Assembly (NCBI RefSeq): GCF_000255115.2
Contig: NC_018068.1
Coordinates: forward strand, 744,001-808,000
DNA: 64,000 bases
Direction of reading: 5' to 3'
DNA from: Desulfosporosinus acidiphilus SJ4
GTDB taxonomy: Bacteria; Bacillota; Desulfitobacteriia; Desulfitobacteriales; Desulfitobacteriaceae
This document shows positions 1-64,000 of this stretch, piece after piece. The number at the start of each line of letters is the position of its first letter. The stretch's first letter is position 1. A program made the translations under genes and the position numbers. The notes below the pieces were generated by a model. The model ran no database searches. It was not told the DNA's origin and worked only from the letters and a program-made list of their open reading frames with translations.

Positions 1-1
1 T

Positions 2-2203
2 TTAAAAGATGATCTGATGTTAGGCTGCGCTGTCGTTGTGAAACAAGACATCAGTGAACGCCTAACAATTCAAAATGAGCTGCTGCGGCAGGAAGAACTA
101 TATCGTGATATGTTTGAAAACATGAGCAGTGCGGTGGTGATTTTTGAACCTATTAACAATGGAGAAAATTTTATCTGCACGGCTCTTAATCAGACGGCGG
201 AGCGAGTTGAAAATATTCCCAGGCAGCAAGGGATTGGGGCATTGATCACTGAACTATTTCCAATGATCAAAGAATTAGGTGTCTGGGACCTTGTGCTTGA
301 AGTATATCGCACTGGAGAGAAGAGACATTTCCCGGCCGTTTATTATAATAATCCGCGCTGTTCAGGATGGAGCGAAGGGGTCATCTATAAACTCGCCACT
401 GGGAACATTGTCTTCTTGTATGATGATGTAACTCACCGTAAACTTAACGAAAAAGCTCTTTGGCAAGAAAAAGAACGTGCTGAAGTGACCCTGGCCTCGA
501 TCGGAGATGGTGTAATTACCACGGATGTTCTTGGGAATATAACCTACCTTAACCCTGTTGCTGAAACGATAACGGGCTGGAACGGTCAGGAGGCTGTCGG
601 TCTGAGGATTGAGCAGGTATTTGATATTTGCAGTGAAAGTGCGGAGACAGCATTAGTTCAGCCGGTTCGTCAATGCCTGCGGGAACATAAAGTCATCACT
701 GTGACAAATCCGGCCATGATTAGGCAGCGACATAGCCAACAGTACTTTCATATTGAAGTTTCTGTAGCTCCTATGCGCGACCGGGAAGAAACGGTGGTTG
801 GGGCAGTTTTAGTTTTTCGCGATGTGACCGAAAAACGAACGTTGCTTTATCGCTTAACCCATCAGGCTAATCATGACTCATTAACAGATTTGCCCAATCG
901 CTTATTGTTTAAAGACCGCTTACAATTGGCTATTTTGCAGGCCTGCCGTCGTCAAGAAAAGATTGCCGTCTTTTTCGTTAACATGGACGATTTTAAACTT
1001 ATCAATGACACCTATGGACATGAGGTAGGTGATACTATACTTTGCCAGATAGCCGAACGACTGCAAAAAGCTTTGAGGCCTGATGATACGGTCGCCAGAC
1101 AAGGGGGTGATGAATTTCTTATTTTATTGCCGGAACTGTCTTCTGAGCAGCAAGCTGCTCAAATCGCGCGAAAACTGCTAAAGGCCCTGAATTCCCCCTT
1201 TCAGATTGGTGATCAAGAAACTTATATATCGGCCAGTTTGGGTATTGCCCTCTATCCTGTGGATGGCGAAGAACCGGAGGTTCTGATTCAACATGCTGAT
1301 GTGGCTATGTATCAGGTTAAAGCTGAAGGACGCAACCATTATCACTTCTATACGGAAGCGCTTAATGAGCGTCTGTCGGAACGGTTGAAACTGCAAAATG
1401 AAATGCGTCGTGCTTTGAAAAATAATGAATTCTTTCTTGAATATCAACCTCAATATTGTCTGAAGAATGGACGGATTTGTGGCATAGAAGCGTTAGTACG
1501 CTGGCGGCACCAGGAAAGAGGAATTCTTTATCCGGGGAAATTTATTCCCTTGGCTGAAGAAAATGGCCTTATCTTGCCCTTAGGAGAATGGGTTCTACGC
1601 TCAGCCTGTACTCAGAATAAACTTTGGCAGGATTTGGGTTACCCCCCCGTGAGCATTGCAGTAAATCTATCGCCACGTCAATTTCGTCAGAAGGATCTCA
1701 TTGGAAAAATTACCCGGATCTTAGATGATACAGGGCTGGAACCGCATTGGCTGGAATTGGAGATTACCGAGAGTTTGAGTATGGAAGACGTAGAATTAAG
1801 TTCGGAGATTCTTCGAAAAATGAAATCTATGGGAATCCGTCTTTCCATTGACGATTTTGGGACTGGATTTTCATCACTGAGTTATCTTAGCCGGTTTTCT
1901 CTGGATACATTAAAAATTGACCGCTCTTTTATTTCCTCTTTGAGTGAATATGCAGACAAACAAGCTATTGTTCTAACGATCATCCAGTTAGCTAAGAATT
2001 TAGGCCTCAAGGTTATCGCTGAAGGAGTAGAAAGTCCTGACCAGTTAGATTTCCTTAGCAAAAAGGACTGTGATGTGGTACAAGGTTTTCTGCTTGCCAA
2101 ACCTATTCCTGTGGGAGATATTAGACCATATTTTGCCTTTGAATTGAAGGACTTAATATTGAAGGATTTCATGAAGCCCGCAGCCATCAAAACCGCTAAA
2201 TAA
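2..2203 (+). CDS. PAS-GGDEF-EAL c-di-GMP signalling protein (5' truncated by window)
   Basis: The reading frame is open to the first base, so the true start lies upstream. Counting from the ATG at 17, the order is the tail of one PAS domain (ending in a KQDISER-type motif), a PAS at about 25-130, a PAS at about 150-265, GGDEF at 275-435 and EAL at 445-700. GGDEF is intact (363-367) and is preceded at the usual distance by RPDD, matching the RxxD inhibitory site. EAL at 491-493 is intact, and DDFGTG, the K of LKIDRSF, AEGVES and QGFLLAKP are all present. Both cyclase and phosphodiesterase activity are therefore possible; tandem proteins of this family often keep only one, and sequence alone cannot say which. 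A perfect 15-bp hairpin follows the stop. Confidence 0.93.
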   Translation, partial: LKDDLMLGCAVVVKQDISERLTIQNELLRQEELYRDMFENMSSAVVIFEPINNGENFICTALNQTAERVENIPRQQGIGALITELFPMIKELGVWDLVLEVYRTGEKRHFPAVYYNNPRCSGWSEGVIYKLATGNIVFLYDDVTHRKLNEKALWQEKERAEVTLASIGDGVITTDVLGNITYLNPVAETITGWNGQEAVGLRIEQVFDICSESAETALVQPVRQCLREHKVITVTNPAMIRQRHSQQYFHIEVSVAPMRDREETVVGAVLVFRDVTEKRTLLYRLTHQANHDSLTDLPNRLLFKDRLQLAILQACRRQEKIAVFFVNMDDFKLINDTYGHEVGDTILCQIAERLQKALRPDDTVARQGGDEFLILLPELSSEQQAAQIARKLLKALNSPFQIGDQETYISASLGIALYPVDGEEPEVLIQHADVAMYQVKAEGRNHYHFYTEALNERLSERLKLQNEMRRALKNNEFFLEYQPQYCLKNGRICGIEALVRWRHQERGILYPGKFIPLAEENGLILPLGEWVLRSACTQNKLWQDLGYPPVSIAVNLSPRQFRQKDLIGKITRILDDTGLEPHWLELEITESLSMEDVELSSEILRKMKSMGIRLSIDDFGTGFSSLSYLSRFSLDTLKIDRSFISSLSEYADKQAIVLTIIQLAKNLGLKVIAEGVESPDQLDFLSKKDCDVVQGFLLAKPIPVGDIRPYFAFELKDLILKDFMKPAAIKTAK

Positions 2204-2204
2204 T

Positions 2205-2242
2205 ATTAGAGGCAGTAACAACATATGGTTACTGCCTCTAAT
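2205..2242 (+). terminator. Perfect 15-bp hairpin after the GGDEF-EAL gene
   Basis: Arms at 2205-2219 and 2228-2242 are exact reverse complements around an 8-nt loop, starting two bases after the stop codon. The T-tract is weak, so this could be a terminator or an mRNA 3' stabilising stem. Confidence 0.7.
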
Positions 2243-2352
2243 TTATCCAATCGTGAGACTTCCACTTTTATTGGGATTAGGCCCTGTTTTCTGCTTCGAT
2301 GGGGGTCGAGTCCACCCTTCAGTACGATAGTATTTGTTATTGGCTGTTAAGG

Positions 2353-2874
2353 TTAAAGTGTTATTCCCGGGATAACAGCCGGTGTATATAGTCTTTGCGA
2401 AAGTTCATTGTCTATCATAAAGAGCCCGGCTCCGTCTTCCTTGATAAGCTTTAATCTATTGACGATACGCCCCATGTTTTCTTCTTCTTCCGATTGTTCT
2501 GTAATAAACCATTGCAAGAAAATTTCCGTAGTATGATCTTTAATCTCTCGTGCAATATCCATTAGGGAATAGATGGATTGGGTTATAAATTGTTCATGCT
2601 TTAAGGCAAGCTCAAAAACTTCTAAAGGGCTGGAAAAGTCATTTTGAGGTTCTTGAATTTCTGTTAAGGTGACTTTGCCGCCAATTTTGTTCAAATAATT
2701 AAAAAAGCCTAAAGCGTGATCACGTTCTTCCTGTACTTGGACCCGAAAGTAATTAGTAAAGCCATCAAGATTATGGGATGAAAAATATGCTTGCATGGCA
2801 AGATAGAAATAAGCAGAAAAGAGTTCTTTATTAAGTTGTTCGTTCAGCGCTTGAATCATTTTAGCATTTTGCAT
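2353..2874 (-). CDS. ftnA: Ferritin, bacterial non-heme type
   Basis: About 173 residues, the usual size for bacterial ferritin. These proteins form a 24-subunit shell that oxidises and stores Fe(II). The N-terminal helix reads NEQLNKELFSAYFYLAMQAY, and VQEERDHALGFFNYL supplies the E..H pair of the ferroxidase centre; EEENMGRIV lies in the last long helix. I chose the ATG at 2874 because the first in-frame ATG (2886) sits directly on the AAAGGA site. The gene is transcribed toward the GGDEF-EAL gene and is single. I saw no clear Fur or PerR box upstream. Confidence 0.93.
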   Translation of the reverse strand: MQNAKMIQALNEQLNKELFSAYFYLAMQAYFSSHNLDGFTNYFRVQVQEERDHALGFFNYLNKIGGKVTLTEIQEPQNDFSSPLEVFELALKHEQFITQSIYSLMDIAREIKDHTTEIFLQWFITEQSEEEENMGRIVNRLKLIKEDGAGLFMIDNELSQRLYTPAVIPGITL

Positions 2875-3055
2875 GTAGGGCCCCATCCTTTCTATGTTTA
2901 AATAACTTCATCCTTAGAGATTTTTTCTACACTCAATTAGGAATTCCTGCCTGTTAATATAATTCTTCTTAAAAAAGAAGGAGTTTAATAAATTACGAAG
3001 AATATTTTATATATAGTTTCAAGTACTTTAATTGAGTGATAAAGGAGGTAATCTT

Positions 3056-3484
3056 ATGTTTAATAAAATATTAGTACCCACAGATGCATCCGAATATTCT
3101 CGCCGTGCCTTTAAAACTGCTTTGGACATGGCAAGAACGTTTAATTCTGAAATTGAGCTGCTCTTCGTGACGTACGTTCCGGAAGCTTATTGGGGATATG
3201 CTATTGCGGCAAGTTTCATAGTTCCTCCCGAACAACTTGAAGAAGGAGGAGAGCTGGCCTTAGATACAACTCTTGAAGGCATGGATATTGAGGGCGTAAA
3301 AATCACCAGGAAAAAACTTGAGGGGCATCCCGCAACCGTCATTGCTTCTGAAGCAGAAAATGAGACGTTTGATTTAGTGGTCATGGGAAGTCATGGCTAT
3401 GGGCCTATCACTGGTTCTGTATTGGGGAGTGTAAGCCAAGGCGTCCTGCAACGAGTTAAGTGTCCCGTTCTTATTGTGAAGTAG
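3056..3484 (+). CDS. Universal stress protein, UspA family
   Basis: The start is fixed by AAAGGAGGT at 3041-3049, seven bases before ATG. The roughly 142-residue product is a single Usp domain opening with FNKILVPTDASEYSRRA. It carries the ATP-binding pattern G-2x-G-9x-GS near the C-terminus (GSHGYGPITGSVLGSVS), so it belongs to the nucleotide-binding branch. It probably acts as a cytosolic dimer in stress survival; no specific partner is evident. It is divergent from the ferritin gene, and the AT-rich 180-bp gap between them must hold both promoters. Confidence 0.92.
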   Translation: MFNKILVPTDASEYSRRAFKTALDMARTFNSEIELLFVTYVPEAYWGYAIAASFIVPPEQLEEGGELALDTTLEGMDIEGVKITRKKLEGHPATVIASEAENETFDLVVMGSHGYGPITGSVLGSVSQGVLQRVKCPVLIVK

Positions 3485-3486
3485 CA

Positions 3487-3601
3487 GTATTCCTTCTTTG
3501 GGTGTCTCGAAGTTCTTCAGATAATCCTTTCGAAATCGAGCAATGGTATTATGGTCAAAAGAGGGCTCGTTGTTTGCGAACTGTTCTAGTTCGTTTTGCA
3601 A
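3487..3601 (-). pseudogene. Fragment of an IS1182-like transposase N-terminus
   Basis: The minus-strand peptide includes LEQFANNEPSFDHNTIARFR followed by KDYL. This matches my recollection of the N-terminal region of IS1182/IS4-type transposases, where a P-DHNTIARFRK segment precedes the catalytic core. Only about 38 codons are recognisable; the frame then runs into the antisense of the usp gene, and nothing upstream continues it. It is a remnant of an insertion whose ends I cannot find. Confidence 0.6.
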
Positions 3602-3626
3602 CGGCCCTTACAAATTTGCTTATAGT

Positions 3627-4148
3627 TTAGAAAGGAAATCCTAGGCGCCGAATGAGCGCAAACCCGGCTCTTTTGGCAAGGGGTATAAACAGTTTGTTCA
3701 CAATAGGACTACCCAGACGTTGGGCAAGCGGCAGCCCTACTTTTCTGACTAAAGGCGGTCCGAACTGTTGCGCGAGAGGTAATCCGATTTTTCGCGCCAG
3801 AGGAGGACCAAACTGTTTCATAAAAGAAGGACCGTATTGTTTCAGGAGAATTCCTGCTTGTTGTTGCCAAAGATCGGTTGTTTCTGAGGTGAAAGATGAA
3901 GATGAAGATGAAGATTCTTTTTCTTGATGAGAGTTTTTCTTTAAAACAGGAAAAGGTTTGACATTTTCTTGTGGGGCAGGTACTTCTTCCGCTTTAATGT
4001 CCAGCGGAATGAAGGTTTTGGAACTATTCCCCTGAACCGGGACGAGCCCTGGTCTTTGCTTAGAAATAAAATCATAGGATCGATCAGGAGAAGAGAACGT
4101 TGTCTGCTGAGTTGGGAAAAACCCCCGTTGCCCCGTTAATGGAGACAT
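3627..4148 (-). CDS. Hypothetical protein with nine tandem octapeptide repeats
   Basis: I do not recognise this family. The chosen start (4148) has AAAGGGGG eight bases upstream; an ATG at 4190 has no visible site. Of about 173 residues, the first hundred are Pro/Gln/Ser-rich and probably disordered, with a run of seven serines. The last 71 residues are nine consecutive 8-residue units (for example KQFGPPLA, RKIGLPLA, QQFGPPLV, RKVGLPLA) with consensus charged-K/R-hydrophobic-G-x-P-hydrophobic-hydrophobic. The final units degrade but keep the register. The repeat block is strongly cationic and amphipathic, suggesting a surface, coat or membrane-associated role, which is only a guess. It is a single gene. 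Confidence 0.75.
   Translation of the reverse strand: MSPLTGQRGFFPTQQTTFSSPDRSYDFISKQRPGLVPVQGNSSKTFIPLDIKAEEVPAPQENVKPFPVLKKNSHQEKESSSSSSSFTSETTDLWQQQAGILLKQYGPSFMKQFGPPLARKIGLPLAQQFGPPLVRKVGLPLAQRLGSPIVNKLFIPLAKRAGFALIRRLGFPF
3630..3842 (-). repeat. 24-bp coding tandem repeat (nine octapeptide units)
   Basis: The 3' end of the octapeptide-repeat gene consists of eight full 24-bp units and a final 21-bp unit. At protein level G at position 4 and P at position 6 are almost invariant. DNA similarity between units is only partial, so the array is old or under selection at the protein level. Confidence 0.8.
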
Positions 4149-4319
4149 GGGCAAAACCCCCTTTTGAATTACAGGATGGTTTTTGTTCATAATACACGAT
4201 ATGCATTAGATGGGAATTTGTTAAAATAATGGATAAATTATGTAAGTTATTGCATTATGTTGAATAATAGAAAGGAGCAAGCAGTTATCACAAAATGTGC
4301 AGCTGCTTGCTCTTATTTC

Positions 4320-4416
4320 ATACTATCGGAAAGTATAACCTTTGGTTATATACTGCAAGAAGAGCTAATTCGTGCGAAGACAGTGTCTTCGTCTTCTAGC
4401 ATAAGTGCAACTTAGC
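4320..4416. repeat. Dispersed hairpin-forming repeats between the octapeptide protein and ridA
   Basis: The stretch 4149-4480 has no gene. The segment at 4321-4360 contains AGTATAACC-TTT-GGTTATA and resembles segments at about 25696-25732 and 27737-27790. The adjacent segment at about 4361-4416 aligns with 55626-55680, sharing CGTGCGA(A/T)GACAGTG and TCTTCGT. Both are typical of short non-coding dispersed elements. Confidence 0.6.
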
Positions 4417-4480
4417 TGCCGCTTTCGCCAGAGGCTTAGCGACAGCTAAGTTTTCTTTATATCTTTAATGAAATGTAACG

Positions 4481-4861
4481 TTAGTCGGCAAGTGCAATTG
4501 CTTCAATTTCGATAATTGCATCTTTGGGCAGGCGGGCAACTTGCACAGCGGAACGAGCCGGAGGATCATTTGGGAAATACCCGGCATAAATGGCATTCAT
4601 AGCGGCAAAATCATTCATGTCTCTGAGAAAAACTACAGTTTTCACGATCTTCTCCATGGAAGCCCCAGAGGACTCTAGGATAGCTTTAACATTATCTAAC
4701 GATTGTCTGGTTGCCCCTTCAATATCTGTTGCTAATTCTCCGGTTTCTGGATTTATGGGGAGCTGGCCGGAGGTAAAAATCAGATTTCCTGCTTTAATCC
4801 CTTGTGCATAGGGGCCAATGGCTGCAGGGGCTTTTTGAGTATTAAGGGTTTGTTTGCTCAT
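4481..4861 (-). CDS. ridA: RidA family enamine/imine deaminase
   Basis: Hydrolyses reactive enamine/imine intermediates such as 2-aminoacrylate released by PLP enzymes; family members are cytosolic homotrimers. The roughly 126-residue product has the hallmark stretches AAIGPYAQ, NLIFTSGQLP, ARSAVQVARLPKDA (with the conserved Arg that binds the substrate carboxylate) and IEIEAIA. AAGGAG precedes two adjacent ATG codons (4864 and 4861); the second has the better spacing. It is a single gene, divergent from the MEMO/AMMECR1 gene. Confidence 0.95.
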   Translation of the reverse strand: MSKQTLNTQKAPAAIGPYAQGIKAGNLIFTSGQLPINPETGELATDIEGATRQSLDNVKAILESSGASMEKIVKTVVFLRDMNDFAAMNAIYAGYFPNDPPARSAVQVARLPKDAIIEIEAIALAD

Positions 4862-5029
4862 CATATCATCTCCTTGGAAAAATAATTCTAGTAAGAACAC
4901 TAGCTATAAGTATACTTGATTTTTGAAGAATTAACCAAGCAAATTGTATTTTAGTTCTTTGGTTTTGGATTTTGCAATAGGAACAGGGTAAAATAATCTC
5001 AATAGAATACTGTAGAAGGGAGTGCTGAC

Positions 5030-6292
5030 ATGAGTTTAGTTTACATAGCCTTTGTTCCGCATCCACCTATTGTTATTCCGGAAATCGGCGGTGAGGAAGT
5101 CCATAAATGTCAATCAACTCTGGAAGCGTATCGGGAAATAGCAAGGCGGCTGGCTGCTGCGGATATTGAGACGGTAGTTTTAGTCTCGCCTCATGCTCCC
5201 CTAACAAATGAAGGAATAACTCTATTTGCGGAGGCAAATGTACAAGGCAGTTTTGCTCAATTTGGGGCAGGGGGATTAAATTCTTCCTGGTCCAATGATC
5301 TATCAATCGTCAACGAATTACAACAACATCTTAAAAACATGATCCCAATCAAAGGAAAAATTGACCATGGAGCCTTGGTGCCGCTTTATTTTCTGCAAGA
5401 GGCAGGATGGAGAGGTAAGGTTGTACTGATGGGAATGCCTTTGAAACATCCTGATGAGTATGGCAGGCAGATAGGGCGGATCCTTGATCAATATCAGGGA
5501 AGAGTCGCTCTTATTGCCAGCGGAGATCTTTCCCATCGCTTAAAGAAAGAGGGACCTTATGGATTCGACCCCGCCGGGCCGGAATTTGACCAGGCAATTT
5601 TCAGGGGTTTGCAGCGTGACGTGAGAAAAATCAACGACATACCGGTTCGGCTTATCGAAAATGCAGGAGAGTGTGGTTATCGAAGCTTGCAGTTGGCATT
5701 AGCTGCTAAAGAAGGTGCTCCGCAAGTGCTGTCTTATGAGGGACCCTTTGGCGTTGGATATTTAGTGGCTGATTTGTATCATTCCTCTCCCCTGCCCCGT
5801 TGGGCCAGGCGTTGTCTTCAGGCCCATTTGAAGCATGAGGAACTTAAACTTGCAGATTTCCCGCAGGAACCTGAATTTTTTCAGCGCGGGGGATGCTTTG
5901 TGACTCTGAAGCAGAATGGGCAATTGCGCGGATGTATCGGAACTACAACACCGTGGCAAGAGAATCTAGCTTTAGAAATTAAGCATAATGCGGTTGCAGC
6001 AGGGACAGAAGATCCACGTTTTTGGCCGGTGGAGATTGAGGAATTGGAGAGTTTAACGATCACTGTGGATGTTTTAGGTGATCTGGAGAAAATATCCGAA
6101 CCGGAAGAATTGGACCCTTGGCGCTATGGTGTTGTTGTACGCAGAGGAGGGAAAAGCGGGCTCTTGCTTCCGCATTTGGAAGGTGTTGATACCGTCTCCG
6201 AGCAAATAAGCATCGCGAAACAAAAAGCCGGAATTTCGCCCCGGGAAGAGGCAGATCTCTGGCGCTTCGAGGTTGTGAGACATTATGAGTAA
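5030..6292 (+). CDS. MEMO (LigB-like dioxygenase fold) - AMMECR1 fusion, AmmeMemoRadiSam proteins B+A
   Basis: Residues 1-250 form the MEMO1/class III extradiol dioxygenase-like domain, with conserved metal-site-type histidines in VPHPP (11), SPHAP (55), DHGALVP (113) and SGDLSHRL (169). Residues about 255-420 are an AMMECR1 domain with the signature LRGCIG. In many genomes these are two genes, called AmmeMemoRadiSam system proteins B and A; here they are one 420-residue polypeptide. The biochemical function of the system is not established to my knowledge. The stop overlaps the next start (ATGAGTAA), so it is translationally coupled to the radical SAM gene. The start at 5030 follows a GAAGGG site. 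Confidence 0.93.
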   Translation: MSLVYIAFVPHPPIVIPEIGGEEVHKCQSTLEAYREIARRLAAADIETVVLVSPHAPLTNEGITLFAEANVQGSFAQFGAGGLNSSWSNDLSIVNELQQHLKNMIPIKGKIDHGALVPLYFLQEAGWRGKVVLMGMPLKHPDEYGRQIGRILDQYQGRVALIASGDLSHRLKKEGPYGFDPAGPEFDQAIFRGLQRDVRKINDIPVRLIENAGECGYRSLQLALAAKEGAPQVLSYEGPFGVGYLVADLYHSSPLPRWARRCLQAHLKHEELKLADFPQEPEFFQRGGCFVTLKQNGQLRGCIGTTTPWQENLALEIKHNAVAAGTEDPRFWPVEIEELESLTITVDVLGDLEKISEPEELDPWRYGVVVRRGGKSGLLLPHLEGVDTVSEQISIAKQKAGISPREEADLWRFEVVRHYE

Positions 6293-7241
6293 CCTAAGTC
6301 GGGAATCCTCCAGTGCTAGCTGCCTTCTGTGCCCTCAACATTGTCTTCTGCAGCCAGGGCAAGCTGGGCGATGCCATACTCGCGAAAACCGGGGAGGCGA
6401 GATCGTCTCTCTCACTTACGGCGAAGCTGCTGCCTGGAATCTTGACCCCATTGAGAAAAAACCGCTCTACCATTTTTATCCTGGGTCTTGGATCTTTTCC
6501 GTAGGAGGGTTTGGCTGTAATTTAAGCTGCTCATTTTGTCAAAATCACGAAATATCTCAGCAACGTCAATCAGGGCAAAGAGTGAGTTCTGCTGAGCTTG
6601 CTTTACGGGCCAAAAATTCCTTGGGGTTATGTTTTACTTATTCCGAGCCAAGCATGTGGTTTGAAATGATCAGAGATACGGCGCCCCTTATTCGCGCTCA
6701 AGGGGGAAAAGTGGTTTTGGTCAGTAATGGGATCATCTCCGGACGCTTCCTTGAAGAATTAATCCCTTGGCTCGATGCAGTTAATATTGATATTAAAGGT
6801 TTTTCTGAGGAATTTTACCGTCATTACTGCGGAGGCAAATTAAGCTGGGTCTTAGAAAACGTGGAGCGCTTAGCCGGGCGCGTTCATTTAGAAATTACGA
6901 CCCTAGTCATTCCTGGGGCCAATGATGATCCTGAGGAGATGGCCGGATTATCCCGCTGGCTTTATGACCTTAATACTCCCCTTGCCTGGCATCTAAGCCG
7001 ATACCACCCAGCTTACCGGCTCTCACTCCCTGCAACGGAACGAAAAACTTTAGACCAGCTTTTTAAGGTTGCCAAGGAATGGCTTCCTTATGTCTATCTC
7101 GGTAATGTCAGCGGTGGAAGCACAACCTTCTGCCCAAAATGCAGCGAACCTGTCATCCTCCGTGAACCAACCCTTGTCAACCGCTTAAAGGATGGTAATT
7201 GTCCAAAATGCGGCTTAAAGATTTTTGGCGAATTCAAGTGA
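6285..7241 (+). CDS. amrS: AmmeMemoRadiSam system radical SAM enzyme
   Basis: A 318-residue radical SAM protein of the AmmeMemoRadiSam type. The SAM-cluster motif is C78-NLS-C82-SF-C85, followed by the family-typical FTYSEPSMW and LVSNGIISG stretches. It is flanked by two further cysteine clusters: C13/C16/C20/C30 at the N-terminus (CLLCPQHC...GRC, which may bind an auxiliary cluster or zinc) and a C-terminal zinc-ribbon-like pair (FCPKC...NCPKC). It overlaps the MEMO-AMMECR1 gene by eight bases. The obligate pairing suggests it modifies, or acts with, the fused partner; the substrate is unknown. It converges on the ArsB/NhaD-like gene nine bases downstream. Confidence 0.93.
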   Translation: MSNLSRESSSASCLLCPQHCLLQPGQAGRCHTRENRGGEIVSLTYGEAAAWNLDPIEKKPLYHFYPGSWIFSVGGFGCNLSCSFCQNHEISQQRQSGQRVSSAELALRAKNSLGLCFTYSEPSMWFEMIRDTAPLIRAQGGKVVLVSNGIISGRFLEELIPWLDAVNIDIKGFSEEFYRHYCGGKLSWVLENVERLAGRVHLEITTLVIPGANDDPEEMAGLSRWLYDLNTPLAWHLSRYHPAYRLSLPATERKTLDQLFKVAKEWLPYVYLGNVSGGSTTFCPKCSEPVILREPTLVNRLKDGNCPKCGLKIFGEFK

Positions 7242-7250
7242 GACTTGAGT

Positions 7251-8525
7251 CTAGTAATAGCGGAGGACCAGGTATCCGGCGGAGATAATAATGCTGAGAA
7301 GCATCATAGGAAAACCTACTTTAAAAAATTGGATATAGCGGATTTTGAGGCCGTTCTTTACAGCAATTCCTGCCACGATGAGGTTAGCTGAGGCCCCTAC
7401 TAAGGTACCGTTTCCGCCGAGACAAGCTCCTAAGGCTAAGGCCCACCATAGAGGTTGAGTTTGAGCTGGGGTAAGATGACTAAGCTCAGCTAATTTTTGG
7501 ATTAGGGGGATCATGGTGGCCACATAGGGAATATTATCGAGAAATGAAGAAAGCAGTGCGGATATTATTAAAATTGAAAGGGTTGTTAAAAGGGGATTTC
7601 CCCCGGTTAAACTCATGCTCCCTTTTGCCAGATAGTCAAGGATTCCGGTTTCCACGAGTCCTCCCACAAGCACAAATAAGCCGGCGAAGAAAAAGAGGGT
7701 TGGCCATTCGACAGCCAGGAATATATCCTCCGGCTCTTCATGGGTCCAGAGCATTAACAGCATGGCTCCGCTTAGGGCAATGGTTGCAGTTTCTAAGTGA
7801 AGGAGGGAATGGAGGGAAAAAGCTAAAATCACAAGGCCCAAGATGACCAAACATTTTTTGAGCAAGGAAAAGTCTTTTATCTGTTCCCATTCGTTCTGCA
7901 TCATTAGTTTGTGTTTTAAATCCTCGCCGGTGGTTAGCTTGCGGCGATAAAACAAATATAAAACTGATAAAGTCGCCACAATAATGATAAGGATTATGGG
8001 AAGAAGATTTATAATAAAATCCAGGAAGCTGAGGCCTGTTTGCCCGGCGATCATAATGTTGGGCGGGTCCCCGATCAGAGTCGCTGTGCCTCCGATATTA
8101 CTCATCAGGATTTGGCAAAAGAGAAAAGGAATAGGATCAACTTCCAGTTCGTCAGCAATTGATAAAGTAATTGGGACAATTAACAAAACTGTTGTAACGT
8201 TATCTAAAAGAGCGGACAAGATACCCGTGAGAAGGGACAAGGAAATCAAAAGCATCGCAGGATTTCCTTTGACTTTTTTGCTGACCCAAACAGCCAGAAA
8301 GGAAAAGATACCTGATCTGCGGGTAAGATCAACGATGAGCATCATCCCGATTAATAACCCTAAAGTATTCCAATCAATATGTTTGACAGCTTTATCTTGT
8401 GTGAGCACCCCCAGAATAATCATCAATGAGGCACCGGAAATTGCAATAACTGCACGGGGAAACTTTTCGAGGATGATCAAAAAATAGCTAAGTAGAAATA
8501 TACTTGCTGCAATCCAAATGAGCAT
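7251..8525 (-). CDS. ArsB/NhaD superfamily ion transporter
   Basis: A roughly 424-residue membrane protein with 11-12 predicted hydrophobic segments. Two inverted-topology signature motifs are visible: LDNVTTVLLIVP followed by GGTATLIGDPPN in the first half, and LDNIPYVATMIP followed by GGNGTLVGASANL in the second. These are hallmarks of the ion transporter superfamily that includes ArsB, NhaD and P-protein-like permeases. The transported ion cannot be read from sequence; there are no ars genes nearby. The start at 8525 has GGAGG seven bases upstream. Its leader carries a candidate c-di-GMP riboswitch and a terminator. Confidence 0.88.
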   Translation of the reverse strand: MLIWIAASIFLLSYFLIILEKFPRAVIAISGASLMIILGVLTQDKAVKHIDWNTLGLLIGMMLIVDLTRRSGIFSFLAVWVSKKVKGNPAMLLISLSLLTGILSALLDNVTTVLLIVPITLSIADELEVDPIPFLFCQILMSNIGGTATLIGDPPNIMIAGQTGLSFLDFIINLLPIILIIIVATLSVLYLFYRRKLTTGEDLKHKLMMQNEWEQIKDFSLLKKCLVILGLVILAFSLHSLLHLETATIALSGAMLLMLWTHEEPEDIFLAVEWPTLFFFAGLFVLVGGLVETGILDYLAKGSMSLTGGNPLLTTLSILIISALLSSFLDNIPYVATMIPLIQKLAELSHLTPAQTQPLWWALALGACLGGNGTLVGASANLIVAGIAVKNGLKIRYIQFFKVGFPMMLLSIIISAGYLVLRYY

Positions 8526-8586
8526 CGACACGCCTCCAAGCTTCTCTAAATCATAATGTTCCCAAGATTCGCTTAGAAATATAAAA

Positions 8587-8617
8587 GGGGAGAGTAGTCC
8601 ATAGTACTACTCTCCCC
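8587..8617 (-). terminator. Strong intrinsic terminator/attenuator in the transporter leader
   Basis: Exact 12-bp arms (8587-8598 and 8606-8617) with a 7-nt loop. Read on the minus strand the hairpin is followed by TTTTAT. It lies between the putative riboswitch and the transporter start, the expected position for an expression platform. Confidence 0.75.
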
Positions 8618-8639
8618 AGAGAAGTTCATCTTGTAGTCT

Positions 8640-8740
8640 GGCGATCTTAGCTTTCCTGCGCTGGCAAGCATTTGCTTTAAGCCTTAGATCCATGACTTTA
8701 GCGTCCCCCGCTTTCGCGAAGTTTACCCCAACCGAAAAAA
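8640..8740 (-). promoter_or_regulatory. Candidate c-di-GMP-I (GEMM) riboswitch
   Basis: On the minus strand the leader reads GGTAAAC, then a stem closed by a GAAA tetraloop (TTCGC-GAAA-GCGGG), then GGGACGCTAAAG, then ATGGATCTAAGG, a second stem and GCCAG. This reproduces the order of the GEMM-I core (GGCAAAC, GNRA-capped stem, GGGACGCAAAG, GGNCTAAGG, GCCAGG). The 3' part, normally GGTTGCC, is diverged, so the P1 pairing is not convincing by eye. An AT-rich promoter-like stretch lies just upstream (around 8740-8765). I infer that c-di-GMP controls termination ahead of the transporter. The related 3',3'-cGAMP subclass cannot be excluded. Confidence 0.6.
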
Positions 8741-8904
8741 ATATAAGTTATATTATCATATATTACCAAAAGTATAGCAAGGAACTTAAAAGACAGTCAA
8801 GAGGGATAATCCCATAAGTTTTAGCAATTTACGGGATAATACGTAAAATTCGAGGAGATAATAGCTTGGAAAAGTTATTGTGTTGAAGCAAGGAGGTTAT
8901 TTGG

Positions 8905-9705
8905 GTGTTTAAACATGTCAAAGATATGGAATACACGGTTCATGTCGATCAGCCTGATCCTCGATATGCGGTCCTGTTGTTGGAACAGTTTGGGGGCGGC
9001 AATGGCGAACTTAAAGCCGCGATGCAGTATTTCTCTCAAAGTTTAGGTTGTAACGATCCTAAAATAAGGGATTTGCTGCAGGACATTGCAGCTGAAGAAT
9101 TAAGCCATTTGGAGATGGTAGGAGAAGCCCTGGGGATGCTCATCGGACCTGTTGACAATATTCCCAAAGACTTTGCTGCCAATCATATGGCTTTGCTGGG
9201 AGGAGGACCTTTACTGGTAAATTCCGCCGGCGTTCCGTGGACCGCTAACTTTGTCAATTCCACGGGAGACCTTTATACAGATCTTTCATCCAATGCCGGA
9301 GCGGAACTTCGGGCTAAACTGATTTATGAACGTCTCCTTCAACAGACCGATGATGCCGGCGTCAAAGACATGATCCGGTTCCTTTTAAGCCGGGAAGAAT
9401 CCCATAACTTCTCATTTATGCAGGCCTTAGAAACTCTTAAGGGTTCCGGAGTTAACAAGGACTTCAGAGATTCGGATTTCTCGAAAAAATATATGAACAT
9501 GTCCACCGGACAAGGCGATAGCCGCGGTCCATGGAATCAAGGAAATGGGTTTTCTTATGAAGAAAATCCTAATGAAAAGTATGGCGGACCGGCCCAATAC
9601 GGAAAAGATCCTCAGCCCAACGGACCACGGGAGGTAAAACCGGGTTATATGGACCACACCCGCAACAATCCTCAATATAACCAGCCGCAGCCCCCTAAAC
9701 ATTAG
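8905..9705 (+). CDS. Manganese catalase family protein
   Basis: A 266-residue di-Mn catalase fold protein that would disproportionate hydrogen peroxide. Metal-site helices are visible: LLEQFGGGNGELKAAMQYF, AAEELSHLEMVGEAL (E..H), AGAELRAKLIYERLL and REESHNFSF (E..H). The last 60 residues are Pro/Asn/Gly-rich and probably disordered, as in many spore-associated Mn catalases (CotJC relatives). The start is GTG at 8905, eight bases after AAGGAGG. It is a single gene with its own terminator. A spore location is inference from the family only. Confidence 0.92.
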   Translation: MFKHVKDMEYTVHVDQPDPRYAVLLLEQFGGGNGELKAAMQYFSQSLGCNDPKIRDLLQDIAAEELSHLEMVGEALGMLIGPVDNIPKDFAANHMALLGGGPLLVNSAGVPWTANFVNSTGDLYTDLSSNAGAELRAKLIYERLLQQTDDAGVKDMIRFLLSREESHNFSFMQALETLKGSGVNKDFRDSDFSKKYMNMSTGQGDSRGPWNQGNGFSYEENPNEKYGGPAQYGKDPQPNGPREVKPGYMDHTRNNPQYNQPQPPKH

Positions 9706-9715
9706 TTTCCCCGGA

Positions 9716-9746
9716 ACAAAGGACGAACCCCGTCCTTTGTTTTTTT
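9716..9746 (+). terminator. Intrinsic terminator after Mn catalase
   Basis: 10-bp arms (9716-9725, 9731-9740) followed by a run of seven T residues. Confidence 0.92.
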
Positions 9747-9798
9747 AGCCGCTTCGCCGAGTATCTTTGAAGCAAAGGCCACTCTAAAGAGTAGGGTA

Positions 9799-9844
9799 TT
9801 GACAAAACTTAATGAACCGACTAATATTATTTCGTAAACGAAAT
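9799..9844 (+). promoter_or_regulatory. Consensus promoter with overlapping MarR operator
   Basis: TTGACA (9799-9804), a 17-bp spacer, then TAATAT (9822-9827). Immediately downstream, over the expected start site, is a perfect inverted repeat ATTTCGT-AA-ACGAAAT (9829-9844). A partial second copy, TTACGCGGACGAAAT, lies at about 9860-9874. I infer autorepression of the marR-ABC operon. Confidence 0.85.
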
Positions 9845-9895
9845 ATTCGATGACGTAATTTACGCGGACGAAATAAAATCGAAGGAAGTAGAATT

Positions 9896-10327
9896 ATGGA
9901 TAATTCAAATCAAAGTTACGAAATTGCTAAGTTGTTTCATGAGATCATGGTTCTTTTCAGACACAATATAGGGAACATCTTTGAAGAAAAGGGAATGACT
10001 GTGACTCAGATGATGGTCATGGGGATCTTAAGTAAGGAAAATACTATTAAGATCACTGATCTAAGCGGGAAGCTTAGCCTATCAAATAGTACGGTTTCAG
10101 GTATTGTGGATCGTCTGGAAAACATGGGACTTGTGGTAAGAAACCGAAGTGAGCAAGACAGAAGGGTTGTATATGTCAGTGTTTCGCCGAAATTTTCAGA
10201 AATGCACGAGCATTACCATCAATTGATACTCAAAAAAATCGCTTGCACCTTAAGTAAAGCCTCCTCAGACGACCAGGCTAAAATCATTGAGGGGTTGGAA
10301 CTTTTAAAAACGATGCTTAATAATTAA
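9896..10327 (+). CDS. MarR family transcriptional regulator
   Basis: 143 residues with a winged helix: TVTQMMVMGILSKENTIKITDLSGKLSLSNSTVSGIVDRLENMGLV carries the recognition helix, and VVRNRSEQDRRVVYVSVS forms the wing. MarR proteins bind palindromes as dimers and are usually released by a ligand. It is the first gene of an operon with two ABC exporter half-transporters 49 bp downstream, and a matching palindrome lies in its own promoter, so it most likely represses the exporter. The RBS is GAAGGA. Confidence 0.93.
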   Translation: MDNSNQSYEIAKLFHEIMVLFRHNIGNIFEEKGMTVTQMMVMGILSKENTIKITDLSGKLSLSNSTVSGIVDRLENMGLVVRNRSEQDRRVVYVSVSPKFSEMHEHYHQLILKKIACTLSKASSDDQAKIIEGLELLKTMLNN

Positions 10328-10376
10328 CCCAGTTCAAAGCTGGAATCCAGAGAATGGTATGAGGTAGGAGAAGCTC

Positions 10377-12104
10377 ATGGTAAAATTATATAAATTTTTA
10401 AGACAATTCTCACCCTATATTTGCGGTGTTTTCTTGTTCCTTTTTGTACAGGTGCTTTCTGATCTTTACTTGCCGACCTTAATGGCGGACATAGTCGATC
10501 ATGGGATTGTCAATAATGACATAGGCTATATTTTGCAAATCGGCGGTCATATGCTTTTAATTGCTGCCGGAGGAACTTTATGCGCCATTATTGCCAATTT
10601 CCTCTCTGCCAAAACTGCAGTAGGGTTTGGCAGGATCCTGCGTGAAAAGATCTTTGCTAAAGTTCAGAGCTTTTCCCTGCAGGAATTTGATAAGCTTGGT
10701 ACAGCAACTCTCATTACAAGAACTACTAATGACGTAAATCAAGTACAGCAGGTCTCCGTATTAATATTAAGCATGATGGTCAGTGCACCCCTTACTTGCC
10801 TGGGGGGGATTTTTATGGCGATCCATGAAGATCCCGGTTTAACCTGGGTTCTCTTAGTATCAGTACCGGCGCTGTTTACAGTGATCGGGATTGTCCTGTC
10901 CAGAGGCATACCTCTTTTTAAGCTTATGCAAATAAAACTTGATAAACTCAATCTTGTTCTACGAGAAAATTTGACGGGTATCCGTGTTATAAGGGCTTTT
11001 AATCGAATTGAAAAAGAAAAGAAAAGGTTTGATGAAGCGAATTTGGATCTTATGAACAATGCCGTGAAAGTTAATAAAATAATGGCTGTGCTCATGCCGA
11101 TGATGATGTTGATTATGAATTTCACAACGATTGGGATCATATGGTTTGGCGGGATTCGTATTAATAACGGCGAGATGCAAGTGGGTTCCCTGATGGCTTT
11201 TATTCAATATACGACGCAAATTCTGTTTTCTTTTTTGATGATGACGATGTTATTTGTTACAGTACCTCGTGCCCAAGCCTCCGCTGCCAGGATTAACGAG
11301 GTTTTGGAAACGGAGGTTGGGGTTAAGGATGCGCTTCAGACGAAGGTCGTACCTTTAAAAAAAGGGTTTGTTGACTTTGAGAATGTTTCTTTCAGATACC
11401 CGGGAGCGGAACAACCTGCCCTCAAGGAAATCAGTTTTAGTGCCGGCCCGGGAGAGATCACGGCAATTATCGGAGGGACAGGTTCCGGGAAATCAACGCT
11501 AGTTAATTTAATTGCCCGCTTTTATGATGTTGGGAGCGGTCGTGTTTTAGTTGACGGAGTTGATGTCCGAGAAATCAGTCAAGAACATTTGAGAGCAAAG
11601 ATTGGGTTTGTTCCCCAAAAGTCTGTGCTTTTTTCAGGGACAATCGCCGACAATATCCGATATGGCAAAGAGGATGCTTCCCTGGAAGAGGTGGAACATG
11701 CGGCTCAGATTGCCCAAGCGATGGATTTTGTGGCAGGGATGGAAGAAGGATTTGACCATATCATTGCTCAAGGGGGGACAAATGTTTCGGGGGGACAGAA
11801 GCAACGTCTTTCCATTGCCCGTGCTTTAGTAAAAAAACCGGAAATTTATATCTTCGATGATAGTTTTTCGGCCTTGGACTTCAAAACGGATGCTAAGTTA
11901 AGAGCGGCCTTGAAACCGGAAATATCAGCGGCTACCGTGTTTATTATTGCCCAAAGAGTGGCCACCGTTATGGATGCAGATAGGATCATTGTGCTTGATG
12001 ATGGGCAGATCGCCGGGATAGGAACTCATCGAGAATTGTTATCGACCTGTGAGGTTTACCATGAAATTGTTGCTTCACAGCTTTCAGAGGGAGAATTAGC
12101 ATGA
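10377..12104 (+). CDS. Heterodimeric ABC exporter subunit with degenerate ATP site
   Basis: A 575-residue half transporter: six membrane helices (1-310), then an ATPase domain. Walker A is GGTGSGKST, the Q-loop VPQKSV and the signature NVSGGQKQR. Walker B is IYIFDDS, so the catalytic Glu is replaced by Asp. In heterodimeric exporters (BmrCD, LmrCD, TM287/288) exactly this subunit supplies the non-hydrolytic site, which fits the next gene. The stop overlaps the next start (ATGA). The substrate is unknown; control by MarR suggests drug or toxic-compound export. Confidence 0.93.
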   Translation: MVKLYKFLRQFSPYICGVFLFLFVQVLSDLYLPTLMADIVDHGIVNNDIGYILQIGGHMLLIAAGGTLCAIIANFLSAKTAVGFGRILREKIFAKVQSFSLQEFDKLGTATLITRTTNDVNQVQQVSVLILSMMVSAPLTCLGGIFMAIHEDPGLTWVLLVSVPALFTVIGIVLSRGIPLFKLMQIKLDKLNLVLRENLTGIRVIRAFNRIEKEKKRFDEANLDLMNNAVKVNKIMAVLMPMMMLIMNFTTIGIIWFGGIRINNGEMQVGSLMAFIQYTTQILFSFLMMTMLFVTVPRAQASAARINEVLETEVGVKDALQTKVVPLKKGFVDFENVSFRYPGAEQPALKEISFSAGPGEITAIIGGTGSGKSTLVNLIARFYDVGSGRVLVDGVDVREISQEHLRAKIGFVPQKSVLFSGTIADNIRYGKEDASLEEVEHAAQIAQAMDFVAGMEEGFDHIIAQGGTNVSGGQKQRLSIARALVKKPEIYIFDDSFSALDFKTDAKLRAALKPEISAATVFIIAQRVATVMDADRIIVLDDGQIAGIGTHRELLSTCEVYHEIVASQLSEGELA

Positions 12105-13984
12105 GTAAAGAACGAGATATGACAAGACCTCCGGGGCCCATGGGCGGCAGACCAGGTGGACCGGCCGGAAGCATCGGGAGACCTATAGAGAAAGCCAAAA
12201 ATTTCAAAGGAACGTTGCATAGGCTTTTGCGCTATCTAAGGCCCCAAAGAATAAAACTCATTGTCGTTTTTGTGTTTGCTGTTCTTAGCACGGTCTTTAG
12301 TATTATGGGACCGAAAATTATGGGGCAGGCAACGACAATATTGTATGAAGGAATTATGAGGAAAATAGCCTCAACCGGCGCGGGAATTGACTTCGCCTCG
12401 ATTTGGCGAATCGTGCTGACTTTAGTAGGTCTCTATCTTTTGAGTTCTTTGTTCAGTTATGCACAACAATACATTATGGCCGGCGTTGCTCAGAAAATCG
12501 TGTATAATTTGCGCAAAGAAGTTGACGATAAGCTTTCTCGGCTGCCGCTGAAGTTTTTTGATGCCCGGACCCATGGAGAAATCTTAAGCCGTGTGACTAA
12601 CGATGTTGACAATATCGCCAATACCTTGCAGCAAAGCCTCACTCAGCTTATTACTTCCATTGTAACCATCATGGGTGTAATCGTCATGATGCTGACGATT
12701 AGTCCTCTGCTTACGCTTATCGTTATTTTGACACTTCCGCTTTATATATTAGTCACTACTATGATTGCTAAACACTCTCAAAAGTTTTTCGCCGCCCAAC
12801 AAAAGTCTTTAGGAGAGCTGAATGGTCATGTAGAAGAAATGTTTACTGGCCATATTATCATCAAAGCCTTTGGACATGAGAGCAAATCCATTGAGACCTT
12901 TAAGGAAATCAATGGCAGACTCTATAACGCGGGTTGGAAAGCACAATTTATCTCCGGAATTATCATGCCTTTGATGAGATTTGTCAGTAACCTCGGTTAT
13001 GTATTAGTCAGCGTTGTTGGGGGGATTTTTGTCACCCATGGGCGAATCAACATCGGAGATATTCAAGCTTTTATTCAATACTCCCGTCAGTTTACGATGC
13101 CGATTGTTCAAACTGCCAATATAGCTAATATCATTCAATCAACGGCAGCTTCGGCTGAACGTGTCTTTGAATTATTAGACGAAGCTGAAGAGCTTTCGGA
13201 TCGTGATGATGCAAAAGTAATACCATTTCCTAAAGGAAATGTGAGTTTTGAAAATGTTAACTTTAGCTATAAGGTGCAAGAACCTTTAATCACGAACATG
13301 AATATTGATGTCCGTCAGGGAAATACCATAGCCATAGTTGGGCCCACCGGTGCAGGTAAAACAACGTTAGTAAATTTGCTTATGCGCTTTTATGATGTGG
13401 ATGAAGGCAAAATCACGGTGGATGGTGTGGATATTCGCGATATTAAACGCGGAGAACTTCGCAATATCTTTGGGATGGTGCTCCAAGACACCTGGCTGTT
13501 TAATGGGAGCATCTTTGAGAATATTGCCTATGGGCGAGAAGGGGTAACTGAGGAGGAAGTGATAAGCGCAGCAAAAGCGGCCCATGCTGATCATTTCATT
13601 AAAACGTTACCTGATGGCTACAATACCGTTTTAAATGAAGAAGCTTCTAATATTTCTCAAGGACAAAAGCAACTGCTTACCATTGCCCGGGCAATTCTTG
13701 CAGATCCTGCAATTTTGATTCTCGATGAGGCCACGAGCAGTGTTGACTCCAGAACAGAGGTTTATATACAAAAGGCTATGACGGAACTAATGAAGGGAAG
13801 GACGAGTTTTGTTATTGCCCATAGACTGTCAACCATTCGAGATGCCAACATGATCCTCGTCATGAATAAGGGAAGAATTATTGAAATGGGTAATCACGAA
13901 GAGCTGCTGGCTCAGAAGGGATTTTATGCTGACCTGTATAACAGCCAGTTCAGCGGAGCAGATTTGGATCATGAGGTCGTTTAA
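12101..13984 (+). CDS. Heterodimeric ABC exporter subunit with catalytic ATP site
   Basis: A 627-residue half transporter paired with the preceding gene. It starts with a Gly/Pro-rich tail (RPPGPMGGRPGGPAG), then six helices and an ATPase domain with Walker A GPTGAGKTT and Walker B ILILDEATSSVD, where the catalytic Glu is present. Its signature is ISQGQKQ rather than LSGGQ. Together with the Asp in the partner this builds one degenerate and one consensus site, the textbook asymmetric heterodimer. The gene ends 285 bp before trmO, across a repeat-bearing gap. Confidence 0.93.
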   Translation: MSKERDMTRPPGPMGGRPGGPAGSIGRPIEKAKNFKGTLHRLLRYLRPQRIKLIVVFVFAVLSTVFSIMGPKIMGQATTILYEGIMRKIASTGAGIDFASIWRIVLTLVGLYLLSSLFSYAQQYIMAGVAQKIVYNLRKEVDDKLSRLPLKFFDARTHGEILSRVTNDVDNIANTLQQSLTQLITSIVTIMGVIVMMLTISPLLTLIVILTLPLYILVTTMIAKHSQKFFAAQQKSLGELNGHVEEMFTGHIIIKAFGHESKSIETFKEINGRLYNAGWKAQFISGIIMPLMRFVSNLGYVLVSVVGGIFVTHGRINIGDIQAFIQYSRQFTMPIVQTANIANIIQSTAASAERVFELLDEAEELSDRDDAKVIPFPKGNVSFENVNFSYKVQEPLITNMNIDVRQGNTIAIVGPTGAGKTTLVNLLMRFYDVDEGKITVDGVDIRDIKRGELRNIFGMVLQDTWLFNGSIFENIAYGREGVTEEEVISAAKAAHADHFIKTLPDGYNTVLNEEASNISQGQKQLLTIARAILADPAILILDEATSSVDSRTEVYIQKAMTELMKGRTSFVIAHRLSTIRDANMILVMNKGRIIEMGNHEELLAQKGFYADLYNSQFSGADLDHEVV

Positions 13985-14072
13985 ATCATAAGAAAACGTG
14001 AAACTGTCGGCGCTTTTTGTACTATCAGCTACCATGTGACGATCAGGCAGCCGTCAAGGACGGCGGGAAGAG

Positions 14073-14160
14073 ACCGCTGGCCATGACGATAAGCGGACGA
14101 GCTTATCGCCACACTGCAACTCATTACGCATACACCTGCAGTGTGGATTGGCCGAGTGTC
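14073..14160. repeat. 88-bp dispersed element, copy 1
   Basis: Matches 55360-55447 at 85 of 88 positions without gaps. It contains two consecutive perfect hairpins: 8-bp arms at 14087-14094/14101-14108 (CGATAAGC) and 10-bp arms at 14109-14118/14137-14146. No coding frame is convincing. Flanking GGCGGGAAGAGACCGC motifs (about 14061 and 14209) form a short direct repeat around it. It occupies most of the otherwise gene-free gap 13985-14269. Confidence 0.88.
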
Positions 14161-14269
14161 TCTGGAGCCAAACAAGTGCGATACTCTCCACCGGAGACTA
14201 TCGGGATGGCGGGAAGAGACCGCCCTGCCCTGCGGCAAGTTTGATAAATTCACAAGCATAGAAGCTTAA

Positions 14270-14926
14270 TTAATCATTATGTTCATCCCGCAGGTGATAA
14301 TGATGTTTGTTTAAGTGTTGATGTCCAAGGGATGGTTTATGGTTTTGCTCATGACTGTGGGCATGAGTAAAGTCATGACTATGCTCATGCTCATGCTCAT
14401 GTGTATGATGGTGTTTGTGACCATGTTCATCTTCATCATGTTCGTGAGGGCGGCCAAGGGCATGGGCAATTATATGTTCTTTATCCGGGAGGGTATCAAA
14501 CCAGCCGTTGTTGGCCTCCTCAAGGCTGTCCCGGAAATGAATATAGGGTTTTATATCGAGCAGGGGAGTCCCATTATAGGCGTCAATTCCCGAAATAATA
14601 ATCTCGTTGCCCTGAATCTCTTTGACCTTTACAATGCTAAGACCAATGGGATTTGGCCTTTTAGGGGAACGGCTGGCAAAGAGTCCAATTTCAAGTTCCG
14701 GTGCCCAAGGAGAGTGGGTCAGTAAATCTGCCGGAGAGTTAACCTGATCAAGATGATAAAGGACATAGATATAATTGAAATTATCCAATGATTTCAGTGC
14801 GCTTGCATACTCAGGATTTAATGTAATCCAGAAATCCCCCGGGGCATCGGGGCTGGAATGATGGGGGGCATTAAAGGCAAAATAAGGAGTATGAATGGTT
14901 CCAATAGGGCGATAATTAATGTCCAT
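14270..14926 (-). CDS. trmO: TrmO-type tRNA N6-threonylcarbamoyladenosine methyltransferase with His-rich tail
   Basis: TrmO (TsaA/YaeB family) methylates t6A37 in tRNA using SAM. Residues 1-155 show the family beta-barrel, with YRPIGTIHTP at the start and SRSPKRPNPIGLS in the middle. Residues about 158-218 are an extension very rich in His, Asp and Glu (HxH and HExH-like runs, more than 20 histidines), which E. coli TrmO lacks as far as I recall. Such tails usually bind zinc or nickel, and here it could act as a metal reservoir. The tail is followed directly by the stop. The RBS is GGAG upstream of 14926. It is a single gene. Confidence 0.85.
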   Translation of the reverse strand: MDINYRPIGTIHTPYFAFNAPHHSSPDAPGDFWITLNPEYASALKSLDNFNYIYVLYHLDQVNSPADLLTHSPWAPELEIGLFASRSPKRPNPIGLSIVKVKEIQGNEIIISGIDAYNGTPLLDIKPYIHFRDSLEEANNGWFDTLPDKEHIIAHALGRPHEHDEDEHGHKHHHTHEHEHEHSHDFTHAHSHEQNHKPSLGHQHLNKHHYHLRDEHND

Positions 14927-15337
14927 GACAATCTCCTTTCGCTTGGATATTTTCGAGGTTTCTAAGAAATATATAAATTTTAATAAGGTAGAAACTTAAA
15001 AAAGACCAAAGAGGACCTGTTTTGTGCAACTAGGCAGACACCCGCCAAGTTTTCTTTAGATCCGACCTTTATGGCCTTTAATAACTATTTTATTTAGGAT
15101 TTTATTCACTACGATTCCTGATTTATTACGAAATATGTTTTCTCCGCCAAAAAGATGAATTTGACTAATAATTGACTAATAATTGACTAATAAAAGCTAT
15201 TCGACGAGGGCAGGGTATTTCCTTCTTCTGGATTATAGTTTGAACAAAAATCGAAAAGTTTATAATTGGCTACATGTTTTTAGTCTTAATCGGGAATTTT
15301 ATTAAAGCATGAAAGATTTTTGCGGAGGTGATTAGCA
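14927..15337. other. Gene-free region with promoter-like site for the tautomerase gene
   Basis: A 411-bp AT-rich gap between the divergent trmO and tautomerase genes. It holds three perfect 11-bp direct repeats (15161-15193). TATAAT at 15261-15266, with TTGAAC at 15240-15245 (15-bp spacer, short), is a weak promoter candidate for the tautomerase. I see no further gene. Confidence 0.5.
15161..15193. repeat. Three perfect 11-bp tandem repeats (TTGACTAATAA)
   Basis: Copies at 15161-15171, 15172-15182 and 15183-15193. An 11-bp period puts each unit on about the same DNA face, as in regulator-binding direct repeats; it could also be a simple slippage product. Confidence 0.9.
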
Positions 15338-15553
15338 ATGCCAATGATTAATTTTGATGGACCGGTTTTAACTATGGATCAGAAGAGAAGTTTGATACAT
15401 GGGATGAGCCAAGCGGCTTCTCAGGCGTTAGGAATACCGATGGCAGCGTTTACGGTAACCCTTGATGAGCATGAATACAGCAACATGGGTATCGGCGGAG
15501 AAGTCCTCACGGAATCAGGCTATTGGGACAAGTATAAAGAAATTAAAGGCTAA
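15338..15553 (+). CDS. 4-oxalocrotonate tautomerase family protein
   Basis: 71 residues beginning MPMINFDGP; removal of Met would expose the catalytic N-terminal Pro that defines the family. The QKRSLIHGMSQAASQALG helix and an FTVTLDEHEYSNMGIGG strand-loop fit the fold. These small enzymes form hexamers and tautomerise 2-hydroxydienoates; the substrate here is unknown. GGAGGTGAT lies at ideal spacing before ATG. It is a single gene with a terminator. Confidence 0.88.
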   Translation: MPMINFDGPVLTMDQKRSLIHGMSQAASQALGIPMAAFTVTLDEHEYSNMGIGGEVLTESGYWDKYKEIKG

Positions 15554-15583
15554 GTTATTGTTTGAAGTTAAAGTTGTAGCTGG

Positions 15584-15613
15584 AGCGGCTGTGGAAGCCG
15601 CTTCTTTTATTTT
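15584..15613 (+). terminator. Intrinsic terminator after the tautomerase gene
   Basis: AGCGGCT-GTGGA-AGCCGCT hairpin followed by TCTTTTATTTT. Confidence 0.88.
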
Positions 15614-15644
15614 AGACTCTCTTTTTTACAAGTGGGAGTGATTC

Positions 15645-15811
15645 CCATACCATGTTTCAGTGGGGCAGAGTCCATCCTTCAGCGCGATAGAATGGTGTTA
15701 TTAGCTAGGCGCATTCGGTGAAATTGTCCACAGGACATATTCGCCGGAGCACCGAAGTTCAGCTTTAACTGAACGAGTTTACCGTTCAGGGTTCGAGAAA
15801 GCCTATAATTT
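15645..15811. repeat. Dispersed GTGGGG-AGAGTCC element and adjoining hairpins
   Basis: The segment at about 15659-15710 aligns with 2298-2346 (shared GAGTCCA, CCTTCAG, CGATAG, GTTATT) and shares its core with 56588-56612. It is followed by GTTCAG-CTTTAA-CTGAAC. The rest of the 15554-15971 gap holds the tautomerase terminator and nothing else I can identify. Confidence 0.6.
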
Positions 15812-15971
15812 TGACAGTGGATAAATGAAGTAGGCGCTTTTAGGACGCCTGATTTTTCCTGATTTGGATTAGTTTTATTCTTAATTCACTTATGATAAGA
15901 TGAATTTCAAGTAAAAGTACAAAAATGCGATGAGATGGGGATAAGAATATAGATGTGAGAGAAGGTGTCCA

Positions 15972-17156
15972 ATGACTACCAAGAGAGATTTAGAACATGC
16001 CTTGGAAAGCCGGGACTGGGAGCAGCTTATTAGTTTAGCTAAGGAGAATAGAAATGTCCTGCGAAAGCTTATGGCGAGGATTTATGTTAAAGATGGGCTT
16101 ATGTTTTGGCGAGCGGTTGAGGGTATAGGTGTTGTAGCTCATGCTCTTGAGCAGGAAGATCGAAACTTTGCAGTGGAAATCCTTCGACGGTATTTTTGGA
16201 TGCTCAATGAGGAATCAGGTGGGACGGCTTGGAATTCTTCAGAAGCCATCGGCAGTATTATAGCCCACTGCCCGGTAACCTGCGGAAAATTTAATTGGAT
16301 GTTGTCAGGACTTCTTGAGGATGAAAGCTTAAGAGACGGAGTTCTGTGGGGTATCGGGCAAATGGCTCTGAATGCCCCCCACTTGGTAGAACCTCTCGAT
16401 GAACGAATCAAACCCTTTTTACTGTCCGAAGAGCCTTTGACACGGGGATTAACTGCTTTTATTTATAGAGTAATGATGCCTTTTCAAGAACTTATGCCTC
16501 TTTACCGCGAATCAGGACCCAAATGGAAAGTCCCGGAAGATATAGATACTCGTTTGGAAAATGACAAAAATTTGCTGGAGTTTTATCAAGACGGCGAGCT
16601 GAAAAAGTTTTCTGTTTCAGATCTCTGGAAGGCTCATACTATTTCATTTTGGACCAAAAAAGTTACGATTAAAGATCTTGAGACGGAATTGACCATCGCC
16701 TCGTCAGAGGAGGGGGTTTGTTGGCTGAGTCTTGGTTCTTCTGAGACGGAGGAACAAGAGCTTCGCACTTGGGTTTCGCGTTGGTTTCCCAAATCCTTTC
16801 TGACACGCAGGCGTGAGCCGAACAGCAGGGCAATTCAAGAGCTGAAGGAGTACTTTGAGGGGAATCGCCGGGATTTTACAATTCCAATTCATTCACAAGG
16901 AACACCTTTTCAGCAGAAGGTTTGGGAAGAACTTCGCCGTATTCCTTACGGAGAAACAAGAAGTTATGGTGAGCTTGCGGTAAACCTGGGAAATCCCAAG
17001 GGGCAAAGAGCTGTTGGGATGGCCAATCATTGTAATCCCATCGGTATCATTGTCCCTTGCCATCGGGTTATCGGTAAAAATGGAAGTTTAACGGGGTATG
17101 CGGGAGGTTTAGATATTAAGCAAAGACTTTTAGAACTTGAAGGTTCCCGCCCCTGA
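15972..17156 (+). CDS. HEAT-like domain fused to O6-alkylguanine-DNA alkyltransferase (Ogt-type)
   Basis: 394 residues. The C-terminal 165 form a methylated-DNA-cysteine methyltransferase: GTPFQQKVWEELRRIPYGET, SYGELA, RAVGMANHCNPI and the active-site PCHRVIG with Cys363. It repairs O6-alkylguanine by irreversible transfer to that Cys. Residues 1-170 are alpha-helical and repeat-like (DWEQLISLAKENRNVLRKLMARIY, GVLWGIGQMALNAP), resembling the HEAT-like DVU_0298-type proteins of sulfate reducers. A 60-residue linker joins the two. The fusion is unusual; the helical part may recruit a partner or DNA. ATG follows AGAAGGTG. A radical SAM gene follows closely. Confidence 0.85.
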   Translation: MTTKRDLEHALESRDWEQLISLAKENRNVLRKLMARIYVKDGLMFWRAVEGIGVVAHALEQEDRNFAVEILRRYFWMLNEESGGTAWNSSEAIGSIIAHCPVTCGKFNWMLSGLLEDESLRDGVLWGIGQMALNAPHLVEPLDERIKPFLLSEEPLTRGLTAFIYRVMMPFQELMPLYRESGPKWKVPEDIDTRLENDKNLLEFYQDGELKKFSVSDLWKAHTISFWTKKVTIKDLETELTIASSEEGVCWLSLGSSETEEQELRTWVSRWFPKSFLTRRREPNSRAIQELKEYFEGNRRDFTIPIHSQGTPFQQKVWEELRRIPYGETRSYGELAVNLGNPKGQRAVGMANHCNPIGIIVPCHRVIGKNGSLTGYAGGLDIKQRLLELEGSRP

Positions 17157-17208
17157 ATAATTCAAATTGAAAAGACTCGAACTTATTAAGATTGAAGCTG
17201 GGATTGTT

Positions 17209-18180
17209 ATGCAGAAGAAACGGTACTTTACCTTTAATGAACATTTGCGTCAAAGATTTGGCGAAAAAATTTTTAAAATATCTTTAGACGCCGGATTCAC
17301 TTGCCCTAATCGAGATGGAACTTTAGGACGGCAAGGATGCATCTATTGCAGTGAACGGGGGTCCGGCGATTTCGCGGGCAGGCAGGAGTTATCAATCCAT
17401 CACCAGTTCTGCGAAGTAAAGGAACGAATGAAGAAAAAATGGCCCAAGGCTAAGTATTTGGCTTATTTTCAGGCCTTTACCAATACTTATGCCCCGGTTG
17501 AACGTTTGCGAGAAGTTTACGAAGCCTCGCTTTTAGAAGAGGGAGTGGTTGGATTATCCATTTCCACAAGACCGGATTGCCTTCCTGAGGAGGTATTAGA
17601 TTACTTAGAAGAGCTGAATCGGAGGACCTATTTGTGGGTTGAATTAGGGCTGCAAAGTATTCATGATCGTTCCTTGGAAAGGATTGCACGTGGACATGAT
17701 TATGCCCAATTCCTGCGTGGGCTTGACCAATTGCAAGCAAGAGGGATTCGAGTTTGTGCCCATATTATTCTGGGCCTGCCCGGTGAGTCGCGGGAGGAAA
17801 TGATTGAAACCGCCTTGGCGGCAGCTCATTTGCCTCTACAAGGGCTAAAGATTCATTTGCTGCATGTGTTAAAGGGAACGCCTCTAGCAAGTTTTTATCG
17901 AAATCATCCCTTTGAACTGATGACGAAAGAAGATTATGTTTCTCTTGTGGTTGATATGTTAGAAATCTTGCCTCCTGAGATGATAATTCATCGCCTAACT
18001 GGAGACGGGCCTCCTGATGATTTAATTGGGCCACTCTGGAGTCGAAAAAAATGGGAGGTACTCAATGCCATCGATGCAGAGTTAATTCGGCGCGATACTT
18101 GGCAGGGGAAAAGGTTTCAAAAACAAAAGGTAATCCCGAGGGATTACCTAGCAGCAGAGGAAAGAAGAGATACAGTCTAA
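17209..18180 (+). CDS. Radical SAM protein, YtqA/YhcC (TIGR01212) family
   Basis: About 323 residues. Cluster cysteines are in FTCPNRDGTLGRQGCIYCSE, the spacing typical of this Elp3-related branch. The family-typical KYLAYFQAFTNTYAP, LSISTRPDCLP, WVELGLQSIHD and HIILGLPGE follow. The function of the family is unsettled. I prefer ATG at 17209; the open frame extends to a TTG at 17167 without a ribosome site. The last codons contain a perfect inverted repeat GGTAATCCC-GA-GGGATTACC (18129-18148), which may act in termination. It lies 52 bp after the alkyltransferase fusion and is probably co-transcribed. Confidence 0.9.
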   Translation: MQKKRYFTFNEHLRQRFGEKIFKISLDAGFTCPNRDGTLGRQGCIYCSERGSGDFAGRQELSIHHQFCEVKERMKKKWPKAKYLAYFQAFTNTYAPVERLREVYEASLLEEGVVGLSISTRPDCLPEEVLDYLEELNRRTYLWVELGLQSIHDRSLERIARGHDYAQFLRGLDQLQARGIRVCAHIILGLPGESREEMIETALAAAHLPLQGLKIHLLHVLKGTPLASFYRNHPFELMTKEDYVSLVVDMLEILPPEMIIHRLTGDGPPDDLIGPLWSRKKWEVLNAIDAELIRRDTWQGKRFQKQKVIPRDYLAAEERRDTV

Positions 18181-18187
18181 GGACAAC

Positions 18188-18370
18188 TCAAGGCCTATGA
18201 GCTGTTCTCAGAAATTTTACAGGCAGTATTTGACTCAGTGAGGTTTCTTTTGCTTTATTGTCTTTTAAAGGCGGTTTATAGCTGGGAGCTAAGTCCAAGT
18301 AACGCTGCACATCTGAATTCGTTTTAAGGATCCGCTGAAGAATTTCTTCATTGTTAAGGCGTTCATTCAT
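18188..18370 (-). CDS. Small hypothetical protein downstream of eam
   Basis: 60 codons, not recognised. An AGAGGAG site ten bases before ATG and a helical, charged sequence (NNEEILQRILKTNSDVQRYL) support a real gene. It lies 57 bp after the eam stop on the same strand and could be co-transcribed. No signal peptide or membrane segment. Confidence 0.5.
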   Translation of the reverse strand: MNERLNNEEILQRILKTNSDVQRYLDLAPSYKPPLKDNKAKETSLSQILPVKFLRTAHRP

Positions 18371-18427
18371 GGTACAGATGCTCCTCTCATAATTTTCTAA
18401 CGTTATTTACATAAGTTTTGGGCGTTT

Positions 18428-19678
18428 CTAGGGGGTTTCATATTGGACAAGTTTGTCTTCCCAAGTTTTCAAAAGGGCTTGGTTCTCCTTGAGAGAGACA
18501 AGATATTGAGGCAGGATAGGGGTTTTGCCTCCTCCGTTCGGGGCATTGATGATATAGGTTGGCACGGCAAGGCCTGAAGTATACCCTCGTAAATGCTTCA
18601 TGACCTCAAGGCCCTCTTTTATACTAGGCACAAAATGACGCGTTCCTTTGACATTCTTAGCATGAAAAATATAGTAAGGTCGAATTCGGATTTTCAAGAG
18701 TTCTTGATTCAGTTTTTTCATGATTTCCGGCTGATGATTGATACCTTTGAGCAAAACAGCCTGATTTCCCAAGACCACACCGGAGGCAATCAGTTTATCA
18801 GCAGCCTTCTTAGCATCTTCGGTGATTTCCTGAGGATGATTAAACTGCGTGTTGATATAGATGGGAGGATACTTTGCTAAGATAGAACATAAATGGTCGT
18901 TGATACGCATGGGTAAGGTCACAGGGACTCGAGTACCCAGGCGTTTGATCTCCACATGAGGGATAGAATGAAGTTCGCTAAGAAGCCAGTCCAGAGTATG
19001 ATCATTTAAAAGTAAGGCGTCCCCTCCGGTCACTAAGACATCTCGGATTTCCGGGTTGGCTCGAATATAATCAAGAGCGGTTTTTAAGTCCGTCATCTTA
19101 GCGTGTAAGTCTGTTTCACCTATATTTCGACGCCGTTGGCAATGGCGGCAATACATGGCACACATGTTAGTGACATTAATAATTAAACGGTCCGGATATC
19201 TCCGGGTAATACAAGGTGCAGGATTGGTAAGAGCTTCGCCCATAGGATCTTCCTCTCCGAAATCGTCGCTGAGTTCCGCAAGGGAAGGTAATCCCTGGAG
19301 ACGAATAGGATCGGAAGGTTCAGTAATATCCATAAGACTAAGATAGTAAGGAGATATAGCCCAACGGAAGCTCCTTCCTATATGTTCAACTTCTGCACAT
19401 TGTTCAGCAGATAATTGAGGGAATAAGGCTTTTAAATCGTTTGCACTTTGAACACGATGCTTTAGCTGCCAGTGCCAATCCTCCCAATCCTGAAGCGTGG
19501 CATTAAAATAGTTTAAGATGTGTTCACGACGTTTTTGGATCAGCGCAGCATTCAAAAAACCTGTGGGGATCGTGAGGCACTTTTCGAGATAAGGCACGAT
19601 CTTTTGTTTGAGTTCAGATGCTCGCCGCAATGAAAACTGTCGGTTAGTATCCAATTCTCCATAGAGTTGTACTGCCAT
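18428..19678 (-). CDS. eam: Glutamate 2,3-aminomutase (radical SAM, PLP)
   Basis: Interconverts L-alpha-glutamate and L-beta-glutamate with SAM, a [4Fe-4S] cluster and PLP. The cluster motif is C173-AMY-C177-RH-C180, and PLP Lys385 sits in GGGGKTP-like NGGGKTP. Lysine 2,3-aminomutase has two Asp residues (293 and 330) that hold the lysine side chain. Here the same positions, with the identical 37-residue spacing and 7 residues before the PLP Lys, are Lys341 (FHAKNVKG) and Asn378 (YIINAP). That Lys/Asn pair is the published signature of the glutamate enzyme (Lys332/Asn369 in Clostridium difficile), so I favour Eam over KamA. GGGAGG lies seven bases before ATG (19678). Divergent from the BusR-like gene. 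Confidence 0.88.
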   Translation of the reverse strand: MAVQLYGELDTNRQFSLRRASELKQKIVPYLEKCLTIPTGFLNAALIQKRREHILNYFNATLQDWEDWHWQLKHRVQSANDLKALFPQLSAEQCAEVEHIGRSFRWAISPYYLSLMDITEPSDPIRLQGLPSLAELSDDFGEEDPMGEALTNPAPCITRRYPDRLIINVTNMCAMYCRHCQRRRNIGETDLHAKMTDLKTALDYIRANPEIRDVLVTGGDALLLNDHTLDWLLSELHSIPHVEIKRLGTRVPVTLPMRINDHLCSILAKYPPIYINTQFNHPQEITEDAKKAADKLIASGVVLGNQAVLLKGINHQPEIMKKLNQELLKIRIRPYYIFHAKNVKGTRHFVPSIKEGLEVMKHLRGYTSGLAVPTYIINAPNGGGKTPILPQYLVSLKENQALLKTWEDKLVQYETP

Positions 19679-19726
19679 CAAGATTCCCTCCCTGTAGTTT
19701 ATTTGGCAGAAATTAAAGCGTGCCTA

Positions 19727-19767
19727 ACTAACAACTCAATAGTATCATTTAAGTTGTTAGTAGTCAA
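19727..19767 (-). promoter_or_regulatory. eam promoter embedded in a perfect inverted repeat (operator)
   Basis: On the minus strand: TTGACT (19762-19767), a 17-bp spacer, then an extended -10 TGA-TACTAT (TACTAT at 19739-19744). A perfect 10-bp inverted repeat ACTAACAACT...AGTTGTTAGT has arms at 19727-19736 and 19752-19761. One arm lies in the spacer and the other over the expected transcript start (about 19732). This is classic repressor-operator geometry. The divergent BusR-like gene is the obvious candidate regulator. Confidence 0.8.
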
Positions 19768-19794
19768 GAGCATGATGCCTACTGAAGTTGGCTA

Positions 19795-19803
19795 TGTTAT
19801 AAT
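19795..19803 (+). promoter_or_regulatory. Extended -10 element for the BusR-like gene
   Basis: TGT-TATAAT at 19795-19803, 31 bp before the TTG start. No good -35 is visible, as expected for an extended -10. The operator arms end 34 bp upstream. Confidence 0.6.
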
Positions 19804-19833
19804 AGATTATATAGATTAAGGGGTTGAAAGAAT

Positions 19834-20436
19834 TTGGAACAAGCTCGTTATCAGGAGATAGCAATGGACATAGCTCACGCTATTATGATGGGAGAATATC
19901 ACGAAGGAGAAAAAATTCATGGCCGCTCTACGCTGGCAGGTCGTTATAACGTTTCTCCGGAAACTGTCCGCAGAGCCATTGCTATTTTGCAAAATGTCGG
20001 TGTTGTCATTGTCAATCAAGGGGTAGGTATCACGGTAACGTCCAAAGCGATGGCGGAAAAATTTGTTAAATCCTTCAATCAAAAAGGAGAAATTCAAATC
20101 TTTCTCGAAGATCTTAAGAAATTGATGGATCAGAGGCGGGAAAATGATTTAAAAATAGAAAGTCACCTTAATAAACTGCAAGGTTATGTAGACCGGATTA
20201 TGTCTCGTTGGTTGGATGTAGGTGAAATCGAAGTTGGTAAGAATTCTCCGGCTGTAGGAAAAACCTTGCGTGAGTTAAGGATACGCGAACGCACGGGGAC
20301 TACAGTTATTGCGGTGGTGCGGGATGGATCGGAGCAATTTTCTCCTGAGGCCAGTTTTGTCTTGCGCGGTGAGGATGTCTTATTGGCGGCTGGATCAGCC
20401 GAAGGGCAAATGAGATTACAACAGCTAATTTTGTGA
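19834..20436 (+). CDS. BusR-like GntR winged-helix regulator with RCK_C (TrkA_C) domain
   Basis: 200 residues: GntR-type wHTH (1-75; YQEIAMDIAHAIMMGEYHEG, RYNVSPETVRRAIAIL), a helical linker (85-125) and an RCK_C domain (126-200; IEVGKNSPAVGKTLRELRI, GTTVIAVVRDG, GEDVLLAAGS). This architecture and the NVSPET recognition helix match BusR of Lactococcus/Streptococcus, which represses the BusAB glycine-betaine importer when its RCK_C domain binds c-di-AMP. It starts at TTG (19834) behind AAGGGG. Divergent from eam, and followed closely by acpS. Ligand binding is inferred from family only. Confidence 0.85.
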   Translation: MEQARYQEIAMDIAHAIMMGEYHEGEKIHGRSTLAGRYNVSPETVRRAIAILQNVGVVIVNQGVGITVTSKAMAEKFVKSFNQKGEIQIFLEDLKKLMDQRRENDLKIESHLNKLQGYVDRIMSRWLDVGEIEVGKNSPAVGKTLRELRIRERTGTTVIAVVRDGSEQFSPEASFVLRGEDVLLAAGSAEGQMRLQQLIL

Positions 20437-20450
20437 TATGGAGTAGAAAC

Positions 20451-20807
20451 ATGTTTCCTGGTGTGGATATTATTGAAATCGAACGAGTGGCGGCTGCTTT
20501 GGCAAGGCAGCCTGGGTTAGCGGAACGGCTTTTTACAAGGCGGGAGCTGGAAAGCCTAAGCGGCAGGGGAATGCAAAGCTATGCGGCACGGTTTGCTGCC
20601 AAAGAGGCAGTTCTTAAAGCGATGGGAACGGGGCTGCGCGGCATGTCCTGGCATGATGTGGAAATCATCACAAGTCAAAGCGGAGAACCTCTTGTCCTTC
20701 TTAGTTCCCAAGCTGAGATTCAGTTGAAAGAAAGAGGGGGCTCGCAAGTTCGTGTGAGCTTATCCCATAACCAGACACAGGCCATAGCTTTTGCGATTTT
20801 AAGTTAG
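20451..20807 (+). CDS. acpS: Holo-[acyl-carrier-protein] synthase
   Basis: Transfers 4'-phosphopantetheine from CoA to Ser of ACP. The 118-residue product begins MFPGVDIIEIERV, with the Mg-binding Asp, and has RFAAKEAVLKAMGTG with the second metal ligand; the C-terminal RVSLSHNQTQAIAFAI is also typical. The start at 20451 follows TGGAG at seven bases; a GTG at 20433 overlapping the previous stop is an alternative. It sits in the common Firmicute order acpS-nnrDE-alr. Confidence 0.94.
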   Translation: MFPGVDIIEIERVAAALARQPGLAERLFTRRELESLSGRGMQSYAARFAAKEAVLKAMGTGLRGMSWHDVEIITSQSGEPLVLLSSQAEIQLKERGGSQVRVSLSHNQTQAIAFAILS

Positions 20808-20833
20808 CCGAATGGTATAGCGGGGTGGGAAAC

Positions 20834-22405
20834 GTGCGTGTAGTAAACGTTGAACAAATGCGTAAGATCGAAGAACGAGCTATTCGGGACTATGGTATAC
20901 CAAGTTTGCTCTTGATGGAGAATGCGGCTTGGGCTGTAGTTGAGGAAGTTCGCCGCTGCCTTGCGCCGAATGAAGGAAATTTATCTGGGCTAAGAGCTGT
21001 CATTCTGGCGGGCAAGGGCAATAACGGCGGGGATGGTTTGGCGGCAGCTCGTCATTTAGTGCTGCTGGGAATGGATGTATCGGTTTTATTGTTTGCCAAG
21101 GCAGAGGAACTTAAAGGAGATGCCGCCCTGAATTGCCGGCTTTTCCAAGGAACATCGGGGAAGCTCTTTGCTATAGAGGGAGAAAAGCAACGGCTCATAG
21201 CACGTTATGCCTTGGCTCAAGCCGATGTTATTATAGATGCTCTTTATGGCATTGGGATGAGAGGAACTTTACCGAGTTTGATTGAAGACTATGTCAATGA
21301 GGTAAACAATGCTTCTGCCTGTGTCATAGCTGTTGATATTCCCAGTGGAGTAGAAGCCGATACCGGCAATGTTTATCGTACGGCAATCCGTGCTCAAACA
21401 ACGGTAACTTTCGGCCTTCCTAAATGGGGCCTTTTTTTAGGAGAAGGCCCCGCTTATTGCGGACGGGTCTCTGTTGACCCGATTTCGATTCCCAAAGCAT
21501 TTCTGGAAGACCCAGGCATCTCTACATATGTTTTGACAGATGATAGAATAAGAGAAATGCTTCCGGTCCGTGAATTAAAAGGACACAAGGGGACTCATGG
21601 CAAAGGAGTTCTCATTGCCGGATCAAAAGGAATGAGCGGAGCTGCGGTTCTGGCCGGACGGGGAGCTTTGCGCAGCGGAATCGGATTACTGCAAATAGTT
21701 ACACCTCTAGGAATTGCGCAGGATGTGGATGCCGGTCTCACCGAAGCAACGGTTTGGGCTGCCCCTGGAGTGGATTATCTAAACGAAGAATCTTGGCCGG
21801 TCATCTTAAAGCAAGCGGAAAAAGCACAGGCTATAGCCATCGGGCCTGGTCTTGCTCAAAATTTTGAATTCGCGGTTGTTCTCGAGGAAGTATTAAGAAC
21901 GATGAACTGCCCCATTATTTTGGATGCCGATGCCTTGAATTTATTATCCGAAGACCCCAGTTTGTTTGAGGCCAGAAACGGACGGGGACCGCTGCTGCTG
22001 ACCCCGCATCCCGGAGAGATGGCTAGACTTTGCCAATGCACTGTTTTTGACGTCGAGCGAAACCGCTTGGATTTAGCTCTGACCAAAGCTGCAGAGTGGG
22101 AAGCGGTTGTGGTACTTAAAGGTTCAGTGACAATTGTTGCTTCACCGGATGGGCGGGCCTTTTTTAATCCCACCGGAAATCCCGGACTTGGGACGGGAGG
22201 TACGGGGGATGTTCTGACCGGGAGCATTCTGGCTTGGCTGGCTCAAGGGGTATCACCTCTGGAAGCGGCTTGCTTAGGGGTTTATCTGCACGGAAAATCC
22301 GCGGATGATCTTGCCAAAAATCATGGTTGGTCAGGTTTTTTGGCTTCTGAGGTAGCGGATCAGCTGCCGAAAGTGCGGCACTCTTTAGAATTGAAGATGT
22401 CCTAA
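20834..22405 (+). CDS. nnrD: Bifunctional NAD(P)H-hydrate epimerase / ADP-dependent dehydratase
   Basis: Repairs NADHX and NADPHX. The N-terminal YjeF-N epimerase domain (about 1-215) has MRKIEERAIRDYGIPSLLLMENAA, GKGNNGGDGLAAARHL and ALYGIGMRG. The C-terminal YjeF-C kinase-like dehydratase (about 225-520) has GKGVLIAGSKGMSGAAVL, ALNLLSEDP, LLTPHPGEMARL and the nucleotide-site NPGLGTGGTGDVLTG. The frame opens at GTG 20825; I prefer GTG 20834, which follows GGGTGGGA. It precedes alr by 21 bp. Confidence 0.93.
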   Translation: MRVVNVEQMRKIEERAIRDYGIPSLLLMENAAWAVVEEVRRCLAPNEGNLSGLRAVILAGKGNNGGDGLAAARHLVLLGMDVSVLLFAKAEELKGDAALNCRLFQGTSGKLFAIEGEKQRLIARYALAQADVIIDALYGIGMRGTLPSLIEDYVNEVNNASACVIAVDIPSGVEADTGNVYRTAIRAQTTVTFGLPKWGLFLGEGPAYCGRVSVDPISIPKAFLEDPGISTYVLTDDRIREMLPVRELKGHKGTHGKGVLIAGSKGMSGAAVLAGRGALRSGIGLLQIVTPLGIAQDVDAGLTEATVWAAPGVDYLNEESWPVILKQAEKAQAIAIGPGLAQNFEFAVVLEEVLRTMNCPIILDADALNLLSEDPSLFEARNGRGPLLLTPHPGEMARLCQCTVFDVERNRLDLALTKAAEWEAVVVLKGSVTIVASPDGRAFFNPTGNPGLGTGGTGDVLTGSILAWLAQGVSPLEAACLGVYLHGKSADDLAKNHGWSGFLASEVADQLPKVRHSLELKMS

Positions 22406-22426
22406 GAGAGAAAAGGGAGGAGAACT

Positions 22427-23548
22427 ATGGTGCGACAGGCTTGGGCTGAAGTTAATTTGCAAGCTTTAAAAGACAATTATTACAAGCTTCAGGCGTATAC
22501 ACAAAGTGAAATGATGCCCATTGTCAAGGCGGATGCTTATGGGCATGGTATTATCCCGGTGGTTAAGACCCTGATGAACTGTGGGGCAAAGCGCTTTGGT
22601 GTGGCACTTTTACAAGAGGCTTTAGAATTAAAGGCGGCATTTCCAAAGCTGGACATCATGGTTATTGGTGCCCCGGAAATTGATCAGTGGGATACCTATG
22701 TTAAAGAGGATATAATACCGGCAATTTTTAATTTTTCTCAGGCACGTGCTCTTTCAGAAGCGGCTGTTAAACTTGGCCGAAGAGCGAGGCTGCACTTGAA
22801 GATTGATACAGGAATGAGCCGCATAGGCTTCCGTGATACTGATGTTTCTGAAATAGTGAAAATTGGGTCTTTGCCAAGCTTGTTTATTGAAGGCATTTTT
22901 ACCCATTTTGCCACAGCTGATCAAAAAGATCTCACTTTCGCTCGGCAGCAGCTTAAACGTTTTGAAATTCTCTTTGAAAAGCTCAAGAAAGCGGGACTGA
23001 AAATTCCTATTCGGCACGCTGCAAACACTGCAGCCATTTTGCAGTTTCCGGAAGCACATTTTGAACTTGTACGTCCCGGCATCGGTTTATATGGGCTGGT
23101 TCCATCGTCTCAAGTGGGAGCTCAGGTTGGCTTGGAACCGGTAATGTCTTGGAAAGCGAAGGTTTCTCATTTTAAAAAGATTAAAACGGGAGAAACGGTG
23201 AGTTATGGGCGTACGTTTCAGGCGGCCTACCCAACGGCTGTTGCAACAATTCCTTTGGGATATGCCGATGGATTGCGCAGAGCACTTTCCAATTATGGCG
23301 AAATGCTGATTCATGGGCGGCGTTCGACGATGATCGGCCGGATTTGTATGGATCAGACAATGCTTGATGTGACTAAAATCCCAGGCGTAAAAGTTGGCGA
23401 TGTGGTTACAATTCTGGGGAAAGATGGCTACGAGCAGATTACTGCCACTGAGATGGCCGAATGGCTTGGAACTATTAGTTATGAAATTACTTGTGGGATT
23501 TCCCAGCGAGTCCCCAGGATTTATCTGGAGCCAATTGGAAACGATTAG
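22427..23548 (+). CDS. alr: Alanine racemase
   Basis: A PLP enzyme making D-Ala for peptidoglycan, active as a dimer. The PLP Lys is in MPIVKADAYGHG near the N-terminus. LKIDTGMSRIGF, RPGIGLYGL, the catalytic Tyr region SYGRTFQA and ICMDQTMLDVT are all canonical. Length (373) is normal. GGGAGGAG precedes ATG. In many Firmicutes alr is followed by the mazEF (EndoAI/EndoA) pair; here that pair lies 15 kb away. Confidence 0.96.
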   Translation: MVRQAWAEVNLQALKDNYYKLQAYTQSEMMPIVKADAYGHGIIPVVKTLMNCGAKRFGVALLQEALELKAAFPKLDIMVIGAPEIDQWDTYVKEDIIPAIFNFSQARALSEAAVKLGRRARLHLKIDTGMSRIGFRDTDVSEIVKIGSLPSLFIEGIFTHFATADQKDLTFARQQLKRFEILFEKLKKAGLKIPIRHAANTAAILQFPEAHFELVRPGIGLYGLVPSSQVGAQVGLEPVMSWKAKVSHFKKIKTGETVSYGRTFQAAYPTAVATIPLGYADGLRRALSNYGEMLIHGRRSTMIGRICMDQTMLDVTKIPGVKVGDVVTILGKDGYEQITATEMAEWLGTISYEITCGISQRVPRIYLEPIGND

Positions 23549-23590
23549 CAGCGGACTTTTTGACGGCGTAATTTATGGGGGAAACTAAGC

Positions 23591-25171
23591 ATGACTGACA
23601 ACAAGCATAATACTCATAATACCCTCTTCCATTGGAGTAGTTTCAGATTGAAATTAGTCTATGAAGGCTTGGGTATTGGCATTATCACGGGCTTAATCAT
23701 AGTATTGTACCGTTTCACTCTTGAACAGGCCGGACTTTTACTAACTCAAATTTATAATTTGATCAGTGCCAGACCGATCCTTCTTCTGCCTTGGGTGGGA
23801 GTGCTGATTCTGATAGGTCTCATTGTTGGCTTAATGGTTCAACATGAACCGATGATCAGCGGCAGTGGTATTCCCCAGGTGGAAGGGGTTTTATTGAGAA
23901 AATTATCCATGACCTGGTGGAAGGTTATTCTCGGCAAATTCCTGGGTGGAGTTTTAGCCATCGGAGCCGGCCTTTCTATGGGCAGGGAAGGCCCGTCCGT
24001 TCAACTAGGAGCTGCAGTCGGTCAAGGATTTAGCAAGATACTAAAACGAATTAATATAGAAGAGAAATATCTCATAACAAGTGGAGCAAGCGCAGGGCTT
24101 GCTGCTGCTTTTGGTGCACCTTTGGCCGGAGTAATGTTTGCTTTGGAAGAGGTTCACAAGAACTTTTCACCTCTTGTCCTTCTGTCGGCATTGTCTGCCG
24201 CCTTATCCGCTGACTTTATCACCAGTGAATTTTTTGGTTTAAAGCCGGTATTGAATTTTGCCAACCTCCACGACTTTCCTTTGCGCTATTATTTGTTCAT
24301 TATTATCCTGGGAATTATTATTGGTGTTTTAGGGGTCGCTTTTAATACAACGCTGTTAAAGACCCAGGATTTATATGCCAGGCAACGATGGCTGCCAAAA
24401 ACATTTTGGGTAGTTATTCCTTTAATGGTTTCCATAGTCTTGGGGCTTTTCTTACCTCAGGTTTTAGGAGGGGGTCATGAGTTGATTACCTCCCTCGTAA
24501 CCCAGGGTAATTTTACTTTAAAGCTCCTTTTAATTCTGATCGTTGTTAAATTTTTCTTCACCATGATTTGTTACGGTTCAGGGGCACCGGGCGGAATTTT
24601 CCTCCCGCTTCTGGCCATCGGTGCAATCATTGGAAATATCTACGGAATTGTAATTGTTCATCTTTTTGGCATTAATAACACGTATGTTAATAACTTTATT
24701 ATTCTTGCTATGGCTGGTTATTTCACAGCAATCGTCAGGGCCCCGATTACTGGAACGATATTGATTACAGAAATGACGGGTTCATTTACTCATTTGCTTT
24801 CCTTGTCCGTTGTATGTATTTCAGCTTATATCGTAGCGGACTTTTTAGGTTCTAAACCTATTTATGAGTCCTTATTAGAAAGGTTTTTGCACAAACAGGG
24901 AACGCTGGCCCCCATAGGCAGCGGAAAGACTAAAGCTATCTTGGAATTCGCCGTGTGCATGGGATCAATGCTGGACGGCAAACAAATTAAAGAGATTAAA
25001 TGGCCGGCTCATTGCTTGCTGGTGTCCGTCAAACGTGGAGAAGAAGAAATCATTCCCAAAGGGGATACAGTGATTTACCCTGGAGATTACCTAATCGTTC
25101 TTACGAACGATGACAAAGTTTCCAAAATAAATGATGTTATGATTTCAATGGTTGGAAGCTGCGAATTGTAA
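23591..25171 (+). CDS. ClC-type chloride transporter with C-terminal RCK_C domain
   Basis: 526 residues. The ClC core (1-430) shows GSGIPQVEGVL, GREGPSVQLGA with the gating Glu, FALEEVHKNFS at the position of the intracellular proton Glu, and GSGAPGGIFLPL. The two glutamates suggest a Cl-/H+ exchanger rather than a channel. Residues about 445-526 form a TrkA_C/RCK_C domain (FAVCMGSMLDGKQIKEI, GDTVIYPGDYLIVLT), a class that in other transporters binds regulatory nucleotides such as c-di-AMP. It is 42 bp after alr and ends at a bidirectional-looking terminator. Confidence 0.92.
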   Translation: MTDNKHNTHNTLFHWSSFRLKLVYEGLGIGIITGLIIVLYRFTLEQAGLLLTQIYNLISARPILLLPWVGVLILIGLIVGLMVQHEPMISGSGIPQVEGVLLRKLSMTWWKVILGKFLGGVLAIGAGLSMGREGPSVQLGAAVGQGFSKILKRINIEEKYLITSGASAGLAAAFGAPLAGVMFALEEVHKNFSPLVLLSALSAALSADFITSEFFGLKPVLNFANLHDFPLRYYLFIIILGIIIGVLGVAFNTTLLKTQDLYARQRWLPKTFWVVIPLMVSIVLGLFLPQVLGGGHELITSLVTQGNFTLKLLLILIVVKFFFTMICYGSGAPGGIFLPLLAIGAIIGNIYGIVIVHLFGINNTYVNNFIILAMAGYFTAIVRAPITGTILITEMTGSFTHLLSLSVVCISAYIVADFLGSKPIYESLLERFLHKQGTLAPIGSGKTKAILEFAVCMGSMLDGKQIKEIKWPAHCLLVSVKRGEEEIIPKGDTVIYPGDYLIVLTNDDKVSKINDVMISMVGSCEL

Positions 25172-25245
25172 TTGCTATAATGTTTAATTTAAAAATTAAA
25201 CGTTAAAAGGAACGTTGCTTAATGACTACTTATGCGTTTTTATAA

Positions 25246-25300
25246 ATAAAACCCTGCATATATGTGGATGATTTTAAACCACTATTTATGCAGGGTTTAT
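25246..25300. terminator. Terminator after the ClC gene
   Basis: AAACCCTGCATA near 25248 and TATGCAGGGTTTATT near 25284 pair as a long stem with A/T-rich flanks on both sides. Nothing else is visible between 25172 and 25500. Confidence 0.8.
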
Positions 25301-25516
25301 TTAATGGGGGCTCTTATGTACTTTGCAACAGGTCTTTTTGTACTTTAAGAAAGTATATCCCTCAATGCTTGTCACCAGCGACAATTCTTCTGAATTATAA
25401 AGTCTTATTATTGGCTAACTGATTGGGAGGGTATGGAGAAAGAAGAGAAGCATACAGTATAGATATAAATAGATTGAAGGTTAGGTAAGAAATGAAAATT
25501 TGAGGAGGGTATGGAA

Positions 25517-25657
25517 ATGTCGAAACCCAATGAGCCTCTAATAGAGGACGATGAATGGGCAGCCTTTCGGAAGAGAGAACACATTTTCAACTGGTTGGGA
25601 GCCCTCAGTGCAACATTTATTGTTATCACGTTAGTGATTGCTAAAATACTATACTAA
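25517..25657 (+). CDS. Small single-pass membrane protein (46 aa)
   Basis: A short gene: GAGGAGG at 25503-25509 precedes ATG at 25517 (an ATG at 25511 is too close to it). The product opens MSKPNEPLIEDDEWAAFRKR, acidic then basic, and ends in one hydrophobic helix (WLGALSATFIVITLVIAKI). Topology would be N-in/C-out by the positive-inside rule. An intrinsic terminator follows, so it is a self-contained transcription unit. Function unknown; it lies just upstream of the lactate permease. Confidence 0.75.
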   Translation: MSKPNEPLIEDDEWAAFRKREHIFNWLGALSATFIVITLVIAKILY

Positions 25658-25670
25658 TTTAGAAAATCTT

Positions 25671-25695
25671 ACAGACAGCGTGGCTGTCTGTTTTT
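25671..25695 (+). terminator. Intrinsic terminator after the 46-aa protein
   Basis: ACAGACAGC-GTG-GCTGTCTGT with a run of T at 25691-25695. Confidence 0.9.
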
Positions 25696-25732
25696 ATATT
25701 ATCGGTAAGCATAACTTTTGGTTGTATACTTG
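25696..25732. repeat. Short dispersed hairpin element
   Basis: ATTATCGGTAAGCATAAC and GGTTGTATACTTGC resemble 4323-4356 and more loosely 27737-27790. Non-coding. Confidence 0.5.
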
Positions 25733-25859
25733 CTTTGGCATAACTATATTTTATTGAATATTTAAAAAACTTTTAAATAATTTAAAAAAGGGGTGATAAA
25801 AAGGGACTATCCAAAGGGGAACTTGGGAGAAATTTTAAATTTTGAAAGGGGGTATATAA

Positions 25860-27590
25860 TTGAAGTACTTGCAAAATTATAATCCTGCAGGGAGTTTTTG
25901 GTTGTCGGTATTTTGTGCGGCTTTACCAATTTTAACACTTTTGTATTTCTTAGCGCTGCACCCTCATAAAAGTAAAGACGGCAAGAAATTATTGGGAATC
26001 TATGCACCTTATGCAGCAGCTATTGCAGCTTTTGTAGCATTTCTTATCTGTGTTTTTATTATGAAAATGCCCGCAACATCTGCTGCAGCAGCATTTGGGC
26101 TAGGTGTGATGAGTGGTTTATTTCCGATCGGCTGGATCGTTTTTGGCGCAATTTTTCTTTACACTATGACGGTTATTACGGGTAAGTTCGAAATTGTTAA
26201 AGATTCAATTGCCGGTATTACTGCGGATCGACGCTTACAAGCCCTGCTTGTTGCTTTTAGTTTTGGAGCTTTTATTGAAGGAGCATCTGGGTTCGGAACT
26301 CCGGTGGCAGTGGCCGGGGCAATTATGGTAGGATTAGGATTTAGACCATTGACTGCTGCAGTCATATGCTTGATTGCCAATACCGCACCGGTAGCATGGG
26401 GGGCAATTGGAACTCCGGTTCTCACGCTTGCAGGGCTGACGAAAATTCCGGACGCCCTTATCACTCAGATGGCGGGCAGACAATTACCGTTTTTCTCAAT
26501 CATAATACCATTTTGGTGTGTGGCAACCTTAGTCTTGATGGAAAAAGGGAAATGGAAGGACGTCTGGGAAGTTTGGCCTGCAATTTTCGTAACGGGTGCT
26601 TCCTTTGCAGCCACTCAGTTTCTAATGGCCGAAGCCGGCATGACAATGCTTGTAGATATTGGGGCAGGAATTGTTAGTATTATTGTCACCTCTTTATTCT
26701 TAAAGGTTTGGAAACCTAAGAATATTATTACGAATGAAATGGCCTATGCTCGATTGGATGGCACAAAGGTTGTGAAATCAAAAATAATTCCTAAATACAC
26801 ATGGCCAGTGTTAATACAAGCCTGGATGCCCTGGGTTCTATTGGCGATTTTTGTTGCACTTTGGGGTGTTCCGAGCGTAAAGACTTTCTTAAACAGCCTT
26901 TTCAATCCTAGTTTCAAAGTGCCATATTTACATGGTTTGGTCTTCCGAACTGCGCCCGTTTCTCCGACGGATGTGGCAAAAGTGGGAGAAGCAGCCACTT
27001 ATTCTTTTAATTTTATTACGATGGCAGGAACCGGTATTCTAATAGCGGCTCTTCTCTCTGGTACGATATTCCTGAGAGTGACTCTGGCACAGTGGAAGAA
27101 AATTCTCGTTACAACAATTACTCGTTTAAAAATACCTCTTACTGTAATTTCCTTAGTCCTTGGTTTGAGTTACATGACACGATATGCAGGAACCGATGCA
27201 ATATTAGCTTTGGCCTTCGCAAAAACAGGAGCAATGTATCCGTTCTTTGCAGTAATGATTGGTTGGTTGGGTGTTTTCTTAACCGGAAGCGACACGGCTT
27301 CAAACTCTTTGTTTGGGGGTCTGCAACAGATTACGGCACAGCAGTTAGGATTAAATCCGCTGTTAATGGTTACTGCGAACAGTACCGGCGGTGTTATGGG
27401 AAAAATGATTGACGCACAGAGTATCACGGTCGCCACTGTAGCCTGTTACTCCAGCCCTGTTGAAGCGGTTAATGCCATTGGAGTTATTTTCCGGAAAGTC
27501 TTTTTACACAGTATAGCCCTTGCAATTCTTATGGGAATTCTTGTCTGGCTTCAAGCGTATGTCTTCACGTGGATGATTCCAGGGGTATAA
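25860..27590 (+). CDS. lctP: L-lactate permease (LctP family)
   Basis: Proton-coupled lactate/glycolate uptake across the inner membrane. 576 residues with about 12-14 hydrophobic helices. Family stretches include GAFIEGASGFGTPVAVAGAI, NTAPVAWGAIGTPV, TGSDTASNSLFGGLQ and NSTGGVMGKMIDAQS. The start is TTG at 25860, eight bases after AAAGGGGG, giving MKYLQNYNPAG. Monocistronic with a strong terminator. Lactate is the classic electron donor of Desulfosporosinus-type sulfate reducers; the lactate dehydrogenase is not in the window. Confidence 0.94.
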   Translation: MKYLQNYNPAGSFWLSVFCAALPILTLLYFLALHPHKSKDGKKLLGIYAPYAAAIAAFVAFLICVFIMKMPATSAAAAFGLGVMSGLFPIGWIVFGAIFLYTMTVITGKFEIVKDSIAGITADRRLQALLVAFSFGAFIEGASGFGTPVAVAGAIMVGLGFRPLTAAVICLIANTAPVAWGAIGTPVLTLAGLTKIPDALITQMAGRQLPFFSIIIPFWCVATLVLMEKGKWKDVWEVWPAIFVTGASFAATQFLMAEAGMTMLVDIGAGIVSIIVTSLFLKVWKPKNIITNEMAYARLDGTKVVKSKIIPKYTWPVLIQAWMPWVLLAIFVALWGVPSVKTFLNSLFNPSFKVPYLHGLVFRTAPVSPTDVAKVGEAATYSFNFITMAGTGILIAALLSGTIFLRVTLAQWKKILVTTITRLKIPLTVISLVLGLSYMTRYAGTDAILALAFAKTGAMYPFFAVMIGWLGVFLTGSDTASNSLFGGLQQITAQQLGLNPLLMVTANSTGGVMGKMIDAQSITVATVACYSSPVEAVNAIGVIFRKVFLHSIALAILMGILVWLQAYVFTWMIPGV

Positions 27591-27633
27591 TCATCCATGC
27601 TTCAGATAGAGCGTCTGGAACGAATGGGGTTGG

Positions 27634-27666
27634 GCAACCTTGTCTAGCAAGGTTGCTGTTTTTTTA
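27634..27666 (+). terminator. Intrinsic terminator after lctP
   Basis: GCAACCTT (27634-27641) pairs with AAGGTTGC (27649-27656), followed by a tract of T. Confidence 0.9.
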
Positions 27667-28107
27667 TTGCTAAGCAAGGCATACAAATTGCGAACTCCGG
27701 ATAACTACTCTGAACGCGTGCGGCAGCACGCCTTTTAATATTTAGAAGAAAGTATAACATCCGGATGTGAACTGCAAGAAGAGTGCTATTTCGTATTGAA
27801 AAACAAAGTTTTAAAAAAATACATAATACATTTATATTAATGGTTATTTAACGACTTAAGTATGTTAAAATATAAATTACACTCAGAAGAAATTGTTATA
27901 TAGTACAAATATATTTTTCAATAACTGTAATGATTAATTGAGTGTATGAGAAAATTTGCTTTTGTAATGTCAGTCAAATATGACAATTAATTACAGAAGG
28001 AAATGTTGAGATCAAAAACTAAAAATACGCTATAATGTTGTGAAGTTAGTTATTCTTAAAGCCATTCATGTCAAGATTTACACCAAACAAACTGAAGTCC
28101 ATAAAGG
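27667..28107 (+). promoter_or_regulatory. gltB upstream region with candidate operator and promoter
   Basis: No gene is visible between 27591 and 28116. TGTCA-N8-TGACA (27968-27985) is an inverted repeat 20 bp upstream of TTGAGA (28006-28011), with TATAAT at 28031-28036 (19-bp spacer, long). The position suggests an activator site for gltBD, but no regulator gene adjoins. A dispersed hairpin repeat lies at 27737-27790. Confidence 0.5.
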
Positions 28108-28116
28108 GTGGTTATT

Positions 28117-31100
28117 ATGCAAAATTTTGGATTACCGAATAAGCAAGGACTTTATGATCCGGCACAGGAACGTGATGCATGCGGAATGGGATTTGTCGTT
28201 CATATTAATGGAGAGAAATCTCATACTATTATCGATGAGGCCTTAACAGTCCTAGAAAATTTGAGTCACAGAGGGGCCAGCGGAGCCGATGAAAATACTG
28301 GCGATGGCGCCGGAATCATGATTCAGATACCTCATGATTTCTTTAAAAGAGAGTGTGAAGTTCTGGGCTTTGATTTGCCAGAAAAGGGCAGCTACGGCGT
28401 AGGTATGATATTTGCCCATAAGTATGAGGATTTTAGAAAAACGCAAATGGAGACCTTCGAAAAAATTGTTTTGGAGGAAGGTCAAAGAATCTTAGGCTGG
28501 AGAGAAGTTCCCATCGATAAAACCACTATCGGTGAAGGAGCCAAGGCGGTGATGCCTAGGTTTATACAGGTCTTTATTGCCAAGAATACCAATCTCAAGA
28601 ATCAAATGGATTTCGAAAGAAAACTTTATGTTATTAGAAAACGAGCAGAAAAAGTTATCGTACCGATGTGTGAGGATAAGGGCGGTACTTTCTATATCTC
28701 CAGTCTTTCTTCGAAGACCATTGTTTATAAAGGAATGCTTACTGCAGAACAACTCAGGAACTTCTATCTTGATCTCTCCGATCTGGATTTTACCTCCGCT
28801 TTGGCGATGGTTCACTCTAGATTCAGCACCAATACGTTTCCAAGTTGGGAGAGAGCCCATCCTAACCGGTATCTTGTTCACAACGGTGAAATTAACACCA
28901 TACGTGGCAATGTGAACTGGATGAAGGCGAGACAAAAGTGCATTGATTCTCCGCTTTTTGAGGATCTTACAAAGGTATTTCCTATTATTGATGAATCCGG
29001 CAGTGACTCGGCGATGTTTGACAATAGCCTTGAGTTTCTTCACCTTACCGGCAGATCCCTTCCTCATGCGATCATGATGATGATCCCGGAACCTTGGGAA
29101 AAGAATGAGTTAATGCCTGAAGATAAAAAGAACTTTTATAAATTTAATGACTTTTTGATGGAACCTTGGGATGGTCCCGCCGCTATGGCTTTCACCGATG
29201 GTGTTGTCATTGGCGGGGTGCTCGATAGAAATGGACTTCGCCCTTCACGGTATTATGTGACAAAGGATGACAAGGTTGTCTTGGCTTCTGAAGTGGGAGT
29301 TATCGATATAAAACCTGAGAATGTAAAATATAAAGGCCGCTTGGAGCCTGGCAAGATGCTGCTTATTGATACTGAGGCGAAGAGGATTATCTCTGATGAA
29401 GAAATCAAAGGAAGTGTCGCTTCCCTACATCCTTATGCAGAATGGAATCAGCGGCATATCGTCCATCTCAAGGAGCTGCCTGCAGTAAAAGCTGACGAAG
29501 AAGAAATCACTGCGGAAGACTTAATTAAACTGCAGAAAGCTTTTGGCTACACCTTCGAAGATATTATTAAAACTATCGAACCTATGGCGATACAAGGTGT
29601 CGATCCCGTTGGAGCTATGGGCATGGATTCCCCGCTGGCAGTGCTGTCGGAGAAACCACAAATGCTGTATCTTTATTTCAAACAGTTATTTGCCCAGGTC
29701 ACCAATCCGCCGATTGACGGCATACGAGAAGAGATCATTACTTCCAGCAGTATTCTGCTTGGAGATACTGGAAATTTATTAGATCCGGACCAGAGAAAAT
29801 CCGCCAGTTTGGCTCTGGAGTATCCCATCTTAACCAATGAACAACTCAATACGATTAAATATCTGGACAATGATAAATTGAAATCCGTAACTATTTCGAT
29901 CCTGTATAATGTTTCCGGAGGCCCCAAATCTATGGAAAAGGCTTTGGACAGAGTTTTTCGCAAAGCTGATCAGGCAATCAGTGAAGGCGCGAATATTATT
30001 ATTCTCTCTGACCGGGGTGTCTCCAAGGAATTCGCTGCGATTCCGGCTCTCTTGGCTTCTTCTGGACTTCACCACCATATGATTAGAAAAGAAATCAGGA
30101 CCAACATTGGAATTGTTCTCGAATCAGGTGAACCAAGAGAAGTCCACCATTTCTGTGCCCTTATTGGGTATGGCGTCACAGCGGTCAATCCCTATCTTGC
30201 TTATGAGACTTTGAAGGATCTTGCGGCGAGGGACTTGTTGGAAGGATTGAGCTACGAAGAAGCTAAAAAGAACTATATTAAAGCGTCTGTCAAAGGAATT
30301 CTTAAAGTACTCACCAAGATGGGTATATCGACGATGCGAAGTTATCACGGAGCACAGATTTTTGAGGCAGTAGGTCTGAAAAAGGAACTTATCGAAAAGT
30401 ACTTTACCTCGACTCCTTCAAGAATTGAAGGGATAGGTCTGGAGGAAATTGCCTTAGAAAATCAAATGCGCCATGACAGTGCTTATCTTGAAAATTCCCC
30501 CTATACAGATACCCTTGAAGTTGGCGGGTACTTCCAATGCAAGGATGAAGGGGAAATCCATCTTTATAATCCTGAAACGATCTATATGCTGCAAAAAGCC
30601 TGCAGGGAAGGGAATTTCTCTCTTTATAAAGATTTCTCCAGGAAAATTAACGAGGAGGGTATTTATACCTTAAGAAACCTCCTCGATTTTAAGATTAATG
30701 CGGGAGATACCATTCCCATCGAAGATGTTGAATCCGTAGATTCTATTGTCAAACGATTTAAGACCGGGGCAATGTCCTACGGCTCTATCAGTAAAGAGGC
30801 TCACGAGTGTTTAGCTATTGCCATGAATAGACTGAGCGGGAAAAGCAACACCGGTGAAGGTGGAGAGGATCTTGAACGGTTTACGGTGATGCCCAATGGC
30901 GATTCCAAGAACAGTGCTATCAAACAAGTAGCCTCAGGACGTTTCGGAGTAACCAGCAACTATTTGGTAAATGCCAAAGAAATTCAGATCAAGATGGCTC
31001 AAGGAGCAAAACCCGGAGAAGGCGGTCAACTCCCAGGACGCAAAGTGTATCCGGAAATAGCCAAGGTCCGCCATTCAACACCGGGCGTTGATCTTATTTC

Positions 31101-32682
31101 GCCGCCGCCCCATCATGATATTTATTCCATTGAAGATTTGGCGGAGCTTATCCATGATTTAAAGAATGCCAACAAAGAAGCACGGATTAGTGTCAAGCTT
31201 GTTTCTGAAGTCGGGGTAGGAACCATTGCCGCGGGAGTGGCGAAAGGGAAAGCAGATGTCATTCTGATCAGCGGCTATGATGGAGGGACCGGAGCCTCAC
31301 CTCGAACCAGTATTAGAAATGCCGGTCTTCCCTGGGAACTTGGGCTCGCTGAGACTCATCAAACGTTAGTGCTCAATAAGCTAAGAGACAGAGTTGTTGT
31401 CGAGACCGATGGAAAATTACTCTCGGGCAGGGATGTCGTCATCGCAGCGATGCTGGGTGCTGAAGAATACGGCTTCTCGACGACACCTCTTATTGCCATA
31501 GGGTGTGTCATGATGAGGGTTTGCAACCTTAACACCTGTCCGGTTGGGATAGCTACCCAAGATAAAACCTTAAGGAAGAACTTTAACGGCAAACCTGAAT
31601 ATGTTGAAAACTTTATGCGCTTTGTCGCCCAAGAAATGCGTGAAATAATGGCTAAACTGGGCTTTAGAACTGTCGATGAAATGGTTGGGCGAACGGACAG
31701 GCTTAAGACGAAAGAGACGATTAAAAATTGGAAAGCCTCTAATCTTGATCTGTCCCAAATTCTTTATCAACCTTATGCAGGGGCTGATGTCGGACGGTTT
31801 AACTCTCAGAAACAAAATCATCTGCTGGAAAAATCAATGGATATGAAAAAGCTGCTCAGAATGTGTAAACCAGCTTTAGAAAACCAGAAGTCCATCCGGG
31901 CCAAACTAAAGATCGATAATGTCGACCGCGTCGTTGGAACTATTGTAGGAAGCGAAATCTCTAAGAGATACGGTGAGAATGGTCTGCCGGAGGATACAAT
32001 CAAGCTGACTTTCGTAGGTTCGGCCGGACAAAGTTTCGGAGCCTTTATCCCCAAAGGGATGTCTTTAGAGTTGGAGGGGGATGCCAACGACTATCTGGGA
32101 AAAGGACTTTCCGGCGGTAAAATTATCGTCTATCCTCCCAGAAGTTCTGACTTTGAGCCGGAAAAAAATATCCTCATCGGCAATGTAGCTTTCTATGGTG
32201 CCACTTCGGGAGAAGCCTATATCAATGGAATAGCCGGGGAAAGATTCTGTGTCAGAAACAGTGGAGCCAAAGCAGTTGTTGAGGGTGTGGGTGATCATGG
32301 CTGCGAATATATGACAGGCGGTAAAGTCGTTATCTTGGGCAAAACAGGAAGAAACTTTGCTGCTGGAATGTCCGGCGGGGTAGCATATATTCTGGACTTT
32401 GACGAAATATACTGCAATAAGTCAATGGTGTTATTGGAAACCATCGAATCTCCTGAAGAAACGAATGAAATCAAGGACATGATTGAAAAACATGTTGAAT
32501 ACACCGACAGTCCTTTGGGTAAGAAAGTTCTTAATGACTGGTCGAATTACTCACAGAGATTCACTAAAGTAATTCCTAAAGATTATAAACGTATGCTTCA
32601 AAACATTGATAAGGCTCACAAGACAGGCTTAAGCGGTGAAGAAGCCTTGATGGCGGCCTTCGAAGAGCATTTTAAAAATTAA
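28117..32682 (+). CDS. gltB: Glutamate synthase large subunit
   Basis: Transfers the glutamine amide to 2-oxoglutarate, giving two glutamates. With ATG at 28117 (RBS AAAGGGTGG) the 1521-residue precursor has a propeptide of 21 residues before the catalytic Cys22 in RDACGMGF, which becomes the N-terminus. The order is class II amidotransferase (22-430), central domain, FMN/2-oxoglutarate domain (about 800-1180), then the GXGXG beta-helix. The [3Fe-4S] cysteines are C1130, C1136 and C1141 in [15 protein letters not shown]. gltD follows 29 bp later. Confidence 0.96.
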
Positions 32683-32711
32683 AGGACTATAGGATTAAGG
32701 TGGGACTTACA

Positions 32712-34193
32712 ATGGGAAAAGCAACTGGATTTTTAGAGTTTGAAAGAATAAATCCCAAGAAACGTTCTCCTGAAGATAGAATGCTAGATTGGGATGAAAT
32801 GAGACTCCCTCAGGACCCAGAGGTTGTGAAAACTCAGGGTGCACGCTGTATGAACTGCGGAGTTCCTTTCTGTCAGGGCGGAGTTCTGTTAAACGGCATG
32901 GCTTCAGGCTGCCCCCTGCATAATCTTATTCCTGAGTGGAATGAGCTGGTTTATAAAGGACAATGGGAGGAAGCCTATAAAAGGCTGACTAGAACCAGTC
33001 CTTTCCCGGAATTCACCTCAAGAGTCTGCCCGGCCCCCTGTGAAGGTGCTTGTACGGAAGGTTATATTATGGACCCTGTAACGATTAACAGTATTGAATA
33101 TGAGATTATTGAAAAAGCTTTCGCTGAAGGCTGGGTCCTACCCAAAAAGGCCCAAAAGACAGGAAAGAAAATTGCTATAGTCGGCTCAGGCCCGGCGGGG
33201 TTGTCGGCAGCCTATTATCTGAAAGCCGTAGGTCACGATGTAACCGTCTATGAAAGAAGTGACAGAGCCGGCGGACTGATGATGTACGGAATACCCAACA
33301 TGAAACTTGAGAAACAAGTTGTGGAAAGACGCCTTGATCTCATGAAAGCTTCAGGTATTCAATTCATGTTAAATACTGAGGTAGGCAAGGATATACCTGC
33401 ACAGGAACTGGTGAACGGCTACGATGCGGTTATCTTGTGTGCCGGAGCGACTAAAGCGCGAGGACTTGAGGTTGAGGGAAAAGACCTTAAAGGTGTTTAT
33501 TATGCGGTGGATTTTTTGAAAGCTAATACTAAAAGCCTGCTTGATTCTAAGTTAAAAGATGGCAGCTATATTAGTGCTAAAGACAAAGATGTGATTATTA
33601 TAGGCGGAGGGGATACTGGAACAGACTGTGTTGCCACTTCCCTGCGTCATGGCTGTAAGAGTGTGCATCAATTTGAAATTATGCCTGAACCTCCTGAAAA
33701 ACGCAGGGAAGAAACAAATCCTTGGCCGGAATGGCCGCTAAAATTAAAAGTTGACTACGGCCAGGAAGAGGCCATTAATCTCTATGGCAGGGATCCGAGA
33801 AATTATCTTATCTCCACTAAGAAAATCGTGGGTAATGAGCAGGGCGAGGTTAAAGAAGTTCATACCGTAGAAATTAATTGGGTTAAGAATGCTTCCGGAA
33901 GAATGATTCCACAAGAAGTTCCTGGCAGCGAAAAAGTGTGGAAAGCCGATTTAGTTCTCCTGGCCATGGGCTTTTTAGGTCCGGAAGACACCATACCCAA
34001 TGAGCTGAAGCTGGAGAGAGATTTCAGGAGTAATATAAAAGCGGACTATGAAGTGTTTGAAACCAATGTGGAGAAGGTTTTTGCGGCAGGGGATATGAGA
34101 AGAGGCCAGAGCCTTATTGTTTGGGCTATCCAAGAAGGTAAGCTTGCGGCCCGGGAAGTAGATAAATATCTCATGGGTAAAAGCGTCCTATAG
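32712..34193 (+). CDS. gltD: Glutamate synthase small subunit
   Basis: An FAD, [4Fe-4S] and NAD(P)H-binding subunit that feeds electrons to GltB. About 493 residues. The cysteine-rich N-terminus ([26 protein letters not shown]) binds the clusters. The FAD Rossmann motif is [19 protein letters not shown], and the NADPH site is [15 protein letters not shown]. The start is ATG 32712 after AAGGTGGG; a GTG at 32700 is in frame but poorly placed. A terminator lies about 125 bp downstream. Confidence 0.96.
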
Positions 34194-34233
34194 GGGATTT
34201 TGTTTTAGCAACGCACATCCGGGCGATCGCGGA

Positions 34234-34270
34234 CCAAACTAATGCTCAATCGCCAAACTAATTGCTCAAT
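34234..34270. repeat. Imperfect direct repeat after gltD
   Basis: CCAAACTAATGCTCAAT (34234-34250) is repeated at 34253-34270 with one inserted T, a 19-bp period. No function evident. Confidence 0.7.
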
Positions 34271-34316
34271 TATAGATTAATATTGCGGAGTAACCCGCCT
34301 AGGTGTTTCGTAAATT

Positions 34317-34353
34317 CTCCCCCAGACTTAAAATTGGTTTGGGGGATTTTATT
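34317..34353 (+). terminator. Intrinsic terminator after gltD
   Basis: TCCCCCAGA pairs with TTTGGGGGA (one G-T pair), followed by TTTTATTTTT. Confidence 0.85.
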
Positions 34354-34459
34354 TTTCTGGCATAGATGTCGATTCTGATTAATAGGAATAGAAGATTAGG
34401 ATTTACCGGCACTCATCTTTACTGATGAGTCTTTGGGGGAAAGAGGGGGTGAAGGGTGA

Positions 34460-35710
34460 ATGAATTATGTTGTAGTGGGAAATTCGACGGCAGCTATCGG
34501 GACTGTTGAGGGGATTCGCAGTGCAGATACAAAAGGCAAGATTACCTTAATATCAGATGAGTCTTACCATACTTATTCCCGGCCTCTGATTTCCTATTAT
34601 CTTTCGGGGACGCTGCCGGTGACGAAAATGTACTATCGTCCCAAAGATTATTATAAGCGTTTGGATATTATTCCGAGGTTAGGTGAACGGGTCAGCTCCT
34701 TAAGACTTGAAGATAAATCGGTCGTGTTGGAATCGGGGGAAACGATCCCTTATGATCGCTTGATGCTGGCTACAGGGGGTAAACCTATTGTGCCTGAGAT
34801 GTCCGGCTGTGACCTAAGGGGGGTTCATACTTTCGTTAAATGGGATGACATCCTGGGTTTAGAAAAGGTCTTAAAACCGGGGAAACGCGTGCTGGTTATC
34901 GGCGCAGGCCTTACTGGATTGAAGGCTGCAGAGGCTCTGATTAAGTGCGGAGTCGAAGTAACCGTTGTTGAACTTGCCAATCAGGTTTTAAACTCAATCC
35001 TTGACGAGCCTGCGGCAGCTTTGGTGCAAAAAACTTTGGAGGATCATGGAATAAAGTTTTATCTGCAAACCAGAGTGAAGGAAATTTTAGGAAGGAAAGG
35101 GAGAGTATCCGGTATAGCATTTCAGGACGGAACAACCCTGAAATGTGAACAAGTAGTGCTTGCCCTTGGTGTAAATCCCAATATTGATTTAGTTAACGAT
35201 ACGCAGATTCAAGTGAATCGAGGGATTCTTGTCAACGAACATATGGCAACCAGTGTAATGGATGTCTATGCGGCAGGGAACGTTGCTGAAGGTTATGACA
35301 CTATATATCGACAGTGGCGTGTCTTTCCTCTCTTGGCCAATGCTTATAAACAAGGCTTTAACGCAGGTTTGAATATGAGCGGATTAGTTCGGTCTTATTC
35401 CGGCAGCTTTGCGATGAATTCCATCGGTTTCTTTGATTTACCGATGATTACTGCCGGAATATTAAAACCCGAGGGAGAGGGGTTTACCGAACTAATTGAT
35501 ACCACGATTCCGCGGGATTATCGCAAGCTGGTCCTGCGAGAGGGACGGATTGTAGGGTATATTGCTCTGAATAAAGTGGAGAGTGCCGGGACAATCTCAG
35601 CACTCATGGAAAAGGAAATAGACGTTCGGGAATTTCAGGAACAATTGCTTAAGGAGGATTTTGACCCGGTTAATTATCTTAAGCAAGTTAAAAACAAAAC
35701 TAAGGAATAA
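34460..35710 (+). CDS. FAD-dependent NAD(P)H oxidoreductase (pyridine nucleotide-disulfide type)
   Basis: 416 residues. An N-terminal FAD motif of variant form (VVVGNSTAAIGTVEGI), a central NAD(P) motif RVLVIGAGLTGLKAAEAL, and DVYAAGNVAE near the FAD ribityl site. It resembles rubredoxin or nitrite reductase-type NADH oxidoreductases lacking a redox CxxC. The electron acceptor is not encoded next to it; a small membrane protein follows. RBS is purine-rich upstream of 34460. Substrate unknown. Confidence 0.85.
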   Translation: MNYVVVGNSTAAIGTVEGIRSADTKGKITLISDESYHTYSRPLISYYLSGTLPVTKMYYRPKDYYKRLDIIPRLGERVSSLRLEDKSVVLESGETIPYDRLMLATGGKPIVPEMSGCDLRGVHTFVKWDDILGLEKVLKPGKRVLVIGAGLTGLKAAEALIKCGVEVTVVELANQVLNSILDEPAAALVQKTLEDHGIKFYLQTRVKEILGRKGRVSGIAFQDGTTLKCEQVVLALGVNPNIDLVNDTQIQVNRGILVNEHMATSVMDVYAAGNVAEGYDTIYRQWRVFPLLANAYKQGFNAGLNMSGLVRSYSGSFAMNSIGFFDLPMITAGILKPEGEGFTELIDTTIPRDYRKLVLREGRIVGYIALNKVESAGTISALMEKEIDVREFQEQLLKEDFDPVNYLKQVKNKTKE

Positions 35711-35795
35711 GTTCTGTAATGTTTTTGCCTGAATGAGGTATTCTTCGGTATAAAATTCTTAGCAGGCTCATAAGTTCTGGCAAGGGGGGAGTGCC

Positions 35796-36053
35796 ATGGC
35801 CTATTTGGATCTGACGACTTGCATGAGTTATGCTTTTTTTATAGTTTGTCTGATGCTCGGCTGGGGAGCTGCAGGAGTCCTGGATTATGATGGAATCTTA
35901 CGGCGCTCCACATCCCGGTTTGGCAGGATTCTCCTGCGTTTTGGCGTGACCTTAGTTTTAGCGGAAGGATTCCGGCTTTTCCTTAGCTTTGTTTTAGGAC
36001 CATTATTAGATATGTTAGTGAACCAGAGCATAAATGGCTTTAAAGCATTTTAA
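35796..36053 (+). CDS. Small two-helix membrane protein, possibly DUF1146/YwzB-like
   Basis: 85 residues with two hydrophobic segments (MSYAFFIVCLMLGWGAAG and GVTLVLAEGFRLFLSFVLG) around a basic loop (DGILRRSTSRFGR). Size and pattern resemble the DUF1146 family, but I am not certain. ATG follows GGGGGAGTGCC. It lies 85 bp after the oxidoreductase. Confidence 0.72.
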   Translation: MAYLDLTTCMSYAFFIVCLMLGWGAAGVLDYDGILRRSTSRFGRILLRFGVTLVLAEGFRLFLSFVLGPLLDMLVNQSINGFKAF

Positions 36054-36413
36054 AGAGTTTTAAACCATCCGAGAATAATACTAAACTTATGCAAAAGTTA
36101 CCTAACAGAAAGGTACCCGAATGGATGGGCAAGATATGGACTTTCAAAAGAATATGCTTGCGTGATGGTTATAGGAAAAACACCGATCGTAAAATGTTCG
36201 GGAATTGGGGATTAGGAATTTGCAGCAAACTCATTTGTGTTTGTTACAAATTCTTTTTGATTTAGAACATAGCTACAGAAACTTAGAGTGTTCCAGTGAG
36301 GCAAAGCCTAAGATGCGATAAGCTTCATTGAAAATGTTTGGTGAAACATCATTTTGGTTGATAATACAAATAAGCGTGCTAAAATGGATAGGACAACAAT
36401 TAAAGGAGTAATT
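36054..36413 (+). promoter_or_regulatory. Gene-free region with murT promoter
   Basis: TTGATA (36358-36363), a 16-bp spacer and TAAAAT (36380-36385) form a plausible promoter 28 bp before the murT start. The remaining 300 bp shows no gene or recognised RNA. Confidence 0.6.
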
Positions 36414-37820
36414 ATGAAACGAACATGGCGTTTTTGGGTTGCTTTATGGGTGGGTAAACTCATCACAATAGGGCTGCAAGTCAGCGGGAGAAAAGGAACA
36501 ACGTTACCGGGGAAAATTGCCCAATGGATTGACCCGGATATCATGAAACATTTATCTGCCTCCTTTTCGGAAGGAATCGCAATAGTCACCGGCACCAATG
36601 GTAAAACAACGACAGCTAATCTCTTGGCGAATATTTTACGAGTTGCCGGAAAATCCTTTGCTTTTAATCAGGCAGGGGCAAATCTTGTTACAGGTATCAG
36701 CGGCGCCCTGCTGCAAACAACCTCTTGGAATGGCTCTTCCCGTACAAAACTAGCTTTGCTGGAAGTTGATGAGGCCACTGTGCCTAAGTTTTGTAATCAA
36801 GTTACTCCTACTTTGGCTATTATCACTAATTTCTTCCGAGATCAACTCGATAGATATGGTGAATTAGATACTACTGTACGTTTAGTAAAGGAATCATTAT
36901 CTCCTGAGACCCTGCTTGTACTGAATGCGGATGACCCCCTAGTGGCTCAGTTTGGTTCGAATGGTCTGCAATCCTGCTATTATGGTGTAGAATCCACACC
37001 TGATAGTTGTCGCGAGAGTACTGAAACTCGAGAGGCTAAGTTTTGTCCTGCATGTGGCAGGGAACTTGTGTATTCGCTTTTTCATTATGGACAATTAGGA
37101 GTCTATAGCTGCCAGGGATGCGGATTCCATCGTCCGGAGCCTGCTGTTTTGGCGCAAAACGTGCTTGCTGAGGATGGTTTGCTGAATTTTCAAGTGGGTA
37201 ATACTCACTTTGCCACTTCATTACAAGGTTATTATAATCTCTATAATGCTTTGGCAGCTCTGACAGCGGCTCGTCAGCTTGGAGTCGAGGATAGTCTGAT
37301 TGTAAAAGGTTTGCGGGAGTTTATTCCCCAAGCCGGACGTATGGAACGTTTTAATCTTAAGGAAGGAGAGGTTACCTTAACTCTTGTAAAAAATCCGACA
37401 GGGTTTAATCAAGTCATTCAAACAATTCTTAGCGTGGACAAGCCGGTGCGCGTGATGATAGGAATTAATGATTTAGCTGCCGATGGAAGGGATATTTCTT
37501 GGCTTTGGGATGTGGACTTTGAACGTTTTGGCCTGCGGGAGGAGCAGATTCAACAGGTGATTTGTTATGGGCTTCGCGCAGAGGACATGGCTCTGAGGCT
37601 TAAATATGCGGGTATTCCAGAGGAAAAGCTTGTACTGGAACCCACCGTTTCTACCGCCCTCAATTTGCTGCAAAGAGATCGCCTGGGAGGGGAAAGAGTT
37701 TTTATTTTGCCTACATACACGCTGCTCTTCTCCACACGCGAAGTTTTGGAAGAATTGCAAAAGAACGCAAGCCATGCTGCTATAAAGGATAAAAGCTATG
37801 GAGAGGGGGCGAGGACATGA
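36414..37820 (+). CDS. murT: Lipid II isoglutaminyl synthase subunit MurT
   Basis: A Mur-ligase-like ATPase which, with GatD, amidates D-Glu of lipid II to D-isoglutamine. 468 residues starting at ATG 36414 behind AAAGGAG. P-loop IVTGTNGKTTTANLL, then LEVDEATVPKF, TNFFRDQLDRYGE, and a zinc-ribbon insertion with four Cys (FCPACG...YSCQGCGF), typical of MurT. The C-terminal DUF1727 domain has GIND-ADGRD. It overlaps gatD by four bases. Confidence 0.95.
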   Translation: MKRTWRFWVALWVGKLITIGLQVSGRKGTTLPGKIAQWIDPDIMKHLSASFSEGIAIVTGTNGKTTTANLLANILRVAGKSFAFNQAGANLVTGISGALLQTTSWNGSSRTKLALLEVDEATVPKFCNQVTPTLAIITNFFRDQLDRYGELDTTVRLVKESLSPETLLVLNADDPLVAQFGSNGLQSCYYGVESTPDSCRESTETREAKFCPACGRELVYSLFHYGQLGVYSCQGCGFHRPEPAVLAQNVLAEDGLLNFQVGNTHFATSLQGYYNLYNALAALTAARQLGVEDSLIVKGLREFIPQAGRMERFNLKEGEVTLTLVKNPTGFNQVIQTILSVDKPVRVMIGINDLAADGRDISWLWDVDFERFGLREEQIQQVICYGLRAEDMALRLKYAGIPEEKLVLEPTVSTALNLLQRDRLGGERVFILPTYTLLFSTREVLEELQKNASHAAIKDKSYGEGART

Positions 37821-38596
37821 GGCTGACGATTTGTCATTTATATCCCGATTTGCTTGATCTTTATGGAGATCGGGGAAATATTTTAGCCTTAGCTGCACGT
37901 TGTCGCTGGCGGGGGATTATACCAGAAATTCAGAAAGTCTCTCTAGGGGAAGATCTGGATATTTCGGCAATTGACATACTCTTCCTTGGCGGCGGATCGG
38001 ACCGGGAGCAAGGGCTGCTTGTCCAAGATTTGATGCGTCGGGAAAATGAGCTCCGTGCAGCTATTGAAAATGGCCTGGTAGTTTTAGCAATTTGCGGTGG
38101 GTATCAAATGCTGGGGAATTACTACCAAATAGCTAATGGCGAGAAAATCCCCGGATTAGGTATTCTGGACCTGTGGACAATTGCGGGCACAAAACGTTTA
38201 ATTGGAAATGTTGTTGTTGATTTAGACCCAAGCACTTTGAGGGGTGAAATAGAAGATTCTGCGGAGACGTATGCCAAGCGGAAAATTAAAACGTTGGTCG
38301 GTTTCGAAAATCACTCGGGAAAAACATATCTCGGTGAAGGTGTTACCCCCTTGGGGAAAGTATTGGTGGGTCATGGCAACAATGATCAGGACAGAGTAGA
38401 AGGAGTCCGGTATCGCAATGTTTTCGGTTCCTATCTGCATGGTCCTCTCTTGCCAAAGAATCCCCATCTTACAGATTTCTTGTTAGAACTTGCTCTAGAA
38501 AGGCGCGGTTTCGACACTCCTTTGCAGGACCTTGATGACCATTTAGAAATACTTGCTCATGACGCGATGGTCAATAAGCTTTTAAAGCAAGCATAA
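37817..38596 (+). CDS. gatD: Lipid II isoglutaminyl synthase glutaminase subunit GatD
   Basis: A class I (triad-type) glutamine amidotransferase of the CobB/CobQ-like group. It supplies ammonia to MurT. 259 residues; nucleophile Cys in VLAICGGYQMLG, and catalytic His in SYLHGPLLPKNP. The opening LTICHLYPDLLDLYGDRGN is family-typical. Overlaps murT (ATGA), so the two are translationally coupled. Pathway: peptidoglycan amidation. Confidence 0.95.
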   Translation: MRLTICHLYPDLLDLYGDRGNILALAARCRWRGIIPEIQKVSLGEDLDISAIDILFLGGGSDREQGLLVQDLMRRENELRAAIENGLVVLAICGGYQMLGNYYQIANGEKIPGLGILDLWTIAGTKRLIGNVVVDLDPSTLRGEIEDSAETYAKRKIKTLVGFENHSGKTYLGEGVTPLGKVLVGHGNNDQDRVEGVRYRNVFGSYLHGPLLPKNPHLTDFLLELALERRGFDTPLQDLDDHLEILAHDAMVNKLLKQA

Positions 38597-38776
38597 GATT
38601 CAAGAGATTATCCAAATCTAACAAAAATGAGTATATCATGCATGCTATACTGGTATACTATCTATGAAGTCAACGATTAAACATTAAAAATAGCCTGGCG
38701 CTATGAGTTACCATTATTTACATGCCCAAATAGTGCTGTTTTAGAGGTGATTTAGCTAATTTACTCTTCAAGTTCA

Positions 38777-38806
38777 TTGACACTTTTTTGTATTATTGTC
38801 TATAAT
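38777..38806 (+). promoter_or_regulatory. mazEF promoter
   Basis: TTGACA (38777-38782), 18-bp spacer, TATAAT (38801-38806), 39 bp before the antitoxin start. Confidence 0.82.
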
Positions 38807-38844
38807 AGAGTATAGCTTTGGCTAAAAGACTTGGGGGTGCTAAT

Positions 38845-39123
38845 GTGGCAGAGAGTAAGCGGATTATGATCAGTTTGCCGGAAAGTTTGCTTGCAGAAGT
38901 GGACGGAATCGTCACGGTGGAAAAACGCAATCGCAGTGAATTTATCCGAGAAGCACTCAACAGCATTCTTCACGAGCGTCGCAAAAAAGGAATTCATGAA
39001 CAAATGCGCAAAGGATATCTTGAAATGGCGCAACTCAATTTGTCGATTGCCAGAGAACTTTTCTTAACAGAACAAGAAGTATTAGAGTATTATGAAGAAA
39101 CGATGGTGGAGTGTCGGAGATGA
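38845..39123 (+). CDS. ndoAI: EndoAI/MazE-type ribbon-helix-helix antitoxin
   Basis: About 92 residues. It closely follows Bacillus Endo[22 protein letters not shown] as the DNA-binding strand-helix, [13 protein letters not shown], and a toxin-binding C-terminus with [17 protein letters not shown] favour GTG 38845 with GGGGG seven bases upstream; a TTG at 38818 is in frame. The stop overlaps the toxin start (ATGA). It is expected to neutralise the toxin and autoregulate. Confidence 0.92.
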
Positions 39124-39470
39124 TCATAAAACGCGGGGAAATTTATTATGCAGAACTAAACCCCGTTGTCGGCTCAGAACAGGGAGGAACTCGTCCGGTC
39201 CTCGTGATTCAAAACGACATAGGGAATCAATTCAGTCCAACCACAATCATTGCTGCGATTACATCACAAATTGCAAAAGCAAAGTTACCTACACATGTTG
39301 AAGTTAGAGCCCGACGTAGCGGTTTAGAAAGAGACTCCGTCATTCTTACCGAACAAATCCGAACCATCGATAAAAGTCGCCTGAAGGAAAAGGTGACAGT
39401 TCTTGATGAGGAAGTAATGCTTAGGGTGGACCAAGCCATTGAGATTAGTCTAGGGTTGGCTGATATTTAA
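39120..39470 (+). CDS. mazF: MazF/EndoA endoribonuclease toxin
   Basis: 116 residues, almost the same length and sequence layout as B. subtilis Endo[68 protein letters not shown]. The conserved Arg (GTRPV) and Thr (AAITS) of the active site are present. It cleaves single-stranded mRNA at short motifs (UACAU for EndoA). ATG at 39120 overlaps the antitoxin stop. Confidence 0.95.
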
Positions 39471-39501
39471 TCATACACAGATAAATAGTTTGAACACGAG
39501 G

Positions 39502-39533
39502 CAGCGTAGCGGCTATTAACCGACGCTGTTTTT
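39502..39533 (+). terminator. Intrinsic terminator after mazF
   Basis: CAGCGT (39502-39507) pairs with ACGCTG (39523-39528), with an inner CGG/CCG, then TTTTTG. Confidence 0.8.
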
Positions 39534-39556
39534 GTATTCTTAGAGAGGAGCATAGA

Positions 39557-40267
39557 ATGATGGGAAGACGACCGGTAATTGGGATTACTGCTGCACATTA
39601 TTCTGAAGAACTGAAGACATATCCTCGGGCCCTCTATGTTGACAGTATAAGAAAAGCGGGAGGGATCCCGGTGATTTTGCCCCCGGTTAGAAGCAAGGAA
39701 GAGAGCCTAGAGGCATTAGATTTTGTTGACGGACTATTATTATCCGGAGGAGGGGATATCTCCCCAGTTTATTTAAAAGAAGACCCTCTGCAAGGTATTG
39801 GAGCTTGTTTTCCTGAAAGAGATTTGAGCGAACTGCTGCTGACTGACTATGCTTTGCAGAAAAATCTGCCCCTTTTAGCTATTTGCAGAGGGATTCAGGT
39901 TTTAGCCGTTGCGGCCGGCGGAAAGATATATCAAGACATTCCAGGTCAGTATCTTGAATCAATCCAACATAAACAAACTGCACCGCGTCAAAATACATGG
40001 CATAGAATTGACCTAAGGAAGGACTCTCTGCTTTTTACCCTGGTGAAAGAAACGAATATTGAGGTTAATAGTCTTCATCACCAAGCCGTTAAAGAAGTTC
40101 CTCCGGGATTTCTACAGAATGCCGCGGCAACAGATGGTATTATCGAAGGCATAGAAAAGATAGAGGCTAAATTTTGTCTCGGAGTACAGTGGCATCCTGA
40201 AAGCCTGCCAGAAACTGATAAGAATAGCTGCGCTATATTCAGTGGATTCATAGGGGCATGCCGCTAG
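39557..40267 (+). CDS. Gamma-glutamyl peptidase C26 (gamma-glutamyl-GABA hydrolase-like)
   Basis: 236 residues of the class I amidotransferase-like peptidase C26 family. It opens RPVIGITAAHYSEE and has LLLSGGGDISP, nucleophile Cys in LLAICRGIQVLAVAAGG, NSLHHQAVKEV and the catalytic His/Glu pair in GVQWHPES. PuuD in E. coli hydrolyses gamma-Glu-GABA in putrescine breakdown; no other put/puu genes are here, so the natural gamma-glutamyl substrate is open. AGAGGAG precedes ATG. Confidence 0.88.
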   Translation: MMGRRPVIGITAAHYSEELKTYPRALYVDSIRKAGGIPVILPPVRSKEESLEALDFVDGLLLSGGGDISPVYLKEDPLQGIGACFPERDLSELLLTDYALQKNLPLLAICRGIQVLAVAAGGKIYQDIPGQYLESIQHKQTAPRQNTWHRIDLRKDSLLFTLVKETNIEVNSLHHQAVKEVPPGFLQNAAATDGIIEGIEKIEAKFCLGVQWHPESLPETDKNSCAIFSGFIGACR

Positions 40268-40314
40268 AAATCAGGAGTAAATTACTAAATAAGGGATTCT
40301 GCTAAATAAAATAA

Positions 40315-40346
40315 GAGGGAAAGCATGGCTTTCCCTCTCATTTTTT
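40315..40346 (+). terminator. Intrinsic terminator after the C26 peptidase gene
   Basis: GAGGGAAAGC (40315-40324) pairs exactly with GCTTTCCCTC (40328-40337), followed by six T at 40341-40346. Confidence 0.92.
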
Positions 40347-40827
40347 GAAAAATACCTGCCTCACAAGTTATTAACTTGCGGTCCATAACAGGCATTTTTC
40401 CCATTTTTGGATGCGTCATTAAACGCGATCTCAATGTCAGCTCTCAAATAGTTTAGATCATAATAATGGTATTGTCAAATGAAACAACCCGAAGTTAAAC
40501 TACCTCCTGTTATTCACAAGAAATTCATAAGTTTTTCATGAGATTATCGTATCAGAAGGTTACACTGAATTCAGATGAAGATACTAAATGTACAAAGTCT
40601 TTTAAATAATGATCTATTCTGCAGTTGGAGGTGGGCAGATAAGCTTAATTACTAAAATTAATTGCTAAAAGCTGAGGATCTTTCCGCTACAGCTTGGTAG
40701 TTAAAGGGTAAAAATTGGGCAAGATAATCTTATCAACAAAAAAGCATTAAATTACTAAAGAGGTTTATTACTAAAGAAAGAGGATTAATTACTAAAGATT
40801 AAGTCTAATAGACAAGGAGGATTTGCG
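40347..40827 (+). other. Gene-free AT-rich region upstream of SHOCT genes
   Basis: Contains a perfect CAAGTTA-T-TAACTTG palindrome (40364-40378). ATTACTAAAG is repeated at 40751-40760, 40767-40776 and 40788-40797, with looser TTACTAAA copies at about 40282 and 40650. The cluster immediately precedes the AAGGAGG site of the first SHOCT gene and may be a regulator-binding array. Confidence 0.45.
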
Positions 40828-41049
40828 ATGATGTTTGGTTTTATTGTCATAATTATTGTTATCTATCTGATTTATAGAGAATCGAATTCTGGAGTATTGT
40901 TTAGCGGAAAATCTTTTACTCACAGCCAAAGTCCTTTAGATATTTTGGATCAACGCTATGCACGCGGCGAGATACAGCGTGAAGAATATTTAGAACGTAA
41001 AGAAGCTCTGCTGGGACGCAAACAGACTGTTTCGCTTGAAAAAAAATAA
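40828..41049 (+). CDS. Small membrane protein with C-terminal SHOCT domain
   Basis: 73 residues: one N-terminal hydrophobic helix (FGFIVIIIVIYLIY) and a SHOCT (short C-terminal) motif PLDILDQRYARGEIQREEYLERKEAL. AAGGAGG precedes ATG. The SHOCT motif is thought to mediate oligomerisation. It is a paralogue of the next gene, sharing the ILxxRYARGEI core. Function unknown. Confidence 0.85.
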   Translation: MMFGFIVIIIVIYLIYRESNSGVLFSGKSFTHSQSPLDILDQRYARGEIQREEYLERKEALLGRKQTVSLEKK

Positions 41050-41106
41050 AGGATCTGTTTTCTGCTATTATAAACTATTACCAATTCATTTTAAGGAGGA
41101 ATTCAG

Positions 41107-41394
41107 ATGATGGGTGGCTGGGGACACATGATGGGCGGTTGGGGAAACGGTTATGGATATGGCGGATATGGCGGCTATGGGATTGGAATGATGGGGTTCT
41201 TTATGCCGTTAATTTTTGGAATCGGAATAATTATCTTGGCTGTTTATTTCTTTCGCCACAGCAAATCGAGAGTTCATTCTCGAGAATATGGCAATTACAA
41301 TAGCGGCATAGATATCTTGCGTGAACGTTATGCTCGAGGTGAAATCGATTCTGCTGAATTTCAAAGCAGAAAACAAGATTTAGAAAACCGCTAG
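41107..41394 (+). CDS. Gly/Tyr/Met-rich membrane protein with SHOCT domain
   Basis: 95 residues: an N-terminal low-complexity segment built from MMGGWG and YGGYG units, one membrane helix (FFMPLIFGIGIIILAVYFF) and a SHOCT motif (GIDILRERYARGEIDSAEFQSRKQDL). AAGGAGG precedes ATG. Met/Gly-rich leaders occur on many SHOCT proteins and could bind metal or stick to surfaces; this is not shown. Probably co-transcribed with the preceding paralogue, then a terminator. Confidence 0.85.
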   Translation: MMGGWGHMMGGWGNGYGYGGYGGYGIGMMGFFMPLIFGIGIIILAVYFFRHSKSRVHSREYGNYNSGIDILRERYARGEIDSAEFQSRKQDLENR

Positions 41395-41442
41395 CTTAAA
41401 TTTTAAATTCATTGAAGTTTGGGGTTGTACCTAATTATTAAA

Positions 41443-41486
41443 AAAGACGTTGTCACTCACTATAGTAGTGAAATGGCAACGTCTTT
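41443..41486. terminator. Bidirectional terminator between SHOCT genes and cobK
   Basis: AGACGTTG (41445-41452) pairs with CAACGTCT (41477-41484), with an inner TCACT/AGTGA stem and A/T flanks on both sides. It serves converging genes. Confidence 0.85.
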
Positions 41487-41530
41487 GGTTTATTGCACCT
41501 GTTTTGGGGTTATGCTTCTAAACTTAAGTT

Positions 41531-42277
41531 TTAAATTGTCATCGAGGGCGTACCTGAAAACTTTTGATCTATCCAGGCTAGTAATTCTTGAGGACTGTTT
41601 ACCGTTAATCCATTATTCGTTTTAGCTTTTCTAACAAGTACAATTTCTAATCCAAGTTCCAAAGCTGCAGAAATTTTTGTGTCTGTTCCTCCGGCAAGGC
41701 CGCTGTCTCTGGTCAGTATGATATCTGCTCCGTAAAACTTAAAGAGGGCTTTGTTAATTTCTTTGGAAAAGGGTCCTTGCATAGCAACGATATCCCGGGG
41801 GTGCAAACCGGCCTCCTGACATTTTTGCACCAAACGTCCGTCAGGTAAGATTCTGGCCACAAGGCGCACTGAGTTGGCAAAGGAACTTTTCGTAATCGTC
41901 TGCAGTTGATGGCTTCCCGTTGTTATGAAAACCGTTAGCAGGTGTTTTTTTTGAACGCGTAAGAACTCAATGCGTTGTTCAAGCCGGAGTAAAGCTTCTT
42001 CCCAATCAAAAACGGGAAAAATTAAGGGGCTGGAAGGAATTTTGGTTTCAGGTCTTTCCAATCGAATATAAGGAATCTTCATTTCCTCGCACCAACTCCG
42101 ACAAGAAGCGAATTTAGTACTCATAGATGGGTGGCTCGCGTCAATCACTAGTGCAGGAGGAGAAGATATGCAGGTTTCTGCGGTCCAATTTTGCCTTCGT
42201 ACAACTTCAAGTTTTCTGGCCATTAGCTGCGTATTGATCTCACGTGTTAATACAGATTCTCCCAAGAGAATAATCAT
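41531..42277 (-). CDS. cobK: Precorrin-6A (cobalt-precorrin-6A) reductase
   Basis: Reduces the corrin precursor macrocycle with NAD(P)H. About 248 residues with family stretches VIDASHPSMSTKF, IPYIRLERPE, TTGSHQLQTI, VARILPDGRLVQKCQEAGL, IVAMQGPFSKEINKAL, LTRDSGLAGGTDTKISAALELG. GGGGGT lies upstream of ATG 42277. It stands alone, without other corrin genes within 20 kb, and I find no cobalamin riboswitch box upstream. In anaerobes the CbiJ role is more likely than the aerobic one. Confidence 0.9.
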   Translation of the reverse strand: MIILLGESVLTREINTQLMARKLEVVRRQNWTAETCISSPPALVIDASHPSMSTKFASCRSWCEEMKIPYIRLERPETKIPSSPLIFPVFDWEEALLRLEQRIEFLRVQKKHLLTVFITTGSHQLQTITKSSFANSVRLVARILPDGRLVQKCQEAGLHPRDIVAMQGPFSKEINKALFKFYGADIILTRDSGLAGGTDTKISAALELGLEIVLVRKAKTNNGLTVNSPQELLAWIDQKFSGTPSMTI

Positions 42278-42352
42278 TTTTTGACCCCCGTTACAGTACC
42301 AAGAATAGCATTTCAATGTCACATAACGCGATGAGCGGGCTTTTTGAAAAGT

Positions 42353-42378
42353 AAAAACCCTTCACTGAGAGAAGGGTT
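42353..42378 (-). terminator. Hairpin with T-tract in the cobK leader
   Basis: AACCCTTC (42356-42363) and GAAGGGTT (42371-42378) pair perfectly. On the minus strand the stem is followed by TTTTT. It lies upstream of cobK and after a TATAAT (about 42380-42385 on the minus strand). It could be an attenuator or a 5' protective stem. Confidence 0.5.
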
Positions 42379-42579
42379 GATTATAAGTGCCTCTGAAGTC
42401 AAGAATTGCGAGAAGTTGTAGAGCAGGAAAGGAGCCTTGTATTTCTAATAATTAGTCTATTCTAATAATAACATGACTGAGACAAGTTTGCATAGATATT
42501 AAATCACATGGTTTTTGTGCTTGTTCATTTAATTTCAACCATGTGGTATAGTTATAAAATCGGGGGTGGTAAGTGTCGA

Positions 42580-43731
42580 ATGGCTAATCCATTTTATATT
42601 TTAATCGGGGTAATATTTTTGGCAGTATATGGGGGAATCAATTTCTATATTGGTTTGCGCGGCTGGCAGGCTTTATTCAGCTATATCCCATATAGTTCTC
42701 TAAAAGTTTACTGGATTGTCTTTGGCATGATCTCATTGTCATATTTAATTGCTCGTTCTATGCAAAAGTTCCTTCCCCAAGCTGTATACGAAGGGCTAAA
42801 CCTTGTTGGGGCATATTGGATGGCCTTTATGTTCTACTTTTTGTTCATGATTTTGGCAGTTGACCTATTGCGTCTCATAAACCATTTTATTCATCTTGCT
42901 CCCCTTAGACAAGGCATAAACCCTGGCTTCGGATTGGCGATCTTCATTTTGGTGCTTGGAATTGTAGGTTATGGTGCTTGGAATGCCAGGAATCCGCGGG
43001 TTAATCATTATGACATTACGATTGGCAAGAAAGCGGGACCCTTAAAACAATTGCATGTGGTAATGGTTTCGGATATCCATCTGGGAACAATAATCCATAA
43101 CAATTACCTCACGAAGATGGTTGGGATGATCAACCAATTAAATCCGGACTTGGTGTTGTTTGCAGGAGATGTCTTCGATGAAAATGTTGAAGCCGTTAAT
43201 AAGCAAGAAATGATGGAGACGTTTAAAAACTTAAAATCCCGCTACGGTGCTTTTGCTGTATTAGGCAACCATGAATATATCGGAGGAAATGTTGAAGAGG
43301 CAATGAAATATTTAAGTGCCGCAGGTGTGCAAGTGTTGAAAGACAGCTATCAAGAAATTAACGGAAGTTTTTATCTGGTTGGCAGAGATGATCGCTCCGG
43401 ATCCCGTTATAATAGGGCTCAGAGGGAAAATTTACAGACGTTGCTTCAAGGAGTTAACCATTCCCTGCCTATTATTGTCATGGATCATCAGCCGCTTCAA
43501 TTGGAGGAACCAGTTAGGCAGGGAGTTGACCTACAGTTGTCAGGCCACACTCATGCCGGGCAGCTATTTCCTATCCGTCTAATAACCCGTCGGATTTTTG
43601 AAGACGATTGGGGCTACCTTAGGAAGGGAAACTTTCAACTCATAGTTTCCTCAGGTTATGGAACCTGGGGACCGCCTGTTCGCTTGGGAAATACGCCTGA
43701 AATCGTGGATATTACAATTAAGTTCCAATAA
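42580..43731 (+). CDS. Membrane-anchored metallophosphoesterase (YkuE/YaeI-like)
   Basis: About 383 residues: four to five N-terminal hydrophobic helices (1-145), then a calcineurin-like phosphoesterase domain with all metal motifs: MVSDIHLG, LVLFAGDVFDE, AVLGNHEY, IVMDHQP and LSGHTHAGQLFP. Relatives act on lipids or nucleotides near the membrane; the substrate is unknown. I prefer ATG 42580 (after GGGGGTGG); the frame opens at 42508. It ends at a strong hairpin shared with the flavodiiron gene. Confidence 0.9.
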   Translation: MANPFYILIGVIFLAVYGGINFYIGLRGWQALFSYIPYSSLKVYWIVFGMISLSYLIARSMQKFLPQAVYEGLNLVGAYWMAFMFYFLFMILAVDLLRLINHFIHLAPLRQGINPGFGLAIFILVLGIVGYGAWNARNPRVNHYDITIGKKAGPLKQLHVVMVSDIHLGTIIHNNYLTKMVGMINQLNPDLVLFAGDVFDENVEAVNKQEMMETFKNLKSRYGAFAVLGNHEYIGGNVEEAMKYLSAAGVQVLKDSYQEINGSFYLVGRDDRSGSRYNRAQRENLQTLLQGVNHSLPIIVMDHQPLQLEEPVRQGVDLQLSGHTHAGQLFPIRLITRRIFEDDWGYLRKGNFQLIVSSGYGTWGPPVRLGNTPEIVDITIKFQ

Positions 43732-43735
43732 AATG

Positions 43736-43789
43736 GGGGGACGGTCTTTTTGACACAAAAAATGTGTCAAAAGGACCGTCCCCCTTTTT
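43736..43789. terminator. 22-bp bidirectional hairpin terminator
   Basis: Arms 43736-43757 and 43763-43784 pair over 22 bp with one G-T pair; five T follow. The GGGGACGGTC and TGTGTCAA core resembles a hairpin I recall as dispersed in many clostridial genomes. It lies between convergent genes. Confidence 0.88.
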
Positions 43790-43798
43790 CGCTTTTAA

Positions 43799-44995
43799 TT
43801 ATTTAAGGGCTTCTCCAATGGTCTGGCCAAATTCTCGGCATTTAATGAGGCTTTCGTCATCGGGGTTCCAAAGCACTTTCAGTCCCTCGTTGATTATTTC
43901 AAATCCGCCGTGTTCCAATTCAGCGGAGATAAGTTTATTTCCCTCTCCGCTCCAGCCATAACTGCCAAAAGCAGCAGCTTTTTTGTTTTTAAAGGCCAGT
44001 CCTTTAATCATTTCCAGGATTCCAGCCACAGCATAGGAAATTCCCTTATTGATCGTCGGAGAGCCAACAAGGATAGCCTTGGATTTGAAGACTTCTGTTA
44101 TGATGTCATTTTTGTCAGTATGATTAGAATTGGAGTTAAATAATTTTACGGTAACGTCTGGATCGCTTTGTCTAATTCCAGCGGCAATATTTTCTGCCAT
44201 TTGGCGGGTGCTGTTCCACATTGTATCGTAGATGATACTGATTTGATTTTCTTGATAATTTTTAGCCCATTCCATGTACTTATTCACCATTTGTAATGGA
44301 TTATCTCTCCAGATAACGCCATGACTTGGGCAGATCATGTCAACAGGCAAATTCAAGCTTAAGATTTCATTAATTTTTTTCTCTACAAATGAATTAAAGG
44401 GAGTTAAGATATTGGCATAATACTTAAGCGCTTCGTGATAAAGATCGCCTTGATCAACTAAGTCGTTGAACATGTGTTCCGAAGCGAGATGCTGACCAAA
44501 GCCGTCATTGCTGAAAAGAATATTGTCGCCGGTTAAGTAAGAAAACATCGTGTCCGGCCAATGAAGCATTCTTGCCTCAATAAAAATAAATTCTTTTGAT
44601 CCAAGACTTAGTTTATCACCTGTTTTAACCGGTATGAAATTCCATTCCTGATGGTACTGGCCTTTTAAGGATTTAATGGCATTAGCAGTACAATAGATAG
44701 GTGTATCCGGTATTTCCCTCATTAATTCCGGCAACGCCCCGCTGTGATCGGGTTCGCCGTGATTGATAATGATGTAGTCAATGGTTTTTAAATCGATTTC
44801 TTTTTTTAAATTTGAGACAAACTCTTTAGCAAAAGGTGCCCAAACACTATCGATGAGAGCGATCTTTTCATCACGGACAAGATAAGAATTGTAACTCGAA
44901 CCATGATGAGTAGAGAGCTCATCACCGTGAAACTTTTTTAATTCCCAATCGATTTTTCCGACATAGGTTACACTTTTGTTGATAGAGAAACTCAT
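43799..44995 (-). CDS. Flavodiiron protein (A-type flavoprotein, FprA family)
   Basis: Reduces O2 to water or NO to N2O in the cytosol of anaerobes. 398 residues from ATG 44995. The metallo-beta-lactamase domain carries the di-iron ligands in NHGEPDHSG (H79, E81, D83, H84), MLHWPD, SNDGFGQH and PSHGVIW. The C-terminal flavodoxin domain (about 250-398) has IIYDTMWNSTRQMAENI and VGSPTINKG. No fused rubredoxin, so it needs an external donor. GGAGG lies 11 bases before the start. A 440-bp gap precedes it. Confidence 0.95.
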   Translation of the reverse strand: MSFSINKSVTYVGKIDWELKKFHGDELSTHHGSSYNSYLVRDEKIALIDSVWAPFAKEFVSNLKKEIDLKTIDYIIINHGEPDHSGALPELMREIPDTPIYCTANAIKSLKGQYHQEWNFIPVKTGDKLSLGSKEFIFIEARMLHWPDTMFSYLTGDNILFSNDGFGQHLASEHMFNDLVDQGDLYHEALKYYANILTPFNSFVEKKINEILSLNLPVDMICPSHGVIWRDNPLQMVNKYMEWAKNYQENQISIIYDTMWNSTRQMAENIAAGIRQSDPDVTVKLFNSNSNHTDKNDIITEVFKSKAILVGSPTINKGISYAVAGILEMIKGLAFKNKKAAAFGSYGWSGEGNKLISAELEHGGFEIINEGLKVLWNPDDESLIKCREFGQTIGEALK

Positions 44996-45434
44996 GGCTT
45001 TTAATACCTCCAATTAATTTTATTATCTAAAATCTTGATATCAGTTTCAGCTTGGCAGCGCTTCCTTGATTATTATCTAAGGTCTTGGCTTGGAATGATA
45101 CTTAAATTTTACTTTCTACAAATATCGAAAATATCCTGCTAATTATCGCTGTATTGTAAAATTGTTTGCGATCGATATTTGTATTCGATATACCTGTTAA
45201 GGAATTATTTAAAAGGATGAAATCAGAGAATCAGAAATAATGCAAATAATGCGATCTGGTTAGGATACATTCATTATTATTGACAAAAAAGGAAATTCGT
45301 CATATATTTATTTCTTTAATTATTAATAAAGTGCCTTTTCTTATGGTACCGGCCTTAGATTTTCATGGAAAATGATATTGATAACCTTAATAACAATAAA
45401 GTTTGATTTGAAATAGTTAGGTGGTTTTTTAGAT
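44996..45434 (+). promoter_or_regulatory. Divergent intergenic region with promoter for the YkgJ-type gene
   Basis: TTGACA (45280-45285), 17-bp spacer, TATATT (45303-45308) gives a good plus-strand promoter with a 5' leader of about 120 nt. ATCGA-N9-TCGAT (45171-45189) is a weak inverted repeat nearer the flavodiiron gene. I see no gene here. Confidence 0.7.
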
Positions 45435-45782
45435 ATGAATAGCCTACCATGTCAAGAGTGCAGAGGATTGTGCTGCGGTCCGGTACCCATTACAAAACAT
45501 GAGCTTGATTCCATAAGAAGAGTTCTTAAATTAATGCCGGAAAATAAACGATTTGAGTTGAAAAATCAACAGCGGTATTTTGGAACCTGCATTTTCTATG
45601 ATCTCGATAAAGATATTTGCGGCATTCATAATGTAAGGCCGTCTATATGTCGTGCTTTTGGGCATTACAGCAATTTGGTTTGTTTTAGAAAACCGGAAGC
45701 GTCTACGGAGTTAAACTGGGTTGCCGCCGAAGACCCGATAGGTATATTGTCGGTAGATTTTACTTGGCAGCATTTCAATTAA
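45435..45782 (+). CDS. YkgJ family cysteine-cluster protein
   Basis: 115 residues. An N-terminal CQECRGLCCGP motif and CGIHNVRPSICRAFG further on form the conserved Cys cluster of the YkgJ (CxxCxxxCC...C...RPxxC) family, proposed to hold zinc or an Fe-S cluster. Unknown function. It has its own promoter and precedes the FadR-type regulator. Confidence 0.88.
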   Translation: MNSLPCQECRGLCCGPVPITKHELDSIRRVLKLMPENKRFELKNQQRYFGTCIFYDLDKDICGIHNVRPSICRAFGHYSNLVCFRKPEASTELNWVAAEDPIGILSVDFTWQHFN

Positions 45783-45862
45783 CGGTCTGATAGTGATAAT
45801 TTCTATTTTTATAAAGATTTTGTCCCGTAATCGAAGGGATTTTTCTGGAAGGAGGCAGACAT

Positions 45863-46549
45863 ATGGTTAGAGAAGGCAGAAGCCTGGCAGAAAATGTTGC
45901 GGAAGATATACTGGCAATGATTACAATTGATAAAAAGTTTTCGGCAGGAGATAAACTTCCCAATGAAAATGAGCTTGCAGCGAGATTAGAAGTGAGCCGA
46001 ACTACCTTGCGCGAGGCAATCCGCATCTTAATTGCTCATAATGTATTGGAAATATTTCGGGGAAAAGGGACGTATGTAAAGGATAACCGGGAATTAACCA
46101 TGGCTTTTGGGCTAAAGGAGCTTTCCTCCTTTAAACCTGATGTTAAAGATCTATATGAAATGCGTCTTATATTTGAACCCCAATCAGCCTATTATGCTGC
46201 TAAGAGAGCGACAGATAAAGAGCTCGAAAGAATTTTGTATTATGGAAAGTTAGTGGAAGAACAGATCATCAATCAAGAAGATCGAACGGATGTGGAGCAG
46301 GCATTTCACCAGTCTATTGCCAAAGCGACTCATAATGAGTTTATGAATCAACTGATGCCGGTCCTTTATCAAGCGATCAATAAAGGGGTTCCCTTATCGG
46401 ACAGCAATGAAGAAATGATCCGCAATACTTTAAATGATCACCGGATGATCATGGAGTTTTTATCAGCACGTGATGCGGAAGGGGCAAAGACTGCCATGAA
46501 ACTGCATATCATTCATGCCATGAGAGGGTTTGGATTCCTGGAAGATTAG
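45863..46549 (+). CDS. GntR family regulator, FadR/FCD subfamily
   Basis: 228 residues: wHTH (1-75; AEDILAMITIDKKFSAGDKLPNE begins it, then LAARLEVSRTTLREAIRIL) and an FCD effector domain (about 95-220; LYEMRLIFEPQSAYYAAKRAT, FHQSIAKATHNE, DHRMIMEFLSARDAEGAKTAMKLHI) with metal-binding-type His residues. GGAAGGAGG precedes ATG. It lies directly upstream of ilvD, whose promoter carries an inverted repeat, so it is a likely regulator of ilvD. Confidence 0.92.
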   Translation: MVREGRSLAENVAEDILAMITIDKKFSAGDKLPNENELAARLEVSRTTLREAIRILIAHNVLEIFRGKGTYVKDNRELTMAFGLKELSSFKPDVKDLYEMRLIFEPQSAYYAAKRATDKELERILYYGKLVEEQIINQEDRTDVEQAFHQSIAKATHNEFMNQLMPVLYQAINKGVPLSDSNEEMIRNTLNDHRMIMEFLSARDAEGAKTAMKLHIIHAMRGFGFLED

Positions 46550-46603
46550 CAGTTTAGGCGTTGATAGTTTCTCAAGAAAATTAAAGAAGTATTATTTCGA
46601 TGA

Positions 46604-46643
46604 TAGACATAAGACATCACGCAATGTATAATGTTATCATACA
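46604..46643 (+). promoter_or_regulatory. ilvD promoter with inverted repeat over the -10
   Basis: TAGACA (46604-46609), 17-bp spacer, TATAAT (46627-46632). TGTAT-N9-ATACA (46625-46643) straddles the -10 and the start site. Confidence 0.7.
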
Positions 46644-46666
46644 AATTATCTTGAGAGGTGTTTAAA

Positions 46667-48328
46667 ATGAATAGCGATGCTGTAACCACTACTGTACCCC
46701 ATCGAGCCTTGTTTCATGCTTTGGGTTTAACAAATGAGGAAATGGAAAGGCCCTTAATTGGGATTGTCAGTTCTAAAAATGATATTGTTCCTGGGCATAT
46801 GAATTTAGACAAAATAGTGGATGCAGTTAAGATCGGTGTCGCTATGGCAGGAGGAACTCCTCTTGTTTTTCCGGCAATTGCGGTATGTGACGGACTTGCC
46901 ATGGGGCATCAAGGCATGAAGTATTCCCTCGTTACAAGAGAATTAATTGCCGATTCTACGGAAGCCATGACCCTGGCCCATGCCTTTGACGCTCTGGTTA
47001 TGGTTCCCAACTGCGATAAGAATGTTCCCGGTTTGTTAATGGCTGCAGCACGGCTGAATATACCAACGATCTTTGTCAGCGGCGGACCGATGCTGGCTGG
47101 CATTGTAGATGGACAAAAAACGAGTTTTTCCAGCGTTTCGGAGGCTGTCAGCGAGTTCCAAGCCGGAAAAATTACGAAAGAAAAATTATCGGAATATGAA
47201 AATAAGGCTTGCCCTACGTGTGGTTCCTGTTCAGGTATGTATACTGCTAACAGCATGAACTGCTTAACGGAAGTTTTAGGAATGGGTCTTCGAGGTAACG
47301 GGACGATCCCGGCGGTTTATTCCGAAAGGATTCAACTTGCCAAATATGCGGGAATGCAGATTATGGAATTGCTGAAGAAAAATATTCGTCCGCGGGATAT
47401 CATGACTGAAGATGCCTTTAGAAATGCATTAACCTTAGATATGGCTCTGGGCTGCAGCACAAATAGCATGCTGCATCTTCCGGCAATTGCCCACGAATGT
47501 GGTATTGAATTAAATGTGGATATCGCTAATGGAATCAGTGACAAAACACCGAATCTCTGTCATCTCGCACCTGCCGGCCATACCTACATTGAAGATCTGC
47601 ACGAGGCTGGCGGCATTTATGCAGTAATGAATGAAGTCAACAAACTAGGTTTGCTCAAAACAGATTTAATGACCTGTACTGGGAAAACCGTTGGAGAAAA
47701 TATTGCCGGTTGTCTCAATAAAAATACGAACGTCATTAGACCTGCTGAGAATCCCTACAGCCAAACAGGAGGAATCGCAGTCCTAAAAGGAAACCTGGCT
47801 CCTGATTCCTGCGTTGTAAAACGTTCTGCTGTGGCTCCGGATATGTTAAAACATGAAGGCCCTGCCAAAGTCTTTGATTGTGAAGAAGATGCTATGACGG
47901 CCATTACTACCGGCAAAATTGTGCCCGGCGATGTTGTCGTGATTCGCTATGAAGGTCCTAAGGGCGGTCCGGGAATGCGGGAAATGTTAAATCCTACCTC
48001 CGCCATTATGGGAAGCGGACTTGGGGAAAGCGTTGCCTTGATTACCGACGGTCGTTTCAGTGGCGCAACACGAGGTGCCGCAATCGGTCATGTTTCTCCT
48101 GAAGCCGCCGTTGGAGGCAACATTGCACTGATTGAGGATGGGGATATTATCCAGATCGATATAATGTCTAATAAAATTGATGTTAAGCTTAGTGATGATG
48201 AACTGGCAAAGCGCAGAGCAAAATGGGTGCCGAGAAAACCAAAAATAACGACAGGTTTCCTCGCTCGCTATGCCGGTATGGTTACCTCGGGAAACAGGGG
48301 TGCCGTTTTAGAACTTCCTAAGCAGTAA
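46667..48328 (+). CDS. ilvD: Dihydroxy-acid dehydratase
   Basis: Third common step of branched-chain amino acid synthesis: dehydrates 2,3-dihydroxy acids to 2-oxo acids with an Fe-S cluster. 553 residues from ATG 46667 (GAGAGG upstream). Cluster cysteines are in NCDKNVPG and [36 protein letters not shown] and [12 protein letters not shown] are canonical. It stands apart from other ilv/leu genes, beside a FadR-type regulator, which may mean a role with sugar acids or substrate-specific control; sequence still favours IlvD. Confidence 0.93.
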
Positions 48329-48374
48329 ACTTGCTCGGCCAATGCTAAATCTAAAGCTGAATCTGAACCCGGGG

Positions 48375-48406
48375 GCTTCGATTGGGGGCTCTATCCCCGC
48401 CGAAGA
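48375..48406. repeat. Short hairpin element of the GGGG-CTC/AGAGTCC family
   Basis: CTTCG...CGAAG arms enclose GGGG/CCCC. Similar in shape to elements at about 2293-2330, 15653-15690 and 56582-56616. Confidence 0.4.
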
Positions 48407-48459
48407 AATTGAAGGAGTACCTCCAGTGTAAAGGGGTGCGGAGTTTAGATGGATAAAAT

Positions 48460-48510
48460 AAAGCAACCAACTATGGCGTAAGCCTTTCGTTGGTTGCTTT
48501 ATCTTTTGAT
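48460..48510. terminator. Terminator after ilvD
   Basis: AAAGCAACCAAC (48460-48471) pairs exactly with GTTGGTTGCTTT (48489-48500), followed by ATCTTTTG. Confidence 0.9.
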
Positions 48511-48593
48511 CTGCTTTATCTAATGAATTGTTTATTATTTTTATATCTTTCGTGGTTCTTTTAGGCAGAGTGGCTAATGATTAATCCTTTTGC

Positions 48594-49337
48594 CTAGTCA
48601 ACAAACAAGGATAATAATCGCTTTTTTACGGACTTAAGCTCCGGGTCCTCCGGAGAGCGGGGATAGGGAAGCGGAAGCGAAATAATGTCTACTATTCTTC
48701 CGGGATTTGAGTGCAGGATAATAATTCTCTGACCTAGGGTTAAAGCTTCATCCAGATCATGAGTAACGTGGATACAAGTTTTAAGGGTGTTTTGCCACAG
48801 ATCAAGAAAATCCTTCTGAAGTTTTGAGCGAGTCAGAGCATCGAGGGCGGCAAAAGGCTCGTCTAACAATAAAATCTTGGGATCTACCGCTAGGGCGCGG
48901 GCAATAGCGGCTCTTTGAGCCATGCCGCCCGATAATTGGCCGGGCCAAGCCTTGGCATAATCCTTTAGGCCTACTATTTCCAGGAGGCCGGTAACGGTTT
49001 TGTGACGTGCTGCTTTAGAGACATGTCCTTTAAGACCGAAAGCAATATTATCCTCTAAGGTCAGCCAGGGAAAGAGGCGGGGTTCTTGAAATATCATTCC
49101 CCGATCCCGCCCGGGGCCGTTAAGAGCCTGACCACTAAGAAGAATTTGTCCCGAAGTTTGTTTTTCCAGACCGGCAATAGTCTTGAGGAGAGTGGTCTTT
49201 CCACAACCGCTTTTGCCGATAATGCAGACTAGTTCGCCCGCGGCAACCTCGAAGCTAATATTCTTTAAAACCTGAACGGGCTCACGACCTATTGGAAGAT
49301 TTTTGCAAATGTCCTTGAGTTCTAGAAAGGCTGCCAT
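48594..49337 (-). CDS. ABC importer ATPase, SsuB/TauB/NrtD type
   Basis: 247 residues: Walker A GKSGCGKTTLL, Q-loop MIFQEPRLFPWLTLEDN, signature QLSGGMAQRAAIARAL, Walker B ILLLDEPFAALD, H-loop THDLDEAL. MIFQEPRLFPW is characteristic of the aliphatic sulfonate/taurine/nitrate importers. It overlaps the permease gene by 16 bases, with GAGG at seven bases before ATG. Last gene of a three-gene importer operon. Confidence 0.92.
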   Translation of the reverse strand: MAAFLELKDICKNLPIGREPVQVLKNISFEVAAGELVCIIGKSGCGKTTLLKTIAGLEKQTSGQILLSGQALNGPGRDRGMIFQEPRLFPWLTLEDNIAFGLKGHVSKAARHKTVTGLLEIVGLKDYAKAWPGQLSGGMAQRAAIARALAVDPKILLLDEPFAALDALTRSKLQKDFLDLWQNTLKTCIHVTHDLDEALTLGQRIIILHSNPGRIVDIISLPLPYPRSPEDPELKSVKKRLLSLFVD

Positions 49338-50116
49338 TTGGGTACCTCATCTGCTTCAAATGTTTCTCGCCAGGGCAAGATCATTTTCTCGAGACGCCGA
49401 AAGAAAAAATCCAGGACCAGTCCCGTGAGTCCAATGACTAAGACTCCGGCAATCATTAGATCTGGCTGAGCCAGCTCTCGTCCCTCCTGAATAAGGTAAC
49501 CAATTCCTTTGGAAGCCCCCAGAAGCTCAGCAGCTACCAGGGAACGCCAACAAAAGCTGAGACCAAGCCTCATCCCAATAAAGATGGAAGGCGCAGCAGA
49601 AGGAAGATAGACTCTGATAATAATCTGCCCTGGTGAAAGACCGAAGGTGGAAGCCGCTTCTTTCAGCTTAGGGTCCGTGTTAGAGATCCCGTGCATGGTA
49701 TTTAAAAAGATGGGAAAAAAGCCGGAGTATGTAATAATGGTTATTTTAGAGGCTTCATCAATGCCCAGCCAAAGAATAAACATGGGTATCCAGGCAATTG
49801 CCGGTATCTGCTGTAAAAAGGTTAAGAAGGGAGATAAGTATCCCTGGGCTTTACGTGCCAGGCCTAATAAAAACCCTAAAGGCAGAGCAAGACAGATCGC
49901 CAGACCAAAACCGCAGCCAACGCGATATAAGCTGGCACTTAAATTTTTTAATAATTCCCCGTTATGGGCAAGGGAAAAAAGCCGGTCAATAATGCCTGAA
50001 GGAGGGGGAAGAAGGTAAGCGTTAACCAAGCCCAAGTAATTTAGTATTTCCCAAACAAGAATAAGGACAAGGGGTAGCAGCAAACCCCTATAGGTTCTCT
50101 TTAAGAATCTCGTCAT
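49322..50116 (-). CDS. ABC importer permease, SsuC/TauC type
   Basis: 264 residues with six hydrophobic helices and the cytoplasmic EAA-like loop (EAASTFGLSPGQIIIRVYLPSAAPSI) that docks on the ATPase. It lies 37 bp after the substrate-binding lipoprotein gene and overlaps the ATPase gene. Confidence 0.92.
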   Translation of the reverse strand: MTRFLKRTYRGLLLPLVLILVWEILNYLGLVNAYLLPPPSGIIDRLFSLAHNGELLKNLSASLYRVGCGFGLAICLALPLGFLLGLARKAQGYLSPFLTFLQQIPAIAWIPMFILWLGIDEASKITIITYSGFFPIFLNTMHGISNTDPKLKEAASTFGLSPGQIIIRVYLPSAAPSIFIGMRLGLSFCWRSLVAAELLGASKGIGYLIQEGRELAQPDLMIAGVLVIGLTGLVLDFFFRRLEKMILPWRETFEADEVPKWQPF

Positions 50117-50153
50117 AACTGGTTGACTCCTCTAGACTGTGGGCATAATGACT

Positions 50154-51176
50154 CTACTTAGCAGGAAGAAAGTTCGGATCAACTAAATCGTCCACAAGTT
50201 TGTTAAGATCTACGTTTGGTTTGATCATACCTTCACTTTGTAAAAAGGCTGCAGATTTTAACAAGTCGCTCTTAACTTGATCAAGACTCATGTCGAAGGA
50301 AAATTCAGGGTAAAGAGCCTTGACTGCTTGCAGTTTCATCTTATTTTGACTGGCAGCAAGAGTCAAGGCTTCGTCGAGATGGGTTTGGCTCCAATCAAGA
50401 GAAGCTTTGTGAACGGCTAAATAGCGTTTTACGATGTCCGGGTAAGCAGCTGCAAAATCACTGCGTACGGCAATAACAGATAAGCCTGGAATTAGCCCTT
50501 CGGCTGAGATCATTTTTTTAGCCTTGCCGGAAGCGACAGCTTTGGACAGGAGAGGTTCGGGGAGTATTGTTGCATCAACTTGACCTGCGGCCAGAGCAGC
50601 GGCTCCTGCAGTAGAATCCATATCAACGATTTCAAGATCTTGAGCTTTCAAATTTGCCTGATTAAGGGCCCGGATTAGCATTTCATGCAGCATGGTTCCT
50701 TTTTGCAGGGCAATTTTTTTCCCTTTGAGGTCTTGGATGGCTTGAATATTTTCCCGTGGGTTCACAACAAGGCTGATACCTTTGGGAAATCTGGAATAGG
50801 AGGAAATGATTTTAAGGTCATTCCCATTGGCTTTTGCCAAAATCACCGATACATAGTTTAAGCTGTTGGCGAAATCAAGGGATTTGGAGGCAAGAGCTTC
50901 AAGCTGGTTGCTTGGGTCTGATAGATCATGCCATTGGAATTTTATCCCGTCTTTGGCGAACTCTTTTTCAAAAAGTTTTTGATTCTTGGCGACAATGGAA
51001 GGAATATTAATAGGCCGGCTTACGTAAGACGCATTGATTGCCTGAGGTTTTTTTGCTGCAGTATTGTTTGTGGTCGGGGTTGCAGAGCAACCCGTCAGGA
51101 TTGTTGAACTAACAAGAAAGAGGAAGCAGAGGAGACTTATTAATAATGTTTTATAGCGAAGCGTAAGTATCACCAT
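50154..51176 (-). CDS. ABC importer substrate-binding lipoprotein, SsuA/NMT1-like
   Basis: 340 residues: signal peptide with lipobox LTGC (Cys30), then a periplasmic-binding-protein type 2 fold (SLDFANSLNYVSVILAKANG, GKKIALQKGTMLHEMLIRAL, AAALAAGQVDATILPEPL). SsuA-like proteins bind alkanesulfonates, but NMT1-like relatives bind pyrimidines or nitrate, so the ligand stays open; no desulfonation genes are nearby. The start at 51176 is close to AAGGA and may be slightly misplaced. First gene of the operon. Confidence 0.88.
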   Translation of the reverse strand: MVILTLRYKTLLISLLCFLFLVSSTILTGCSATPTTNNTAAKKPQAINASYVSRPINIPSIVAKNQKLFEKEFAKDGIKFQWHDLSDPSNQLEALASKSLDFANSLNYVSVILAKANGNDLKIISSYSRFPKGISLVVNPRENIQAIQDLKGKKIALQKGTMLHEMLIRALNQANLKAQDLEIVDMDSTAGAAALAAGQVDATILPEPLLSKAVASGKAKKMISAEGLIPGLSVIAVRSDFAAAYPDIVKRYLAVHKASLDWSQTHLDEALTLAASQNKMKLQAVKALYPEFSFDMSLDQVKSDLLKSAAFLQSEGMIKPNVDLNKLVDDLVDPNFLPAK

Positions 51177-51392
51177 CCTTAATCATTTTCTTCATCTTAA
51201 GTGGTTTGGCAGGCAAAACAATGCACTTATCAGCACTATATTTAATAATAGCGATTTATTTCACAATATGCTAGATATTTATAAATTATATTTTAGTTTC
51301 ACACTTTTTAGGTCTACTTCTACTCTCATTTCTATTTCACTTCTATTTTGTACTCCACACTCATCACAGTCTCCCTGGAAGATATGCTTAAA

Positions 51393-51455
51393 AAATTAGG
51401 ACTTAAAAATTGAAATCTGAATTAAGACCTAAATTAAGACTTAAATTAAGACTGG
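51393..51455. repeat. 12-bp AT-rich tandem repeats upstream of the tetR gene
   Basis: AATTAAGAC(C/T)TA-like units at 51420-51431, 51432-51443 and 51444-51455, with decayed units back to about 51393. A looser TTCTA(C/T) periodicity occurs at about 51307-51350. No gene is visible between 51177 and 51638. Confidence 0.7.
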
Positions 51456-51472
51456 AGTGAACTATCTTTTGG

Positions 51473-51527
51473 TTGACATGTAGAGTAAACATGATAAGAT
51501 ATATTTAAAAATAAGTGAGTAATCACT
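51473..51527 (+). promoter_or_regulatory. tetR operon promoter with operator
   Basis: TTGACA (51473-51478), 16-bp spacer, TAAGAT (51495-51500). AGTGA-GTAA-TCACT (51514-51527), overlapped by TGAGT-AATC-ACTCA, lies just after the expected start site, as TetR operators often do. Confidence 0.78.
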
Positions 51528-51638
51528 CATTATTGATTAAGATAATTAATTTATCTTTGTGTTTTTAGCGCTCGTTGGTGGGAGACAATAATATAAAATT
51601 TCGTATAGTTGCGTTTAAATTTCTAAAGGAGAGTAACT

Positions 51639-52250
51639 ATGAGTAAAAACCCAAACCTTCGCATTAAGAAAACTGTGGAAGAACGGCGCCAAGATATTCT
51701 GCAAGCGGCCCTTAAAGTATTTTCTGAAAATGGCTATAAAGGTTCTACTACTGCAGAGATTGCTCGCCAAGCCGGAGTTGCTGAAGGAACGATCTTCCGG
51801 CATTTTGCAACGAAGAAAGATTTGCTGACAGCCGTTTTGGAGCCGAAAATTATTGAAGGTCTGGTTGTCCTGGACAAGGAAAAAAGAGATAGCAGTCCTG
51901 AAGACTTTTTTCGCAGTTTTCTGAGGAATCGCTTAGAACTGATTCAAGAAAATGTCGGGTTATTCCGCTTGATGTTCGCAGAAGCCCAGTATCATTCCGA
52001 AGTGAGGGAAGCTTTGTTTCAAGGTATTCTGGGCCCAGGGATGAGGGTCATCAAACCATGGTTTGATAAAGGAATCGCTCAAGGTATATTCAAGCCCTTG
52101 CCCTTCATACCAACCATGCGAAGTTTTATGGGAATGGCTATGTTTTATGGGGTTTTCAATTATCTTTTCCCTGATATAGCGCCTGAGAAGACTCTTGAAG
52201 AGGCAGCCGACCACATTTCTGAGCTTTTTTTGCATGGATTAACACGTTAA
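51639..52250 (+). CDS. TetR family regulator
   Basis: 203 residues: N-terminal HTH ([48 protein letters not shown]) and a ligand-binding helical domain. AAAGGAGAG precedes ATG. Heads an operon with a HlyD-type adaptor, an ABC ATPase and an ABC-2 permease, an arrangement like the ybhGFSR/cecR loci; it probably represses the exporter and itself. Confidence 0.94.
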
Positions 52251-52343
52251 ACAAATTAAATAAATTAAAGAAGTTAAAGAACCCTGCGGATATTTATCAG
52301 CAAAAGAAAGGAAGACCTAAACTTGGAGTCAGGAGGAATAGCG

Positions 52344-53360
52344 ATGAAGAAAAAAGTGTTGGCTGTTATTGTGGTTTTAGGGATAATTGCGGGTTCAGTA
52401 TGGGGAAATTCATATTTTAATCATTCTAAAACTCAAGACGTTTATTCCGGTACCATTGAAGGAACAGAAATCCCGGTGCAGCCAGAGCTGGGGGGTAAGG
52501 TCATTGATCTGAAGGTAGAGGAAGGTCAGATGATCAAGGCCGGAGATGTGATAGCTAAGCTTGATGACAGCCAGGCAAAAATTTCTCTGCAGACTGCCCA
52601 GAGTCAACAAACTCAGGCCCAGGCCAAACTCGATGACTTGCTGGGGGGAACGCGGGCCGAAGAACTTCGCCGGCTTGAATCGGTATTGGCACAGGCCAAT
52701 GACAATGTTGCAGCCTTAGCCCCCAGTCTTCAATTGGCCCAAAATAATCTGGCTAATGACCAACAACTATACAAAAGCGGAGCTCTAAGCAAACAGGCTT
52801 TGGATACCCAGCAAAACCAATATGATACCATCAAGGCTCAGTATGATGCGGCTCAAGCCAATGTAAATGCGGCTCAGGCCAGTTTGGATCAAGCCCAGGC
52901 CGGCTATACTCAGCCGACAATTCAGGCTCAAAAAGCGGCGGTAGATATTGCAGCTCAATCAGTCAAAGCGGCGGAACTAAATCTAAGCAAACTTACGATA
53001 ACGAGTCCGGCCAATGGCCAAGTGCTCTATAAGGAAGTTGAGCAGGGGCAGGTCGTTAATCCAGGGACAACGCTGATTACCGTTCTCAATCCCAATGATT
53101 TATGGATTAAAATTTACGTCCCTGAGGCAAAACTTAACAAGGTGAAAATAGGCGGGACGGTAGGCATTGCGGTGGATTCGTACCCTAATAAAACGTTCAA
53201 AGGCCAAATTCAGTATATCAGTACTCAGGCTGAATTCACGCCCAAAGATGTCCAGACTAAGGAAGAACGGACAACCACCGTTTATGCAGTCAAAATCAGC
53301 ATTACCCAAGGGAAAGACCAATTGAAGGCTGGGATGCCTGCAGATGTAACCTTGGATTAG
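52344..53360 (+). CDS. HlyD-type membrane fusion / efflux adaptor protein
   Basis: 338 residues from ATG 52344 (AGGAGG eight bases upstream). One N-terminal membrane anchor (KVLAVIVVLGIIAGSVW), a split lipoyl domain (GTEIPVQPELGGKVIDLKV and LTITSPANGQVLYKEV), a long Ala/Gln-rich coiled coil (about 85-205) and a beta-barrel (LWIKIYVPEAKL). YbhG-like. In a single-membrane Firmicute it would extend from the membrane into the wall. Confidence 0.92.
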   Translation: MKKKVLAVIVVLGIIAGSVWGNSYFNHSKTQDVYSGTIEGTEIPVQPELGGKVIDLKVEEGQMIKAGDVIAKLDDSQAKISLQTAQSQQTQAQAKLDDLLGGTRAEELRRLESVLAQANDNVAALAPSLQLAQNNLANDQQLYKSGALSKQALDTQQNQYDTIKAQYDAAQANVNAAQASLDQAQAGYTQPTIQAQKAAVDIAAQSVKAAELNLSKLTITSPANGQVLYKEVEQGQVVNPGTTLITVLNPNDLWIKIYVPEAKLNKVKIGGTVGIAVDSYPNKTFKGQIQYISTQAEFTPKDVQTKEERTTTVYAVKISITQGKDQLKAGMPADVTLD

Positions 53361-53374
53361 AGGAGTGACTAACG

Positions 53375-54148
53375 ATGAATCTAGCAATCGATTGCCAAGG
53401 TTTAAGTAAGCGATTTGGTGCCTATACGGCTGTTCAAGGTGTTACGTTTCAAATCCCTTATGGTGCCATTATGGGCTTTGTGGGACCTAATGGGGCTGGC
53501 AAGACGACCACTATTCGTATGGTATGCGGAGTTCTGGTTCCCACTGACGGGAAGGCGACAGTGCTGGGTTACGATGTCAAGAGTCAGCCTGAGGAAATTA
53601 AGCAGCGAATCGGTTATATGTCCCAGAAGTTTAGTCTCTACGATGATTTAACCGTCAAAGAAAATCTTGATTTTTATGCAGGAGTGTATAACTTGCGTGG
53701 AAAAGAGGCTGCTGCTCAGAAAGATCGGGTCATCGAGCGAATTGGTCTGCGTGAAAGAACCTCCCAGTTAGTTTCTTCTCTTTCCGGTGGTTGGAAGCAG
53801 CGAGTGGCTTTAGCCTGCGCTTTGCTGCATAATCCCCAATTGTTGGTTTTGGATGAACCAACTGCCGGGGTAGATCCTGTCTCCCGGCGGATTTTTTGGG
53901 ATATTATACGTCAGTTGGCCCATGAAGGCATGACTATTTTGGTCAGCACCCACTATATGGATGAAGCAGCCTCCTGTGATTACCTGGGTTTTGTATTTTA
54001 TGGACGTTTGATTGCTTTCGGTTCCCCGGAGGAAATGAAGGAGAGAGAAGGTAAAGATAGCTTAGATGACCTTTTTATTTATTATGTAGAACATGAAGCT
54101 TCGGAGGATCCTCGCAATATTGCGGCTAGAAAGGGAGGGGAGGGCTGA
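53375..54148 (+). CDS. ABC-2 exporter ATPase (YbhF-like, single domain)
   Basis: 257 residues: Walker A GPNGAGKTTTIRM, Q-loop GYMSQKFSLYDDLTV, signature SLSGGWKQRVALACAL, Walker B LLVLDEPTAGVD, H-loop STHYMDEA. It resembles one half of YbhF, which has two ATPase domains. Overlaps the permease gene by one base (TGATG). Confidence 0.93.
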   Translation: MNLAIDCQGLSKRFGAYTAVQGVTFQIPYGAIMGFVGPNGAGKTTTIRMVCGVLVPTDGKATVLGYDVKSQPEEIKQRIGYMSQKFSLYDDLTVKENLDFYAGVYNLRGKEAAAQKDRVIERIGLRERTSQLVSSLSGGWKQRVALACALLHNPQLLVLDEPTAGVDPVSRRIFWDIIRQLAHEGMTILVSTHYMDEAASCDYLGFVFYGRLIAFGSPEEMKEREGKDSLDDLFIYYVEHEASEDPRNIAARKGGEG

Positions 54149-55290
54149 TGCTAAGATTTTCCCGGACCCGTTTTCTAGCAGTATTAAAAAAGGAATTCAT
54201 CCACATCCTGCGGGATCGAGCCAGTTTAATTATGGCTATTGCCATGCCTCTCGGTATGCTTCTCTTGTTTGGTTATGCTGTAAATACTGACGTTGAGCAC
54301 CTTCCGACGGTTGTTTGGGATCAGTCCCAGACTCAAGACAGCAGAGATTTTGTAGCGTCGGTACGGAATACTCAATACATGGATCCTGATTATTATGCTT
54401 CCGGATATGGGCAGATTGAAAATTATTTAGACAGCGGCAAAGCTCGTGCCGCCGTGATTATCCCTCCGGATTTTGGAAGACATTTACAGGGGCAACGGCA
54501 GGCCTCGGTTCAGGTCCTTGTTGATGGTTCTGATCCAACGATTGCCCGGGCAGTTACGTCGGCAGTGCAAATGCTGGGATTGAATAAATCTCTGGAATTA
54601 CAAAGCAAACGGCTGGTCGCCATGGGGAACTCGGGAGGGACGGCATTGCCCCTGGATGTTGAGACAAGAGTCTGGTACAACCCGGATATGAAATCAAGGA
54701 ATTTTAATATACCGGCCTTAATTGGTCTGATCCTGCAAAACGTGATTGCTATGTTAACCTCCTTCTCCATTGTGCGGGAGAAAGAGCGTGGTACTATGGA
54801 ACAGTTGGTGGTAACCCCTATACGCTCTCTGGAACTGCTTTTAGGCAAACTCTTGCCTTTTGTTTTGATCGGGTTTATTTCGCTGACCTTGATTTTGGCA
54901 ACAGGTATCTATTGGTTCGGAGTTGTCCCTGTGGGAAGCATTCCTTTGCTTGTTCTGTTATCGACAATCTTCTTGTTTACGATTCTGGCTATTGGACTGC
55001 TCATTTCCAGTATTTCTAAAACACAGCTCCAAGCCATGCAGATGACCTTTATCTTAATCTTGCCCTCTATTCTTTTATCCGGTTTTGTCTTTCCGAGAGA
55101 GACTATGCCCAAGCTGCTGCAGTTAATGGGCGGTTTGCTTCCCTTAACGTATTTTTTAGAGATTGTCAGGGGTATTTTTCTCAAAGGGGTGGGTTTACAG
55201 TTTCTTTGGCAAGATACTCTGACCCTCTGCTTATTCGCCGTGATTTTGCTGGCAGTTGCTTCGAAGAAATTCAAGAAGAATTTAGACTAA
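54148..55290 (+). CDS. ABC-2 type permease (YbhS/YbhR-like)
   Basis: 380 residues. One N-terminal helix (ASLIMAIAMPLGMLLLFGYAV), a large extracytoplasmic domain (about 45-185), then five helices, with VREKERGTMEQLVVTPI as the typical coupling region. Only one permease is encoded where the ybh locus has two, so it probably forms a homodimer with the single-domain ATPase. Last gene of the TetR-controlled operon. Confidence 0.93.
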   Translation: MLRFSRTRFLAVLKKEFIHILRDRASLIMAIAMPLGMLLLFGYAVNTDVEHLPTVVWDQSQTQDSRDFVASVRNTQYMDPDYYASGYGQIENYLDSGKARAAVIIPPDFGRHLQGQRQASVQVLVDGSDPTIARAVTSAVQMLGLNKSLELQSKRLVAMGNSGGTALPLDVETRVWYNPDMKSRNFNIPALIGLILQNVIAMLTSFSIVREKERGTMEQLVVTPIRSLELLLGKLLPFVLIGFISLTLILATGIYWFGVVPVGSIPLLVLLSTIFLFTILAIGLLISSISKTQLQAMQMTFILILPSILLSGFVFPRETMPKLLQLMGGLLPLTYFLEIVRGIFLKGVGLQFLWQDTLTLCLFAVILLAVASKKFKKNLD

Positions 55291-55359
55291 TGGTTTCCGA
55301 GGCTAGCCCACTCGGTTGCGCGGGAGCTACGTCGAACTTCAGGGCAGTACCTGATGTGA

Positions 55360-55447
55360 ACCGCTGGCCATGACGATAAGCGGACGAGCTTATCGCCACA
55401 CTGCAACTGATTACGCAGACTCCTGCAGTGTGGATTGGCCGAGTGTC
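55360..55447. repeat. 88-bp dispersed element, copy 2
   Basis: 85 of 88 identical to 14073-14160, same orientation. Both perfect hairpins (8- and 10-bp arms) are preserved, and the three differences fall in the second loop. Confidence 0.88.
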
Positions 55448-55490
55448 CCCGAAGCCACGGACGGCGAAAGGGGACCACGGCTCCGCTGCT

Positions 55491-55548
55491 TCACGCAACC
55501 TTTGTAGGCATTACCGCCTCTCCATGAAATGGGTTCACTCTTGTGGGC
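55491..55548 (+). repeat. 58-bp inverted repeat, left copy
   Basis: Reverse complement of 56824-56881 at 53 of 58 positions. Lies in the 55291-55816 gap with the 88-bp element and, at 55626-55680, a copy of the repeat seen at 4361-4416. No gene is convincing in the gap. Confidence 0.85.
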
Positions 55549-55816
55549 GAAGCTACCTTCCTTTGAGGTCTTTAGTGCTCGGTGCGTTTTTTGGGGTGGA
55601 AAATATAATCTCCGATTAAATGCTCAAGATGAGTTAATACGTGCGATGACAGTGTCTTCGTTCTCTACATAAATGTAACTTCGCAGATGTATATATTAGA
55701 AGTCTAATTTGGTATTTTCGTGAGGATATGCTAGGATTATGTAAGAGTTGCCTCACTGGCATGAATAGCTTATGCGGGCAAAAGAAAGGCTAATAATTTT
55801 TGGAGGACGATTTCGC

Positions 55817-56515
55817 ATGAAAAAGGTTCAAAGACTAAGCTTACTTCTCAGTGTACTTATGGTGATTTTTGTGATTCTTGGCTGTGGAACACAGACGAAC
55901 AATTCGGCCCCCAAGGGATCGGCAAATAACAGTCAAACTACCCCAAACTCTGCGTCTTCTCCTGCACCTACGCCGCCAACAACGGATAAAAACAATCCTT
56001 TGGTGACCATTACAATGGCAGACGGAGGGATTATTAAAGCTGAACTCTATCCGAACATTGCGCCCAACACGGTAAAGAACTTTATTTCCCTGGTGAAAAA
56101 GGGTTTTTATAATGGTTTAACCTTTCATAGAGTTATCCCAGGGTTCATGATTCAAGGAGGAGATCCCAGCGGTAATGGAACCGGCGGTCCGGGGTATAGT
56201 ATTAAAGGAGAATTTACAAACAACGGTTTTAAAAATGATTTAAAGCATACCCGGGGAGTTCTTTCCATGGCAAGGACTCAAGATCCAAATTCCGCGGGTT
56301 CACAATTCTTTATTATGGTAGCAGCGGCCCCAAGTTTGGATGGTGATTATGCAGCCTTCGGCAAAGTAACCAGCGGGATGGATGAAGTCGATAAAATCGT
56401 AAATACCCCGCAAGACCAGACGATTAATAAGCCTTTGACTGCTCAAGTGATGAAGAGCGTGACGGTAGATACTTTCGGCGTAAACTACGGTGAGCCTGAA
56501 GTTATTAAGAAATAA
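55817..56515 (+). CDS. Cyclophilin-type peptidyl-prolyl isomerase lipoprotein
   Basis: 232 residues from ATG 55817, behind GGAGGA. Signal peptide with lipobox ILGC (Cys23), a 50-residue Ser/Thr/Pro/Asn linker, then a short bacterial cyclophilin domain: TVKNFISLVKKGFYNGLTFHRVIPGFMIQ (catalytic Arg in FHRV), GGDPSGNGTGGPGY, LSMARTQDPNSAGSQFFI and AAFGKVTSGMD. Anchored outside the membrane, it would assist folding of exported proteins. It is flanked by an inverted pair of 58-bp repeats. Confidence 0.93.
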   Translation: MKKVQRLSLLLSVLMVIFVILGCGTQTNNSAPKGSANNSQTTPNSASSPAPTPPTTDKNNPLVTITMADGGIIKAELYPNIAPNTVKNFISLVKKGFYNGLTFHRVIPGFMIQGGDPSGNGTGGPGYSIKGEFTNNGFKNDLKHTRGVLSMARTQDPNSAGSQFFIMVAAAPSLDGDYAAFGKVTSGMDEVDKIVNTPQDQTINKPLTAQVMKSVTVDTFGVNYGEPEVIKK

Positions 56516-56540
56516 CGTGATTGCTTTGATTCGGTTTTTG

Positions 56541-56745
56541 AGACCCCCACACATCTATAAGCGGGGGTGGGTCCTTCGTAAACTTCAGGTGGGGTAGAGT
56601 CCACATCTGAAGCCCCGTTATTCAGCAATTGCTGAACGGTTTATTCCCCAAAAACCTCCTCACAAGGGTGTAAGGACACGGGCTGTGGAAAGACTTACTA
56701 ATTAGACTCCTAAATGCCCCCGCTGTTTTTCGGCTGGGGCATTTT
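56541..56745. terminator. Terminator-like hairpins downstream of the cyclophilin gene
   Basis: ACCCCC...GGGGGT (about 56544-56567) and AAATGCCCC (56712-56720) pairing with GGGGCATTT (56736-56744) plus T. Between them lies a GTGGGGTAGAGTCCAC element (about 56588-56612). No gene is visible between 56516 and 56969. Confidence 0.65.
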
Positions 56746-56823
56746 CTTATAGAAGGTGGGTGTCTTCTCGCCGCAAAAAGATAAACATGGTACAATAGCA
56801 AGAGGTTGGGAATTTTAAGAGTT

Positions 56824-56881
56824 GCCCACGAGAGTGAACTCATTTCATGGAGAGGCGGTAAAGCCCACAATGGTTGCGTGA
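56824..56881 (-). repeat. 58-bp inverted repeat, right copy
   Basis: Pairs with 55491-55548 (53 of 58). Together they bracket 1.27 kb holding only the cyclophilin gene. Confidence 0.85.
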
Positions 56882-56969
56882 GGCACCGGCATGGGGGTTT
56901 GCTCTTTTATAATTAGAAAATAAGTTACCTTCATTTGAAGTAAACGAAGTGAGAGAATGGAGTGATGAT

Positions 56970-58139
56970 ATGCCCGCAAAACGATTATCTGGGCTGGGGG
57001 CCTCAGTTTTTACAGAAATGGACAATTTAAAAAAGACGCTGGAACAAGAGGGCAAATCATTAATCAACCTGAGTATTGGAAGTCCTGATCGGGCTCCGGC
57101 TGAAGAACTTCGCCAGATTCTCAGCCGTGCAGTTTTGGAGGATACGCAATATGGCTATACTCTGACCCGCGGGACGGGGGAATTTCGCAAGGCCTGTGCT
57201 CAGTGGTATCGGGAACGTTTTGATGTTTACTTAGATCCGGATTCTGAAGTTCTGCCTTTAATGGGTTCTCAGGATGGTTTGGCACATATCTTTTTGACCT
57301 ATATTGACCCGGGTGATTTGGCTTTAATTCCCGACCCTGGTTATCCTATATACACAGCGGGCCTATTACTGGCAGGTGGAGAGAAGGCAGCAATTCCGCT
57401 GCTGGAGAAGAATGGTTTCTTGCCAAACCTTCAAGAAATTAATCCGGACTTGGCCCAAAGAGCCAAACTTATGTTCCTTAACTACCCGAATAATCCAACG
57501 GCTGCCGTGGCCTCCTTGTCTTTCTTCGAAGAGGTTGTGGAATTTGCCAAAACCTATAATCTTCTTATTTGCCACGATGCCGCTTATTCTGAATTGGCTT
57601 TTGATGGGTTCAGGCCCGTAAGCTTTTTGCAAGCTCGCGGTGCTAAAGAAGTGGGTATTGAATTTCATTCTCTTTCTAAGACCTATAATTTGGCGGGAGT
57701 GCGTTTGGGTTTTGCAGTGGGAAATTCTGAAGCTATTGGAGCCCTTGCACAACTTAAATCCAATATTGACTATGGAGTGTTTGGCCCAGTCCTGACGATG
57801 GGTGCTGCTGCGCTCAGTTTACCCGAGAGTTCCATTGAAGAAAACCGGCGGGCTTATCAGAGACGAAGAGATATTTTGGTAGAGGGGTGTGCTCGTGCAG
57901 GCTGGAAAATGCCTCTGCCTCAGGGTTCTATGTTTATTTGGGCTCAGGTTCCGACGAAGCAGGATTCAGTAACCTTTGCCAGGGAGTTAGCACGGGAAGC
58001 GGGTGTCATTGTTGTTCCGGGAAGGGCTTTCGGAGATCATGGCGAAGGTTATGTACGGCTGGCTATGGTTCAAGAAGACGGCATTTTAGAAGAAGCTGTC
58101 CGGCGTATCCAAGAGTTTTTGAAGAACAGACTGGGTTGA
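56970..58139 (+). CDS. Class I PLP aminotransferase, LL-diaminopimelate aminotransferase-like
   Basis: 389 residues from ATG 56970 (TGGAG upstream). INLSIGSPDRAP, YGYTLTRGTGEFRKA, NYPNNPTAAV, and PLP Lys in FHSLSKTYNLAGVRLGFAVG; the terminal GYVRLAM holds the carboxylate Arg. Sequence is closest in style to the DapL/MalY-related fold I enzymes, so LL-DAP synthesis for peptidoglycan is possible, but the amino acid specificity cannot be fixed by eye. Confidence 0.85.
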   Translation: MPAKRLSGLGASVFTEMDNLKKTLEQEGKSLINLSIGSPDRAPAEELRQILSRAVLEDTQYGYTLTRGTGEFRKACAQWYRERFDVYLDPDSEVLPLMGSQDGLAHIFLTYIDPGDLALIPDPGYPIYTAGLLLAGGEKAAIPLLEKNGFLPNLQEINPDLAQRAKLMFLNYPNNPTAAVASLSFFEEVVEFAKTYNLLICHDAAYSELAFDGFRPVSFLQARGAKEVGIEFHSLSKTYNLAGVRLGFAVGNSEAIGALAQLKSNIDYGVFGPVLTMGAAALSLPESSIEENRRAYQRRRDILVEGCARAGWKMPLPQGSMFIWAQVPTKQDSVTFARELAREAGVIVVPGRAFGDHGEGYVRLAMVQEDGILEEAVRRIQEFLKNRLG

Positions 58140-58226
58140 ATTTCCATGAGATGGATAAAATAGTGGTATAATAAAAAACATTAAAGTCAATTAAGTTTGG
58201 CCTTATATTATTGGGGAGGAACTGTC

Positions 58227-60401
58227 TTGGATTTCAATCAAGTTATTGCTAAAGAACTTGGGTTAAAGCAAACTCAAGTACAAGAAGCAGTCAACTTATT
58301 AGATGGGGGAAATACGATCCCCTTTATTGCTCGTTACCGTAAGGAAGTCACTGGGGAGCTTGATGAAAATGTCCTGCGTAATATTGTAGATCGGTTAGAC
58401 TATTTGCGCCGTTTGGAACAGAGAAAGGTGGAGGTTTTGCGCCTCATCGATGAACAGGGAAAACTCACCGAGGAACTGTCTGCGCAAATTACTGCTGCGT
58501 CGGTACTTCAGGATGTGGAAGACCTATATCGGCCGTATAAACAAAAACGCCGAACAAGGGCCACTGTTGCTAAGGAGAAAGGTTTGGAACCTTTGGCTTT
58601 ATGGCTGCTCCTTCAAAATCTTGGGCTGCATGTTGACCCTCAAGGGGAGGCAGGGAAGTTTCTGAACCCCGAGTTAGAGGTTATGACAGTGGAAGATGCC
58701 TTGAATGGTGCCATGGATATCATCGCCGAAATTATCGCCGATGATGCTGCTTTGCGCAAACGAATACGCGAGGAAACATGGCGAATTGCCGATGTGGCGG
58801 CTGCAGCCACGACTAAGAAGGGTAATGAACGCTCTTCCTACGAAATGTATTATGACTTCTGCGAGCCGGTGCGTAAGATTCCGCCCCATCGAATTCTAGC
58901 CTTGAATCGTGGAGAGATAGAAGAGTTTTTGAACGTTAAAATTGATGTCCCTATAGAACCGATCCAACGACTTATCGATGTTCGTTATGTTAAGACGGGA
59001 CCTTGTGCCGAATATGTTCAAAGGGCTGCCCTTGATTCCTATAAACGTTTACTTCAACCTTCTATTGAAAGAGAGATACGTGCCGAGCTTTCGGCTCAAG
59101 CGGAGGAACAGGCAATTAAAGTATTCGCAGCTAACCTTCGGCAGCTCCTGCTTCAGCCACCCGTGAGAGGGAAGATAGTTTTAGGACTCGACCCGGGGTT
59201 CAGGACTGGGTGTAAGTGGGCTGTGGTGGATGAGACAGGGAAACTTCTCAAGGTAGGAGTAATCTATCCTCATTCAGGCAAAAACCAGAGGGAAGAATCA
59301 AAAGTAACCTTAAAAAAGGCGATGGCAGAATTTGCTGTAGATATTATTGCCATAGGCAATGGAACTGCTTCAAGGGAAACAGAAGAAGTTGTGGCGGAAA
59401 TGATTCAGGAAGAGGGGTTAGCCTCCGAATTTATTTTGGTCAGTGAAGCAGGAGCTTCTGTCTATTCTGCTTCTAAATTAGCCGGCGAAGAATTCCCTGA
59501 GTTTGACCTTTCTCTGCGGAGTGCTGTCTCCATTGCCAGACGGCTTCAAGATCCTTTGGCTGAGCTGGTTAAGATTGAACCAAAAGCAGTTGGCGTGGGT
59601 CAATATCAACATGATGTTCAGCCTAAACGGTTGGAGGAATCCCTCCATGGGGTCGTGGAAACCTGTGTGAACGCGGTGGGCGTTGATCTCAATACCGCAT
59701 CAGCTTCCTTGCTCCAATACGTAGCCGGCCTAAAACCAGCTGTGGCTAAAAACATTGTTGCCTGGCGGGAGGAACACGGGAAATTTAAATCCCGGGATCA
59801 ACTAAAAAAAATACCACGTCTTGGCGCCCAAACTTATGTTCAATGTGCCGGGTTTATCCGTCTGCCGGATGGAGACAATCCGCTGGAAAATACTCCGGTT
59901 CATCCCGAATCCTATCAATTGGCGGAAAGTATTTTAAGAAAGATTGGCCACACACCCCAAGACTTGAAAGATCTGCTTATTGACGTTCGGCAAAAGCTCG
60001 CTAAGCTAGATCTCAGTGAGTTGGCCGAAGAATTTGGTGCCGGGGTACCGACGGTGCGCGATATTTTAGATGCCCTGCAGAGGCCGGGGCGGGACCCGCG
60101 GGAGGACTTGCCGCGTCCCTTGCTGAGGCGGGATGTCACTCATTTAGAGGATCTTAAGGAAGGTATGATTTTAGAAGGAACCGTCCGCAATGTTGTAGAC
60201 TTTGGAGCCTTTGTTGATATAGGGGTTAAGCACGATGGGCTTGTCCATATTTCTCAGTTAAGTGATAAGTATATTAAGCATCCGATGGAAGTGGTAGCGG
60301 TTGGAGATATCGTAAAAGTTCGTGTTCTGGGTATTGATAAGGGGAGAGAGCGGGTAAGCCTTTCTATGAGAGACCTACTGCCTAATGCGTCTCTGGCCTG
60401 A
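58227..60401 (+). CDS. tex: Tex family S1 RNA-binding protein
   Basis: About 724 residues. Tex-N (IARYRKEVTGELDENVLRNI), a YqgF/RuvC-like domain (VLGLDPGFRTGCKWAVVDE, IGNGTASRETE), two helix-hairpin-helix motifs (ASLLQYVAGLKPAVAKNIV) and a C-terminal S1 domain (LEGTVRNVVDFGAFVDIGV). A cytosolic nucleic-acid-binding protein linked to transcription and RNA quality. The start is TTG 58227, seven bases after GGGAGG; an upstream TTG at 58197 lacks a site. TATAAT at about 58168 may be its -10. Confidence 0.94.
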   Translation: MDFNQVIAKELGLKQTQVQEAVNLLDGGNTIPFIARYRKEVTGELDENVLRNIVDRLDYLRRLEQRKVEVLRLIDEQGKLTEELSAQITAASVLQDVEDLYRPYKQKRRTRATVAKEKGLEPLALWLLLQNLGLHVDPQGEAGKFLNPELEVMTVEDALNGAMDIIAEIIADDAALRKRIREETWRIADVAAAATTKKGNERSSYEMYYDFCEPVRKIPPHRILALNRGEIEEFLNVKIDVPIEPIQRLIDVRYVKTGPCAEYVQRAALDSYKRLLQPSIEREIRAELSAQAEEQAIKVFAANLRQLLLQPPVRGKIVLGLDPGFRTGCKWAVVDETGKLLKVGVIYPHSGKNQREESKVTLKKAMAEFAVDIIAIGNGTASRETEEVVAEMIQEEGLASEFILVSEAGASVYSASKLAGEEFPEFDLSLRSAVSIARRLQDPLAELVKIEPKAVGVGQYQHDVQPKRLEESLHGVVETCVNAVGVDLNTASASLLQYVAGLKPAVAKNIVAWREEHGKFKSRDQLKKIPRLGAQTYVQCAGFIRLPDGDNPLENTPVHPESYQLAESILRKIGHTPQDLKDLLIDVRQKLAKLDLSELAEEFGAGVPTVRDILDALQRPGRDPREDLPRPLLRRDVTHLEDLKEGMILEGTVRNVVDFGAFVDIGVKHDGLVHISQLSDKYIKHPMEVVAVGDIVKVRVLGIDKGRERVSLSMRDLLPNASLA

Positions 60402-60481
60402 ATATCTGGGTTGAATCCGGATAAATCAGGAAAACTATAGATGCCTTTGGGCAGCTTCGTGAGAAATGAGGGTCAGCTAAC

Positions 60482-61423
60482 GTGCGGAAGGTTCAAATTC
60501 AATATTGGCAGGGAGTGGGTGCTGTCCTGACGGCGGGGACAGGTTATGCCTGCATGTCTATCTTGCTGAAAGACGCCTATCAGCTTGGACTTGGACCGAT
60601 TCAAGTGATTGCTCTGCAGTCATGGGTAGCATCCCTTATCCTTTTTTGTTATGTTGTCTTCTTTAAACGGGAAGTTTTTAAGATTTCAGGTCGGATGTTT
60701 TACTGGCTTGCTTTGCAAGGTGTTGTTGGAGCTATGGGAACAAGCCTGTTGTATGCCTATGCTCTTATGTTTCTGCAAGTTTCCGTGGCCATACTTCTGC
60801 TTTATCTCTATCCGGCAGTAGTTTTGGCTGCAGGTGCCTTTATTTGGCATAAGAAGATTGGGAAGAAGGAAATGACTGCCTTCTTCTTGACCATGGGCGG
60901 CACGACACTGGCAAGCGGCGTTTTCTCGGGTCTAAGTACAATGGATTGGGCCGGTATCTTGTTAGGCTTGGCCGCTGCCGTGGCTTATGCCGTTTTCAAT
61001 CTCGTGGGAGACGTTGTTTTGGCAGAAGTAGCACCTCTGACAGCGATGTGTTATAGCCAATGGGTATGTGCCGTTTCTTTGTTCGTGGTCTCAAAAGGAG
61101 AGGTTACGGGTATCCCTTGGCAGAATATAAAGACTTGGGAAGTCGGTCTTCTGCTGGCGACTGTCGCTTCAATTATTCCCTTCTATATGATTTTAGTGGG
61201 GATCAAGCGACTTGGCTCTGATTATGCAGCCATTTTGAGCACGTTTGAATTGCCTATGACGTTTGTTTTAGCTGCAATTTTTTTAAGAGAATTTCCTACT
61301 CCGGTTCAATGGATTGGCGGGGGATTTGTTTTGATTGGGATATTATTATTAAATTGGAGGAGCAAAAAGGATGAGGAAACTTCTAATAAAGAACGGTCGA
61401 ATTTATACGATGGCAGGGCCTGA
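60482..61423 (+). CDS. EamA/DMT family transporter
   Basis: 313 residues, ten hydrophobic helices in two five-helix EamA repeats (GYACMSILLKDAYQLG; YAVFNLVGDVVLAEVAPLTA). An inner-membrane exporter or importer of metabolites, unknown substrate. The start is GTG 60482 after GAGGG. Its 3' end overlaps the amidohydrolase gene by 53 bases, so the two are probably co-translated and related in function. Confidence 0.88.
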   Translation: MRKVQIQYWQGVGAVLTAGTGYACMSILLKDAYQLGLGPIQVIALQSWVASLILFCYVVFFKREVFKISGRMFYWLALQGVVGAMGTSLLYAYALMFLQVSVAILLLYLYPAVVLAAGAFIWHKKIGKKEMTAFFLTMGGTTLASGVFSGLSTMDWAGILLGLAAAVAYAVFNLVGDVVLAEVAPLTAMCYSQWVCAVSLFVVSKGEVTGIPWQNIKTWEVGLLLATVASIIPFYMILVGIKRLGSDYAAILSTFELPMTFVLAAIFLREFPTPVQWIGGGFVLIGILLLNWRSKKDEETSNKERSNLYDGRA

Positions 61424-62561
61424 TTTCTCAGGTGATATTTTAATTGAGGGCTCAAAAATCGCAGCGCTGGGAGAAGTGCTGGATGTTCCTGAGGATGCGG
61501 AGGTTATTGATGCTTCCGGTTGTCTCGTTTTGCCCGGCATGATTGATGCTCATTGCCATGTAGGCATTGGAGAGGAGATCTATCGCTGGGAAGGTGAGGA
61601 CTTTAATGAAATGACAGACCCAGTGACTCCGGATATGCGGGCTATCGATGGAATTAATCCTGAAGATGAGGGATTTCGCGATGCTCGATTAGGCGGGGTC
61701 ACAGCTGTATTTACCGGCCCCGGCAGCGGGAATGTTATCGGCGGAACGGGAGTTGTCATGAAGACAGCAGGAAAAATTGTAGATAAAATGGTTGTCCGTG
61801 ATCCCGCCGGGTTAAAAATTGCCTTTGGCGAGAATCCTAAAATGGTTTACGGCGAGCAGAAGAAAATGCCCATGACCCGTATGGGAACAGCAGCACTCCT
61901 GCGTCAAGCCTTAGTGGATGCCCAGGTGTATAGGGATAAACTAGAGGATGGGAAAAAGGATCCGGATAAATTGCCTGAGAGAGATTTGGGTTTAGAAACT
62001 CTCCTCAAGGTCATCCGGAAAGAAATCCCCTTGCGTGCCCATGCCCATCGGGCAGATGATATTATGACCGCCATTCGTATTGCCCGTGAGTTCGATGTTG
62101 ATTTAGTCATTGAACATTGCACTGAAGGTCACAAAATTGCCGAAGAACTTGCCGAATTGGGGTACCCGGCTGTAGTCGGACCACTTTTGACGAATCGCTC
62201 AAAAGTTGAGTTGAAGGATAAATCCTTTAAAACGCCGGGGGTTCTGGCCAAAGCCGGAGTAAAAGTCGCAATTATGACGGATCACTCGGTAACCCCCATC
62301 GAACAGCTTCCCCTCTGCGCAGCCTTTGCCCATAAGGCCGGGATGGACAAAGAGGATGCTCTTCGAGCTATTACTATAAATGCAGCGGAAATTCTCGGTG
62401 TCTCAGACCGCATCGGTTCTTTGGAAGTTGGGAAGGACGCCGATTTAGTTGTTTGGAGTGAGCATCCCTTTCAATTGGCAGCTCGTCCTCTCTATGTCAT
62501 TATTGATGGGAAACTTGTCTGCCCGGAAGCGAAGAGAGCTGAAGCCAATGATGGATTGTAA
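61371..62561 (+). CDS. Metal-dependent amidohydrolase
   Basis: 396 residues of the amidohydrolase superfamily: the metal motif LPGMIDAHCHVG, HAHRADDIMTAI, VIEHCTEGHKIAEE and ITINAAEILGVSDRIGSLEVGKDADLVVW are all present, in the order seen in imidazolonepropionase-like proteins. The substrate is unknown. GGAGG lies within the end of the DMT gene, about ten bases before ATG. tsaE begins inside its last codons. Confidence 0.92.
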   Translation: MRKLLIKNGRIYTMAGPDFSGDILIEGSKIAALGEVLDVPEDAEVIDASGCLVLPGMIDAHCHVGIGEEIYRWEGEDFNEMTDPVTPDMRAIDGINPEDEGFRDARLGGVTAVFTGPGSGNVIGGTGVVMKTAGKIVDKMVVRDPAGLKIAFGENPKMVYGEQKKMPMTRMGTAALLRQALVDAQVYRDKLEDGKKDPDKLPERDLGLETLLKVIRKEIPLRAHAHRADDIMTAIRIAREFDVDLVIEHCTEGHKIAEELAELGYPAVVGPLLTNRSKVELKDKSFKTPGVLAKAGVKVAIMTDHSVTPIEQLPLCAAFAHKAGMDKEDALRAITINAAEILGVSDRIGSLEVGKDADLVVWSEHPFQLAARPLYVIIDGKLVCPEAKRAEANDGL

Positions 62562-63051
62562 AGTAACGAGTGAGACTGTTGAACAAACTCGAAATTGGGG
62601 AAAATGCTTAGGAGAGCGCTTGCTGCCTGGTGATGTCCTTGCCTTAATTGGAGATTTGGGAGCAGGAAAAACGGCCTTGGCCCAAGGAATTGGTGAAGGG
62701 TTAGGAGTCACTGGACCCATGACCAGTCCTACGTTCACCTTAATTCATGAATACGAAGGGCAGTGTCAAGGAAAAAAGATTCGGTTAGTGCATATGGATC
62801 TCTACCGTCTTCAGCACCCACAAGAAGCGGAAGTTATCGGTGTTGAGGAGTCATTCACAGAGGATGCCATTTGTCTGATTGAATGGCCGGAAATTGCTGA
62901 GGATTATTTGCCCGAAAATCGTCTGGACATTAAGATCTTGGGGAGCGGCGAGCAACCCAGGGAGATTATCTTTCACAGTGCTGAAAATGATTGGGAACAG
63001 CGGATTATGGATTTGATTTACTCTAGGGAGAAGCTCGGAGGGTCCCAATGA
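62548..63051 (+). CDS. tsaE: tRNA t6A biosynthesis ATPase TsaE
   Basis: ATPase that cycles the TsaB-TsaD complex in threonylcarbamoyl-adenosine formation at A37 of ANN-decoding tRNAs. About 167 residues: P-loop ALIGDLGAGKTALAQGIGEGL, SPTFTLIHEYEG, HMDLYRL, LIEWPE. The start (62548 or 62551) overlaps the amidohydrolase stop. The stop overlaps tsaB (ATGA). trmO, which methylates t6A, lies elsewhere in this window. Confidence 0.95.
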   Translation: MMDCKVTSETVEQTRNWGKCLGERLLPGDVLALIGDLGAGKTALAQGIGEGLGVTGPMTSPTFTLIHEYEGQCQGKKIRLVHMDLYRLQHPQEAEVIGVEESFTEDAICLIEWPEIAEDYLPENRLDIKILGSGEQPREIIFHSAENDWEQRIMDLIYSREKLGGSQ

Positions 63052-63773
63052 AATATTTGACCATTGATACAACCACGAAAGTAAGTTCTATTGCCTTAGC
63101 CGAAGATGGGAAGCTTATTGCCGAGGGTTTTCTGCACACCACGAAGACCCATTCGGAGAGAATAATACCCATGCTGGATCAACTCTTTACAGCTGCTGAC
63201 TGGAAACTTTCTGAATTGGAACTCATAGGGGTTGTAAGAGGTCCGGGTTCATTTACCGGTATTAGAATTGGTATCGCCACGGCTCAAGGTTTAGCACAAG
63301 TCTTGAATTTACCGCTGATAGGGATACTGTCCCTTGATGCTCTCGCCTGGGCCGGCTGGGGCAGAGAGGAAGACATTGTGCCTATTTTGGATGCCCGAAA
63401 GAATGAGTGGTATACGGCTCGGTATTGCTGGACCAAGGAGAAGGAAGAGGCGGAGTGTTTAACCTCTCCCCAAGCCCTGACAACCGGAGAATGGTTGGAG
63501 CAATTAAAAGATCTAAATCGACCGATTTGTTTTGTGGGAGATGCTGCCGGAAAGGCAAAACAACAAATAGAGGCCGTATTGGGCGAAAGAGCAAGGGTCA
63601 TGCCGGATTATATAAGCTTGCCGAGAGGTGCCTATGCCGCTCGGGAAGTGTGGAGACGCTGGCAAGAAGTTGGAGCAGGCGAAAAAGTAGAGCCCTACTA
63701 TATTCGCTTTTCGGAGGCAGAAGTCAACTGGGCCAAAAAAGAGCGGGCACGCAAAGGAGAGACGCATGAATAA
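63048..63773 (+). CDS. tsaB: tRNA t6A biosynthesis scaffold TsaB
   Basis: 241 residues, an inactive ASKHA-fold partner of TsaD. YLTIDTTTKVSSIALAEDG, THSERIIPMLDQL, GVVRGPGSFTGIRIGIATAQGLA and LDARKNEWYTARY are diagnostic. It overlaps tsaE and rimI. Confidence 0.96.
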   Translation: MKYLTIDTTTKVSSIALAEDGKLIAEGFLHTTKTHSERIIPMLDQLFTAADWKLSELELIGVVRGPGSFTGIRIGIATAQGLAQVLNLPLIGILSLDALAWAGWGREEDIVPILDARKNEWYTARYCWTKEKEEAECLTSPQALTTGEWLEQLKDLNRPICFVGDAAGKAKQQIEAVLGERARVMPDYISLPRGAYAAREVWRRWQEVGAGEKVEPYYIRFSEAEVNWAKKERARKGETHE

Positions 63774-64000
63774 AGGATTAGTGCGTCCGATGCTCTTGGA
63801 GGATCTGGAAGCCATTATGGAAATTGAACATGCCTCCTTTACAACGCCTTGGTCCTTGCAGGCTTTTGCAGCGGAACTTAAAGACAACGAATATGCCCAG
63901 TATCGTTGTTTGGAGTTGAATGGGCGAGTGATAGGGTATATGGGTCTATGGTTTATTCTTGATGAGGGACATATTACCAACATTGCTATTTCCCCTGACT
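63766..64000 (+). CDS. rimI: Ribosomal protein S18 alanine N-acetyltransferase RimI (3' truncated by window)
   Basis: Open to the window end. ATG at 63766 overlaps the tsaB stop by eight bases. The readable 78 residues begin MNKGLVRPMLLEDLEAIMEI and contain the GNAT start EHASFTTPWS and, at the edge, GHITNIAISPD. Gene order tsaE-tsaB-rimI is the common Firmicute arrangement, with tsaD expected next. Confidence 0.92.
   Translation, partial: MNKGLVRPMLLEDLEAIMEIEHASFTTPWSLQAFAAELKDNEYAQYRCLELNGRVIGYMGLWFILDEGHITNIAISPD

Follow-up and report, generated by a model that had tools for sequence, protein, structure and literature searches.

A 64,000-nt stretch of the Desulfosporosinus acidiphilus SJ4 genome (NC_018068.1, positions 744,001-808,000, forward strand; hereafter the window, whose numbering is used below) was characterized. 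Two of its genes are divergently oriented: eam, encoding a glutamate 2,3-aminomutase of the radical SAM/PLP type (18428..19681, minus strand), and the gene for a GntR-RCK_C regulator (19834..20436, plus strand). The eam start is probably the ATG at 19678, one codon inward of the TTG in the ORF listing. Eam scored 702.1 bits against the NCBIfam equivalog TIGR04368 (cut-off 650) and 452.5 bits against the lysine 2,3-aminomutase model TIGR03820, under its cut-off of 525.4. The protein carries the radical SAM CxxxCxxC and PLP lysine motifs, and has Lys and Asn where the lysine 2,3-aminomutase 2A5H aligns its substrate aspartates, Asp293 and Asp330. Counted from the ATG these residues are 341 and 378, as a preliminary description of this DNA had placed them; from the TTG they are 342 and 379. 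The sub-threshold TIGR03820 score and the Lys/Asn pair rule out a lysine aminomutase. Among the loci compared, Lys/Asn was found in all 82 distinct homologues of at least 58% identity; the 16 homologues below 58% comprised 14 with Asp/Asp and 2 with Lys/Asn. The C. difficile glutamate 2,3-aminomutase, studied by Ruzicka and Frey, reportedly makes beta-glutamate. We infer that beta-glutamate is also the product here, where it would be a likely salt-protectant solute. Our literature search found no report of beta-glutamate in the genus Desulfosporosinus, and its use as a solute there is a prediction of this work.

Both Pfam domains of the regulator, GntR and TrkA_C (equivalent to RCK_C), scored above cut-off. 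Its two top PDB sequence matches, 7wjg and 7b5t, are both titled BusR, and BusR chains ranked first in phmmer, profile and Foldseek searches. Whole-chain TM-scores to BusR were only 0.37-0.53, while the RCK_C domain superposed at 1.2 A over 72 columns. In the AlphaFold model a helix (residues 71-127) links the GntR winged helix-turn-helix to RCK_C. Judged by its sequence and modelled fold, the regulator is a member of the BusR family, which bears out the architecture first proposed for it. In lactic acid bacteria BusR is known for repressing a single betaine importer. As described in PMC8517857, BusR of Streptococcus agalactiae, S. mutans and Lactococcus lactis (7b5t, 7b5y, 7oz3, 7wjg) likewise combines a GntR winged helix-turn-helix, a long coiled-coil helix and RCK_C. 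The same source gives K36, R38, R53, K54, G70 and G72 as its DNA contacts. R38, R53, a basic residue at 54 (as Arg), G70 and G72 were retained in 66/66 homologues of the regulator; the K36 position is His in the window's regulator and in 43/46 close homologues.

The ligand pocket is less uniformly kept. BusR binds c-di-AMP through I153, G154, N157, V158, W159, H160, A164, T165, I166 and P181 (PMC8517857). The regulator retains T165 and the hydrophobic positions 153, 158 and 166, and has lost N157, W159, H160 and P181. All 46 close homologues have K, R or Q for N157, R for W159 and E for H160, 42 of the 46 have A for P181, and the W159/F182 autoinhibition patch of BusR is absent. The substitutions at N157, H160 and P181 and the lost patch would suit a protein that binds the operator and controls osmolyte genes but whose RCK_C senses ionic strength, K+ or some other ligand directly, and not c-di-AMP. 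L. lactis BusR has been described as ionic-strength dependent (Romeo 2007, as cited in PMC5924519), and RCK domains such as that of MthK, chains of which were also among the Foldseek matches, bind ions. However, the regulator keeps, with the hydrophobic positions, the conserved Arg169 of KtrA (66/66 homologues), and the profile search matched it at 2.8e-8 to 4xtt, a structure of KtrA RCK_C with c-di-AMP. The RCK_C fold and Arg169-type pocket are common to KtrA, KhtT and CpaA, known c-di-AMP receptors (PMC8517857, PMC7288161), which differ from the regulator in being transport subunits and not DNA-binding. These features point to c-di-AMP as the probable ligand of the regulator's RCK_C, and with the riboswitch data given below they make direct sensing of ions or of another ligand rather unlikely.

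Between the two genes lies a presumed operator, BusR-like and bipartite, ACTAACAACT-N15-AGTTGTTAGT (19727..19761), a perfect 10-bp inverted repeat that occurs once in the window and 0 times in 100 shuffles. Promoter scanning placed the likely eam promoter, TTGACT-17-TACTAT with a TGn extension, on the minus strand at 19767-19739: the -35 box TTGACT (19762..19767), of which TTGAC is conserved in relatives, and the extended -10 TGA-TACTAT (19739..19744), which lies within the operator. The eam hexamers are no proof on their own, because shuffled sequence yielded a mean of 0.9 such matches. Of the two operator arms, 19752-19761 falls between the -35 and -10 boxes and 19727-19736 immediately past the -10; the repeat thus wraps the eam -10, as had been noted earlier. 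A likely -10 for the regulator, TATAAT with TGn (19798..19803, plus strand), was read by eye; it lies outside the operator, 36 bp past its end, was seen in most members of the genus, lacks a clear -35 and was missed by the promoter scan.

Conservation was assessed in 44 distinct sequences, the window and relatives, including four loci without eam; the weaker operator variant of G055 was placed by eye, and G024 and G029, which have no operator, were left out. The arms carried 1.34 and 1.63 bits per column and the spacer 0.79; of the flanks, the 30 bp towards the regulator, which include the -35, carried 0.86 and the 25 bp towards eam 0.29. The outer triplets read AAC-N23-GTT in the window and GAC/GTC in some relatives; AAC/GTT was commonest, and a left GAC occurred together with a right GTC in 4/44 sequences. 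The published BusR operator is GAC-N22-GTC, with a spacing of 22 bp (PMC8517857). The present system resembles BusR in most DNA-contact residues and in having a promoter overlaid by two GAC-like half-sites that are separated by some three helical turns. It differs in a spacing of 23 instead of 22, in a KtrA-type Arg in place of Trp159, and in lacking the autoinhibition patch. A spacing of 22, with GTG as the right triplet, was found at two loci of another family in which the two genes stand in tandem.

The preliminary description had proposed a survey of the gene pair and palindrome in relatives. Among 60 genomes, eam was above cut-off in 43, including the window's own; the regulator was present in 41 of these 43, adjacent and divergent in all 41. 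The cultured relatives Desulfosporosinus hippei, D. lacus and D. acididurans all carry the pair. Of 48 loci with the regulator, 45 had the operator. Beyond the order, both genes occurred together in 42 genomes but side by side in only 3. Such rarity, the conserved gene order around the locus and the inclusion of the eam -35 in the conserved block would be expected of a gene-order fossil kept by descent, its repeat merely a conserved promoter. That is highly improbable given that the arms are more conserved than the -10-bearing spacer and recur at unlinked genes, and that another family has regulator and eam adjacent in a different, tandem arrangement (3 loci). The conserved divergent pair and its operator support a tie, at the level of sequence, between a BusR-type protein and an osmolyte-synthesis gene.

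Seven genomes had the regulator without an eam above cut-off. In one of them eam is broken; four of the other six (G020, G023, G028 and G031) kept the operator, which in those genomes is thus selected for something other than eam. Directly behind eam and in its orientation lies a small conserved ORF of 60 aa (18188..18370, minus strand), possibly co-transcribed with it; it had no match in Pfam. Homologues were found at 26 of the 110 loci searched, including five without eam, and all five carry the operator with at most one mismatch. These five loci and the four genomes above raise the alternative that the operator serves mainly regulator autoregulation or the small ORF, with eam as a passenger. 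Yet the repeat overlaps the -35/-10 region of eam and stands well off the likely regulator -10, the eam -35 TTGAC is conserved together with it, and the site recurs at loci unlinked to eam, in front of ablA and further solute genes. We regard this alternative as improbable.

The recurrence of the operator elsewhere was examined in the 60 genomes. The exact pattern gave 123 matches as compared with 7 for a reversed control; since it was drawn up after the eam operators and the matches of an earlier, looser search had been viewed, the 123 include its source sites, and most exact sites were counted twice, once per strand; the control's 7 matches correspond to at most 7 sites. One mismatch gave a far less clean result (370 matches as compared with 176). 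Of the 48 genomes with the regulator, 41 had exact matches, as did 1 of the 12 lacking it, in a comparison uncorrected for kinship. After merging of identical flanks and inclusion of G417, a genome outside the 60, the exact sites fell into 75 contexts, 34 at the eam/regulator locus and 41 elsewhere, the latter including two with unread flanks (G032, G031). Solute-synthesis, transport or wall genes followed in 34 of these 41, a descriptive figure because the reference proteins were picked after the loci had been viewed. The genes are ablA, polar amino-acid, betaine and ectoine transporters, otsAB, mannitol synthesis genes and NlpC/P60 hydrolases; NCBIfam names were taken from one representative of each, and the remaining targets were assigned by blastp to it. 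Sixteen of the 34 contexts had ablA and/or the polar amino-acid transporter, three of them the transporter alone; no NCBIfam equivalog was above cut-off for this transporter. Exact sites in G018, G021 and G002 had no recognised target. Overall, the operator appears to mark a regulon in relatives of the window's genome.

It had been suggested that c-di-AMP controls osmolyte synthesis here, not uptake. The first part is supported in so far as a BusR-type protein is tied to a synthesis gene and eam carries a c-di-AMP riboswitch in many relatives; 'not uptake' is too narrow, because in relatives the operator also precedes betaine and ectoine-type importers (proV/opuC/ehuB-type genes). BusR itself targets busAB, in contrast to a synthesis gene here and several synthesis and import genes in relatives. 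A parallel is offered by CosR, which belongs to a protein family other than BusR and is not known to be linked to c-di-AMP. In Vibrio cholerae it is likewise one transcription regulator of osmolyte synthesis and import (PMC5924519).

The window's own genome had only two sites without mismatch, at eam and at an NlpC/P60 gene, and none before an importer; the wide regulon is therefore a property of relatives. One-mismatch sites lie at C3:653412 and C3:1840637, and two mismatches gave no enrichment (9 sites as compared with 24 in the control). A second aminomutase of this genome was considered as an operator-controlled osmolyte gene and rejected: neither the exact nor the two-mismatch search placed an operator near it, and its neighbour looks fermentative. 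This neighbour is a kdd-like gene, named by eye, with a Pfam match under cut-off.

KamA-type enzymes can be fermentative, as the setting of that second aminomutase illustrates, and Eam too might act in amino-acid catabolism or make a beta-amino acid that is not an osmolyte. We consider this quite improbable: the operator of eam also stands, in relatives, before ablA, otsAB and genes for mannitol and betaine, and Na+ and c-di-AMP riboswitches mark eam as osmotic, the Na+ class having been reported with both ablA and eam (PMC9337991).

A c-di-AMP riboswitch was found in the eam leader, on the same strand, at 16 of 36 order-level eam loci; the scan left out 7 of the 43 eam genomes (G012, G037, G038, G041, G043, G048 and G054). 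Elsewhere in the phylum the overall figure was 19 of 23 loci: 3/3 regulator-eam tandem loci of the other family and 16/20 further eam loci, the latter being best-scoring loci and not a random draw. This supports eam as a c-di-AMP gene in many relatives, independently of the operator; together, the operator regulon and the eam riboswitches make a BusR-type repressor over osmolyte synthesis well supported. At the window's eam a riboswitch was rejected, as RF00379 gave no match at the Rfam gathering threshold in the window, the eam leader included, and the operator stands alone there. The genome has four c-di-AMP riboswitches above cut-off, none of them at eam, and encodes a CdaA-type cyclase. 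Its riboswitches sit on NlpC/P60 genes, and a gene of this class also follows its second operator site. In G032 an ectoine-type transporter is under a c-di-AMP riboswitch. The ydaO/yuaA riboswitch (RF00379) and the operator thus meet on the same gene classes, namely eam and the ectoine-type transporter in relatives and NlpC/P60 in the window's genome, which argues against a regulator blind to c-di-AMP.

We therefore favour, with fair confidence, an osmosensing BusR-family repressor of eam that most likely responds to c-di-AMP, with beta-glutamate as the solute. High c-di-AMP, in cells free of osmotic distress, would bind the RCK_C dimer; a regulator tetramer would then hold the 35-bp operator at both its half-sites, the first of them between the eam -35 and -10 and the second behind the -10, excluding RNA polymerase and keeping eam off. 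On osmotic upshift c-di-AMP would drop and the repressor be released, and Eam would convert L-glutamate to beta-glutamate, with which the cell would retain water. On this reading the repressor would in many relatives also control a broader set of osmotic genes, for N-acetyl-beta-lysine (ablAB), trehalose and mannitol synthesis, betaine and ectoine-type import and NlpC/P60 wall hydrolases. The c-di-AMP riboswitch that eam often carries in those relatives would gate the gene a second time in response to one signal, whereas the window's eam has the repressor site alone.

According to PMC9337991, a c-di-AMP riboswitch of Dehalobacter sp. CF, in tandem with a Na+ riboswitch, switches ablA off and with it the step leading to N-acetyl-beta-lysine. 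There too c-di-AMP shuts off an osmolyte 2,3-aminomutase, and the eam riboswitches of relatives are of the same kind; the Dehalobacter control is exerted by RNA on elongation, whereas here a repressor of initiation is proposed, on eam. The author of the preliminary description had not seen such a control point described. At the RNA level it has a published precedent in ablA; protein-level BusR control of eam was not found in print among open-licence PMC papers.

A wider proposal, towards which we lean only slightly, is that a single BusR-type repressor fed by c-di-AMP directs much of the way in which the Desulfosporosinus lineage manages its compatible solutes. It would control synthesis of beta-glutamate, N-acetyl-beta-lysine, trehalose and mannitol, import of betaine and ectoine, and wall trimming by NlpC/P60 hydrolases. 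On eam it would often be stacked on the riboswitch, so that one messenger shuts the gene both when transcription initiates and when it elongates, while lineages like that of the window would have only one of these locks. Little was found in the literature on osmoregulation in anaerobic Desulfosporosinus relatives, where the BusR family would join osmolyte synthesis, import and wall remodelling. Species with both sensors, with one or with only the other offer a natural comparison of protein and RNA c-di-AMP sensing on one gene.

On the other side of the regulator, acpS (20433..20807, plus strand) overlaps the regulator stop codon and is followed by genes resembling nnr and alr, both named by eye.

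On its profile match, the open reading frame at 18428-19681(-) is eam, encoding a glutamate 2,3-aminomutase (TIGR04368, 702.1 bits; cut-off 650). The lysine and arginine 2,3-aminomutase models both fell under their own cut-offs, and identity as a lysine aminomutase was rejected. Alignment of Eam to the lysine 2,3-aminomutase 2A5H revealed Lys and Asn in place of the two substrate aspartates; the numbering of this pair in the preliminary description, 341/378, is correct when counted from the ATG at 19678. The pair was present in 82/82 homologues at ≥58% identity, and 14 of 16 more distant homologues had Asp/Asp. The divergent frame, 19834-20436(+), carried Pfam GntR and TrkA_C domains over cut-off. 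Sequence and profile searches of the PDB gave as best matches BusR of S. mutans (7wjg) and S. agalactiae (7b5t), the c-di-AMP-dependent repressor of osmolyte import. With the AlphaFold model (mean pLDDT 88.7, pTM 0.47), Foldseek ranks 1–13 were BusR chains. Whole-chain TM-scores were low (0.37–0.53), which may reflect hinge angles; the RCK_C alone fitted that of c-di-AMP-bound BusR at 1.2 Å over 72 columns. The BusR architecture proposed earlier for this neighbour of eam is thus upheld by domains, sequence, profile and fold. The closest named regulators, from Desulfosporosinus sp. FKB and D. acididurans M1, were 96 and 95% identical.

The pair was traced through the window's genome and 59 relatives (60 genomes in all). 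An over-cut-off eam was present in 43 and the regulator in 48, whole in 47 and cut by a contig end in G012; a 49th match (G038), spanning RCK_C only, was left out. Both genes occurred in 41 genomes and were adjacent and divergent in all 41. G038 and G043 had eam without the regulator; G009, G020, G023, G024, G028, G029 and G031 had the regulator without an over-cut-off eam, which in G009 is present but broken. In loci with named organisms, eam lay beside the regulator in 32 of 80, all among the first 52 listed, the carriers including D. acididurans, D. metallidurans, D. hippei, D. lacus and D. nitroreducens. Phylum-wide, in 398 genomes, members of the regulator family were found in 87 (E ≤ 1e-20) and eam over cut-off in 136; 42 genomes outside the order had both, adjacent in only three, of one genus (G177, G208, G258), in tandem.

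The operator, an inverted repeat (ACTAACAACT-N15-AGTTGTTAGT, 19727-19761), occurs once in the window. It overlies the likely eam promoter, predicted on the minus strand as TTGACT (-35, 19767-19762) followed after 17 bp by TACTAT with TGn (-10, 19744-19739). One arm falls in the gap separating -35 and -10, and the second begins shortly after the -10, consistent with the repeat reported earlier around the -10. An operator matching at ≥16/20 positions was found upstream of the regulator in 45 of 48 regulator loci of the window's genome and relatives, while the runner-up position in each stretch matched at 12–14; co-occurrence and a common palindrome, suggested earlier as a check among relatives, were therefore both found. 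No operator at this level lay upstream of the regulator in G024, G029 or G055, the last having a weaker variant. Over 44 distinct sequences, information per column came to 1.34 and 1.63 bits in the arms, 0.79 in the spacer, 0.86 in the regulator-side 30 bp and 0.29 in the eam-side 25 bp. BusR is described as requiring GAC motifs 22 bp apart, with +5 or -10 bp preventing recognition (PMC8517857); in the window and relatives the corresponding triplets lie 23 bp apart and for the most part read AAC or GAC and GTT, GTC or GGC. At the G024 locus (L068), transposase-like genes (by eye) lie upstream of the regulator where eam and the operator would be expected.

Allowing one mismatch, the operator pattern was found at unlinked loci, with noise (370 matches versus 176 for the reversed control, 60 genomes). 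The strict pattern TRMCAACY-N15-RGTTGTYR without mismatch gave 123 versus 7 (60 genomes, both strands), occurring in 41/48 genomes with the regulator and 1/12 without (Fisher p ~1e-6, shared ancestry not removed). Sorted by target gene, these loci formed 75 distinct contexts: eam plus regulator (32), regulator alone (2), ablA and/or a polar amino-acid ABC transporter (16, transporter alone in three), EhuB ectoine-type transporters (5), ProV/OpuCA/OpuAC betaine-type transporters (5), otsAB (1), a fused phosphatase–mannitol-1-phosphate dehydrogenase (1), NlpC/P60 proteins (6) and no recognised target (7, two inside coding sequence by eye and one terminator-like). The targetless sites include three exact ones in three relatives (L120 4198, L121 4032, L199 1532). 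Targets were named from NCBIfam on one representative each (AblA 629, AblB 211, EhuB 299, OtsAB 964, MtlD 439 and ProV 467 bits, all over cut-off) and from Pfam (NlpC/P60, OpuAC, trehalose and mannitol domains). One-mismatch sites recurred at otsAB in G017, G018 and G021 and at a phosphatase-mtlD pair in G017. The window's genome has only two exact sites, the eam operator and one on contig C3 (C3:2516858; L223 3359) that precedes an NlpC/P60 hydrolase gene by 56 bp; at two mismatches it showed no enrichment (9 sites versus 24 control). The view that osmolyte synthesis is controlled here, not uptake, is supported in its first part, as synthesis genes lie under the operator; its second was too narrow, since in relatives betaine- and ectoine-type transporters do too. 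A variant on the known BusR theme, with osmolyte synthesis within the regulator's realm, is well supported.

The window's genome encodes a CdaA-type diadenylate cyclase and four c-di-AMP riboswitches over cut-off, leading genes for citrate synthase, two NlpC/P60 proteins (Pfam) and a fourth, NlpC/P60-like by eye; none was found at its eam. In the order, 16 of 36 eam loci examined (7/20 and 9/16) had one in the leader of eam, in the same orientation as the gene, the window's being one of the 20 without, and none was found in four loci lacking eam. Outside the order the count was 19/23 (L170-L189, L193-L195), from 3/3 tandem regulator-eam loci and 16/20 other eam loci of the phylum. The gene under the regulator is therefore widely a c-di-AMP gene, and in G032 a riboswitch adjoins the operator at an ectoine-type transporter. 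The riboswitch before citrate synthase (L138, C3:247807), which offers a route to glutamate, suggests that supply of the precursor is gated by this messenger as well. Partly because operator genes overlap riboswitch genes, c-di-AMP is quite probably the regulator's ligand. The main rival, that the protein senses ionic strength directly and c-di-AMP is not its ligand, follows an earlier view of BusR (PMC5924519). The pockets described for KtrA (I163, I164, D167, I168, R169, A170, N175, I176, P191; PMC7288161) and BusR (including I153, G154, N157, V158, W159, H160, T165, I166, P181; PMC8517857) differ by a constant offset of ten, and on this frame the regulator has L145, R146, R149, I150, R151, E152, T157, V158 and A173. 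Hydrophobic positions and the Thr are retained, and the polar rim and proline are lost; where BusR has Trp159 the regulator has Arg, as KtrA R169, invariant in 66/66 homologues.

Most likely, with c-di-AMP as ligand, a ligand-bound tetramer would sit on the operator and block the eam promoter; on osmotic upshift the messenger would fall, the regulator would be released and eam would turn on, Eam then producing beta-glutamate as compatible solute. This solute is described in methanogens, with slow turnover, and in a few bacteria; in methanogens, synthesis by an aminomutase is described as excluded by NMR (PMC1224877), so that an Eam route here would be bacterial. White et al. (2022; PMC9337991) report that ablA of Dehalobacter carries paired Na+ and c-di-AMP riboswitches, and list eam with the genes that have Na+ riboswitches. 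In the open-licence PMC literature we found no paper in which a BusR-type protein controls eam or ablA; riboswitch control of ablA is published, so that the earlier remark on a control point not seen described holds only in part. The earlier observation is confirmed, and its interpretation partly supported and widened.

Four genomes keep the operator but lack eam there, which suggests another role for it, either autoregulation or a 60-aa frame behind eam, 18188-18370(-). Its N-terminus is conserved, homologues were found at 26 of 110 loci searched, and it is kept at five named loci that lack eam; it had no Pfam match and is possibly a co-regulated small protein. Near the regulator, a ClC-type chloride channel/exchanger gene (23591-25171(+)) encodes a C-terminal TrkA_C (RCK_C) domain, another possible c-di-AMP target. 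The window also holds a c-di-GMP-I riboswitch at 8629-8737(-) (53.6 bits).
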